Below are positions 1 to 44,698 of a stretch of 44,698 bases of DNA, piece after piece. The translations under genes and the position numbers were made by a program. The stretch comes from Clostridium ljungdahlii. Its GTDB lineage: Bacteria; Bacillota; Clostridia; Clostridiales; Clostridiaceae. The notes beneath the pieces were generated by a model. It searched no databases and was not told where the DNA came from. It was given only the letters and a program-made list of their open reading frames with translations. The stretch is from the NCBI RefSeq assembly GCF_001636845.1, contig NZ_LITT01000017.1, positions 1-44,698 on the forward strand. Reading direction: 5' to 3'. Numbering within the stretch: position 1 is the stretch's first letter; every line of letters starts with the position of its first letter.

Positions 1-204
1 GTTGTTCCGCCAGGAGCACAGCTGGGTAGCCAAGTTGGGAAGGGATAAACGCTGAAAGCATCTAAGTGTGAAGCCCACCTCAAGATAAGATTTCCCATAG
101 CGTAAGCTAGTAAGACCCCTCGAAGAACACGAGGAGATAGGTCAGAGGTGTAAGCAGGGCAACTTGTTAAGCTGACTGATACTAATAGGTCGAGGGCTTG
201 ACCA
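1..204 (+). rRNA. 23S ribosomal RNA, 3' end (partial)
   Basis: The sequence reads as the conserved 3' end of bacterial 23S rRNA, with the run gctgactgatactaatagg just before the terminus. It is cut by the window edge, so only the last ~200 nt are present. The end near 203-206 is set from the conserved terminal ggcttgacc and may be off by a few bases. A 5S gene follows after a ~110 nt AT-rich spacer, so this is the tail of a complete rRNA operon read on the plus strand. Confidence 0.95.
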
Positions 205-317
205 AATAAAAACGAAAGAAAAAAGTTTACTGTGCAATTTTGAGAGGACAGAGTAATTTGAACTCTTAAAAGATAATATAAAAGAAAATTGATAGAAATA
301 GCAATTTTCGATAATAG
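205..317 (+). other. 23S-5S internal transcribed spacer
   Basis: An AT-rich spacer of about 113 nt with no ORF. It ends in an inverted repeat, gaaaattg at 284-291 and caattttc at 302-309, immediately before the 5S gene. The hairpin could form part of a processing stem for 5S maturation, which is an inference from position only. Confidence 0.6.
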
Positions 318-435
318 ATCTGGTGGTAATGACGTGAAGGTAACACCCCTATCCATACCGAACAGGAAGGTTAAGCTTCAGAGTGCCGATGGTACTGCAG
401 GGGAGGCCCTGTGGGAGAATAGGTCGCTGCCAGGT
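318..435 (+). rRNA. 5S ribosomal RNA
   Basis: About 117 nt with the conserved 5S core (cctatccataccgaacagg and gtgccgatggtactgc). The terminal helix can be drawn between 319-326 and 427-434 (tctggtgg with ctgccagg, including G-T pairs), which fixes both ends to within one or two bases. It lies in the order 23S-5S-tRNA, and a tRNA starts six bases later. Confidence 0.95.
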
Positions 436-440
436 AATAA

Positions 441-517
441 GGATCTTTAGCTCAGTTGGTTAGAGCAACCGGCTCATAACCGGTGGGTCCGGGGTTCGAG
501 TCCCTGAAGGTCCACCA
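441..517 (+). tRNA. tRNA with CAT anticodon (Met, possibly lysidine Ile2)
   Basis: A full 77-nt cloverleaf with encoded CCA. The acceptor ggatctt pairs with aaggtcc, the anticodon loop is ctCATaa and the T loop is ttcgagt. A CAT anticodon can be elongator Met or tRNA-Ile2, in which C34 is converted to lysidine by TilS. The body resembles what I recall of Bacillus Ile2, so Met versus Ile2 is left open. It is not initiator-like. It is co-transcribed with 5S and followed by a strong terminator. Confidence 0.9.
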
Positions 518-520
518 TGA

Positions 521-558
521 AAAGAACTACATAGTTTTATGTAGTTCTTTTATTTTTT
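521..558 (+). terminator. rRNA operon terminator
   Basis: A perfect 13-bp hairpin (521-533 with 538-550, loop gttt) is followed by a T-rich tract. It closes the rRNA-tRNA operon. Confidence 0.85.
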
Positions 559-609
559 GTCCGTATTATGGTACACTTTAAATAGTGTATTAGTTGGAGG
601 AGATTTATA

Positions 610-1113
610 TTGATATTTTATAGAATAAAGCAATTTTATTGGGCATTAACTTCTAGAATTAATGAACAGGATAGTAAGTTTATAAAAAATATTTTAAGTA
701 TAGAAGAATTAAAACTATTTAATAAGCTGTCCATAAATGAACAAAAGCATTGCGTAAAAGTAGCATATGATGTAGAGCGTATTTGTAATAGTAAGCAAGG
801 TAAAGTAGATGAAAAATTACTACTAAAGGCTGCTCTCTTGCATGATATAGGCAAGATACATAGAAAGCTAAATCTAATAGACAAATCATTTATAGTATCA
901 ATGGATAGAATTTCAAAAGGAAAATTAAGAAAATTTTCTCAAAAGCCAAAGATAAATGTATATTACAATCATAGTAAAATAGGAGTAGATCTATTAAAAA
1001 AGATAGAGTATAATAAAAAGTTATTTTATTTGATAGAAAATCATCATAATAACAATATTCATAATAATAATTTGGAGTTAAAGATATTAAAGTACTGCGA
1101 TAAAAGAAATTAG
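610..1113 (+). CDS. HD-domain (HDIG-type) phosphohydrolase
   Basis: A 167-aa soluble protein with the HD metal-site signature: H47, the pair H78-D79 in LLHDIGK, H121, H145/H146 and a late Asp at 164. HD proteins are metal-dependent phosphohydrolases acting on nucleotides or cyclic dinucleotides, and the substrate cannot be read from this sequence. The start is a TTG at 610, nine bases after GGAGG at 596-600; no ATG fits better. It is short and has no sensory or membrane domain. The gene appears to stand alone, with ~90 bp before the next gene. Confidence 0.75.
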   Translation: MIFYRIKQFYWALTSRINEQDSKFIKNILSIEELKLFNKLSINEQKHCVKVAYDVERICNSKQGKVDEKLLLKAALLHDIGKIHRKLNLIDKSFIVSMDRISKGKLRKFSQKPKINVYYNHSKIGVDLLKKIEYNKKLFYLIENHHNNNIHNNNLELKILKYCDKRN

Positions 1114-1217
1114 ACTTATAAGTCAAATTTTTTTAAATTTATAAGTATTTTATGTGTATAAATTTATTCCAATTTTTATGATATAATTAATGTATAAGTG
1201 TATTAGTGGAGGTTAAG

Positions 1218-1733
1218 ATGGATTCAAAAAAAAGGAGAATATATATTGAGGAAATTCTTAAAAAAAATGATAAACCTCAAAAAGGGCATATTTTGGCAGA
1301 AAAATTAGGGGTTACTAGACAAATAATAGTTAAAGATATAGCAATTTTAAGGGCAGAAGGTAAAGATATAATAGCAACTCCAGATGGTTATCTGATTCCA
1401 AAAGCAGAAAAAAATTTAGTTAAGGCTGTAATAGCAGTTTCACACGAAACAAGCAAAATAGAGGATGAACTTAAAATTATAGTTAAATTTGGTGGTAAAG
1501 TACAGGATGTAATAGTAGAACATCCACTTTATGGTGAAATAAAAGGTATGCTTATGATAAAAAATTTATATGATGTTGAAAATTTTATAAATAAAATAAA
1601 ACAGTATAAAGCAGAACCATTATTGATATTAACAGGAGGTGTTCATTTACATACTATAGTTGCAGAAAACGATGACATAATTAAGAATATAAAAAGGGAA
1701 TTGAAGGAGAAAAAATATATGATTTCTGACTAA
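1218..1733 (+). CDS. niaR: NiaR-type transcription repressor (HTH + 3H domain)
   Basis: 171 aa. Residues ~5-60 form a DeoR/HTH_11-like winged helix (AEKLGVTRQIIVKDIAILR), and ~70-165 is a 3H domain with the family histidines H76, H102, H143 and H145. NiaR proteins repress niacin transport and NAD biosynthesis genes with niacin as co-repressor. No niacin genes lie nearby, so it probably acts in trans. The GTG at 1206 overlaps the GTGGAGG ribosome site; ATG 1218, just after it, is the better start. Confidence 0.8.
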   Translation: MDSKKRRIYIEEILKKNDKPQKGHILAEKLGVTRQIIVKDIAILRAEGKDIIATPDGYLIPKAEKNLVKAVIAVSHETSKIEDELKIIVKFGGKVQDVIVEHPLYGEIKGMLMIKNLYDVENFINKIKQYKAEPLLILTGGVHLHTIVAENDDIIKNIKRELKEKKYMISD

Positions 1734-1778
1734 GCCATAGCTAAGATTTTTTATATTTATAAAAGAGGTGGTTTTATT

Positions 1779-4496
1779 ATGAGAAGGAAAGTGGCAATAG
1801 GTATTTTTATTTTAGTTTTAGTACTGTGTATTTCATTTTTAAATAATATCGTAAATTTCGCAATAAATATACAATGGTATAAGCAAGTAGGATACTTATC
1901 TGTTTATTTTACCAAACTTGTAGCGGTATGTAAGCTTATGATACCTTTATTTATTGTAAGCTTTATAGGAATATGGTTATATTATAAAAGCCTAAGGATA
2001 AGCATTATAAAGTATAGAAAAGTTGTTGAGGTAAAAAGTAGTAAAGTTAAAATTGAGAGAAAAATAGTTCTTTTTATTGATTTAATTGTGTCTTTTTTAG
2101 CTTCTTATGTATTTGCATCAGCTTATTGGTATAGAATTTTACAATTTACAAATTCAGTACCTTTCAACAAAAAAGACCCAATTTTAAATTTAGATATTTC
2201 TTTTTATATATTTAAATTGCCACTTATACAATCTATATACAGTGCACTTGTAAGCTTATTTATTTTATTAGGATTGATAACTCTTTTTACATACTTTATA
2301 TTAAGTATGAAGGATAGATTTGTATCACGAAGTTTTAAGAAAAATTTTGGTAAAATAAATATATTAGATAGTGGGCTTACTAGATTTGCAGGAAAACAAT
2401 TGGCAGTTTTAGCTGCTCTTATAATATTGTGTATATCAATAGGGTATATTTTAAAGTGTATTAGCCTTGTTTATAGTCAAAATGGAGTAGCATTTGGTGC
2501 AAGTTATACAGATGCTCATGTAAGTTTGCTGTTCTACAAAATTATTGTAGTAGCATCTTTTATTGCTGCTATAGTTATATTTATTAGTATAATTAGAGTT
2601 AAAATTAAACCTATAGTGGCATCTATAGTTGTAATAATAGTTTTAATTATAAGTGGAAATCTAATGGCTTTTGTGGTTCAAAATTTTGTGGTTAAATCCA
2701 ATCAAAAAACTTTAGAAAGTCCATATATAAAATATAATATAGATTATACTCGTAGTGCATTTAATATTGATAATGTGGATGCTAGGTCTTTTGAAGTCAA
2801 GGATGATTTAACTTCAAAGGATATAGAAAATAATATGGACACGATAAATAATATAAGGATAAATTCTTTTGATCCTACACTTGAATTTTATAATCAAGTT
2901 CAAATTATAAGATATTATTATAACTTTAATAATATTGATATAGACAGATACAATATAAATGGAAAATTTAATCAAGTTTTTGTAGGTGCAAGGGAAATAA
3001 ACAGCAGGGCAATAGATCCAAATACATGGCAAAATAGGCATCTTATATATACCCATGGTTATGGAATAGTTATGAATAAAGTTAATTCAGTAACTTCAGA
3101 AGGACAGCCTAACTTTGTTATAAAGGATATGCCACCTAACAATTCTACTGATATAAAAATCCAAAATCCAAGAATATATTTTGGTGAAAAAACGGATGAC
3201 TATGCAGTAGTTAATACTAAAATAGGTGAATTTGATTATCCTAAAGGAAGTAATAATGCAACTAATATTTATAATGGAACAGACGGAATAAAGTTAGGAT
3301 TTTTAAATAGACTGTTATTTGCAATAAATCAAAAGGATTTAAATTTTTTATTATCTAGGGATATATCAAAAGAAAGCAAGATACTGATAAATAGGAATAT
3401 AGTTGATAGAGTCAATAAAATAGCACCTTTTTTAAACTATGACTCAGATCCGTATATAGTTGCAAGTGGAGGAAAGTTATATTGGATATTAGATGGATAC
3501 ACTGTTTCAAATAGATATCCTTTTTCACAACCTCAGAATGATGTAAATTATATAAGAAATTCTGTGAAGGTTACTGTAGATGCTTTAAATGGAGATGTAA
3601 ATTTTTATATAGTGGATAAAACTGATCCTATAGTAAAGAGCTATGCAAAAATATTTCCTAACTTATTTAAAAATATAAATCAACTATCACCTGATATAGT
3701 TAAGCATTTTAAGTATCCAAAGGATTTGTTTAATATTCAATGTAGTGTACTTGGAAAATATCATGTAACAGATCCAGGAGTATTTTATAGTGGAGAAGAT
3801 TTATGGGAAGTAGCTAAGAACCAAAAACAGGTTAGTGGCGAAAAGAATCTAATGGAGTCTCCTTATGTTGTTATGAAACTTCCAGGTGCTAATAAAGAAG
3901 AAATGATATTGCTGCAATATTTTAATATGAGAGATAAGGACAATATGGTAGCTTTATTTGGAGCTAGGATGGATGGAAAAAACTATGGAAAGATGATTCT
4001 ATATAAATTCCCTCCAGAGAAGACGATATACAGCCCATACTTGTTTAAACAAAAATTGAATCAGGATACGACTATATCTACTCAACTGTCACTTTGGAAT
4101 AAAGATGGGTCTAAGGTTCAATTTGGTGATACCATGATAGTTCCTATAAATAATTCTTTGGTTTATATAGAACCTATGTATCTTAGAGCTAGTGGTAAAG
4201 ATAGTATACCAGAGATGAAAAGAGTTGTAGTATCTTATGGTGATAAAATAATATTAGCTGAAAGTATAGATGATGCTTTGCAGCAGATATTTAACTATGA
4301 ACAAAATAATCAATTACAAGGAAATAGCACTGCTCAAAGTCAACTAGTGCCTACTAATAACGACAATCAGGAAAAGATAAAACAGGCTAAGAGTTTGTAC
4401 GAGAATGCATTAAATGCACAAAAAAATGGTGATTGGTCAGGATATGGAGATAATATTAAAAAACTTGGAGATATATTGAATTCACTAAGTAAATAG
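1779..4496 (+). CDS. UPF0182 family membrane protein
   Basis: A 905-aa protein matching UPF0182 (COG1615), a large family of unknown function in clostridia, actinobacteria and cyanobacteria. The first ~300 residues hold about seven hydrophobic helices (near 5-25, 48-66, 92-115, 150-180, 205-225, 250-272 and 278-300). The rest is a large hydrophilic, probably external domain, and the last ~70 residues are Gln/Asn-rich. The length is typical of the family. The start ATG follows AGAGGTGG. It lies 45 bp after niaR and may be co-transcribed, though nothing suggests a functional link. Confidence 0.8.
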
Positions 4497-4573
4497 AATT
4501 TAATACAAAGTAGTAGAAACAGGGCTATTTTTAGATTATTAAAATAAAGATTTCTTTGAAGGGGAGATTTAAC

Positions 4574-5683
4574 ATGGATTATGATGTGCTTATATTAGGT
4601 GGGGGAATAATAGGATGTGCAATTTCCTATGAACTTTCAAAGTATAATTTAAATATAGCATTGATTGAAAAAGATTATGATATTGCTAATGATGTAGCGC
4701 CTATAGATTACTCTATAGTGTATGATGGATTGGAATGTGAAGATATATCATTATCCAAACTTGAATTTGCTGGCAGTAAGATTATGTCTGACTTGGCATC
4801 TAAGTTTAATATCTTCTTTGAGAGGAAGGGATACTTACTGTTAGCAGATACTAAAGAAGGTGAGAAAAAGCTAATTTGTATGTATAATAAAGCTTTGAAT
4901 AGGGGCATGGAAAACATACAGCTGTTAGATGGAGAAGAAGTACAGAAGGTAGAGCCGAATTTAGAAAAAAATATAAAGAAAGCTATTTATTCTAAAAATA
5001 CGGGGATTATATCACCCTATGATTTAGCTATTTCTTATGGTGAAATTGCTTGTGACAATGGGGTCAATTTTAAATTAGGGGAAGAAGTTTTGGATATAGA
5101 AAGTATATCCAAAGGGTTCAAGGTAGTGACCAATAAAAACAAATTCACATGTAATATGGTACTAAATACAACCCCGGGTAAAAATTATAGTATAGATAGA
5201 GAAAATAAGGTAAATCGAAATGTAAAATATTTAAAATATTTTTCCGTAGAAAAAAAATTAACCAAACCCTATAATAATATAATTTCTACAATAGGGGAGA
5301 GGAATAATAAAACATATATTATCCCTGGAAAAGAAAATAAATTGTTAGTAGGATTAAAGAATGATAAAAAAATAAGTTGTGAAGAGGGACTACAAAAAAT
5401 AAGCGGTTTTATAAAAAATTTATCAGAGGAAAACATTAATGATTTTTATGACTCACATTTTTATGATGATTTTTTAATTATAGACGATAGTTTAATTGAT
5501 GAAGATTATATTAAAATAATAGGAAAACATTATGGTCAGGTTACAATGACACCTGCAATTGCAAATATAGTGTGCAAGACAGTAGTAAACAAACTAAATT
5601 GCCGCTTGAAAAAGGATTTTATGGATAAGAGGAGGGAATTCTATAAATTTAGAGAACTTTCTAATGAGGAAAGAAAAAAATAA
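4574..5683 (+). CDS. FAD-dependent oxidoreductase, GlpA/GlpO-like
   Basis: 369 aa of the DAO/glycerol-3-phosphate-dehydrogenase fold. The N-terminal dinucleotide motif LILGGGIIGCA is followed by ALIEKD at the end of strand 2. The C-terminal FAD loop region (KIIGKHYGQVTMTPAIANIV) is recognisable. After the first motif, the conserved small-residue/His stretch seen in active relatives (SKANSGIVHAG-like) is replaced by VAPIDYSIVYDG, so the substrate or even activity may differ. TTG 4556 lies before the GGGGAG site; ATG 4574 is the likely start. It is followed by BFD and DUF1667-like genes, a typical glpA-type arrangement. Confidence 0.75.
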   Translation: MDYDVLILGGGIIGCAISYELSKYNLNIALIEKDYDIANDVAPIDYSIVYDGLECEDISLSKLEFAGSKIMSDLASKFNIFFERKGYLLLADTKEGEKKLICMYNKALNRGMENIQLLDGEEVQKVEPNLEKNIKKAIYSKNTGIISPYDLAISYGEIACDNGVNFKLGEEVLDIESISKGFKVVTNKNKFTCNMVLNTTPGKNYSIDRENKVNRNVKYLKYFSVEKKLTKPYNNIISTIGERNNKTYIIPGKENKLLVGLKNDKKISCEEGLQKISGFIKNLSEENINDFYDSHFYDDFLIIDDSLIDEDYIKIIGKHYGQVTMTPAIANIVCKTVVNKLNCRLKKDFMDKRREFYKFRELSNEERKK

Positions 5684-5709
5684 TAAAACTAAATAGGAAA
5701 TATGGAAAG

Positions 5710-5964
5710 GTGATATGTTATTGTAATAAGGTAACAGAAGGTGAAATAATAGATGCCATAAGTAGACCATTAGGGGCACGTACTATAGAAGGTATAAAAA
5801 GAAGGACAGGTGCAACTTTTGGGGATTGTAGAGGGACTAGGTGCCTTTATGAAGTGGCATCAATTCTTGCAAGGGAGACTAATAAAAAAATGACCGATAT
5901 AGTTAAAGATTCTAAAAATTCCAATATCATGGTAGGTAGAATAAAGGAGTTTGATAAAATGTAA
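5710..5964 (+). CDS. BFD-like [2Fe-2S]-binding protein
   Basis: An 84-aa protein with the BFD [2Fe-2S] pattern: CYC at residues 3-5 and C-x4-C in GDCRGTRC. The helices TEGEIIDAI and TIEGIKRRTGA are typical of the domain. BFD domains usually form the C-terminus of GlpA-type dehydrogenases; here the domain is a separate gene 26 bp behind the FAD protein. The start is GTG 5710, since no other start in frame retains the Cys pair. AGGA at 5695-5698 is the only plausible ribosome site and is rather weak. It probably relays electrons for the FAD subunit (inference). Confidence 0.8.
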   Translation: MICYCNKVTEGEIIDAISRPLGARTIEGIKRRTGATFGDCRGTRCLYEVASILARETNKKMTDIVKDSKNSNIMVGRIKEFDKM

Positions 5965-5979
5965 TTGGGGGAGTTAGAA

Positions 5980-6309
5980 TTGATAAAGGAGAGTGCATGT
6001 ACTAAATTCGATAGGCAATGTATAGTTAGTAAAGATAGACAGGATATTAATGAAAATTTGAAATTAAAAGAAGATAATAAGTGTGATATATTTACTACTA
6101 TAGTTAGAATAAAAGGGTGTAATTGCAACGTAGTGTCAGTAAAGAGCTCTAAACCACTAGATAAAAGCCTGTGGCTTGAATGCTCAAAAGTTTTAGCTAG
6201 AATACATGTTGGGGCGCCTATAAAAATTGGAGATATAATTTGCAAAAATATACTAAATACGAAGGTGGACATAATTTGTACTAAAAATGTTAATAAAATT
6301 ACAAAATAA
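5980..6309 (+). CDS. DUF1667-like protein
   Basis: 109 aa whose second half (TTIVRIKG, PLDKSLWLE, GAPIKIGDII, VDIICTKNV) follows the DUF1667 pattern found in glycerol-3-phosphate/FAD-oxidoreductase operons. The N-terminal Cys cluster usual for DUF1667 is degenerate: only scattered cysteines at the start of the protein remain. TTG 5980 sits seven bases after GGGGGAG at 5967-5972; TTG 5965 overlaps that site and is less likely. The GlpB-like NAD(FAD) subunit that usually lies between is absent. Confidence 0.6.
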   Translation: MIKESACTKFDRQCIVSKDRQDINENLKLKEDNKCDIFTTIVRIKGCNCNVVSVKSSKPLDKSLWLECSKVLARIHVGAPIKIGDIICKNILNTKVDIICTKNVNKITK

Positions 6310-6340
6310 TTTCAAATTTACCTTTATTATTTTTAATATC

Positions 6341-6369
6341 TTGGTTATAATAAGTAGTGGAAATATATT
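6341..6369 (+). promoter_or_regulatory. Probable promoter of the serS leader
   Basis: TTGGTT (6341-6346) and TATATT (6364-6369) are spaced by 17 bp, ~55 bp upstream of the T-box leader. Confidence 0.5.
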
Positions 6370-6419
6370 TAGTATATATGTAAATTTAGCATTAGAATAA
6401 AAAAATATATATTTAATTA

Positions 6420-6645
6420 AAAATTAACTGATGAAGAGGTTAGTAGCTTTAAAGTGATTTAAGAGAGTCAGTATCTTGGTGCAAGCTGATATCATAATAT
6501 TGTGAATCCACCTTGGAAGTACTGATAAAAGCAGTTCGGTAATGCCGTTATAAATTAGAGAGAATTAGCATTAACTTGTTAATTAAATAGGGTGGCAACA
6601 CGGAGTCTTTCGTCCCTTTGGGGTACGTAAAGGCTCTTTTTATAT
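6420..6645 (+). promoter_or_regulatory. T-box riboswitch (serine) controlling serS
   Basis: A tRNA-sensing leader. The conserved T-box core agggtggcaacacgg lies at 6589-6603. The specifier region gaaTCCacc has TCC (Ser) at 6507-6509. The antiterminator bulge reads TGGC, which pairs with the GCCA end of tRNA-Ser (discriminator G, as in all four Ser tRNAs of this window). The competing terminator hairpin runs from 6603 (gagtcttt) to 6636 (aaaggctc), followed by T5. Uncharged tRNA-Ser is expected to allow read-through into serS. Confidence 0.92.
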
Positions 6646-6686
6646 TATAGGAAACTATATAGATGATTAGGGAGGATTTATAAAAT

Positions 6687-7967
6687 ATGTTAGATTTAAA
6701 AAGAATAAGAAACAATCCAGAGGAAGTAAAAAAACAACTTTCAAATAGAGGAGAAGATTTCGATCCAGCAACTATCGATGAAGTAATAGCTTTAGATGAG
6801 AAGAGAAGAAAAATTCTAGTTGAAGTAGAAGCTTTAAAGAGTAAAAGAAATCAAGATTCAGCTCAGATAGCTAAAATGAAAAGAAATGGTGAAAATGCAG
6901 ATGATTTAGTTGCTGAAATGAAACATGTATCAGATAACATAAAACAATATGATACTGAATTATCAGAATTAAATGGAAAGATAGAGTACATAATGCTTAG
7001 GATACCTAATATTCCTAATCCTGCAGTTCCAGAAGGAAAATCAGACGAAGATAATGTAGAAATTAGAAAATGGTCAGAGCCTACTAAGTTTGATTTTAAA
7101 CCTAAAGCTCATTGGGATATAGGTACAGATCTTGATATACTTGACTTTGAAAGAGGTGGAAAGGTGTCAGGTTCTAGATTTACATTTTACAAAGGATTAG
7201 GAGCTAAACTTGAAAGAGCTATAATAACTTATTATTTGGATTTTCATACAGAAAAGCATGGATATACAGAAATATTACCTCCTTATATGGTAAATAGAAC
7301 TAGCATGACTGGTACAGGTCAGCTTCCTAAATTTGAAGAGGATGCTTTTAGAATATCAAATAATGATTACTTTTTGATCCCAACTGCAGAAGTACCAGTA
7401 ACTAATTTTCATAGAGATGAGGTTTTAAAAGGAGAAGATTTGCCATTGAAATATGTCGCATATAGTGCATGTTTTAGAGCAGAGGCAGGATCAGCAGGAA
7501 GAGATACAAGAGGAATAATAAGACAACATCAATTTAATAAAGTTGAAATGGTTAAATTCACAAGACCTGAAGAATCTTATGATGAGCTTGAAAAACTCAC
7601 TAATGATGCGGAAGATGTGCTTAAAGGACTGAAAATTCCATATAGAGTAGTTAGAATATGTAAGGGAGACTTGGGCTTTACTGCAGCACTTAAGTATGAT
7701 ATAGAGGTTTGGATGCCAAGTTACAATAGATATGTAGAAATATCAAGCTGTAGTAATTTTGAGGATTTCCAGGCAAGACGTGCTAATATAAAATATAAGG
7801 AAACTCCAAAAGACAAACCAAGGTATGTACATACTTTAAATGGATCAGGAGTTGCTATAGGAAGAACAGTTGCAGCTATTTTGGAAAATTATCAGCAAGA
7901 AGATGGAAGTGTTATAATTCCTGAAATATTAAGACCATATATGGGTGGAAAAGAAGTAATAAAATAA
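6687..7967 (+). CDS. serS: Seryl-tRNA synthetase
   Basis: A full-length 426-aa class II synthetase that charges tRNA-Ser in the cytoplasm. Residues ~30-100 form the antiparallel coiled-coil arm that grips the long variable arm. Motif 2 ([14 protein letters not shown] then RQHQFNKVE) is at ~262-286 and motif 3 ([16 protein letters not shown]) at ~384-400. ATG 6687 follows GGAGG at 6671-6675. Expression is set by the serine T-box just upstream. Two tRNA-Ser genes follow downstream from their own promoter. Confidence 0.97.
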
Positions 7968-8031
7968 AATTATTTTAAAAAATACAATATTTTTAAAATA
8001 AGATATTGTGAGAGTATTTTGGGTATATTGA

Positions 8032-8061
8032 GAGATATAATGAAATAATTCATTATATCTC
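8032..8061 (+). terminator. Hairpin terminator after serS
   Basis: A perfect 13-bp inverted repeat (8032-8044 with 8049-8061, loop ataa) is extended outward by gtata/tatac. It is very stable but has only a short T run after it, so it may also act as an RNA 3' end stabiliser. Confidence 0.6.
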
Positions 8062-8125
8062 CTTTAGTATACTAAATACAGAGAAAATTAAATGAATTAT
8101 TAGGCTTATTTTAGATAAAAAGTAG

Positions 8126-8160
8126 TTATATTGAATTTTTTATATAAAAATTCAATATAA
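8126..8160. repeat. Perfect 15-bp palindrome upstream of tRNA-Ser promoter
   Basis: 8126-8140 is the exact reverse complement of 8146-8160 with a 5-nt loop. It lies 14 bp upstream of the -35 box of the tRNA-Ser promoter. It could be a second serS terminator or an upstream element. Confidence 0.6.
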
Positions 8161-8174
8161 AAGATAAAAAAATG

Positions 8175-8203
8175 TTGACATATATATAGACTGTTGTTAT
8201 AAT
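8175..8203 (+). promoter_or_regulatory. Promoter of the tRNA-Ser genes
   Basis: Consensus TTGACA (8175-8180) and TATAAT (8198-8203) are 17 bp apart, starting transcription ~15 bp before tRNA-Ser(TGA). Confidence 0.8.
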
Positions 8204-8224
8204 AATACTTGTCATGTTGGTCTA

Positions 8225-8315
8225 GGAAAGATGGTCGAGTTGGTTTAAGGCACCGGTCTTGAAAACCGGCGTACGGGTGACCGTACCAAGGGTTCGAATC
8301 CCTTTCTTTCCGCCA
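8225..8315 (+). tRNA. tRNA-Ser (TGA)
   Basis: A 91-nt class II tRNA with a long variable arm and encoded CCA. The acceptor ggaaaga pairs with tctttcc, the anticodon loop is ctTGAaa and the discriminator is G. It reads UCA and neighbouring UCN codons. Confidence 0.95.
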
Positions 8316-8344
8316 TATAATAATTATATTTAAACGTAGGGCAT

Positions 8345-8435
8345 GGAGAAATACTCAAGTGGCTGAAGAGGCGCCCCTGCTAAGGGCGTAGATCGGGTAA
8401 CCGGTGCGAGGGTTCAAATCCCTCTTTCTCCGCCA
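8345..8435 (+). tRNA. tRNA-Ser (GCT)
   Basis: A 91-nt class II tRNA with encoded CCA. The anticodon loop ctGCTaa lies in the stem gcccc/ggggc-like arm, and the discriminator is G. It reads AGC and AGU. It lies 29 bp behind tRNA-Ser(TGA), probably on the same transcript. Confidence 0.95.
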
Positions 8436-8472
8436 TTATAATTTTAATGATGGTTTAAATATAGTTACTTGA

Positions 8473-8508
8473 GGAAGTTATCCAGTAAAGTGGTTACTTC
8501 TTTTTTTA
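8473..8508 (+). terminator. Probable terminator after tRNA-Ser pair
   Basis: An imperfect hairpin (gaagt...acttc) is followed by a run of seven T. Confidence 0.5.
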
Positions 8509-8598
8509 TTTACTAAGATAGGTATATAAATTTTAACTTGATATAGTAAATAGCCTTGATTTTAATTGGTATTTGTGTTAATATAACACTGTTAATTT

Positions 8599-8675
8599 GC
8601 GTCAGTAGCTCAGTTGGATAGAGCAGTTGGCTACGAACCAGCGTGCCGGGGGTTCGACTCCTCTCTGACGCACCA
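8599..8675 (+). tRNA. tRNA-Arg (ACG)
   Basis: A 77-nt tRNA with encoded CCA; the acceptor gcgtcag pairs with ctgacgc and the anticodon loop is ctACGaa. A34 is the substrate of the TadA deaminase, whose gene is at 29915 in this window, giving inosine to read CGU/CGC/CGA. It is followed by its own terminator. Confidence 0.95.
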
Positions 8676-8686
8676 TAATCCATTCC

Positions 8687-8713
8687 AAACACTGACTTTC
8701 AGTGTTTTTTATT
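8687..8713 (+). terminator. Terminator of tRNA-Arg(ACG)
   Basis: A 9-bp hairpin aaacactga/tcagtgttt (8687-8695, 8699-8707) is followed by T6. Confidence 0.85.
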
Positions 8714-8795
8714 TTATCTAAAATTAGATTTTACCACCTTTTTTACCCCTTATAGCTTTTTATAAAATAAAATAGGGTTAATTTTGCACCCATAT

Positions 8796-8826
8796 TTGAA
8801 TATGAATCATCTAGTTATGTTATAAT
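8796..8826 (+). promoter_or_regulatory. Possible promoter of the 8871 leader ORF
   Basis: TTGAAT (8796) and TATAAT (8821) are 19 bp apart. Spacing is long but the -10 box is perfect, and an RBS-headed mini-ORF follows 45 bp later. Confidence 0.4.
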
Positions 8827-8870
8827 ATTTATATACTTGTGGTATAACATTAGTAATAAGAGGGTGGATT

Positions 8871-8918
8871 ATGAATTTAGTCTGCTTAGTAAAATTGTAT
8901 AAGTTAAATAATAGATAG
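8871..8918 (+). CDS. Possible 15-residue leader peptide
   Basis: ATG 8871 follows a good site, AGAGGGTGG, and opens a 15-codon frame MNLVCLVKLYKLNNR. Its last four codons, including the stop, are exactly the left arm of the downstream terminator stem (8907-8918). A ribosome finishing this peptide would cover that arm, which is the geometry of a translation-coupled attenuator. It matches no family I know and may be fortuitous. Confidence 0.35.
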   Translation: MNLVCLVKLYKLNNR

Positions 8919-8949
8919 AGTTTGAGGAAGCCTATCTATTATTTTTTTT
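8907..8949 (+). terminator. Terminator/attenuator after leader ORF
   Basis: A perfect 12-bp stem, 8907-8918 with 8932-8943, is followed by T-rich DNA to 8949. The left arm overlaps the end of the leader ORF. Confidence 0.8.
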
Positions 8950-9016
8950 GGAATTATTTATGTTTACTTTAGTATTTGATGATATTTTATCTACTGCATT
9001 TATTGGCATTTAGACA

Positions 9017-9034
9017 TTTCGTTTTCCAAAGTGA
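9017..9034 (+). pseudogene. Remnant of a histidine kinase 3' end
   Basis: These six codons read FRFPK-stop, matching the last codons of the histidine kinase at 14761 (LRFPK-stop). The similarity continues downstream for ~65 bp as the promoter repeat and upstream for ~15 bp with an indel. It marks a duplication or recombination scar; nothing else of a kinase is visible to the left. Confidence 0.55.
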
Positions 9035-9098
9035 CGAATCTATCACCTAAAAGTCACACAGATGTAAGTTGAAGGTTCTATTATATAGGTAAAACATG
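9021..9098 (+). repeat. Promoter-region direct repeat, copy 1
   Basis: This ~78-bp segment is collinear, without gaps and roughly 90% identical, with 14748-14825 (offset 5727). It holds the end of a kinase gene, a BceR-like operator and the probable -10 region tattatatagg. The two copies sit directly upstream of the two ABC ATPase genes. Confidence 0.9.
9054..9067 (+). promoter_or_regulatory. BceR-like operator, copy 1
   Basis: TCACA-N4-TGTAA at 9054-9067 resembles the inverted TNACA-N4-TGTNA site bound by BceR-type response regulators. It lies ~15 bp upstream of the -10-like tattat. Confidence 0.55.
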
Positions 9099-9148
9099 AG
9101 AAAGGGGTGTAACAGCATTTATGAAAAATTAGTATTAAAAACGTAAGT

Positions 9149-10000
9149 ATGACATATAAAACAGGAAAAAAGGCACTAAGCAATATGAATTTGGAAGTGA
9201 ACAGCCCGAATTTTATAGGGCTTTTGGGTCCCAATGGTGCTGGAAAAAGTACCTTTATGAAACTATTAGTATCGAAGATAATACCAACAGCCGGCAAAAT
9301 AATTGTTGATGGTAAACCAATCCAAAAACACGAAAAAGAACTCAGAAAGCAGCTCGGGTATTTGCCCCAAAGCTTTGGTTTATATGACGAATTAACAGTT
9401 TATGAATTTTTGGACTACATGTGTGCATTAAAAGAAATTAAAAACAATGTGAAAGATATTATCAGACAAGCTATTGAACAGACTAATTTGCAAGAAAAAA
9501 GAAATTTCAAAATTAAAACTCTTTCAGGCGGTCAGAGGCAGCGTGTTGGTATAGCGCAAGTATTACTTGGAAATCCTGAACTTATCATTTTAGATGAGCC
9601 TACAGTTGGACTTGACCCAGAAGAAAGAATTAAATTCAGAAATGTATTTTCACAGACTGCAAATGACAAAATAGTATTACTTTCCACTCACATCATCGAT
9701 GATATACAAGCCATTTGCAATAGAATTATAATTATTAATAACGGTACGATTTTATTTGACGGAACTTCGCCGGATTTAATAAAAGCTGTACACGGACGTG
9801 TTGGTTTTATTGAGGAAAAGGATAACGAGGCTTTAGAAAAAAGAATTGGAGGTAAGTATATAATAACATCCAAATTGTTTACGGGTAATGGCATATCTTG
9901 TCGTGTTATTGGTAAAAAAATAGAAAGCTCTATTCCACTTATCGAGCCTACTCTTGAAGATGCGTACACATACGTCATACATAATGGGGGTGTCCATTAA
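9149..10000 (+). CDS. ABC transporter ATP-binding protein (N-terminus frameshifted)
   Basis: 283 aa with Walker A GPNGAGKST (~residues 28-36), Q-loop YLPQSFG, signature LSGGQRQRVG, Walker B LIILDEP and the H-loop STHII. The family N-terminus (KISIKNVS) is encoded immediately upstream in the same frame but is cut off by TGA at 9122. ATG 9121 would supply the start if the A5 run at 9124-9128 had one A fewer. As written, translation can begin only at ATG 9149, which lacks a ribosome site. It energises the two permeases that follow; the likely role is peptide-antibiotic efflux (inference). Confidence 0.85.
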   Translation: MTYKTGKKALSNMNLEVNSPNFIGLLGPNGAGKSTFMKLLVSKIIPTAGKIIVDGKPIQKHEKELRKQLGYLPQSFGLYDELTVYEFLDYMCALKEIKNNVKDIIRQAIEQTNLQEKRNFKIKTLSGGQRQRVGIAQVLLGNPELIILDEPTVGLDPEERIKFRNVFSQTANDKIVLLSTHIIDDIQAICNRIIIINNGTILFDGTSPDLIKAVHGRVGFIEEKDNEALEKRIGGKYIITSKLFTGNGISCRVIGKKIESSIPLIEPTLEDAYTYVIHNGGVH

Positions 10001-10600
10001 ATGAGAAATACATTTCTTGTCCATGAAACAAAGCGGATTCTGAAGTCCAGGTTTACTCAAATAATAATCTTACTTGCGTCATCTTCTCCTCTGATTGGTG
10101 CATTGCTCTCAAACTATATTAGCGAAGATATTAGCAATTCAATATTTGGAATAAATAGCTCTACTCTTTTATCTCAAACAATACTTTTTCCCGCAAAGAT
10201 AGGAGCAATACTTTCAACTCTTGCGTTTATTGCACTAACAGTTTTTGAGTTTGACAAAATACTTAGGTTTAGAGTCAATTATATAATTGAACCAATATCA
10301 AGTTCTATAAAGATACATTTAACCAAAATTACAGGATTAATGTGTGCTGGTTTTATTTCAACGGTTGGTTCAATGATAATTATGATCCCCCATTATATAT
10401 TTAACGTTGGCAGTCTAAGCAATTTTAGTTATTTACTGCTCAGTTACACCTTAATAATTTTTGGCTCGATTGTACTAACAATTCTTATGACTGCAGGATT
10501 TTACCTTACATTTAGAAACGTTAATATAACCTGCATTATTATGCTTTTAGCGGTGCTTTTTGGTTTCTCTTTTTGGAGTATTTTTCGTTTTTCAAAATGA
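10001..10600 (+). CDS. ABC permease part of a permease/M1-aminopeptidase fusion
   Basis: 199 aa with about five or six hydrophobic helices of the ABC2 permease type, beginning directly at the stop codon of the ATPase gene. It ends at TGA 10598-10600. The next frame continues without a gap as an M1 peptidase, which fits a single known architecture, the ABC permease/M1-family aminopeptidase fusion (~670 aa). The break falls in the T-rich stretch at ~10580-10593. Alone it would be half a transporter. Real decay, programmed frameshifting and sequence error are all possible. Confidence 0.7.
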   Translation: MRNTFLVHETKRILKSRFTQIIILLASSSPLIGALLSNYISEDISNSIFGINSSTLLSQTILFPAKIGAILSTLAFIALTVFEFDKILRFRVNYIIEPISSSIKIHLTKITGLMCAGFISTVGSMIIMIPHYIFNVGSLSNFSYLLLSYTLIIFGSIVLTILMTAGFYLTFRNVNITCIIMLLAVLFGFSFWSIFRFSK

Positions 10601-12008
10601 ACCAATTTTCAAACCAATTTCGCTTACGGATATTGTGTCAGTATTGATTAGTGGTAAAAAAGAAACGCCTGTAAACACCAATGTCATAGGAACTTCAAAT
10701 ATGTTTGTAGATTTTAAGATAGAAAAAGATAAAAATTGTGCTAGCGGAGCTTATTGTGAGGAACTGCAAAACGGTACTGATAAGCCTCAAAATGTATATT
10801 TTGAATTAGCAGACGATTACAACATTAATGAGATCAAGTTAGACAGTGTAGACATAAACTACACACAGGTTTCGTCCAAGATTTTGAATAGTGCAAAACT
10901 TAGCAACGTTTTTGAAATAAGCATTCCCAAAAACACTAAAGCTAAATTAAGCATAAGGTATTCAGGTACACCGAAAGCCATAAGTGCAACTAAAGATTTT
11001 TCCCAAGGAATCAACAAAAATTATATAAGTCTAGGGAAGGCTAATGAGATCACTCCTGTTGTTTATGTTGAACAAAAGGATAGGATTATTGGAGGAACAA
11101 TAAAAATAGACTCAAAGTTTACAGTCATAACTCAGGGAGAAAAAAATCGCAAAATTTCTGAACACGATGGTCTTACTGCTTGGAGTTTTTCTTGTGATAA
11201 ATTAAGTGATTTATCTTTGAAAGCCGGACAATATGGAATATTTGAAAGAAATGTAAGGGGCACAAATGTGGAGTTTTTCTATCCATTGGCTGCGAGAAAA
11301 GAATTTGAATCCAGAGGAAATGACACTTTAGATATATTCTCATTCTTTTCGGAAAAATTTGGGCCCCTAGGCAGAGATAGTCTTAAAGTAGTCGTAACAT
11401 CAGGAGTACAGGGCGGAGGTGGATTTCAAAGAGGAAATATTTCTTATGTTTCCGAAGATTGTTTAAAGAAAAAATCCAACGTGGATTCATCGCAAGCCTC
11501 TTCTTCTGACACTTTTGCTTTGCTCACGCATGAAATTGCTCATCAATGGTGGGGCACTGGAATAGATGTATCTAACGCAAACAGCCATAACCAAATAGAT
11601 AAAAATCACGATGAATGGTCAGATGAAGCTTTTGCGGATTTTAGCACTTATTTATTTTTGAAAAAGAAATTTGGAAAAGCCTATGCAGAAAATTTATTGG
11701 TGAAAAAGTGGAAAGAAGGAGCAAATGAATTGAATCGAAACTTTTATCGAAGAAATCCTGAATACATGAACAAATTATCAATGCTTCCAAAGTATTACGT
11801 CTCATTATTTTTAAGAGGTGGTGAAGTTTATGGTTTGGGACCACTTGAAGTTTACAATGTTTATAAGCAGATTGGTGAAGAAAAGTATTTTAATTCCATG
11901 AAAGTTATTTACAAAGAATATTATGGTAAAAAAGATAAAAAACTATCTTTTTCTAAGTTTTTAAATATTACTGGTGTCACAAAAGGAGGTAGCCGTCAAT
12001 GGATATAA
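10560..12008 (+). CDS. M1-family aminopeptidase domain of the same fusion, in another frame
   Basis: The frame opens at TTG 10560, but real coding probably begins where the permease frame fails (~10590). From ~10620 it is extracytoplasmic-type sequence. The zinc motif HEIAHQWWG lies at residues ~324-332, followed 25-30 residues on by DEWSDEAFADF, which supplies the third zinc ligand Glu. A Gly-rich GVQGGGGFQRG lies where the GAMEN-like substrate loop is expected. The family removes N-terminal residues; fused to an ABC permease, the natural substrate is unknown. It overlaps the next gene by 10 bp. Confidence 0.75.
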   Translation: MVSLFGVFFVFQNEPIFKPISLTDIVSVLISGKKETPVNTNVIGTSNMFVDFKIEKDKNCASGAYCEELQNGTDKPQNVYFELADDYNINEIKLDSVDINYTQVSSKILNSAKLSNVFEISIPKNTKAKLSIRYSGTPKAISATKDFSQGINKNYISLGKANEITPVVYVEQKDRIIGGTIKIDSKFTVITQGEKNRKISEHDGLTAWSFSCDKLSDLSLKAGQYGIFERNVRGTNVEFFYPLAARKEFESRGNDTLDIFSFFSEKFGPLGRDSLKVVVTSGVQGGGGFQRGNISYVSEDCLKKKSNVDSSQASSSDTFALLTHEIAHQWWGTGIDVSNANSHNQIDKNHDEWSDEAFADFSTYLFLKKKFGKAYAENLLVKKWKEGANELNRNFYRRNPEYMNKLSMLPKYYVSLFLRGGEVYGLGPLEVYNVYKQIGEEKYFNSMKVIYKEYYGKKDKKLSFSKFLNITGVTKGGSRQWI

Positions 12009-12733
12009 AAATTCTTAAATACGAGCTGAAAAGAATAATTTTTTCAAAAATATTTATGATAACTTTCATAATTGCACTTTTATTTTCAGTGATTGACCTC
12101 TATACAGAAATAATACAAGGTGTTTCTGGTATGGCACCTTTTTCCAAGTGGAGTTATTGCAAGTTTTTGTGTGATATAAATACGATTATGTTATTAATTC
12201 TAATGCTTTCTTGCACAGGACTTTTTTCTAGAAACGAACAAAGAGTAAGAGAAATTACTTCATGTACGTCTTTACCACAGAAAAAGTATTTGGCTACAAA
12301 AAGCTTTGCCCTGTTTATTTCTTACTTAATTATTGCCATATGCTGTATTTTGATAAGTTTGGTGTTTTACAAGACAACTTTTAATTTTACAGATTTTCAA
12401 AACTTTTTATCACCGATCTTAATAATACTACTTCCCACTTTTGTGTTTGTTTTTGGAACGAGTATGTTTTTAGGCAGCAAAAGCCAAACGTTGCTTTATG
12501 CTTGGATTCCAATTGTTTTGATCTTGTCACTTATAAGTTTTAACAGTTCACCTTTTATTGATATTTTCGCCAAAGGATATGTGACTTATATGCCTACAGT
12601 TCTACCAGTTGATAGTCTCGGTGAACCTGTTTTTAGATTGTCTTTAGATTTTATAATGAGTAGGCTTACATTTGCTCTAGTAGGAATGGTTTTATATGTG
12701 GCTTCATTTAAGAAGCTTTCTGGAAAACCTTAA
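11999..12733 (+). CDS. ABC transporter permease (ABC2 type)
   Basis: 244 aa with about six hydrophobic helices (near 16-36, 57-77, 104-126, 134-156, 163-181 and 217-236) and a short cytoplasmic start of the MKILKYELKRI type common to ABC2 permeases. ATG 11999 overlaps the end of the peptidase frame, with GGAGG at 11985-11989 as ribosome site, so the two are translationally coupled. It would pair with the fusion permease and the ATPase at 9149. No signature identifies the substrate. Confidence 0.8.
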   Translation: MDIKILKYELKRIIFSKIFMITFIIALLFSVIDLYTEIIQGVSGMAPFSKWSYCKFLCDINTIMLLILMLSCTGLFSRNEQRVREITSCTSLPQKKYLATKSFALFISYLIIAICCILISLVFYKTTFNFTDFQNFLSPILIILLPTFVFVFGTSMFLGSKSQTLLYAWIPIVLILSLISFNSSPFIDIFAKGYVTYMPTVLPVDSLGEPVFRLSLDFIMSRLTFALVGMVLYVASFKKLSGKP

Positions 12734-12783
12734 AAAGTTAGTATAAATCTATTAAGACAAAAGCTAATTTTTGTGTGGTTAGA

Positions 12784-12799
12784 TCTGCTGAACAGCAGA
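12784..12799 (+). terminator. Short hairpin after the first ABC operon
   Basis: A perfect 7-bp stem tctgctg/cagcaga with a 2-nt spacer lies in the 158-bp intergenic region. There is no T run, so terminator function is uncertain. Confidence 0.3.
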
Positions 12800-12857
12800 A
12801 AGTAAAAAGTTTATATGTATGCAACCCAAATAGCCTTGATGTTGTTTTATATTCAAT

Positions 12858-12886
12858 TTGTATATTTCCGTTAAAGGAAATATAAT
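12858..12886 (+). promoter_or_regulatory. Promoter with palindromic operator, HTH-RR-HK operon
   Basis: TTGTAT (12858-12863) and TATAAT (12881-12886) are 17 bp apart. A perfect inverted repeat, TATTTCC-N6-GGAAATA (12863-12869, 12876-12882), fills the spacer. A protein bound there would block or reshape the promoter; the small HTH protein just downstream is the natural candidate. Confidence 0.6.
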
Positions 12887-12907
12887 AAAATTATGGAGGT
12901 GCTATGC

Positions 12908-13102
12908 GTGGATTATATAACAACAAAAGAAGCAGCTAAAAATTGGAAAATCACAGACAGAATGGTAGTGTACTATTGCTCTGCTGGACGGATTAAAGGA
13001 GCTGAAAAAATGGGAAATACATGGCTTGTGCCTGCTCACGCTAAAAAACCGGCTGACGGACGATATAGGAGCAGTAAAGCAAAGGGTGGTGAAAATAAAT
13101 GA
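12908..13102 (+). CDS. Small helix-turn-helix (excisionase/MerR-like) protein
   Basis: 64 aa, almost entirely one DNA-binding domain: YITTKEAAKNWKITDRMVVYYCSAGRI is the helix-turn-helix, and NTWLVPAHAKKPADGR the wing and tail. Similar one-domain proteins often precede two-component genes in clostridial resistance islands. The start is GTG 12908, eight bases after GGAGGT at 12895-12900; ATG 12893 overlaps that site and is rejected. The end overlaps the response regulator start (ATGA), so the two are coupled. It may autoregulate through the palindrome upstream. Confidence 0.8.
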   Translation: MDYITTKEAAKNWKITDRMVVYYCSAGRIKGAEKMGNTWLVPAHAKKPADGRYRSSKAKGGENK

Positions 13103-13785
13103 AACGGATATTTTTGGTTGAGGATGATAAGACAATCGCCAGAAACCTTGTGCTTTTGCTCCGCTCGGAAGGATTTACAGTTACTCATGCCCCTACGCGT
13201 AGTGATGCTATTGCCATGCTTGCTGGAAATAAATTTGACCTGGCGCTTATAGATATTTCTTTGCCTGACGGAAATGGCTTTACAGTTTGCACGGAAATCA
13301 AAGAAATGCAGGATGTTCCCGTTATCTTTCTGACGGCTTCTGGTGATGAAGCGAGTGTTGTTACTGGGCTGAACATGGGCGCAGACGACTATATTACCAA
13401 GCCTTTTCGTCCACGTGAACTTATTGCACGAATTAGAACCGCCCTGCGAAAAAGCGGACGTTCTCCATCGGCTTTTGAAATCTGCGGGCTTCATGTTGAT
13501 ATGGCAAGCGGTGTTGTGAAAAAGGATGGCATCGAAGTTTTTCTTTCAGCATTGGAATATCGATTGCTTCTGGTATTTATTAATAATCCTAAAAGTATTA
13601 TCACAAGGAGCAGGTTGCTTGACGAATTGTGGGATGCTGCGGGCGAGTTTGTTAATGATAATACATTGACTGTATACATTAAACGACTGCGGGAGAAGAT
13701 AGAGAACAACCCAGCAAGTCCGAAAATAATTCTGACCGTTCGTGGGACTGGATATAGACTGGGGGACGGGTATGTTTCGGAATAG
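13099..13785 (+). CDS. OmpR-family response regulator
   Basis: 228 aa. The receiver domain (1-~120) has the acidic pair ED at 8-9, phospho-acceptor Asp in ALIDISLPDG (~52), Thr in FLTA and Lys in ITKPF. A winged-helix effector (~130-225) has the LSALEYRLL and NTLTVYIKRLREKI motifs. It is probably phosphorylated by the adjacent kinase and binds the TCACA-N4-TGTAA boxes before both ABC genes (inference). Codons are visibly richer in G/C than in flanking genes. Confidence 0.93.
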   Translation: MKRIFLVEDDKTIARNLVLLLRSEGFTVTHAPTRSDAIAMLAGNKFDLALIDISLPDGNGFTVCTEIKEMQDVPVIFLTASGDEASVVTGLNMGADDYITKPFRPRELIARIRTALRKSGRSPSAFEICGLHVDMASGVVKKDGIEVFLSALEYRLLLVFINNPKSIITRSRLLDELWDAAGEFVNDNTLTVYIKRLREKIENNPASPKIILTVRGTGYRLGDGYVSE

Positions 13786-14761
13786 AGAGTTTAGAAAGTT
13801 TGCTATTTTGTTCTCCTTAATAGCTGCAGCTGCTGTTACGTTGGAATTTGCAATTAATGCAGCAGCTGGAATTCTTGCCATTGCTTCTGCCACCACCTTT
13901 GGAATAGCGTTTTTTGCATTTACCAAAGCCCGATATAAAAGCATTGCACAAATTTCAGATCAAATTGATATTGTGCTTCATAATGCTGATCATCTGTATA
14001 TTTGTGAATTAGATGAGGGCGAACTTTCCATTCTGCAAAGCGAGGTAACAAAAATGACGCTGCGTATTCGGGAGCAAAATGATGCACTGAAAAAAGAAAA
14101 AGAACATCTTGCTGATTCGCTGGCCGACATAGCTCATCAACTCCGTACCCCTCTCACATCCGTAAACCTCATTCTATCATTATTAGAGAATAACCCTGAC
14201 GAAAATGAACGGAAAGCATTGATACGGGAAACAAAGGAATTATTTGTGCATATGGATTGGCTGCTTACTTCCCTTCTCAAATTATCCCGCCTGGATGCAG
14301 GCATTGTGGTTTTTAAATGTGAACAGATAGATGTGAATACTTTGATAAGCGCTGCGATTCACCCGCTTTTGATCCAAATGGAACTGCACGATATTGTTTT
14401 GCAAATAGACGTGCCGAAAGGGATAATCATTCAGGGCGATTCTGGTTGGCTTTCGGAAGCAATCCAAAATATCATCAAAAATTGCATGGAAAGTGCAGGC
14501 GATGATGGGAAGATTGAGATTATCGGCATGGACAACCCATTGTTTACCGAGATCACCATCCACGACAGCGGCGCGGGCTTTAAAAAGGAAGATTTACCCT
14601 TCCTGTTTGACAGGTTCTATCGTGGAAAAAACTCAAGTGCCACAGGATACGGGATTGGATTGGCTCTCTGCAAGATGATTATAACACGGCAGGGTGGGAC
14701 GATTACCGCCAAAAATCACTCACAGGGTGGTGCCATGTTTGACCTTCGTTTCCCAAAGTGA
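13772..14761 (+). CDS. Sensor histidine kinase, short intramembrane-sensing type
   Basis: 329 aa. Two adjacent helices (~10-30 and ~34-54) with almost no external loop mark a BceS-like kinase that senses within the membrane, usually through its partner ABC transporter. The H-box is in DIAHQLRTPL, followed by the N-box IIKNCMESAG and G-boxes DSGAGF and GYGIGLALCKMI. ATG 13772 follows GGGGGACGGG and overlaps the regulator end by 14 bp; the longer frame from 13742 is unlikely. The last codons plus downstream DNA are duplicated at 9017-9098. Confidence 0.92.
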   Translation: MFRNREFRKFAILFSLIAAAAVTLEFAINAAAGILAIASATTFGIAFFAFTKARYKSIAQISDQIDIVLHNADHLYICELDEGELSILQSEVTKMTLRIREQNDALKKEKEHLADSLADIAHQLRTPLTSVNLILSLLENNPDENERKALIRETKELFVHMDWLLTSLLKLSRLDAGIVVFKCEQIDVNTLISAAIHPLLIQMELHDIVLQIDVPKGIIIQGDSGWLSEAIQNIIKNCMESAGDDGKIEIIGMDNPLFTEITIHDSGAGFKKEDLPFLFDRFYRGKNSSATGYGIGLALCKMIITRQGGTITAKNHSQGGAMFDLRFPK

Positions 14762-14825
14762 CGAATCTCTCACTTTAAAGTCACAGAGATGTAAGTTGAG
14801 AGTTCTATTATATAGGTAAAACATG
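14748..14825 (+). repeat. Promoter-region direct repeat, copy 2
   Basis: The partner of 9021-9098, collinear at offset 5727. It contains the last kinase codons, a TCACA-N4-TGTAA box (14781-14794) and the tattatatagg -10 region, and leads into the second ABC ATPase. Recombination between the copies would remove 5.7 kb. Confidence 0.9.
14781..14794 (+). promoter_or_regulatory. BceR-like operator, copy 2
   Basis: TCACA-GAGA-TGTAA, the same inverted site as at 9054, with conserved distance to the -10-like sequence. Confidence 0.55.
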
Positions 14826-14843
14826 AAAAGGGAGGCTCACATA

Positions 14844-15527
14844 ATGGAGTTTTTAAAAATTGAAAATTTATGCAAGGTCTACGGCACTGGTGAAAATCAG
14901 GTTACTGCGCTTGACCATGTTTCGCTTACAATAGAAAAAGGAGGATTTACTTCAATTATCGGTTCCTCTGGCTCTGGCAAGTCCACTATACTGCATGCTA
15001 TCGCTGGTGTGGATGTGCCAACAAGCGGAAAGATATATTTAGAGGGTCAGGATGTATATGCACAGAACAATGAAAAACTTGCCATCTTCCGCAGGCGTCA
15101 GGTTGGACTGATTTATCAGTTTCACAACCTCATTCCCACTCTGAATGTTGTGGAAAACATCACATTGCCTATACTAATGGACAAACGAAAGGTCAATAAG
15201 AAGAGGTTGAATGAATTGCTGGAATTGCTTGGGTTAAAGGGACGAGAAACACATTTACCCAATCAGCTTTCAGGCGGTCAGCAGCAGCGTGTTTCCATAG
15301 GGCGTGCTTTGATGAACGCTCCGGCGGTAATGCTTGCGGATGAACCCACGGGTAGTTTGGACAGCCGAAATGGACATGAAATTATAAAGCTGCTTAAAGA
15401 AAGCAATAAAAAATACAATCAGACACTTATCGTTGTTACACATGACGAAGATATTGCCCTGCAAGCAGATCGCATTATCGGTATATCGGACGGCAAAGTA
15501 GTGCGAGACGAGAAGGTGAGACCATGA
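14844..15527 (+). CDS. ABC transporter ATP-binding protein (MacB/BceA type)
   Basis: 227 aa. Walker A GSSGSGKST (~39-47), Q-loop LIYQFHNLIPTLNV, signature LSGGQQQRVSIGRAL, Walker B VMLADEPTGSLDS and H-loop VTHD follow the LolD/MacB/BceA subgroup that works with FtsX-type permeases. ATG 14844 lies after GGGAGG; the earlier ATG at 14823 overlaps that site. The gene overlaps the permease by the ATGA at 15524-15527. With the kinase and regulator just upstream it forms a detoxification-type module against peptide antibiotics. Confidence 0.93.
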   Translation: MEFLKIENLCKVYGTGENQVTALDHVSLTIEKGGFTSIIGSSGSGKSTILHAIAGVDVPTSGKIYLEGQDVYAQNNEKLAIFRRRQVGLIYQFHNLIPTLNVVENITLPILMDKRKVNKKRLNELLELLGLKGRETHLPNQLSGGQQQRVSIGRALMNAPAVMLADEPTGSLDSRNGHEIIKLLKESNKKYNQTLIVVTHDEDIALQADRIIGISDGKVVRDEKVRP

Positions 15528-18109
15528 ACATTTTCAACAAAGTTACACTTCAAAGCATGAAAAAAAACCGTACACGAACGATTGTAACGGTAATCGGAGT
15601 TGTACTGTCCGCTGCCCTGATTACGGCAGTTGTCACTTTTGGCGTTTCTCTGCTGAACTATATGTCAAACGGTGAGGCTCACAAATATGGTGGCTGGCAC
15701 ATCAAATTTGAGGATGTGGATCCTTCTTTCGCAGCGAAGCAGGTAAGTAACAACAAAGTTGAAAATACCACATCATTTAAAAATATTGGCTACGCAAAAC
15801 TTAACGGTGGAAAAATTCACGACAAACCGTATTTTTTTATCGCTGGATTCAGCAAGAAAACATTTAATGCCCTCCCACTCACATTGTGTGCCGGCAGGTT
15901 GCCAAAAAACAACAGAGAGATTGTTGTTCCTGAGAGAGTCGTAATAAAAGACGGCGTTAAGTTACGTGTGGGTGACACACTTACCCTTGCTATTGGAAGC
16001 CGCATGAGTGGAAACAAAAGTCTTGGTCAACACGACCCTTACATTTCCGGGAAAGAAACCCTTGTGCCAAAAACAGAGAAAACTTACACAGTGGTCGGTT
16101 TTTGCGAAACGCCTCACTTTGATGAAGATTCTGCGCCTGGATATACCGCAATTACAACTTCAGATGCAGCAGATACGGCAAACAATATCAGCTTGTTTGT
16201 CACGCTAAAAAAACCGTTTGAGGCTCATACTTATGCAAAAAATACAGCTGGAGGTCATGCTTACATCTTTAATAGTGATGTGCTGCGTTTCATTGCTCTT
16301 TCAAACGATCCGAGCGATAAGGTGTTCAATGCATTTTTGTACTCAGCCGGTGCTATTGTACTCATCATCATTATGATTGGTTCTATTTTTCTGATTTATA
16401 ATTCATTCAATATCTCCTTGAACGAGCGCACACACCAATTTGGGATTCTCTCATCGGTGGGAGCCACCCCAAAGCAGCTGCGACATTCAGTGCTGTTTGA
16501 AGGACTTTGTATCGGTGCCATTGGTATCCCGATTGGTGTTTTCATTGGCATAGTCAGCATCAAACTTGCGATTGGCATCGTCGCCAAAAACTTCGCAAAC
16601 GTTCTTTTCGCAAATGTACCTTTGACATTGACAGTGTCCGCTCCCGCAATCATTGCAGCAGTAGTGACCAGCATGATCACAATCTTGATTTCGGCAGATA
16701 TTCCAGCTCGCAAGGCTGCCAATATGCCTGTTATGGAGTGTATTCGCCAGACGAATGATGTCAAAGTCGAATCAAAAGCTGTGAAAACGTCAAAACTTGT
16801 GGAGCGCATTTACGGCTTGGAGGGAACTCTTGCATTAAAGAACTTTAAGAGGAACAAAAAGCGTTATCGCAGTATTGTGCTGTCACTTGTTTTAAGCGTA
16901 GTGTTATTTATATCGACCAGTGCAATGGTAATAGATTTGAAACAGGTGTCGGCGGGTGCAAAAGAGGTTACTAATAGTGATGTCGGTTTTGGCACACATG
17001 ATATGAAAGACAGCGAAATGCTGCAGCTTTATAACAAACTAAAAAACGTCGATGGTGTTCACGAAAGTTCGTATCAAGTTGTTATGAATTATTTCTGTGC
17101 TGCCAAGGGCAGTGATCTTTCAGACGCTTACAAGAAATCTTTAGGTTCACATTCGCCAAACGAAACGGTGAATCTGCCAGTGCAAATTCAATTTTTAGAT
17201 GACAGTACCTATCTGAAGATTGTCAAAAGTTTAGGTTTGCCTACAGATAAATATACCGGACAAAATGCGAAATTAATCGGTGTTGCCAAAGTGGACAGCC
17301 ACGACAATCAGAAAACGGCCAGCCAAATTCCAAATGTGTTCAAGAGTTCTGCCAGTAATTTTACCATTTTTCCCAAAACAAATGGCAAGCCGGAGATGAA
17401 ACAGGGATATAATGTAAGTATTACATTTATGAACAATTTTGTGCCACTTGATACACCTCCTATCTTAACAGACATAAGGCAAAAATCAGGTGGAATTTAT
17501 GTGACTGCCCCATATTCACTCAAGGAAAAGTTTAATGCCACTGTTACTCCTGCAGATATTATAACTAAGGGCATGACATTTCAGTCAAAGAACCCATCGA
17601 AGTCATCGGATAAAATGAAAGAGATAGTTCAGGATATGGGAATTACAAGCCCGTACATCCTTTTGAATATGTCTGGAGCGCTTGATCAGAGCCGCAATAT
17701 GATATTCATTGCCGATGTGTTTTCCTATGCTTTTATAATTATGATTTCGCTGATTGCAGTTGCCAATGTGTTCAACACAATTTCCACGAACATCAAGATG
17801 CGCAGACGTGAGCTTGCCATGCTTCGCTCTGTTGGAATGTCCGACCACGATTTCCAAAAGATGATGAATTTCGAGTGTATCTTTTATGGCATGAAGGCGC
17901 TGCTCTTCGGGCTTCCTCTGGCAATCATATTATCATGGATCATGCACAAAGTAATGAGTGGCGACAGTACCCATTTTGTAATGCCGTGGGGTAGTATCGG
18001 AATCAGCGTGTTCGGTGTGCTATTTATTGTGTTTATTACAATGATGTATTCTATTAGCAAGGTAAAGAAAGAAAATATTATTGACGCGCTTCGGGATGAC
18101 ATGGATTGA
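15524..18109 (+). CDS. FtsX-like ABC transporter permease
   Basis: An 861-aa membrane protein with two FtsX-type blocks. One hydrophobic helix at ~19-42 is followed by an external segment (~45-265) and three helices (~275-300, ~325-350 and ~365-390). This pattern repeats with a helix at ~445-465, an external segment to ~735 and three helices to the end. The 4+4 topology differs from the classic 10-helix BceB with a single large loop, although the ATPase and kinase are BceA/BceS-like. It probably transports or frees membrane-bound peptides and relays flux to the kinase (inference). Confidence 0.88.
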   Translation: MNIFNKVTLQSMKKNRTRTIVTVIGVVLSAALITAVVTFGVSLLNYMSNGEAHKYGGWHIKFEDVDPSFAAKQVSNNKVENTTSFKNIGYAKLNGGKIHDKPYFFIAGFSKKTFNALPLTLCAGRLPKNNREIVVPERVVIKDGVKLRVGDTLTLAIGSRMSGNKSLGQHDPYISGKETLVPKTEKTYTVVGFCETPHFDEDSAPGYTAITTSDAADTANNISLFVTLKKPFEAHTYAKNTAGGHAYIFNSDVLRFIALSNDPSDKVFNAFLYSAGAIVLIIIMIGSIFLIYNSFNISLNERTHQFGILSSVGATPKQLRHSVLFEGLCIGAIGIPIGVFIGIVSIKLAIGIVAKNFANVLFANVPLTLTVSAPAIIAAVVTSMITILISADIPARKAANMPVMECIRQTNDVKVESKAVKTSKLVERIYGLEGTLALKNFKRNKKRYRSIVLSLVLSVVLFISTSAMVIDLKQVSAGAKEVTNSDVGFGTHDMKDSEMLQLYNKLKNVDGVHESSYQVVMNYFCAAKGSDLSDAYKKSLGSHSPNETVNLPVQIQFLDDSTYLKIVKSLGLPTDKYTGQNAKLIGVAKVDSHDNQKTASQIPNVFKSSASNFTIFPKTNGKPEMKQGYNVSITFMNNFVPLDTPPILTDIRQKSGGIYVTAPYSLKEKFNATVTPADIITKGMTFQSKNPSKSSDKMKEIVQDMGITSPYILLNMSGALDQSRNMIFIADVFSYAFIIMISLIAVANVFNTISTNIKMRRRELAMLRSVGMSDHDFQKMMNFECIFYGMKALLFGLPLAIILSWIMHKVMSGDSTHFVMPWGSIGISVFGVLFIVFITMMYSISKVKKENIIDALRDDMD

Positions 18110-18284
18110 TTCAAAGCTGATATTGACATTGAAAATACGGCGGTATCTTATGAGGTATCCCCGTGTTTATTTTATATTTACTCCGCTTGCTCTTGGTTCT
18201 TATTGGGCAGTCACTAATTTGGTAAAAGGTTTCGAAAACAAAAAATGGGAGATATGCATTCTTGTTATTCTTTATTTAATATAA
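18096..18284 (+). CDS. Possible small membrane protein
   Basis: A 62-aa frame beginning at ATG 18096 within the last codons of the permease (overlap 14 bp). It has one or two hydrophobic stretches (FIFTPLALGSYWAVTNLV and ICILVILYLI at the end). It is unrecognised. It could be a coupled small protein of the transporter or the debris of a deleted gene at the edge of the module. No separate ribosome site is obvious, so confidence is low. Confidence 0.3.
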   Translation: MTWIDSKLILTLKIRRYLMRYPRVYFIFTPLALGSYWAVTNLVKGFENKKWEICILVILYLI

Positions 18285-18296
18285 TACTTAAAAAGT

Positions 18297-18355
18297 GAAT
18301 AATTTACTAAAACGCCATAAAGTTTTTAAGGTAATGCGACGTTTCAGTAAATTCA
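18297..18355. terminator. Long imperfect hairpin, likely bidirectional terminator
   Basis: Arms of ~18 nt (18297-18315 against 18340-18355, sharing tttact-aaacg/cgttt-agtaaa) lie between the plus-strand ABC module and the minus-strand IclR gene. Confidence 0.55.
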
Positions 18356-18385
18356 TTTAAATAGCATTATTGGTGCTGATAAGAC

Positions 18386-19135
18386 TTAATTCAAATTAAC
18401 AGCATCAATTTGTTCTTTTGCCTTTAATAATAATTCAATTGCCAGTTTGTTTTTTTCTTCAGTAGCTCGGAAAGTTGGAATACTTATGCTGATGGCTGCA
18501 GATGTTTTTCCTTTTGAGATCAGGGGAACAGCATAGCAGCGTAAAAATTCTGTTACTTCTTCAACTTCTGTTGCAAAATGAGTTTCTCTAATCTTTTTTA
18601 ATTCCTCTTCTAAAACAGAAAAATCCGTTATAGTATTTTTGGTAATGGGTTTTAAGCCATCAGAATAAAGTGTTTTTATTTCTTCAATACTGTATTCGCT
18701 TAATAGGGCTTTTCCTAATGCCGTACAATAAGCAGGTATTCGTTTCCCTACATATGAAATAAGTCGAATATCAATATCTTTTATAGGATCTTCTTTTAAT
18801 ATATAAAGTACATTGTTTCCATCAAGAATACCCATTTGACAGGTTTCATTGATATTACTGACAATATTCTTCATTATTTTTTGTATAAAATCTAACATAT
18901 TTTTATTTCGTGAATAGGATGCTCCGATACAAAAAGCGGAAATTCCTATTGAATATTTTAGAGAGTTTTTTTCAAGAGAAAGAAAATTACGTTCTAACAT
19001 TGTCTGGATAATAGGATAAAGAGTGCTTTTGGGTACATCAATTGCTTCAGAAATCTCTGTTAACGTTAAGCCTTTAGGCTTGACTGACAAAAGATTTAAT
19101 ATATTTAACACTCTTTCCGTTGGTTTATGTGTCAT
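18386..19135 (-). CDS. IclR-family transcriptional regulator
   Basis: A 249-aa IclR protein. The N-terminal winged helix (~5-65, with LTLTEISEAIDVPKSTLYPI) is followed by an effector domain (~75-245, with AYCTALGKALLS and AVPLISKGKTSAAISIS). IclR regulators of sugar-acid genes usually repress until the acid or its keto-deoxy product binds. It is divergent from the aldolase-dehydratase-permease genes, as with yjhI/yagI in E. coli. The start at 19135 (MTHKPTER) has GGTGG in front; the ATG at 19150 overlaps that site. Confidence 0.9.
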   Translation of the reverse strand: MTHKPTERVLNILNLLSVKPKGLTLTEISEAIDVPKSTLYPIIQTMLERNFLSLEKNSLKYSIGISAFCIGASYSRNKNMLDFIQKIMKNIVSNINETCQMGILDGNNVLYILKEDPIKDIDIRLISYVGKRIPAYCTALGKALLSEYSIEEIKTLYSDGLKPITKNTITDFSVLEEELKKIRETHFATEVEEVTEFLRCYAVPLISKGKTSAAISISIPTFRATEEKNKLAIELLLKAKEQIDAVNLN

Positions 19136-19590
19136 ATTTACAACCACCATTCAAATTTTTATAAAACTTTATTATACAATAATAATTATAAATGCCTTAT
19201 TAGTAATATTCAATCTCCATTTACACATATAAAAATAAATATTTCTATAAAAGCACTTCGATTAAAATATCAAGAAAAATGTCTCTATTTTTTTAATTTT
19301 ACAACAATACCGAAATATTACCTTGACATGACAAAAAATTGTGATATTATTTAATTATAATATTCGTATAAACAAATATGTTTTGTATATACGAAAAGAT
19401 AAAAGGAGGAACAATCTCATCAGTCATTAAGGTATCACTAAAAATTTTAAATTATTACTTAAGTATGGATAAAAGCTTTAACTATTTTTGTGAATTATTA
19501 AGTAGTTAAACTAATTATTTAAAATATATGTAAACAATTACAAATTAGACTTTGAATTTAGTCTAATTGTTACTAAGGGGGAAAACACAT
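19136..19590 (+). promoter_or_regulatory. Divergent control region, promoter and IclR-type operator
   Basis: The 455-bp intergenic region holds a strong plus-strand promoter, TTGACA (19323-19328) and TATTAT (19345-19350), spacing 16. Just downstream is a nested inverted repeat, TTCGTATA (19363-19370) with TATACGAA (19388-19395), containing AAACA/TGTTT; it is well placed for a repressor. An unused AAAGGAGGA ribosome site at 19402-19410 has no start codon behind it. Shortly before the aldolase gene a hairpin (aattagac/gtctaatt, 19543-19568) precedes AAGGGGG. The transcribed leader is ~230 nt. Confidence 0.6.
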
Positions 19591-20496
19591 ATGAAAAAAG
19601 CTAAATTTATAACACCTGTTGTTACTGCATTTGACGCTAATGGAAACTTAGATATCCAGGCAAATAAAAATATTTATGACTATCTCATAAGCGCAGGTAT
19701 AGATGGTCTGCTTATTATGGGCAGTTCAGGTGAGTTCTATGCCATGTCTACTGAACAAAGGAAGAAATTAATTGATCTTGTTACTTCCTATGTAAATAAA
19801 AGGACAAAGGTTATTATCGGGACAGGCTGTATGACAATAGAAGATACAATTGAACTTTCCAATTATGCCATGGATGCTGGAGCAGATGATATTATTATTA
19901 TTAGTCCATATTATTTTAGTCTAACGGATGAAAGTTTGGAATTTTACTATGGAAAGGTAGCTGAATCTGTAAAAGGTAATATTTATTTATATAATTACCC
20001 TGACAGAACAGGACATGATTTATCGCCGGAATTAACACTTAATTTACTGAGAAAGCACAGCAACATTGTTGGTTATAAAGATACAGTATCCGAAATGGGA
20101 CATACTAGAAAATTAATCCAAACCGTACAGAATGAGTTTCCTGGTTTTGAGGTATTCTCAGGGTTTGATGAAAACTTTGTTCGTAATATTCTTTCTGGTG
20201 GCAGCGGATGTATTAGCGCACTTTCCAATCTTTATCCAGAGATTTTTGTAGATTGGGTAAAAGCAGTTAATGAGAAAAACATGGATAAAGCAGCTGAAAT
20301 TCAAAATTGTGTTGATAAGTTAGCAGATTTATATGAAATTAGTAAATGCTTTATTCCAATTATAAAAAAAGCCATGATGTTAAAAGGCCTGGATATTAAA
20401 GACTACTGCAAAACTCCTCTTCTTCAAGCGAATGAAGAACAAACCAATTCAATTAAAAAGCTTATGAAAGAGATCAATCATATAATATCAAAATAA
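19591..20496 (+). CDS. DapA-family aldolase, likely 2-keto-3-deoxy-sugar-acid aldolase (YjhH/YagE-like)
   Basis: A 301-aa TIM-barrel class I aldolase. It shows the GSSGEFYAMS substrate loop (~44-53), the Tyr of YNYPDRTG (~135) and the Schiff-base Lys in GYKDTVSE (~162). The family includes dihydrodipicolinate synthase and keto-deoxy-acid aldolases; the adjacent YjhG/YagF-type dehydratase argues for cleavage of 2-keto-3-deoxy-D-xylonate to pyruvate and glycolaldehyde. ATG 19591 follows AAGGGGG; the earlier frame from 19567 overlaps that site. It is the first gene of the operon, with the dehydratase 66 bp on. Confidence 0.88.
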   Translation: MKKAKFITPVVTAFDANGNLDIQANKNIYDYLISAGIDGLLIMGSSGEFYAMSTEQRKKLIDLVTSYVNKRTKVIIGTGCMTIEDTIELSNYAMDAGADDIIIISPYYFSLTDESLEFYYGKVAESVKGNIYLYNYPDRTGHDLSPELTLNLLRKHSNIVGYKDTVSEMGHTRKLIQTVQNEFPGFEVFSGFDENFVRNILSGGSGCISALSNLYPEIFVDWVKAVNEKNMDKAAEIQNCVDKLADLYEISKCFIPIIKKAMMLKGLDIKDYCKTPLLQANEEQTNSIKKLMKEINHIISK

Positions 20497-20562
20497 TCTA
20501 CTGCAGTTTCTTAAAAGTTACTATACAAAAAGATTTTTAAATCATAGAGAGGAATGGTTATT

Positions 20563-22536
20563 ATGTCGTTAAAATCAATTTATGGTGAAGAAGACTCATC
20601 TTTATATGAAATTCATACTCACGCAGAAGGACCCAAAGGTTCACTTCCACTTACTCCGGAATTGCTAAAAGATTCACCCAGCGGAAATATATTTGGAATG
20701 ACTTTAAATGCTGGTATGGGATGGGAACCATCTAAACTCCTTGGCGGTGATGTGTTGATACTTAGTAATCAAGGAGGAATTCGTGATAATGATGGTACTC
20801 CAATTGCTGTAGGGTTACATACAGGCCACTTTGAATTAGGATTACAAATGAGAGCAGCAGCTGAAGAAATAAAGAAACTTGGAGGTGTTCCTTATGCTGC
20901 ATATGTAACAGATCCATGTGATGGTCGTAGTCAGGGTACAACTGGAATGTTTGACTCTCTTCCTTATCGTAATGATTCGGCAATAGTATGCCGCCGTTTA
21001 ATTCGTTCACTGCCAACACGCCGTGCAGTAATGGGGGTAGCTTCATGTGACAAAGGACTGCCTTCCATGATGATGGCACTAGCATCTATGCATGATTTAC
21101 CAACTATTATAGTTCCTGGTGGTGCAACACTTAAAGCTATAGATGGGGAGGATGCAGGAACTATTCAGACTATTGGAGTCAGATTTGCAAATAATGAACT
21201 TTCATTAGAAGATGCTTGCCGACGTGGATGTAACGCTTGTGCTTCTGCTGGTGGAGGATGTCAATTTTTAGGTACAGCCGGCACTTCTCAAGTTATTGCT
21301 GAAGCACTTGGAATAGCATTGCCTCATTCTGCTTTAGCACCTTCTGGTCAGCCAATATGGAAAGAAATCGCTAGACAATCAGCTAAAGCAGTTTTGGATA
21401 TGGCAGACAATGAAATAACTACAAAGGATATTATTACAGATAGAGCAATTGAGAATGCTATGGTAGTTCACGCTGCTTTTGGGGGATCGACAAACTTGCT
21501 TCTTCATCTCCCAGCAATTGCATATGCTGCTAACTGCAAAATTCCTACTGTGGAAGACTGGGCAAGAATTAATAAGAAAGTGCCTCGTTTAGTGAGTGTT
21601 CTTCCTATTGGACCAGTTAATTATCCAACAGTAAGTGCATTCTTAGCAGGTGGAGTTCCTGAAGTTATGCTTCATTTAAGAAAACTTGGTCTGCTGCACG
21701 AAGATGTTCTTACTGTTACAGGAGAAACACTTGGAGATAACCTTGATTGGTGGAAAAAATCCGAAAGACGTGCTGAGTGCAGAAAACGTCTGCTTGAAGT
21801 GGATAAAATTAATCCTGATGAAATTATCATGAACCCAAGCCAGGCAAAAGAAAGAGGATTAACATCAACAGTAACTTTTCCGGTAGGAAACATTGCACCT
21901 GAAGGTTCAGTAGTAAAATCAACGGCTATTGATCCATCAGTTATAGGTGATGATGGAATATTTAGACATACTGGAAAAGCTAAAGTTTTCACATCTGAAA
22001 AGGCAGCTATTAAAGCACTTAAAGATGTGGGAAAGATCAAGGCTGGTGACATAATGATTGTGATGGGCGGAGGCCCAATGGGAACTGGAATGGAAGAAAC
22101 ATATCAGTTAACTTCTGCTTTAAAACATTTGTCTTTTGGTAAACATGTTTCTCTAATCACAGATGCACGTTTTTCTGGTGTTTCTACAGGTGCTTGTTTT
22201 GGACATGTAGGTCCTGAAGCATTAGCAGGAGGTCCTATCGGAAAATTAAGGGATGAAGATGTTATTGAAATAATAGTTGATACTAATAAACTTGAGGGAT
22301 CAATTAATTTCATTGGAACTGAAGACAACAAACTTTCTTATGAAGAAGCAGCTAAAGTATTGGAATCACGTAAGCCTCATCCATATCTTAAACCTGATCC
22401 AGATCTTCCAGATGATACAAGATTGTGGGCAGCACTTCAATCTGTCAGCGGTGGAACCTGGAGAGGAAGCGTATATGACGTGGATAAAATTATTGAAGTT
22501 CTTGAAGCTGGTAAAAAAGCGTTAACTAAAAAATAA
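20563..22536 (+). CDS. Sugar-acid dehydratase, YjhG/YagF (D-xylonate) type
   Basis: 657 aa of the IlvD/Edd [Fe-S] dehydratase superfamily. It has the longer YjhG/YagF form: the start ([20 protein letters not shown]) and blocks such as [30 protein letters not shown] and [18 protein letters not shown] match what I recall of E. coli YjhG closely. The three Fe-S cysteines would be those of DPCDG, ASCDKG and the GGGC block. The expected reaction is D-xylonate to 2-keto-3-deoxy-D-xylonate. ATG 20563 follows GAGAGGA; ATG 20554 lies too close to it. It is not IlvD, which is ~100 aa shorter. Confidence 0.9.
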
Positions 22537-22582
22537 TAAATCTTTTATGTTTAAAAACTAAAGAGGTTAGGGGGAGTATATT

Positions 22583-23932
22583 ATGCCATTACTAATGGTA
22601 GGGTTAGGTGTATTATTCTTAATTATATTAATTTCTAAATTTAAATTAAACACATTTCTTTCACTGCTGATTGTTTCATTTGCTGTAGCTTTGGGTTTGG
22701 GAATACCTCTTGGAAAAATTGTTTCAAGCATCGAAAACGGTATGGGTGGAACGCTCGGCCATATTGCTTTAATATTTGGTCTTGGTGCCATGCTTGGTAG
22801 ATTAGTTGCCGATTCAGGCGGAGCACATCGTATTGCTATGACTTTAATTAACAAGTTTGGTGTAAAACGAATTCAGTGGGCTGTTGTAGTTGCTTCATTT
22901 GTTGTTGGTATAGCAATGTTCTTTGAAGTAGGATTAGTTTTGTTAATTCCAATTGTATTTTCTATTGCAAGAGAATTAAAAATTCCTCCAATATATTTAG
23001 GCATTCCTATGCTTGCAGCTTTATTAGTAACACACAGCTTTCTACCTCCACATCCAGGACCAACAGTAATAGCTGGAGCATATGGAGCAGACATTGGAAC
23101 AGTTTTATTATATGGTATTATTGTAGCAATACCATGTGTTATTATGGCAGGACCATTATTCACTAAGGTTGCTAAAAAAATTATACCAAGTGCTTTTGAA
23201 AAAACCGGAAATATTGAATCTTTAGGCGAACAAAAAACATTTAAAATAGAAGAAACACCTGGTTTTGGAATTAGTTTATTAACGGCAATGTTTCCTGTTA
23301 TTTTGATGATGATTTCCACAATAATTTCAATGATACAAAAGACAGCAGGAATTAAAGGAAATTCGTTTTTTACTATTGTTAACTTTATTGGTAATCCAGA
23401 TACTGCAATGCTTATATCTTTAATAGTTGCAGTATATACAATGGGAATAGGAAGAAAAATTCCAATTAAACAAGTGGGAGCTTCCTGCTCAGCTGCAGCT
23501 GCATCAATTGGAATGATGATCTTAATTATTGGTGGCGGTGGTGCTTTTAAACAAGTACTTATTGATGGAGGTGTTGGTAAATATATAGCTACGTTATTCA
23601 GTGGAAGTGCTATATCGCCTATACTACTTGCATGGGTAGTTGCAGCAATCTTACGTATTTCTTTAGGGTCTGCAACTGTAGCGGCTTTATCAACATCAGG
23701 TCTAGTTATTCCAATGCTTGCTAGCTGCGGACATGTTAATTTGGCTTTAGTAACACTTGCAACCGGATGTGGAAGTGCAATAGCCTCTCATGTAAACGAT
23801 GCAGGATTCTGGATGGTTAAAGAATATTTTGGTTTCAGTATGAAGGAAACATTTTCAACCTGGACTTTATTATCAACCGTTTTATCAGTAACAGGATTAA
23901 TATGCATTTTGATATTGAATATGATTGTCTAA
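22583..23932 (+). CDS. GntP-family sugar-acid permease
   Basis: A 449-aa transporter with about twelve hydrophobic helices. GntP signatures include [20 protein letters not shown] (~153-172) and [12 protein letters not shown] near ~365. GntP proteins are proton symporters for gluconate and related acids; E. coli yjhF belongs to the same family and sits beside yjhG and yjhH. ATG 22583 follows GGGGGAG. It lies 46 bp after the dehydratase and is the last gene of the operon, closed by the hairpin at 24032. Confidence 0.92.
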
Positions 23933-24031
23933 TACTAAGTAGGATCTAAATAATTATTTTACTTAGTAACATCTTATGTCTAATGTCATCAGCTTAAGAA
24001 TATTTAATAAAACTTAACACTGATAATGCTC

Positions 24032-24068
24032 CCCTTGGAATCTAAATCCTGTGATTCCAAGGGCTTTG
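24032..24068 (+). terminator. Terminator of the sugar-acid operon
   Basis: A stem of 11 bp, cccttggaatc with gattccaaggg (loop of 10), is followed by a T-rich stretch. Confidence 0.75.
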
Positions 24069-24136
24069 TATTTAATCACATTTTGAACACCTAGAACATA
24101 TTATAATTTCGTAAGACTATGAAAGAAAGGAACAAT

Positions 24137-24739
24137 ATGTATAATAATTATAGAAAGTATCCATGTGATGATTGCATTAATACACAAATGTATAATGCTT
24201 ATCCATGTCCTTTGTATGACCCAAATTATTTGAGACAATTTAATGATCCCTATATTCCTTTTGATGATGAAATTGAGGATGATTCAAGATTTGAATCTTC
24301 ACAATTATCAAGGAGTAATGGATCAATTCAATTGAAGGATTATGGACCACAACCCTTTGTAGTTAACATTAATAAGGCAGCTAAACAAAATAATACTTTT
24401 CGTACTGCTTTATGGACAGGAAAACATCTGCAAGTTACATTAATGAGCATCAATGTTGGTGATGATATTGGCTTGGAAATTCATCCAAATGTTGACCAAT
24501 TCATACGTATTGAAGAAGGCCAGGGACTTGTTAAAATGGGAAAAAGTAAATACAATTTGAACTTTCAGAAAAAAGTATATGATGACTTCGCAATAATGAT
24601 ACCTGCAGGTACATGGCATAATGTTATCAACACAGGCAATAAAGCTCTTAAAGTATATTCTATTTATGCACCTCCTCAGCATCCACGAAATACAGTTCAT
24701 GTCACTAAAGCAGATGCACAAGCTGCTGAAAGGGATTAG
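24137..24739 (+). CDS. Cupin-domain protein
   Basis: 200 aa. The first ~70 residues are Tyr/Pro/Cys-rich (PCDDCINTQMYNAYPCPLYD) and look disordered or coat-like. Residues ~75-195 form a cupin barrel with the metal-site pattern EIHPNVDQFIRIEEGQG and IPAGTWHNVIN. Relatives are annotated as mannose-6-phosphate-isomerase-like cupins. The Cys/Tyr-rich head suggests a surface or spore-coat role, which is a guess. ATG 24137 follows GAAAGG; the ATG at 24119 has no ribosome site. It is a single-gene unit with its own terminator. Confidence 0.75.
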   Translation: MYNNYRKYPCDDCINTQMYNAYPCPLYDPNYLRQFNDPYIPFDDEIEDDSRFESSQLSRSNGSIQLKDYGPQPFVVNINKAAKQNNTFRTALWTGKHLQVTLMSINVGDDIGLEIHPNVDQFIRIEEGQGLVKMGKSKYNLNFQKKVYDDFAIMIPAGTWHNVINTGNKALKVYSIYAPPQHPRNTVHVTKADAQAAERD

Positions 24740-24772
24740 TACTAATTACGTAAAAAAGTAAACAATTATTTT

Positions 24773-24810
24773 AACACTGTATTATTCAAAAGAATTTTAC
24801 GGTGTTTTTT
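24773..24810 (+). terminator. Terminator after the cupin gene
   Basis: aacactgta (24773-24781) pairs with tacggtgtt (24798-24806), with inner attc/gaat pairs and a T6 tail. Confidence 0.8.
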
Positions 24811-24958
24811 ATGTTTGTATTTTAAATATATCCTTGAATATGGTATAAAGGATGAATAAGTAAAAGTATGTTTTATGTCATAAGACAAAGTAAAGCACAA
24901 AAACACAGGAGTATATTTTCTAATTCTTATATAATGATTTTAAAAGGAGATGAGATCT

Positions 24959-25843
24959 TTGGAGACAATTAAGCTGCTAAATAATACACTTGAGTATATT
25001 GAAAACAATCTAGATATGGAACTTAATATAGAAGATATATCAAAGGTTGCATGTTCATCACGATATCACTTTCAACGTATGTTTTATGCATTAACAGGGG
25101 TTACTGTAAGCCAATATATAAGAAATCGGAGGCTAACTCTTGCCGCAGAAGAATTAGCTTCAACAGATAAAAAAGTTATTGATGTGGCATTAAAATATGG
25201 TTATGAGAGCCCAGAAGCGTTTACTAAAGCATTTCAAAGGCTTCATGGAATATCTCCATCATTTTTAAAAAAGTTTAATGGAAAAATTAAAGCCTTTCCA
25301 AAAATCTCATTTCAAATATCAATAAAAGGAGAATGTGAAATGATTTATAGAATAGTAGAAAAGGAAGCTTTTAAAGTTTTTGGAATAGGTTTTATGACAA
25401 CTAAAGTTAATGATGCCGCTTATAGAGAAATACCGAAATTCATTAGTAAGATTTTTGAAGATGGAACACATGACAGAATTAATGAAATATTAGGTAATCC
25501 TAAAGGTACTTTGTTGGATGGATTTCATTATGACTTTAAAGAAGATGGTACAAGAAAATATATGATGGGATATGAAATGCCTAAAACTGAGATATCAGAT
25601 GAATTTACCATACTTGAAATACCTAAACTTACATGGGCAGTATTTGAAGGTCATGGAATTACACCAGATAACTTGATTATACAGGACATATGGAGACGTA
25701 TATATTCCGAATGGTTTCCTTCTTCTGGATTTGAACAAGTGGAAGGCCCATGCATTGAAAAGAACTTTTGGAATGGTAAAAAGCAAGAGGAATATAAGTG
25801 TGAAGTATGGATTCCTGTAAAAAGAAAATGTATTAATTCATAA
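24959..25843 (+). CDS. AraC-family regulator with GyrI-like effector domain
   Basis: 294 aa. Residues ~5-105 hold two helix-turn-helix motifs of the AraC/XylS type (DISKVACSSRYHFQRMFYALTG and VIDVALKYGYESPEAFTKAFQ). Residues ~125-290 form a GyrI-like/SOUL ligand domain, as in Rob and BmrR-type multidrug regulators. The position of AAGGAGA (24944-24950) favours the TTG at 24959; ATG 24950 would touch the ribosome site. No transporter is adjacent, so its target is unknown. Confidence 0.85.
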   Translation: METIKLLNNTLEYIENNLDMELNIEDISKVACSSRYHFQRMFYALTGVTVSQYIRNRRLTLAAEELASTDKKVIDVALKYGYESPEAFTKAFQRLHGISPSFLKKFNGKIKAFPKISFQISIKGECEMIYRIVEKEAFKVFGIGFMTTKVNDAAYREIPKFISKIFEDGTHDRINEILGNPKGTLLDGFHYDFKEDGTRKYMMGYEMPKTEISDEFTILEIPKLTWAVFEGHGITPDNLIIQDIWRRIYSEWFPSSGFEQVEGPCIEKNFWNGKKQEEYKCEVWIPVKRKCINS

Positions 25844-25903
25844 ATCCCCTTAATATTAAAATCATGGAATTTTTTTAGTAAGAGGTTGGACATTTTAAAT
25901 TTG

Positions 25904-25953
25904 TAGATATAACTAAAGCAGATAGCCTTAACTATCCGCTTTAGTTATATCTA
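25904..25953. terminator. Bidirectional terminator
   Basis: A perfect 16-bp stem (25904-25919 with 25938-25953) lies between the convergent AraC-type gene and psd. Confidence 0.85.
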
Positions 25954-25961
25954 TTCTACTA

Positions 25962-26855
25962 TTAGTAAGTAAATTTGGTTCCTATAGTCTCGCCCATAAG
26001 TATTTTGGTTTCATACCCTAAATTTGATTGTTTTAGCAAATCTTTATCCATAGTTACTTTGTTCTGCTCAAAAAATAATATAACTGTAGAGCCACCGAAC
26101 TTAAAGTAACCTTTTTCATCACCTTTTTTAATAGTTCCTTCAGGTAAATAGGTTTGAATTATAGAACCTACGCAGGTAGCACCTACTTCTACATAGAGTA
26201 TATCACCGAAGTTGTCTGAATGAAATATGCTCCACTCTCTTTTGTTTTTACAAAAAAGATTAGCAATATTTTTTAAGGCAATTGGATTTACAGAATAGTA
26301 ATTACCTTTAATTTTATGTGTAGATTCACATATACCAGAATCTATAAAATGAAATCTATGGTAATCTGTAGGGCAAAGTCTTAATATTAAACAGGTACCA
26401 TTTTTAAACTTTTTAGCTATTTGGGGATTATCTATTAAATCAAAAAGACTATATGTATATCCCTTAATCTGAACGATTTTGTTTAAATCTATATTTTCAT
26501 ATATCATTAATCTTCCATCTCCGGGAGATATTAATATATTTTTGTTACTATCAATAGGTCTTGCAGTATCTTTGAGAGATCTTGAAAAAAAGTCATTAAA
26601 ACATCTAAAATTTTTATAGTTTTCTCTAAATTCATTTATATCTATATTGAAATCTTTTATAAATGGACTAATTTTCTTTTTGCTGTATTTGCTATTGCAA
26701 AAGCTCCCATATAATTTAGAAAAAACTTTTTTCTTAATTATGAGTTCTAATAATTTCATTCCACAAGGGGAAGAATAAGTCCAATTTAAATAAGTTCCTC
26801 CTGCTACTTTTTCTGTTTCATATTTTTTATTTTTTCTATCAAAATACTTAATCAT
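25962..26855 (-). CDS. psd: Phosphatidylserine decarboxylase proenzyme
   Basis: 297 aa, long-form clostridial type. It converts phosphatidylserine to phosphatidylethanolamine at the membrane and matures by self-cleavage to a pyruvoyl enzyme. The cleavage site FGGST places the new pyruvoyl Ser at residue 256. Asp 113 (SPGDGRL) and the His of [10 protein letters not shown] (~166/169) are the probable remaining active-site residues. It is transcribed alone, divergent from the TetR gene, with a shared bidirectional terminator at its 3' end. No pssA is visible nearby. Confidence 0.95.
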
Positions 26856-26950
26856 TTTTTCCTACCTTAAAACATTTTATTTACAGCTTATTTTAACACT
26901 ATAATGTTAATATAGAAATAATTTTTGTAAAATTAATGTATTAAAAACTA

Positions 26951-27010
26951 TTGAGTTATTTTAATAACAAAAGTATAATGTAAATGAATATAATTGTACT
27001 GACCAGTCAG
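26951..27010 (+). promoter_or_regulatory. TetR gene promoter and probable operator
   Basis: TTGAGT (26951) and TATAAT (26974) are 17 bp apart. Downstream, at 26999-27010, lies the inverted repeat CTGAC-CA-GTCAG, a typical TetR-style site in the expected start/early transcript region, so autorepression is likely. Confidence 0.6.
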
Positions 27011-27042
27011 CAATTATATAATAAAAATCTGGAGTGGTATTA

Positions 27043-27621
27043 ATGAGTAATACTAAAAGAACCATTTTTGAGTCTGCTATAAAAGTTTTTTCCAAGAATG
27101 GATACAGTGGTGCTACTATGGATGCTATAGCAGCAGATGCAGGAGTAGCAAAGGGAACATTATACTATCATTTTAAAAGTAAAGAAGAGATATTTAAATA
27201 TATTATAGAAGAGGGCATGAATGTAATAAGAAAAAGCATAGAAGAGGAATCCAAAAATGAAAAGAACCCTTTAAACAGAATAAAAATTGTATGTAAAGTT
27301 CAGTGGGGATTAGTTTATGAAAATAGGGATTTCTTTAAGGTGGTTATGAGCCAACTTTGGGGTCAAGAAGTAAGACAATTGGAATTAAGGGAATATATAA
27401 GAAAATACATAGTATATATACAGTCCTACTTAGATGATGCTATGGAGAAGGGATACATAAAAACATGTAATTCTTCATTTTTAGCATATGATTTATTTGG
27501 GACAATTTGTTCTGTTGCTGTTTATGAATTGATAAATGAAAAAAACAAAGATTTAAATGGAATGATAGATAATCTTATGTATAGAATTTTAAATGGAATA
27601 AAAGGAGAGATCCTAAATTGA
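27043..27621 (+). CDS. TetR/AcrR-family transcriptional regulator
   Basis: 192 aa. The N-terminal TetR helix-turn-helix (IFESAIKVFSKNGYSGATMDAIAADAGVAKGTLYYHFKSKEE region, ~5-50) is complete; the all-helical ligand domain follows (~60-190). ATG 27043 lies after GGAGTGG; the GTG at 27034 overlaps it. An inverted repeat in its own leader suggests autoregulation. Its regulon is not evident, the neighbours being psd (divergent) and a UbiB-family gene (convergent). Confidence 0.9.
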   Translation: MSNTKRTIFESAIKVFSKNGYSGATMDAIAADAGVAKGTLYYHFKSKEEIFKYIIEEGMNVIRKSIEEESKNEKNPLNRIKIVCKVQWGLVYENRDFFKVVMSQLWGQEVRQLELREYIRKYIVYIQSYLDDAMEKGYIKTCNSSFLAYDLFGTICSVAVYELINEKNKDLNGMIDNLMYRILNGIKGEILN

Positions 27622-27631
27622 ATCTCTCCTT
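27602..27631. terminator. Bidirectional terminator spanning the TetR stop
   Basis: AAGGAGAGAT (27602-27611) pairs with ATCTCTCCTT (27622-27631). It includes the last TetR codons and reaches the stop codon of the convergent UbiB-family gene. Confidence 0.7.
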
Positions 27632-29231
27632 AAAGTTTTCCAGATTTAATTATTGAAATTATTAGAGTAATACCGATTACTATAAAAAATAAAAAATTTA
27701 TAACATGCAGTAAAGGTATGGCATGTATTTTTGGACCTATATTTGAATTTAAAATTAAGGAAGAACTTATAATCATAGAACATAATATAAGTGAGATAGA
27801 AAGTCTATTTACCATTTTATTTAATTGATTTAATGAATCATCTATTTTATTAAATTTTAGTTGAATTTTAGCTCTTCCATTTAATATGCTGTCTATTAAT
27901 TCTACGGTTTTCATAGGAAGTTTGAAAAAATTTTTTGTGAAGTTACAAGAATCTATAAGTATATTTTCTAGATCAAAATTTTTCAAAAAATAAAATTCAT
28001 TATTGTTTTTCACAAAGGGTACTGCTATATCTAAAATTTCTATGTCAGGAGCTATTTCAGCTACTAAGCCTTCTACTATAATTAAGCTTTTTACTAATAA
28101 TATTAAATCCCTAGGTAAAGTGATGTTGTTGTTTTTTGCACATTTAAAAATTTCTGTTAAAAGTACGGAAATTTTTATGTTTTTGAGAGAAGTGAACAGA
28201 TAATTTGACAGAAATAATTCTACGTCTTCATACAGTTTATTTCTGTCTGTTAGTTCTTTTTTTATACCTATGGACATAATTACGGATACAAGCTTATCTG
28301 TGTCTTTATAGGCAATGGACATAATTGCATCGTTTAAGAGTAATTTTAATCTAGGAGAAATGGTACCCATTATTCCAAAATCAATAAAACATATTTTGTT
28401 GTCTTGTATCAATAAATTACCTGGATGGGGATCTGCATGAAAGAACCCATCTGTGAAAACTTGTTTAAAAAAACATAAGGCTAATTTTTTGCCTAAGTCC
28501 TGTAAGTCGTAATTCCCTTCTTCCAATTTTTCCATATTATTTATTTTAAATCCGTAGACTTTTTCCATGGTAAGTACTTTACTTCCACATAAATCTTTTA
28601 TTATATAGGGAACATAACAAAATTTTACGTTTTTGTTTAGTTCTTTAAATTTTATCATGTTGTCTGCTTCAAGGTTGAAATCTAGTTCTTTTCTAGTTGA
28701 AGAGAGCAGTTCTTTTAAAGCTTCTTCTGGATCTATCAGTGTATCTTTAAATTTGTTTTTAGTAAATTTCATGATTTTATACAATATGGATATATCTGTT
28801 TCCATTTTTTGTTTTATATCAGGTCTCTGCACTTTTACAATGACTTTTTTCCCATTTTTTAAAGTTGCATTATGTACTTGTGCAATTGATCCAGAGGCTA
28901 TAGGATTTCTTTCAAAATATAAAAAGCATTCATTTATATTTTCATTAAATTCATTGAAAAATACTATATCTATATCTTCATACTTCTCTGGAAGTACATC
29001 ATCTTGGAGCTTTGAAAGTTCTTTAATGTAGGACGAAGGTAATATGTCTGGTCTTGAACTAAGTATTTGGCCTATTTTTATAAAGGTAGGTCCAAGTTCC
29101 TCAAAAGCCTTTCTTAGATTTTCAGGAGATTTATTTTTATTAGGACTTTTAGTTTCTCTTAAAAATTTAAAACCATACTTAGCTAGTACCTTCATTATTT
29201 CTTTAAATCTTTGTGAATATATTTTTCTCAT
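27630..29231 (-). CDS. UbiB/AarF (ABC1) family atypical kinase
   Basis: 533 aa. It has the family KxGQ-like start (GPTFIKIGQILSSRPD, ~50), nucleotide-loop ASGSIAQVH-type sequence (PIASGSIAQVHNAT, ~113), catalytic Lys in VKVQRPDI, HADPHPGNLL (~270) and the metal motif FIDFGIMG (~289). Two hydrophobic helices at the C-terminus anchor it in the membrane. UbiB proteins have ATPase activity and support quinone or isoprenoid lipid metabolism in other bacteria; this organism may have no ubiquinone, so the role is open. It lies downstream of a phasin-like gene on the same strand. Confidence 0.9.
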   Translation of the reverse strand: MRKIYSQRFKEIMKVLAKYGFKFLRETKSPNKNKSPENLRKAFEELGPTFIKIGQILSSRPDILPSSYIKELSKLQDDVLPEKYEDIDIVFFNEFNENINECFLYFERNPIASGSIAQVHNATLKNGKKVIVKVQRPDIKQKMETDISILYKIMKFTKNKFKDTLIDPEEALKELLSSTRKELDFNLEADNMIKFKELNKNVKFCYVPYIIKDLCGSKVLTMEKVYGFKINNMEKLEEGNYDLQDLGKKLALCFFKQVFTDGFFHADPHPGNLLIQDNKICFIDFGIMGTISPRLKLLLNDAIMSIAYKDTDKLVSVIMSIGIKKELTDRNKLYEDVELFLSNYLFTSLKNIKISVLLTEIFKCAKNNNITLPRDLILLVKSLIIVEGLVAEIAPDIEILDIAVPFVKNNNEFYFLKNFDLENILIDSCNFTKNFFKLPMKTVELIDSILNGRAKIQLKFNKIDDSLNQLNKMVNRLSISLILCSMIISSSLILNSNIGPKIHAIPLLHVINFLFFIVIGITLIISIIKSGKL

Positions 29232-29242
29232 AAGTTATCTCA

Positions 29243-29274
29243 AATGACTAAAGCCTAAATTGGCTTTAGTCATT
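29243..29274 (-). terminator. Hairpin between phasin-like gene and UbiB-family gene
   Basis: A perfect 13-bp stem (29243-29255 with 29262-29274) covers the last codons of the phasin-like gene and ends 12 bp before the next start. It can act as an intra-operon attenuator. Confidence 0.65.
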
Positions 29275-29565
29275 ATTGTTTTTATTTTCAAGTTTAGTTA
29301 ATCTATCATTTATTGATGTAATATCTTCTTTGGAAGCAAAGTTCATGTTATTTAATATAGATATAACTTCATTTTTAGTTAATGGCTTTATTTGATCTTT
29401 TTTGGCTAAAGCATTTTTCTTTAATTCTTCGGATAATTGTTTTCCCTCATCTACTGTTATTTTTCCTTTCTCTACCATTTCGGAAATTAAATTTACTGCT
29501 TTTTCATAGGTATATGCAGCTGAACCTACCCCAGCTAAGAATAAACTCTTTAATTCATTAATCAT
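29266..29565 (-). CDS. Phasin-family-like small coiled-coil protein
   Basis: 99 aa, almost all helical: a hydrophobic-leaning start (LFLAGVGSAAYTYEKAVNLISEMVEKG), then charged helices ending in a predicted coiled coil (SINDRLTKLENK). This matches the short PhaF/phasin-like proteins that often precede UbiB/AarF genes in clostridia. No PHA synthase is present here, so granule binding is not implied; a membrane or UbiB partner role is an inference from the conserved pairing. Confidence 0.7.
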   Translation of the reverse strand: MINELKSLFLAGVGSAAYTYEKAVNLISEMVEKGKITVDEGKQLSEELKKNALAKKDQIKPLTKNEVISILNNMNFASKEDITSINDRLTKLENKNNND

Positions 29566-29635
29566 ATTTTTCCTCCCTTATAATTAGGTTATAATCACTA
29601 ATATATTTGATTTTTCAATTATTAAATAAAAAAAA

Positions 29636-29664
29636 TTGACAATTATTATAAACTATAATAAAAT
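29636..29664 (+). promoter_or_regulatory. Promoter of tRNA-Arg(CCT)
   Basis: TTGACA (29636-29641) and TAAAAT (29659-29664) are spaced by 17 bp, 24 bp before the tRNA. Confidence 0.6.
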
Positions 29665-29687
29665 AGTTAAGTAGCGATTATATATAT

Positions 29688-29764
29688 GCGCTCGTAGCTC
29701 AGTAGGATAGAGCAGCGGTTTCCTAAACCGCGTGCCGGAGGTTCGACTCCTCTCGGGCGCACCA
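29688..29764 (+). tRNA. tRNA-Arg (CCT)
   Basis: A 77-nt tRNA with encoded CCA; the acceptor gcgctcg pairs with cgggcgc and the anticodon loop is ttCCTaa. It reads AGG. Its body resembles tRNA-Arg(ACG) at 8599. Confidence 0.95.
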
Positions 29765-29914
29765 TAAGTCTTGTAAATATTATATTTGCAGGACGTTTAT
29801 TTTATGAGGATTTTCATTGCTTTTTATAGTATATCCTTATTTTATATTTATATTTTATTTATTCAATTTATATGTGTCATAATGCAATAAATACTTAAAC
29901 TTTTGGGGTATTTT

Positions 29915-30352
29915 ATGAAAGACTTTATGCTGGAAGCCATAAGGCAGGCAAAAATAGGGTTGAAATTAGGTGAAGTTCCAGTAGGAGCTGTTATAGTAAA
30001 AGATAATGAAATAATATCAAGTTGTCATAATTTAAAAGAGACAGTTGGAATTGCTACTGCCCATGCAGAAATGCTTGCTATTCAAAATGCGTCAGAGATA
30101 CTTAGTAATTGGAGATTGACTGGCTGTAGTATGTATGTTACTTTAGAGCCGTGTCCTATGTGCGCAGGAGCTATATTACAGTGCAGGATAAACAAACTGT
30201 ATATAGGCACCTTTGATCCTACTATGGGGGCTTGTGGCTCTGTAATTAATATATTACAAAATAGGCGTTTAAATCGTTGGGTAGATATTCAGTGGATGTA
30301 TAATGAACAGTGCAGTGAAATGTTAGAAAAATTTTTTAAAAGTAGAAGGTAA
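29915..30352 (+). CDS. tadA: tRNA-specific adenosine deaminase
   Basis: 145 aa, a cytidine-deaminase fold. The zinc site is H50-A-E52 and P-C80-x2-C83, with proton-shuttling Glu 52. It deaminates A34 of tRNA-Arg(ACG) to inosine; that tRNA is at 8599. ATG 29915 is preferred to TTG 29903, which overlaps the GGGG site. It is followed after three bases by tRNA-Ser(CGA), so the mRNA and tRNA may share a transcript. Confidence 0.93.
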   Translation: MKDFMLEAIRQAKIGLKLGEVPVGAVIVKDNEIISSCHNLKETVGIATAHAEMLAIQNASEILSNWRLTGCSMYVTLEPCPMCAGAILQCRINKLYIGTFDPTMGACGSVINILQNRRLNRWVDIQWMYNEQCSEMLEKFFKSRR

Positions 30353-30355
30353 TAT

Positions 30356-30448
30356 GGAGAGATGTCCGAGAGGTCGAAGGTGATTGACTCGAAATCAATT
30401 GTGCAGTGTAAAACCGCACCGGGGGTTCGAATCCCCCTCTCTCCGCCA
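30356..30448 (+). tRNA. tRNA-Ser (CGA)
   Basis: A 93-nt class II tRNA with encoded CCA; anticodon stem attga/tcaat, loop ctCGAaa, discriminator G. It reads UCG. Confidence 0.95.
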
Positions 30449-30702
30449 TAATGTAAATAGAGATATACCTTAATTACGATTGTGATTTAGGGTGTTTTTA
30501 TGTGCAGAGTTTTGTGATAATTTGATTATGATATATCATGCTTTTTGTGATTTAATCTAAATCAAGTTATAGGCAGAAATTTACATATAAATTTTTTTAT
30601 AAAAAGTGTTGAAATCTTATTACTTTCATAGTATAATACTGATTGTTGTGGTGGTTTCTAAACCATAAAACTTAATATAAATTTATTTCATGAGTAAACC
30701 TG
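30449..30702 (+). promoter_or_regulatory. Intergenic region with tRNA-Ser(GGA)/SRP RNA promoter
   Basis: A ~250-bp AT-rich region without a gene. Near its end TTGAAA (30609-30614) and TATAAT (30632-30637), spacing 17, form a good promoter for tRNA-Ser(GGA) and probably the SRP RNA. I see nothing else in it. Confidence 0.7.
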
Positions 30703-30793
30703 TGGAGAGATGTCCGAGTGGTTGAAGGAGCACGCCTGGAAAGCGTGTGTAGGGGAAACTCTACCGGGGGTTCGAATCCCCCTCTCTCCGCCA
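30703..30793 (+). tRNA. tRNA-Ser (GGA)
   Basis: A 91-nt class II tRNA with encoded CCA; anticodon loop ctGGAaa, discriminator G. It reads UCC and UCU and is the cognate ligand of the three T-boxes with TCC specifiers in this window. Confidence 0.95.
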
Positions 30794-30803
30794 TTTTAAC
30801 TTT

Positions 30804-31072
30804 GTCGTGCTAGATGGGGAGTTAGCGGTGCCCTGTAACCTGCAATCCGCTATAGCAGGGTTGAATTCCTAGCTTAGGCTGTAAAATGTGAGGTCTGGCC
30901 CATAAAAGTGGCGTTGAGAACTGGATCCCACGCAACGGAAACTCATGAACCCCGTCAGGTCCGGAAGGAAGCAGCGGTAAGTGAATATTTTCGTGTGCCG
31001 TGGATAAACCTGGTTTGAGTTAACTGTATGGGTAACGCTTATAGTTTACTAGACGAAGCAAGGTGCACGACT
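30804..31072 (+). ncRNA. ffs: Signal recognition particle RNA (large, Alu-containing form)
   Basis: About 268 nt. The ends tcgtgc and gcacga pair. The conserved SRP core (gtcaggtccggaaggaagca, with the GGAA tetraloop region) lies at ~30954-30975. The 5' part contains the Alu-type domain seen in Bacillus and Clostridium. It binds Ffh for membrane protein targeting and lies right behind tRNA-Ser(GGA) with a terminator after it. Confidence 0.93.
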
Positions 31073-31092
31073 TTAATAATGACTGAAAATTA

Positions 31093-31117
31093 AAAGATAC
31101 CATAAGGTATCTTTTTT
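31093..31117 (+). terminator. SRP RNA terminator
   Basis: A 9-bp stem aaagatacc/ggtatcttt is followed by T-rich sequence. Confidence 0.85.
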
Positions 31118-31164
31118 GTTATACGATTAAAGATAGGTTATAATATATGAAGGAAGGTGATAAT

Positions 31165-32826
31165 ATGCCTTATACTGCATTATATAGAGAATGGAGACCT
31201 AAAACTTTTTCAGATGTTGTAGGCCAAGATCATATAACAGTTACATTGAAAAATCAAATATTAAACCATAGAATAGCACATGCATACTTATTTTCTGGAA
31301 CAAGGGGTACAGGAAAGACTTCTACGGCGAAGATACTGGCAAAAGCGGTAAATTGTTTGAACCTTCAAGATGGAGAACCTTGTAATGAATGTGAGATGTG
31401 CAAAAAAATAAATGCAGGTATTTCAATAGATGTAATTGAAATGGATGCTGCTTCCAAAAGAAGACTGGAAGATATTAAAGATGTAATAGAAAATGTAAAA
31501 TATCCTCCTCAGGAGGGTAAATACAAAGTTTATATAATGGATGAAGTTCATATGCTTACTCAAGAAGCAGTAAACGCATTTTTAAAGACTTTAGAAGAAC
31601 CACCTCTAAACGTAATATTTATTCTTGCTACTACTGATCCCCAGAAATTACCTGTTACTATACTTTCCAGATGTCAAAAATTTGATTTCAGAAGGATAAA
31701 AAGTTCAGAGATATTTAATAGATTAAGATGTATAGTTAGTGAACAGGGAATTTTTGCAGATGACAGAAGTCTAAATTTAATAGCCAGAATATGCGATGGA
31801 GCCATGAGAGATGCACTTAGTATATTGGATCAGGCAATATCTATGGGAAATGGTAAAGTTGAATACGACGATGTAGTTAACATGTTAGGTCTAGTTACTA
31901 ATGAGAATTTATTAAAACTTACAGACAGCATAATAGAAAAGAACGTAGAATCTTCTATGAGAGTAATTGATGATATAGTTTTAAGTGGAAAAGATATATT
32001 TAACTTTATTAAGGATATGATAATTCACCTAAGAAATCTTTTAATGGTAAAGGTGTCTAATAATCCAGAAGATGTACTTGATATGTCAGAAGAAAATATA
32101 AATCTTTTAAAAGATCAAGCACAGAAAATACGTGTAGAAGAAATAATGAGAGATATAAGAATACTTCAAGATGCCCAGGAACAATCTAAATGGACTAAAC
32201 AAAGCAGAATTTATCTAGAACTTTCAGCTATAAAGATGTGTAAAATAGAGTATGATACGTCAAAGGAAGTAATGCTTGCAAGATTAAATAGATTGGAAGA
32301 AGCTTTCAGGCAAGGAAAAATTAAAATATCAAATGAAAAGATTAATTCCAAGGTGGAAAAAGAAACTGTACTTAAAAAAATAGGAGATACCTATAGAGAA
32401 AGTAGTACTGAAGAAGATAAAACGAAAAATAATTCATCAAATGACGAAGCACAGACAGCAAATAAAGAAAATATATATTCAAAGATAACACTAGACATAG
32501 TTAAAAAAAGTTGGAAAGATATACTTGAATCACTTAAAAGTAAGCATCAAATGGTTTTGTTTGCAGCACTTACTACAGGAAAAGTAGTTAAATGTGAAAA
32601 AGGTATAATAACTATAGAGTATGGTAAAGAATATGCTTTCCATAAACAGAGGCTGGAAAAGAATGAAAATAGAAAAATAGTTGAACAGGTTTTTTCAGAA
32701 GTGTTGAAGGAAAAAATTATGATTAGATACATTATAGAAGACGAAGTGGAGGATGTATCTGTATCCAAGGAGAAATTATTAAAGGATACATTTGGGGAGG
32801 ATATAGTAGAAATATTTGATGAATAA
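31165..32826 (+). CDS. dnaX: DNA polymerase III subunit gamma/tau
   Basis: A 553-aa clamp-loader ATPase. It has Walker A GTRGTGKT (45-52), zinc cysteines C64, C73, C76 and C79, Walker B variant DEVH (126-129) and the sensor SRC at 168-170. After ~residue 360 it turns into a variable, charged tau-type tail. The usual DAASNNGVDDIR stretch reads DAASKRRLEDIK here, which is unusual. ATG 31165 follows GGAAGGTGAT; ATG 31147 overlaps that site. It starts the conserved dnaX-ybaB-recR block. Confidence 0.95.
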   Translation: MPYTALYREWRPKTFSDVVGQDHITVTLKNQILNHRIAHAYLFSGTRGTGKTSTAKILAKAVNCLNLQDGEPCNECEMCKKINAGISIDVIEMDAASKRRLEDIKDVIENVKYPPQEGKYKVYIMDEVHMLTQEAVNAFLKTLEEPPLNVIFILATTDPQKLPVTILSRCQKFDFRRIKSSEIFNRLRCIVSEQGIFADDRSLNLIARICDGAMRDALSILDQAISMGNGKVEYDDVVNMLGLVTNENLLKLTDSIIEKNVESSMRVIDDIVLSGKDIFNFIKDMIIHLRNLLMVKVSNNPEDVLDMSEENINLLKDQAQKIRVEEIMRDIRILQDAQEQSKWTKQSRIYLELSAIKMCKIEYDTSKEVMLARLNRLEEAFRQGKIKISNEKINSKVEKETVLKKIGDTYRESSTEEDKTKNNSSNDEAQTANKENIYSKITLDIVKKSWKDILESLKSKHQMVLFAALTTGKVVKCEKGIITIEYGKEYAFHKQRLEKNENRKIVEQVFSEVLKEKIMIRYIIEDEVEDVSVSKEKLLKDTFGEDIVEIFDE

Positions 32827-32907
32827 ATGTAAAATAACCTTAGATAAAATTTAATAAAAATATGGTATAATTAAATATATATTAGTTAATTGAGGAGGAA
32901 ATATACT

Positions 32908-33252
32908 ATGGCAAGAGGTGGAGTACCTAATTTTGGCGGCGGCGGAAATATGAACAATTTAATGAAGCAAGCCCAGAAACTTCAAAAACAAATGGAGACT
33001 ATGCAATCAGAACTTGAAAATAAAAAGTTTTCTGCTACTGCTGGCGGTGAAGCAGTTACTGTATCAGTAAATGGTAAAAAGGAAATAGTAGATATAAAAA
33101 TTAAACCAGAAGTTGTAGATCCAGAAGATGTAGAAATGCTTCAAGATCTAATTTTGGCTGCATGTAATGAGGCACTTAAAAATGCAGAAAAGGAGACTGC
33201 TTCTGAAATGAAAAAAGTAACTGGTGGACTTAATATACCAGGAATGTTTTAA
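32908..33252 (+). CDS. YbaB/EbfC nucleoid-associated protein
   Basis: 114 aa. A Gly-rich head ([16 protein letters not shown]) precedes the coiled-coil helix ([16 protein letters not shown]) and the beta-hairpin core of the family ([14 protein letters not shown]). It binds DNA non-specifically and is almost always sited between dnaX and recR. ATG 32908 follows GAGGAGG at ~32892-32898; the TTG at 32890 overlaps that site. Confidence 0.93.
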
Positions 33253-33260
33253 GATTATGG

Positions 33261-33286
33261 ACCCCATCTTATTGATGGGGTTTTAA
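33261..33286 (+). terminator. Hairpin between ybaB and recR
   Basis: An 8-bp GC-rich stem accccatc/gatggggt with a T4 tail lies 15 bp before recR. It is a possible partial terminator within the operon. Confidence 0.6.
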
Positions 33287-33300
33287 ATTGAGGTGATACT

Positions 33301-33897
33301 ATGGATTTTTATCCTGCAGCTATTGAAAAATTAATAGAAGAGTTTGCAAAGTTACCGGGAATAGGCTATAAAACAGCTCAAAGACTTACCCTTTATATAT
33401 TGAATTTACCGGGTGATGAAGTAAAGGAGTTTGCAAAAGCTTTAGTTAATGCAAGAGGTACTATAAGATACTGCTCTGTTTGTGGAAATTTTACAGATTC
33501 AGATCCCTGTGCTATATGTTCAAATCCAAATAGAGATAAGAGCGTAATATGTGTAGTAGAACAGCCTAAGGATATAATGGCTATGGAAAGAATTAAAGAG
33601 TACAATGGTGTTTATCATGTGTTGCACGGCAATATATCACCTATGGCAGGAAGAGGACCTAATGATATAAAGCTTAAGGAACTTATAACAAGAATTAATG
33701 GGAATGTAAAAGAAGTCATAGTTGCAACTAACCCAAATGTAGAAGGAGAAGCTACAGCTATGTATATATCTAAAATATTGAAACACCTTGGAGTGAAGGT
33801 AACTAGAATAGCCCATGGTATTCCTGTTGGTGGAAACTTAGAATATGCAGATGAAATTACTCTGTCAAAAGCACTAGAAGGTAGAGTGGAGATATAA
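33301..33897 (+). CDS. recR: Recombination mediator RecR
   Basis: 198 aa. The helix-hairpin-helix start ([18 protein letters not shown]) is followed by a zinc finger ([16 protein letters not shown], ~58-73), the Toprim domain ([15 protein letters not shown], then [10 protein letters not shown]) and the C-terminal Walker-B-like segment. It acts with RecF/RecO in RecA loading at gaps. ATG 33301 follows GAGGTGAT. Confidence 0.96.
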
Positions 33898-34001
33898 AAT
33901 AAATTATAATGCGTTTAAATCAGGATTCTTTAATAATGTATATTGACGTTAATTTATGTCAATTATTAAAATAACATACAATTTAGGAGGATTCTGATTT
34001 T

Positions 34002-34289
34002 ATGAACAAGTATAATATAATCAAATATTTGTTGGCAAAAAATTCGAAGTACACAAAAAATCAAAAAAAATTATTAAATGATATAAATGAAGCTAGGGAA
34101 GAGTTGGAAAGATGTGCTATATACTTTGATACCGTGAAAGATCCACACTTGGTTGATTACGCTATATATATGGAAGAGGCAGCAAAATCAAAATATATGT
34201 ATTTATTAAATGAAGTAAAGAAAAATGGAATAGATTTGAATTACAATAGTATGTTTCCTAATTTAAAGGAAAATAAAAAATCATCTTAA
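34002..34289 (+). CDS. DUF2508 (YaaL-like) protein
   Basis: A 95-aa soluble helical protein with the pattern INEAREELERCAIYFDTVKDPHLVDYAIYMEEAAKSKY, typical of DUF2508, a family found between recR and bofA in Gram-positive spore formers. Function is unknown. ATG 34002 follows TAGGAGGAT. The 104-bp gap after recR holds an inverted repeat (ttgac/gtcaa at ~33943 and ~33957) that may mark a promoter or terminator. Confidence 0.8.
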   Translation: MNKYNIIKYLLAKNSKYTKNQKKLLNDINEAREELERCAIYFDTVKDPHLVDYAIYMEEAAKSKYMYLLNEVKKNGIDLNYNSMFPNLKENKKSS

Positions 34290-34403
34290 ACAAAAATTTT
34301 TAGCTTATTCCTTTTATTAATATTTTTTAATTGTTAGAATATAAATTAGATAGTATTTATGTTAAATTTTTTACTATAAGAAAAATGAGGAGGAATAAGC
34401 AAT

Positions 34404-34676
34404 ATGTTAACAAGCGATATGTTTCAGTATATAGGATATTTTTTAATTGCCATATTAGGACTTTATGTGTTAGTAAAAGTATTTTCATGGCCTTTAAAAA
34501 TTTTATTTAAACTTATTATAAATGCTGTACTTGGTGTAGTACTGCTAGTTATAGTGAACTTAATAGGAAAATACTTTTCATTTAGTATAGGTATTAATGC
34601 AATTACAGCACTTATTGCAGGATTTTTTGGAATACCAGGAGTGATATTTCTTATAATATTTAAACTATTTCTCTAA
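34404..34676 (+). CDS. bofA: Pro-sigma-K processing inhibitor BofA family protein
   Basis: A 90-aa membrane protein with three hydrophobic segments (~8-28, ~35-55 and ~62-88) and the conserved C-terminal GFFGIPGVIFLIIFK. BofA holds the SpoIVFB protease inactive until engulfment, delaying sigma-K activation in the mother cell. Its presence after recR-DUF2508 matches Bacillus synteny and supports a spore-forming host. ATG 34404 follows GAGGAGG. Confidence 0.9.
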   Translation: MLTSDMFQYIGYFLIAILGLYVLVKVFSWPLKILFKLIINAVLGVVLLVIVNLIGKYFSFSIGINAITALIAGFFGIPGVIFLIIFKLFL

Positions 34677-34688
34677 AATTTTTATTAA

Positions 34689-34726
34689 TAAACCACTTTT
34701 TATTTTTTAAAAGGGTGGTTTTATTT
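34689..34726 (+). terminator. Terminator after bofA
   Basis: taaaccac (34689-34696) pairs with gtggtttta (34715-34723), with a T-rich tail. Confidence 0.75.
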
Positions 34727-34763
34727 TGATTAACATAAATTTGGCTTTATTGGAGATGGTGTA

Positions 34764-35456
34764 TTGATATTTAACAAACAAATAGTAAAGGCTAGGTTTA
34801 TTAGTAGGCCTAATAGATTTCAAGCCTATGTAAATATAGATGGTGTGCAATTAATGATTCATGTACCTAATACAGGAAGGTGCAGGGAAATTCTCATACC
34901 TGGAGCAACAGTAATTTTAAGGGAAGAAAATAACCCAAATAGAAAGACAAAGTACGATTTAATAGCTGCCTACAAAGGAACAAGATTAATAAATATAGAT
35001 TCCCAAATTCCAAATAGAATTGTAGATGAAGCACTAAAAATGAACAAAATAAGTTATTTTAGAGATTGTAAAAACATAGAGCGGGAAAAAACTTTCGGAA
35101 ACAGCAGGTTTGATTTTAAGTTATTGGATAAAGATAATAAGGAATATTATCTTGAAGTGAAAGGAGTTACTTTTGAAGAAGATGGAGTTGCCAGGTTTCC
35201 AGATGCACCTACAGAAAGAGGAAGAAAACATTTATTGGAATTAGTGCAAGTAAAAAAATCTAATATGGGTGCTGCAGTTTTATTCTTAATTCAAATGGAA
35301 GGTATTAAGTGTTTCAGGCCTTACGACGAAATTGATAAAAAGTTTGGAGAGTACCTTAGGTATGCTGATAAAGAAGGAGTAAAAATTCTTGCTTATGATT
35401 GTTTTTTAGGTGAAAATTTTATAATATTAAAAGATGAAATAAAAGTATGCCTATAA
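34764..35456 (+). CDS. sfsA: SfsA family DNA/RNA nuclease-like protein
   Basis: 230 aa. The N-terminal OB-like domain (KARFISRPNRFQAYV, HVPNTGRC) precedes the nuclease-like core with SRFDFKLLD, the E-V-K of YYLEVKGVT and FPDAPTERGRKHLLEL. SfsA was named for sugar fermentation stimulation in E. coli; its fold resembles a PD-(D/E)xK nuclease and the physiological role is unclear. TTG 34764 follows GGAGATGG. Confidence 0.93.
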   Translation: MIFNKQIVKARFISRPNRFQAYVNIDGVQLMIHVPNTGRCREILIPGATVILREENNPNRKTKYDLIAAYKGTRLINIDSQIPNRIVDEALKMNKISYFRDCKNIEREKTFGNSRFDFKLLDKDNKEYYLEVKGVTFEEDGVARFPDAPTERGRKHLLELVQVKKSNMGAAVLFLIQMEGIKCFRPYDEIDKKFGEYLRYADKEGVKILAYDCFLGENFIILKDEIKVCL

Positions 35457-35573
35457 ATAAAAAAATATTATTTTAGTATATATTTTATAATGTACTCACT
35501 AATTTTATAGTATAATTAATATATAAATTTTGGAAAATTTTATTTGTTCAGGTTAAGGAGGTGTAGCTGCTTT

Positions 35574-35600
35574 ATGAGGCAGTGTGTATATGAAATTTAA
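35574..35600 (+). CDS. Possible 8-codon minigene overlapping the Nudix start
   Basis: The strong site AAGGAGGTG (35556-35564) is followed by ATG 35574, which opens MRQCVYEI-stop, ending inside the Nudix gene (which starts at ATG 35590). The best ribosome site of the region therefore serves this minigene; the Nudix start may be reached by re-initiation. It could be fortuitous. Confidence 0.3.
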   Translation: MRQCVYEI

Positions 35601-36141
35601 GTATTGTCCTATGTGTGGAGGAGAGTTAGAAGAAAAATACAGCTGGGATGAAGGGGGGGTACCTTATTGTCCTAAAGATGATATAATGTATTTTGATACT
35701 CCAAGACCTTGTGTAATAGTTGCTGTAATAAAGGAAAATAAAATATTGTTATTAAAACAAAGTTATATATTTAAAGACTCTAAGGTTTTATTGTCGGGAT
35801 ATGTTACAAATGGAGAAACAGTAGAAGAAACTGTGCATAGAGAAGTATTTGAAGAAGCAGGACTTAAGGTAAAGGATTTAAAATATTTAGGGAGTGAATA
35901 TGTAAAAAATAACAATAAAGAAATAATAATGCTTACTTTTATGGCGAAGTATGATGGTGGAAATATAAAAAAATCTGCAGAAGTCGAATGGGTAAATTGG
36001 GGATATATAGAAGATGCACTGTGTGAAATGAAAGAGGATGAAATTGGGAAGAGAATAGTTAGAAAGGTTTTAAAGGAATTAGGTTATACTGGAGAAAAAG
36101 CCTATAGATGTGATAATAACAATTGTCAAACAGATAGTTAA
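35590..36141 (+). CDS. Nudix hydrolase with N-terminal zinc ribbon
   Basis: 183 aa. A short zinc ribbon (YCPMCGGEL... YCPKDD, ~4-28) precedes a Nudix domain whose box, G-x5-E-x7-REVFEEAGL, is complete at ~72-94. This layout resembles NudC-like or ADP-ribose/NADH pyrophosphatases, but substrate residues cannot be assigned. ATG 35590 is preferred to GTG 35584. It is followed 18 bp on by the TIM-barrel gene, probably in one transcript. Confidence 0.85.
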   Translation: MKFKYCPMCGGELEEKYSWDEGGVPYCPKDDIMYFDTPRPCVIVAVIKENKILLLKQSYIFKDSKVLLSGYVTNGETVEETVHREVFEEAGLKVKDLKYLGSEYVKNNNKEIIMLTFMAKYDGGNIKKSAEVEWVNWGYIEDALCEMKEDEIGKRIVRKVLKELGYTGEKAYRCDNNNCQTDS

Positions 36142-36159
36142 ATATAAGGAGGGGAAAAC

Positions 36160-36843
36160 ATGGCTAAATATATACCGCAAGTAGATGGAATTGAAAGAAA
36201 GCATATGATTAGAGTACCTGAAGTTATTAGAGAAGCAAGTGGAATAAGAATATTTGGAAAAAGGCTAAAGTCTTTTTTATTCACTACGGATGTAGCTATT
36301 ATAAAAAATACGGATGCAGATGCAGTTATTGCTGTATATCCTTTCACACCGCAGCCTCTTATAACACACGCAATTATTTTGTCCGCAGATATACCTGTTT
36401 TTTGTGGGGTTGGAAGCGGAATTTCAACAGCCAAAAGAATTTTAAATTTAGCATTAGATGCAGAATTTAAAGGTGCCATGGGAGTTGTTGTAAATAGTCC
36501 TACATCTAATGAAGTCATAGAACAAATGAGGGATAGTATAGACATACCAATAATAGTAACTATAGTATCTGAATACGAGGATGTACAAAATAGAATAGAA
36601 GCGGGAGCTACTATAATAAATGTATCTGGAGCTGAGGAAACTACTAAAATAGTTAAAAAAGTTAGAAGTCAGTATCCTAATTTTCCAATAATAGCTACAG
36701 GAGGACCTACAGAGGAAAATATAAGAGAAACTATACGTGCAGGAGCTAATGCTGTAGCTTTTACGCCTCCTACTTCAGCTGAAATCTTAAGACAAATTAT
36801 GATTGAACATAGGAAAAAATATAAAAATATAAGACCAGAATAA
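36160..36843 (+). CDS. TIM-barrel (beta/alpha) protein of unknown function
   Basis: A 227-aa single-domain barrel. The strands end in motifs typical of phosphate-binding barrels: GVGSGIST, MGVVVNSPTSN, IIVTIVSE, GATIINVSGAE and IIATGGPTEENI with GANAVAFTPP. This resembles KDPG-aldolase or indole-glycerol-phosphate type folds, and the family is usually labelled only hydrolase or barrel protein. No catalytic assignment is safe. ATG 36160 follows AAGGAGGGG and it lies just behind the Nudix gene. Confidence 0.7.
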   Translation: MAKYIPQVDGIERKHMIRVPEVIREASGIRIFGKRLKSFLFTTDVAIIKNTDADAVIAVYPFTPQPLITHAIILSADIPVFCGVGSGISTAKRILNLALDAEFKGAMGVVVNSPTSNEVIEQMRDSIDIPIIVTIVSEYEDVQNRIEAGATIINVSGAEETTKIVKKVRSQYPNFPIIATGGPTEENIRETIRAGANAVAFTPPTSAEILRQIMIEHRKKYKNIRPE

Positions 36844-36918
36844 ATATTTACAGTATATTATAGGGAGAGGAGTAACTACTTTTATTTTAATTATTTAAAA
36901 ATAAAAGATTAAATTAGT

Positions 36919-37700
36919 ATGAAGGGTATTTTATATTATTTTAGTGGTACAGGAAATACCAAGTGGGTGGCGGATAGATTTAAGGAAAAATTTCAGTTTT
37001 ATAATGTAGATATAGACTTAGCGTATATTCAAGCTGTAGAAGAGAGAGAAATAAAAAATATGATTTTATAATCATTGGTTTTCCTGTACATTGGAAATTA
37101 CCACCCAAAATTGTAACCAATTTTTTAAACAGACTGAATAATACAAAAGGAAATATAAGGGCTATAGTATATTCTACACAAGGTGCTTCGTCATCTTCAG
37201 CTTCTTGTTTTGTTGCAGGATGTTTAAAAAAGAAAGGATATGTACCAGCTATACAGATTAGCATAAAAATGCCTAATAATTTTTACTTCTTTATAGGTAA
37301 AAAATATAATGAAAGTGAAATAGAAAATTTGCTTATTTCTGTTGATAAAAAGATTACAAATATAGTAGAAAGTTTTATAAAGGGGAGGATTGTAAAAGAA
37401 TCTAATTCTTTAATAAGGCTTCAATTTAGTAAAGTACTGCACAACGTATTTAAAGGTAGGGTACCTAAATTATCTAGAAATATATCATCAACTAAAGATT
37501 GCGTTAAATGTGGGTTATGCCTTAGAAACTGCCCTCAAGGCAATATAACATTTGAAAATGGACATGCAGTTTTTCACAGCAAATGTATTTTATGTCTGAG
37601 GTGTATACATATATGCCCAATAAATGTAATAAGATATAAAGGTAAAAAAATTGATCAAACTCAAAAAAATATCATACAGGTATTAGATCTGAATAAATAA
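36919..37700 (+). pseudogene. EFR1-family flavodoxin/ferredoxin, frameshifted
   Basis: The two frames together encode ~260 aa, the usual length of EFR1 ferredoxins. The first frame (36919-37071) gives the flavodoxin FMN loop YYFSGTGNTKWVA and stops. The sequence continues as IIIGFPVHWKLPPKI in the next frame to 37700, ending with two [4Fe-4S] motifs, CVKCGLCLRNCP and CILCLRCIHICP. One A added to the A6 run at 37053-37058 would restore a single frame. Without repair only a C-terminal frame from 37269 could be made. No clear ribosome site precedes ATG 36919. Confidence 0.75.
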
Positions 37701-37721
37701 ATTTTTAATATTGAATTACAC

Positions 37722-37760
37722 AAATAGCTTCTAACAATTTTAATGTTAGAGGCTATTTTA
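37722..37760 (+). terminator. Terminator after the ferredoxin gene
   Basis: Near-perfect 14-bp stem, aaatagcttctaac (37722-37735) with gttagaggctattt (37745-37758). Confidence 0.8.
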
Positions 37761-37819
37761 GAATTAAATTTTTTAGCTTGGGGATAATAAAAATACAATA
37801 TTTTTCAGGAGTGAGTTTT

Positions 37820-38005
37820 ATGATTTCAGCCCAAGATAAAAGAATTGTTGCAGAAAATTGTAAGGAATATGAATCTAAAAATAGTATTCTGGGATTGAAG
37901 GTAAGCTATATCTCAGGAAGTTGCAGTAATTGTGTGAATTTTGTAAATAACAAATGCAGTAAAGATTTGCTTTACAAAATTGAACAAGTGATAAGTATGA
38001 ATTAA
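37820..38005 (+). CDS. Small Cys-motif protein A
   Basis: 61 aa, unrecognised. It has an early Cys in NCKEYESKN and a cluster CSNC-x7-C (SCSNCVNFVNNKCSKDL). The same layout recurs in the next gene, so the two are paralogues. Four cysteines of this kind could bind zinc or an iron-sulfur cluster. ATG 37820 follows CAGGAGTGAG; the TTG at 37778 has no such site. It lies between the ferredoxin gene and the serine operon. Confidence 0.6.
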   Translation: MISAQDKRIVAENCKEYESKNSILGLKVSYISGSCSNCVNFVNNKCSKDLLYKIEQVISMN

Positions 38006-38031
38006 ATTTAACAGTGAAAGGGGCAGCTAAA

Positions 38032-38220
38032 ATGGGAAATATAGGGCAAATGATAGGTGTTGCTAACTCTTGTCCAGGGTATGAGAAAAAGGATATTTCA
38101 TTTAATTCTGGCATAGAAAATTCTGACACCAAAAGCTGTACTAATTGCAGAAACTTGCAAAATGGCATATGTATTAAGGATCTCTATGACAAAGTCTTAA
38201 CCAGTTTAGACCAAACATAG
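38032..38220 (+). CDS. Small Cys-motif protein B
   Basis: 62 aa, a paralogue of the gene 26 bp upstream: SCPGYEKKD matches NCKEYESKN and CTNCRNLQNGICIKDLYDKV matches CSNCVNFVNNKCSKDLLYKI. The C-x2-C-x7-C spacing is identical. The N-terminal GNIGQMIGVANS has no counterpart. ATG 38032 follows GAAAGGGG; GTG 38014 overlaps it. Function is unknown; a metal or Fe-S site is possible. Confidence 0.6.
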   Translation: MGNIGQMIGVANSCPGYEKKDISFNSGIENSDTKSCTNCRNLQNGICIKDLYDKVLTSLDQT

Positions 38221-38258
38221 TTATTAAAAAATTATTTTTTTAATTTTAAAAATAGGTA

Positions 38259-38287
38259 TTGACATATAAAAATATAAACTATATAAT
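38259..38287 (+). promoter_or_regulatory. Promoter of the serine biosynthesis operon
   Basis: TTGACA (38259-38264) and TATAAT (38282-38287), spacing 17, precede the first T-box. No second promoter is visible before the second T-box. Confidence 0.85.
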
Positions 38288-38309
38288 GATACCAATGAAA
38301 GACAAACGT

Positions 38310-38546
38310 TAGTAAATTTGATATTGTTCTATGAAGAGAATAGTAACATAAGTTAGGTAATAGAGAGTCAGTGGAAGGTGCAAACTGATACCAATGCTTT
38401 TGTGAATCCACCTCAGAGAATTATTATGATGAATAATACGGAAAAACCGTTATTTTAATGAGAGAGTTATATTATTATATAACTAATAAGGGTGGCAACG
38501 CGAACCAATCGTCCCTATGTGGGATTTGATTGGTTCTTTTTTATTT
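38310..38546 (+). promoter_or_regulatory. T-box riboswitch 1 (serine), serine operon
   Basis: The T-box core agggtggcaacgcg lies at 38489-38502 and the specifier TCC at 38407-38409 in the context gtgaatccacc, identical to the serS leader. The bulge TGGC fits the GCCA end of tRNA-Ser. The terminator gaaccaatc/gattggttc (38502-38510, 38528-38536) is followed by T6. Confidence 0.92.
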
Positions 38547-38585
38547 ATAATGAATTCTCATATGTTAAGTATTTTGCTAATAGTA

Positions 38586-38818
38586 TTTCAAATTTAATAT
38601 TATTCTATGAAGAGAATAGTAACATAAGTTAGGTAATAGAGAGTCAGTGGAAGGTGTAAACTGATACCGATGCTTTTGTGAATCCACCTCGGAGAATTAT
38701 TATGATGAATAATACGGAAAAACCGTTATTTTAATGAGTGGGTTATATTATTATAACCAACAAGGGTGGCAACGCGAGGCAATCGTCCCTAAAGGGATCT
38801 GGTTGGCTTTTATTTTTT
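38586..38818 (+). promoter_or_regulatory. T-box riboswitch 2 (serine), serine operon
   Basis: A near-copy of T-box 1 at a 276-nt offset, with specifier TCC at 38683-38685 and core agggtggcaacgcg at 38763-38776. The terminator stem (38777-38784 with 38801-38808) has one G-G mismatch and looks weaker than that of T-box 1. Both must be antiterminated for full expression. Confidence 0.92.
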
Positions 38819-38904
38819 ACAACATGCGCTTTATTAATGTAAAACTTTAAACTGTTAAATAACGTTAGATTATTAATTAAATAAATTTATTTGGAGGTAA
38901 AAAC

Positions 38905-39975
38905 ATGCATAAGAAATTATTTATTCCTGGACCAGTAGAAGTTAGAGAAGATGTATTAGAGAAAATGGCTACACCTATGATAGGACATAGAAGTAAAGAA
39001 GCTTCCAAGCTTCAAAGAGACATTAGTGACAAAATGAGAAAAGTATTTCATACAAAGGAAGAAATTTTACTTTCAACATCATCTGGAACAGGACTTCTGG
39101 AAGGTGCTATAAGATGTAGTACAGCTAAGAGGGCAGCAGTTTTTTCAATAGGAGCTTTCGGAAAAAGATGGCATCAAATTGCGGAATGTAATAACGTACC
39201 AGCAGATTTATACGAAGTAGAATGGGGTAAGGCAGCGGATGTCAATGAAATAGACAAAGCTTTAGCTACAGGTAAATATGATTCACTTTGTATAACTCAT
39301 AATGAAACTTCTACAGGAGTTATGAATCCAATAGAAGAAATAGCAGAAGTGGTAAAAAAATATCCAGATATAGTATGGTGTGTGGATACAGTTAGCTCTA
39401 TGGGAGGTACTAAAATAGAAGTAGATAAGCTTGGCATTGATATATGTTTGACATCGAGCCAGAAAGCTTTAGGACTTCCTCCAGGAATGGCTATATGTTC
39501 TTTTTCGAAAAAAGCGGTAGAAAGAGCAAAAAATGTAAAGTTTAGAGGGTATTATTTGGATTTACTTTCAATATATAATTATATACAAAAGAAAGATTAC
39601 CAATATCCATCTACTCCATCTCTTTCACATATGTTCGCAATGGACTATCAATTGGATAGAATTTTAGAAGAGGGGCTTGAAAACAGATATAAGAGACATT
39701 TGGAAATGGCTAATTATGTTAGAGAATGGGCTAAAAAATATTTTGAATTATTTGCAGATGAAAGATATCTTTCAAATACTCTTACTAATATAAAGAATAC
39801 TAGGGATATAGATGTAGCAGAGCTTAATAAAAAATTAGGTGAAAGAGGATTCCAGATATCAAATGGATACGGAAAATTAAAGGGAAAAGCATTTAGAATA
39901 GCTCATATGGCTGATTGTACTCTTGATGATATAAAAGAACTTTTGGAAAATATCAATGACATATTAGGATTATAA
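38905..39975 (+). CDS. Class V aminotransferase, likely phosphoserine aminotransferase
   Basis: A 356-aa PLP enzyme of the alanine-glyoxylate/serine-pyruvate aminotransferase group. The start FIPGPVEVREDVL, the cofactor Asp in VDTVSSMGG (161) and the Schiff-base Lys in TSSQKALGLPPG (187) are all present. In operon with SerA and behind serine T-boxes it most likely converts 3-phosphohydroxypyruvate to phosphoserine, replacing classical SerC. Serine-pyruvate or serine-glyoxylate transamination is the alternative. ATG 38905 follows TGGAGG. Confidence 0.9.
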   Translation: MHKKLFIPGPVEVREDVLEKMATPMIGHRSKEASKLQRDISDKMRKVFHTKEEILLSTSSGTGLLEGAIRCSTAKRAAVFSIGAFGKRWHQIAECNNVPADLYEVEWGKAADVNEIDKALATGKYDSLCITHNETSTGVMNPIEEIAEVVKKYPDIVWCVDTVSSMGGTKIEVDKLGIDICLTSSQKALGLPPGMAICSFSKKAVERAKNVKFRGYYLDLLSIYNYIQKKDYQYPSTPSLSHMFAMDYQLDRILEEGLENRYKRHLEMANYVREWAKKYFELFADERYLSNTLTNIKNTRDIDVAELNKKLGERGFQISNGYGKLKGKAFRIAHMADCTLDDIKELLENINDILGL

Positions 39976-39995
39976 GTTTTAAGGGGGCTAGGGAA

Positions 39996-40922
39996 ATGAT
40001 AAAAGTATTAGTTAGTGATGGAATGGAAAAAGAAGCTTTAAATAAATTAATAGAAGATGGTTATGAAGTTGTAGACAAACATTTTGAAGAAGATGAATTA
40101 AAAGAAAAAATAAAAGAATTTGATGTAATAGTAGTTAGATCTGCTACTAAAATGAGAAAACCACTTATAGATGAAGCTAAAAAAGGTAATTTAAGACTTA
40201 TAATAAGAGGGGGAGTTGGAGTAGATAATATAGATGTAAAGTATGCTACTCAAAACGGAATAACAGTTAGAAATACTCCAAATGCCAGTACTGTGTCAGT
40301 AGCAGAGCTTACTATGGGCCATATATTTGCAGTATCAAGATATATTAATATAGCCAATGTAACTATGAGAGATGGAAAATGGGAGAAAAAGAAATATAAA
40401 GGCGTAGAATTGTATGGAAAAACATTGGGGCTTATAGGATTTGGAAGAATTGCAAAAGAGGTTGCAAAGAGAGCAGCTGCTATGGGAATGAAGATAATAT
40501 ATACAGACATTCTTGGTATGGCAAAAGGATATAATAATTATGAATTCTGTGAACTCAACGATTTGTTAAAGAAAGCAGATTATATATCTGTTCATATACC
40601 TTTCAATAAAGAGCAGGGAGCTGTAATAGGAGAAAAAGAATTCAACATTATGAAAGATGGAGTTTTTGTAATAAACTGTGCAAGAGGCGGAGTCATAGAC
40701 GAGAAAGCTCTAGCAAAGGCATTAAATACAGAAAAGGTAGCAGGAGCTGCACTGGATGTATTTGAAAATGAGCCTAAACCATGTGAAGAACTCTTAAATA
40801 ATGATAGAGTATCAGTAACACCTCATATAGGTGGTTCAACAGTTGAAGCTCAAAAGAGAATTGGAATGGAAATTGTAGATATAGTTGAAAAATGTTTAGA
40901 TAAAAATTTGGTTAATGCATAA
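39996..40922 (+). CDS. serA: D-3-phosphoglycerate dehydrogenase, short form
   Basis: A 308-aa D-2-hydroxyacid dehydrogenase. It has the NAD motif GLIGFGRIA (~145-153) and the catalytic set Arg 230 (NCARGG), Glu 259 (DVFENEP) and His 277 (TPHIGGST). It oxidises 3-phosphoglycerate to start serine synthesis. The ACT and intervening domains of long SerA proteins are missing, so serine feedback on the enzyme is not expected; control is left to the T-boxes. It lies 20 bp after the aminotransferase gene and 11 bp before the DUF1015 gene. Confidence 0.92.
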   Translation: MIKVLVSDGMEKEALNKLIEDGYEVVDKHFEEDELKEKIKEFDVIVVRSATKMRKPLIDEAKKGNLRLIIRGGVGVDNIDVKYATQNGITVRNTPNASTVSVAELTMGHIFAVSRYINIANVTMRDGKWEKKKYKGVELYGKTLGLIGFGRIAKEVAKRAAAMGMKIIYTDILGMAKGYNNYEFCELNDLLKKADYISVHIPFNKEQGAVIGEKEFNIMKDGVFVINCARGGVIDEKALAKALNTEKVAGAALDVFENEPKPCEELLNNDRVSVTPHIGGSTVEAQKRIGMEIVDIVEKCLDKNLVNA

Positions 40923-40933
40923 GGAGGACTAAA

Positions 40934-42184
40934 ATGGCAACTTTAAAAGCCTTCAAAGCCATAAGACCAAGGGAAGATGCAGCTTGTAAAATAGCTGCAC
41001 TTCCCTATGATGTTATGAATAGTGAAGAGGCAAGAGAAATGGCAAAAGACAATGCATATTCTTTTTTGCATATAGATAAAGCTGAAATTGATTTAGATAG
41101 GAATATAGATCCTTATGATAAAAAGGTATATGAAAAGGCAAATGAAAATTTGCAAAACATGATAAATAATAATTTGCTTATAAAAGATAATAAGAGAAAT
41201 CTCTATATATACAGATTGATTAGAAATGGGAAGGCTCAGACAGGTATAGTAGGATGTACTTCTATAGATGATTATATTGATAATAAAATAAAAAAGCATG
41301 AATTTACAAGAAAAGACAAGGAACAGGATAGAATAAACCATGTTGATACTTGTGATGCAAATACAGGACCAATTTTTTTGACATATAGGCATAATGAAAA
41401 AATTAATAATATAGTAGATAAATGGACTAATGAAAAAAAACCGGTTTATGATTTTATAGCCGAGGACGGCGTTACAAATACTGTATGGGTTATAGATGAT
41501 GACAAGGTAATAGATACTATTTGTCAGTTGTTTAATAATATAGACAGTCTTTATATAGCAGATGGCCATCATAGGACAGCTTCTGCAGTTAAAGTTGGTA
41601 TTAAAAGAAGAAAAGAAAATCCAGGTTATAAGGGAGATGAAGAATTTAATTTCTTCCTGTCTGTACTTTTTCCAGATTCAGAGTTAAGCATTATGGATTA
41701 TAACAGAGTTGTAAAAGATTTAAATGGCCTTACCCGTGATGAATATATGAATAAGATTTCAGAAAAGTTTAATGTACAAGAATATGAAGGTAAAGATCCT
41801 TATAGACCGTCTAAGAAACGTACTTATGGTATGTATTTAGATGGAAAGTGGTATGAGATTGAAGCAAAAGAGGGTACTTATGATCCTTGTGATGTTGTTG
41901 AAAAGCTAGATGCTTCTGTCCTTCAAAATAATTTATTGAATCCAATTCTTGGTATAGACGATCCGCGTACAAATCCTAGAATTGATTTTGTAGGAGGAAT
42001 AAGGGGACTTAATGAATTGGAAAAAAGGGTAGACAAGGAGGGAGAAGGAGTTGCTTTTTCCATGTACCCAACTACATTAGATGACTTAATGGGAATTGCT
42101 GACGCGGGAAAAGTAATGCCTCCTAAATCCACCTGGTTTGAACCTAAACTTAGAAGTGGTTTATTCATTCATGAATTAAAGTAA
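40934..42184 (+). CDS. DUF1015 family protein, possible phosphoserine/serine enzyme
   Basis: A 416-aa DUF1015 protein. Conserved patches are IRPREDAACKIAALPYDVMN (11-30), KKHEFTRKDKEQDR (~120-133), YIADGHHRTASAV (~207-219) and a C-terminal half with DPRTNPRIDFVGG. The DGHHR motif resembles that of ParB/Srx-fold free-serine kinases. It shares the serine T-box operon with the first two enzymes of serine synthesis while no SerB is seen, so a role in phosphoserine-to-serine conversion is plausible but unproven. The gene is followed by a strong terminator. Confidence 0.85.
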   Translation: MATLKAFKAIRPREDAACKIAALPYDVMNSEEAREMAKDNAYSFLHIDKAEIDLDRNIDPYDKKVYEKANENLQNMINNNLLIKDNKRNLYIYRLIRNGKAQTGIVGCTSIDDYIDNKIKKHEFTRKDKEQDRINHVDTCDANTGPIFLTYRHNEKINNIVDKWTNEKKPVYDFIAEDGVTNTVWVIDDDKVIDTICQLFNNIDSLYIADGHHRTASAVKVGIKRRKENPGYKGDEEFNFFLSVLFPDSELSIMDYNRVVKDLNGLTRDEYMNKISEKFNVQEYEGKDPYRPSKKRTYGMYLDGKWYEIEAKEGTYDPCDVVEKLDASVLQNNLLNPILGIDDPRTNPRIDFVGGIRGLNELEKRVDKEGEGVAFSMYPTTLDDLMGIADAGKVMPPKSTWFEPKLRSGLFIHELK

Positions 42185-42294
42185 ATATTATAGAAATTCT
42201 TAAGTGTGATTTCAATTTTGTTAGTATATTTTATATAAGTTAAAATTTAAATTAGAATCACTATAGGTCGTTAACTCCATAATATTAGGATAAT

Positions 42295-42339
42295 ATTAAA
42301 TAAAGCTTCAGCCTGGTTAGGTTGGAGTTTTTATTTAAT
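42295..42339 (+). terminator. Terminator of the serine operon
   Basis: A stem of about 19 bp with some G-T pairs (42295-42313 against 42320-42339), with T-rich 3' side. Confidence 0.8.
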
Positions 42340-42519
42340 GGAAAGATTAGTATAACTAGTATTAAGGAAGAAAAAGCATTTTTACTGATAAAATAATAGC
42401 CATTTTTTATGTTATAATTAATTAAGAAAGTTTAATTTTAAATTAGTATATACAAAAATATAAGAATTAATTTTTAAATTGGAATTTCTATAGTATTGAT
42501 TTAATTGGGAGAGGTAGAA

Positions 42520-43464
42520 ATGCTTAAAGAACAACTTGTAACCATTAGTCTAGTTAGTGGGAGTAATAGTGAATATATAATAAGGGATAACTGCGGCATA
42601 ACTTTAGGACGGACGTTCATAATTGAAATTTCCTCTAAAAATAAATGCTGTATGCTTAGAATAAAATTCTATAAGTGGGGGGAATCTAGTTACAGGTTGC
42701 TTAAAAATTCACTTAGCATATTTATAGAAATACTTTTTAAAAATGCTAACTTAAATAAAATAAATATATTAGCAGATGAAGATATAAATATAGCTGCATT
42801 TACAGATTTAGGATTTGAACTTGAGGGTATAATATCAAATAGTATTAAGTCTGATTCTGGATATAAGAATGAAATATTATTTGGATTAGAACTGGATAAA
42901 TTTAAAAACATAAGCATTAGTAGGGGATTACATATAAAAGGTAGCAAGATAAATATTTCAGTACTAACGCCAGAGAGTGCAGAAAGTGTACTAAATTATT
43001 ATATAAAGAATAAAGATTATTTGAGCAAATTTGAACCTGACCGTGAAAAAAATTTTTATACTTTAGATATTCAAAAGAGGATTTTAATTGAAAGTTACAG
43101 AGAATTTTTGAGCGGCAAAAGTGTGAATCTTGGAATATATAAAGATAAAACGTTTATAGGAAAGATACAGATATCTAATATAGTTATGGGAGTATTTAAA
43201 AGCGCATTTGTAGGATATTCTATAGATGAAGATGAGCAGGGGAATGGATATATGAAAGAGGCACTAAAATTAACTCTTGAGTATGCCTTTAATGAAATGG
43301 ACCTTCATAGAATAGAAGCTTCTACATTAGTGGATAACATAAGATCCCAGAAAGTTCTTTTAAGTTGTGGGTTTAAGAAAATTGGATTGAATGAAAAGTA
43401 CATATTTATAAATGGAAAGTGGCAAGATCATTTAACTTTTAGTAAGATTAATCCCAGAGGATAA
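42520..43464 (+). CDS. Tandem GNAT-fold acetyltransferase
   Basis: 314 aa. Residues ~150-310 form a RimJ/RimL-type N-acetyltransferase with the acetyl-CoA loop DEDEQGNGYMKEAL and the C-terminal HRIEASTLVDNIRSQKVLLSCGF. Residues ~1-140 look like a second, degenerate GNAT domain (NILADEDINIAAFTDLGFELEG) lacking the CoA loop. The substrate is unknown; it may be a ribosomal protein N-terminus or a small amine. ATG 42520 follows GGGAGAGG; TTG 42505 overlaps that site. It is the last gene before the rRNA operon. Confidence 0.82.
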   Translation: MLKEQLVTISLVSGSNSEYIIRDNCGITLGRTFIIEISSKNKCCMLRIKFYKWGESSYRLLKNSLSIFIEILFKNANLNKINILADEDINIAAFTDLGFELEGIISNSIKSDSGYKNEILFGLELDKFKNISISRGLHIKGSKINISVLTPESAESVLNYYIKNKDYLSKFEPDREKNFYTLDIQKRILIESYREFLSGKSVNLGIYKDKTFIGKIQISNIVMGVFKSAFVGYSIDEDEQGNGYMKEALKLTLEYAFNEMDLHRIEASTLVDNIRSQKVLLSCGFKKIGLNEKYIFINGKWQDHLTFSKINPRG

Positions 43465-43710
43465 TAATAAAAGAAAGTAAAGTTTGCTCCTTAAAAGCAG
43501 GAGTTTGTAAGTATAAATTACATAAACATATCCATGTGTATCTTTATATAAAAAATGTAGAAATAAATAGAATATAGAAGTATTAGTGATATAAACTTAA
43601 AATTTTTAAGTTATTATAGATTATAGAACTTTAGCCTGTGGTATAATAATCTTCGTTGTCTTGAGAAAAAAGATTTCAGCCAATATATTTTATAAGAAAT
43701 AAAAAACATG
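43465..43710. other. Intergenic region before the rRNA promoter
   Basis: About 245 bp of AT-rich DNA between the GNAT gene and the rRNA promoter. A weak hairpin (ctcct/aggag near 43480-43495) could end the GNAT transcript. I see no gene or clear site otherwise. Confidence 0.4.
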
Positions 43711-43739
43711 TTGACAGATTAAAACTCAGATGATATACT
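43711..43739 (+). promoter_or_regulatory. rRNA operon promoter
   Basis: TTGACA (43711-43716) and TATACT (43734-43739) are 17 bp apart, ~420 bp before the 16S gene. No second rrn promoter is evident between it and the 16S gene. Confidence 0.85.
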
Positions 43740-43745
43740 ATAAAA

Positions 43746-43783
43746 GCTGTCGAAGTGAGACGGCAAAATGATCCTTGAAAATT
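43746..43783 (+). promoter_or_regulatory. rRNA antitermination site, boxB and boxA
   Basis: A hairpin gctgtc/gacggc (43746-43764) is followed by boxA-like TGATCCTTGAAAATT (43769-43783), the order seen in Gram-positive rrn leaders. It should bind NusB/NusE and shield the transcript from early termination. Confidence 0.7.
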
Positions 43784-43837
43784 AAACAGAGGAAGATATA
43801 AGTATAACTTATTTAGAATAAACCAGCAATTCTTTTG

Positions 43838-43853
43838 AGCTGCGAGAGCAGCT
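43838..43853 (+). other. GNRA-capped hairpin in the pre-16S leader
   Basis: A perfect 6-bp stem agctgc/gcagct closed by a GAGA tetraloop in the transcribed leader. Confidence 0.5.
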
Positions 43854-43899
43854 AAAAAAGTAATTTCGTAATTTTGTGTATTACATTTAGTAATATACT

Positions 43900-44017
43900 A
43901 AAATTGATAGTAACGAGTACAGCGAGGAAAATGCTGAACGAGGAGCGGAACTTACTAACGTAATTGAGCACCACAGTGAAGTATTTGAGGTCGCAGGGCG
44001 AAGTTAATATCAATTTT
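43900..44017 (+). repeat. Pre-16S leader structured repeat, copy 1 (118 nt)
   Basis: The ends aaaattgata and tatcaatttt pair. Inside are small hairpins (cagc/gctg, ttac/gtaa, tcg/cga) and the shared blocks taacgagta, cgaggagcgga, tgagcaccacag and gcgaagtta. Copy 2 follows after two bases with the same length. It matches no RNA family I recognise. Confidence 0.85.
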
Positions 44018-44019
44018 CT

Positions 44020-44137
44020 AAAATCAATAATAACGAGTAGTTCAAGGAAAGCCTTGAGCGAGGAGCGGAGTTTACTTAAGTAAATGAGCACCACAGCGAA
44101 AGGTTTGACGCAGAAATGCGAAGTTAGTATTGATTTT
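44020..44137 (+). repeat. Pre-16S leader structured repeat, copy 2 (118 nt)
   Basis: The ends aaaatcaata and tattgatttt pair; relative to copy 1 both strands have changed so that pairing is kept. Hairpins caagg/ccttg, tttac/gtaaa and gca/tgc occupy the same places as those of copy 1 with different sequences, while the linking blocks are conserved. Confidence 0.85.
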
Positions 44138-44159
44138 TAACAGAGCCATAAAAACTTTT

Positions 44160-44698
<539 letters not shown>

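What the first reader, a model, noticed from the sequence alone, without database searches (positions are those of the whole stretch)
43900..44137. Two tandem 118-nt structured elements with compensating changes in the pre-16S leader
The copies have equal length, a 2-nt spacer and different sequences in their paired segments. The closing stem is aaaattgata/tatcaatttt in copy 1 and aaaatcaata/tattgatttt in copy 2, so both strands changed together. Inner hairpins cagc/gctg and caagg/ccttg, and ttac/gtaa and tttac/gtaaa, show the same. Unpaired-looking blocks (taacgag, cgaggagcgga, gagcaccacag, gcgaagtta) stay constant. This is the signature of a conserved RNA. It could be a binding site for a maturation factor or an RNase, an antitermination extension, or a small RNA cut from the rRNA precursor. 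I know of no named family that matches.
Basis: partly seen in the sequence, partly recalled or inferred. Interest (0 to 1): 0.75.

Follow-up and report, generated by a model that had tools for sequence, protein, structure and literature searches.

The report
Repeated RNA hairpin in ribosomal-RNA operons
Two neighbouring RNA hairpins in front of a ribosomal RNA gene belong to an uncatalogued family of repeated, structured RNA elements that often sit just before ribosomal and transfer RNAs in Clostridia and occur as scattered, mobile-looking repeats in other genomes.

Summary
Two 118-nt copies are real, fold strongly and match no Rfam family. They belong to a family: the same genome has 15 copies, all in rRNA operons (before 16S, in the 16S-23S spacer, between 23S and 5S). 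A covariance model finds it in 50 of 206 Clostridiaceae, 43 of 391 Clostridia and 34 of 398 genomes of a phylum sample; one proteobacterial MAG carries 33 copies.

On 85 distinct sequences all 37 pairs show two-sided changes and 92% of cells pair. G-U outnumbers A-C 119 to 24, which points to the rRNA-sense RNA strand as the one selected. In 15 chosen genomes 180 of 181 copies are on the strand of a neighbouring rRNA or tRNA gene. The element usually ends 2-11 nt before the Rfam-marked start of 23S, 5S or tRNA, with exceptions up to 264 nt.

In another clostridial genome (69 matches) it is dispersed; a duplicated hairpin flanks some copies, and orientation to genes shows no clear bias.

Best reading: an RNA-structured, mobile-derived element that settled in rRNA operons, folds on its own in pre-rRNA and is removed during maturation, possibly aiding 5'-end processing. 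Function and removal are inferred, not shown.

The parts
43900..44017 (+). element copy 1 (118 nt, irregular unbranched hairpin)
   Evidence: R1 129.4 bits
44020..44137 (+). element copy 2 (118 nt); ends 21 nt before the RF00177 match
   Evidence: (R1 135.4 bits)
285..308 (+). core-less remnant of the element in the 23S-5S spacer: closing stem only (AAAATTGATAGAAATAGCAATTTT); the paralogous spacer on contig C1 holds a full copy
43711..43739 (+). rrn promoter-like TTGACA-17-TATACT upstream of the leader
   Evidence: read; not tested
43770..43792 (+). boxA-like sequence and 5' arm of the 16S processing stem (GATCCTTGAAAATTAAACAGAGG); near-complement in the 16S-23S spacer of contig C43
   Evidence: pairing read by eye
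44159..44698 (+). 16S rRNA gene (5' part; contig ends inside it)
   Evidence: RF00177 555.6 bits

Best explanation
The two copies are members of an uncatalogued family of about 118-nt structured RNA elements: one unbranched irregular hairpin with conserved purine-rich internal loops around GAGGAGCGGA...UGAGCACC. The family behaves as a mobile or interspersed repeat in some genomes. In the 15 genomes of two families that I counted it is nearly confined to rRNA and tRNA operons, in sense orientation, usually a few nucleotides before the RNA gene's 5' end. Shown: RNA-level selection, position, sense orientation, presence/absence between operons of one genome. Inferred: each copy folds autonomously as the pre-rRNA is made, keeps the spacer from disturbing the mature RNA, and is cut out with the spacer by ordinary rRNA-processing nucleases, leaving a short 5' overhang to be trimmed. 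It started as a mobile element and persists because it is compatible with, and possibly helps, 5'-end maturation.
For: Covariation on 85 distinct sequences: 92.1% of cells paired (shuffles 74.5), 37 of 37 pairs with two-sided change (22.3), score 0.500 vs 0.171; slid controls at most 0.110. G-U 119 vs A-C 24. Sense fold more stable than antisense in 92 of 92 copies. In 15 chosen genomes 167 of 181 hits lie upstream of a 5S on the same strand and none was found antisense near a 5S; of the other 14, 13 lie in rRNA/tRNA loci in sense (one placed by inference) and one beside a tRNA 3' fragment (by eye). Of 38 hits between 23S and 5S, 36 end 6-11 nt before 5S, two 77 nt. Before Rfam-marked 23S starts the gap is 2-9 nt in 19 of 25 loci; before tRNAs 4-11 nt in 7 of 9, and 11 nt in L053. 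Gain/loss: three of nine C. ljungdahlii operons carry the pre-23S copy; three others that I read have only a short hairpin there. Mobility: a duplicated hairpin flanks 8 of 28 copies of genus g13 and two in G604.
Against: No expression or processing data. Presence is patchy: several Clostridiaceae with assembled rRNA operons gave no match (e.g. G035, G036, G052, G066, G122), so no universal role. No partner protein was identified; only PF13751 was sought, in three genomes, and RNA-binding proteins were not searched. Shuffle controls do not remove relatedness, and A4 was fitted to the model. Copies are often identical between operons, so 181 is far above the number of independent sites. Six of 25 pre-23S gaps are 29-264 nt, and pre-5S gaps of 72-82 nt occur in L037, L044 and L073. 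Some copies in other Clostridia look antisense to genes (L152, L108, L118, by eye), and one G064 copy lies 10 nt from a tRNA on the opposite strand (L126).
Confidence: 0.6

Rival explanations
1. A purely selfish MITE-like DNA element. rRNA and tRNA spacers are merely tolerated sites, and the sense bias reflects purging of antisense copies or descent of a few insertions spread by operon gene conversion.
For: Duplicated hairpins around 8 of 28 g13 copies; no clear orientation bias relative to genes in one genome (++ 7, -- 6, +- 7, -+ 0 of 20 loci taken from 69); deletion derivatives and presence/absence; 33 copies in one alphaproteobacterial MAG.
Against: Covariation and G-U bias show RNA-strand selection, also in the G064 set (G-U 34 vs A-C 4; sense fold lower in 26 of 26), though those copies share recent ancestry; preferred spacing to 5' ends in many genera; no target duplication noticed at the rRNA sites that I read.
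Confidence: 0.3
2. A cis-acting antitermination RNA (like the put RNAs of phage HK022, recalled) repeated along rrn operons to keep RNA polymerase processive.
For: Multiple copies along one operon, up to seven (L066); one near the start of the transcript before a boxA-like site in G356 (by eye).
Against: A boxA-like sequence is already present; spacing is tied to RNA 5' ends; copies occur before tRNAs and beside terminator-like hairpins; many relatives have none.
Confidence: 0.08
3. A stable small RNA cut from pre-rRNA acts in trans.
For: Strong autonomous fold and conserved internal loops.
Against: No expression data; several divergent copies per operon; core-less derivatives exist.
Confidence: 0.05

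Closest known systems
ERIC and Bcr1-type structured interspersed repeats (PMC2267715, passages read)
   Same: Short, multi-copy, hairpin-forming, intergenic, no ORF
   Different: Here: spread over families and phyla, RNA-strand covariation, sense residence before rRNA/tRNA genes. That survey flagged and dropped 11 cluster groups lying in rRNA precursors; no ERIC or Bcr1 sequence was compared
MITEs (IS1182-like ends suspected from recall)
   Same: In G064/G024/G604: short non-coding unit with ends of the type TGTTGAnAAAG (by eye); a duplicated hairpin flanks some copies
   Different: No matching transposase found (one Pfam family, three genomes); rRNA copies have other ends and no target duplication was noticed
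Motifs near 5S expansion segments noted by Stepanov and Fox 2021 (PMC7812874; abstract, outline and passages read)
   Different: Sequence not available here, so identity untested; could be this family or the second motif GAAACTC.CTCAGC seen beside it
rRNA intervening sequences (e.g. in C. paradoxum 16S, recalled)
   Same: Similar length, structured, inside rRNA transcripts
   Different: The copies placed here lie in spacers or leaders, outside the Rfam rRNA matches; IVS lie inside mature rRNA; sequences not compared

Membership tests
Any Rfam 15 family | covariance model match | tested here: not met
   Searches (gathering; E <= 10): only SSU rRNA and chance scores
MITE | short, non-coding, multi-copy | tested here: met
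   copies; non-coding by inspection only
MITE | target-site duplication | tested here: inconclusive
   exact flanking repeats of 9 nt or more in 12 of 28 g13 copies (26 from G064, 2 from G024), of which 8 are a hairpin; 16 have none. rRNA copies were read by eye, not scanned
MITE | matching autonomous transposase with the same ends | tested here: not met
   one interrupted PF13751 transposase in G064, ends differ (by eye; its two pieces scanned apart); a partial match in G604; none in G024
rRNA intervening sequence | lies inside a mature rRNA gene | tested here: not met
   elements of these loci lie outside the Rfam rRNA matches
ERIC-like repeats | sequence homology to ERIC | not tested
   no ERIC sequence was compared
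rrn antitermination RNA | promotes readthrough | not testable with these tools
   needs a reporter assay

The most novel reading that the evidence does not exclude
A cross-phylum, RNA-structured mobile element whose sense RNA is itself needed, for its spread or for host rRNA 5'-end maturation, so that it has become a repeated functional module placed before 16S, 23S, 5S and tRNA ends in Clostridia: a bacterial counterpart of a SINE domesticated in stable-RNA operons.
Probability: 0.22. Interest if true: 0.88.

Novelty: new variant of a known kind. Interest (0 to 1): 0.68.

Why it matters
It adds an RNA family with very strong covariation that has no match in Rfam 15. If it aids maturation, it would be a modular 5'-processing signal for rRNA and tRNA. 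If it is selfish, it shows how a repeat can live inside the most constrained transcripts of a cell by being sense, self-folding and removable. Either way the question of how Clostridia mature their rRNA ends becomes directly testable, because operons with and without the element coexist in one genome.

Tried and rejected
Rfam at E <= 10: chance hits only. PLSDB plasmids with the window's leader as query and IMG/VR viral contigs by one exact pattern: none. Hypothesis that a 23S insert in family f28 is this element: the unfiltered model found the pre-23S copy and, inside 23S, only a 9.4-bit match at chance level. IS1182-like transposase as partner: one interrupted gene in G064 with different ends, a partial match in G604, none in G024. 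Site orthology: the nearest neighbour in another genome is at the same site class for 23 of 32 copies of the genus, but mean identities hardly differ by site (0.769, 0.765, 0.764), so descent by site is only partial. Absence in G001 and G006 of the genus was dropped as evidence: a 23S query also finds nothing in those drafts, so their rRNA operons appear unassembled. attC sites and bridge RNAs were considered from recall and not pursued. Literature: 8 searches, of which only the listed results were seen, showed no paper on this element by title or abstract start. Three papers were read in part: PMC7812874 (abstract, outline, passages), PMC2267715 (passages), PMC4022347 (passages). No supplements were opened, and subscription papers are mostly not in the library.

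Full report
WHAT IS THERE. The window is contig C18 of a 4.36-Mb genome in 65 contigs, several of which break at rRNA operons. Copy 1 (43900-44017) and copy 2 (44020-44137) are 118 nt each, two bases apart, 74% identical, and copy 2 ends 21 nt before the 16S match. Each folds into one long irregular hairpin more stable than 200 of 200 shuffles. Rfam 15 has no match. Upstream lie a promoter-like TTGACA-17-TATACT and the boxA-like 5' arm of the 16S processing stem (read).

SAME GENOME. Model R1, built from 15 own copies, finds those 15. They lie in 16S leaders with two copies (C18, C63, C9, C27) or one (C34, C28, C19), in a 16S-23S spacer with three (C43), and in a 23S-5S spacer (C1). The window's own 23S-5S spacer has only the closing stem (285-308), where C1 has the whole element.

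HOW WIDE. R1 matches 34 of 118 relatives and 50 of 206 genomes of the family. R2, built from 92 matches, matches 43 of 391 genomes of the class and 34 of 398 of the phylum sample. These counts include the window's own genome and used strict filters; drafts often lack rRNA operons, so they are lower bounds. A pattern scan of named genomes gave 71 stretches. They include C. ragsdalei, C. magnum, C. liquoris, C. luticellarii, C. sulfidigenes, C. senegalense and C. thailandense, and also MAGs labelled Alpha-, Gamma- and Deltaproteobacteria, Bacteriovoracaceae and Rickettsiella. In the ten genomes behind ten loci picked from it (six with such labels, four clostridial) R2 found 1 to 33 copies each at E <= 0.01: 33 in the alphaproteobacterial MAG, 25 in Rickettsiella, 13 in the deltaproteobacterial one. 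Some of these matches are partial or weak, and MAG labels were not checked for contamination.

IT IS AN RNA. On A4 (92 rows, 85 distinct, mostly rRNA copies) the 37-pair structure has 92.1% paired cells, two-sided changes at 37 of 37 pairs, and covariation 0.500. Shuffles gave 74.5%, 22.3 pairs and 0.171, and slid partners at most 0.110. These controls do not fully remove relatedness, and A4 was fitted to the model. Two further results point to the strand: G-U cells outnumber A-C cells 119 to 24 (other mismatches 223), and the sense fold is more stable than the antisense in 92 of 92 copies (means -30.0 and -18.4). In the copies of A5 the bias persists in G064 (34 to 4; 26 of 26) but is weak in other Clostridia (33 to 28; 29 of 31) and in proteobacterial MAGs (3 to 2; 6 of 7).

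WHERE IT SITS. I counted 15 genomes with few contigs from two families (f1, f28); G064 and G024, where the element is dispersed, and G004 and G010 were left out. Of 181 matches, 167 lie upstream of a 5S gene on the same strand within 7 kb (by distance: pre-23S 92, pre-5S 36, pre-16S 22, spacer 15, 23S-5S far 2), and none was antisense near a 5S. The other 14 were followed. Eleven are in rRNA operons without a nearby 5S: ten by Rfam, motif or 23S match, one (G204:40822) by inference. Two are in a tRNA cluster. One lies against a tRNA 3' fragment (by eye). The distance classes are mechanical; in one genome the 16S stretch reads N, so its 'pre-16S' labels are unverified.

GAPS. In one search, 36 of 38 matches between 23S and 5S end 6-11 nt before 5S and two 77 nt; in other genomes 72-82 nt also occurs (L037, L073; L044 is one of the two at 77) beside 3-9 nt (L045, L051, L052, L054). 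Recounted by script over the loci scanned with Rfam: to the 23S match 2-9 nt in 19 of 25 loci and 29, 74, 91, 91, 98 and 264 nt in the rest; to tRNAs 4-11 nt in 7 of 9, else 33 and 110; to 16S 2-37 nt in six of six; to 5S 4-8 nt in eight of eight. One copy (L126, in G064) lies 10 nt from a tRNA on the opposite strand. Gaps are to Rfam match starts, not to mapped RNA ends, and copies are often identical between operons, so independent cases are fewer.

GAIN AND LOSS. Three others that I read carry only a short hairpin, AAAATTACTAAAAGTAATTTT (twice) or AAAATTGCTAATAGCAATTTT, whose arms differ in a paired way. One C. kluyveri operon (G011, likewise) lacks the element between 23S and 5S. Several other Clostridiaceae with assembled 23S genes gave no match. 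Deletion derivatives of 45 nt occur in G061 (three) and G418 (two).

OTHER CONTEXTS. Two T-box leaders of G046 contain it (Rfam T-box matches spanning both). In G064 a copy lies before a gene with TGS and tRNA_SAD domains, thrS-like, in what looks like a T-box leader (by eye; Rfam did not call it). It lies 15-18 nt before the start of rplB in two genomes, and it looks antisense to neighbouring genes in some (by eye). In G064 (69 matches) it is dispersed. Among 28 copies of genus g13 (26 G064, 2 G024) 15 are preceded by a conserved tail. Twelve have exact flanking repeats of 9 nt or more, of which eight are a hairpin, for example 17 bp AGCACGCGGCGCGTGCT and, in G024, 21 bp AGGCAGGATATTATCCTGCCT; sixteen have none. 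In 20 of the 69 G064 loci the neighbours are ++ 7, +- 7, -- 6 and -+ 0, with ORFs called by a simple script.

MECHANISM. Shown: RNA-level selection, sense residence in stable-RNA operons of the genomes counted, preferred spacing, presence/absence between operons, hairpin duplications around some dispersed copies. Inferred: co-transcription, autonomous folding, removal with the spacer, a possible aid to 5'-end maturation, and mobile origin. I give 0.6 to the whole reading and roughly 0.35 to a positive role in maturation.

NOVELTY. As a structured interspersed repeat it has known counterparts (ERIC, Bcr1; PMC2267715, passages). The RNA-strand selection, range and placement set it apart. The nearest remark in print that I saw is one passage of PMC7812874, which may or may not concern the same motif.

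Noticed in passing
L178, L190, L206 (C. magnum 23S-5S), L277 (C. kluyveri pre-23S), L047 (G046): A second repeated motif, of the type GAAACTC.CTCAGC..GCTGA.GAGT.C plus a following hairpin, sits beside the element and in one T-box leader replaces its core (by eye).
   Followed up: no
L134, L137, L140 (family f9) and L326 (G356): The element lies before a duplicated tRNA 3' fragment, in some cases between a CCATGGATGC arm and its complement; the arrangement recurs in two families (by eye).
   Followed up: no
L136, L150: The element sits 15-18 nt before the start codon of ribosomal protein L2.
   Followed up: partly
L104 11431-13046 (G009): A 23S gene of 1616 nt matching the Rfam model from end to end, so with about 1.3 kb missing inside; it explains the short distances.
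   Followed up: partly
L130, L132 (G418, G506): The first part of 23S is longer than the Rfam model by roughly 135-165 nt, an insert that the element model does not recognise.
   Followed up: partly
window 38322-38793 and 6422-6620: Three T-box leaders, two of them in tandem.
   Followed up: no
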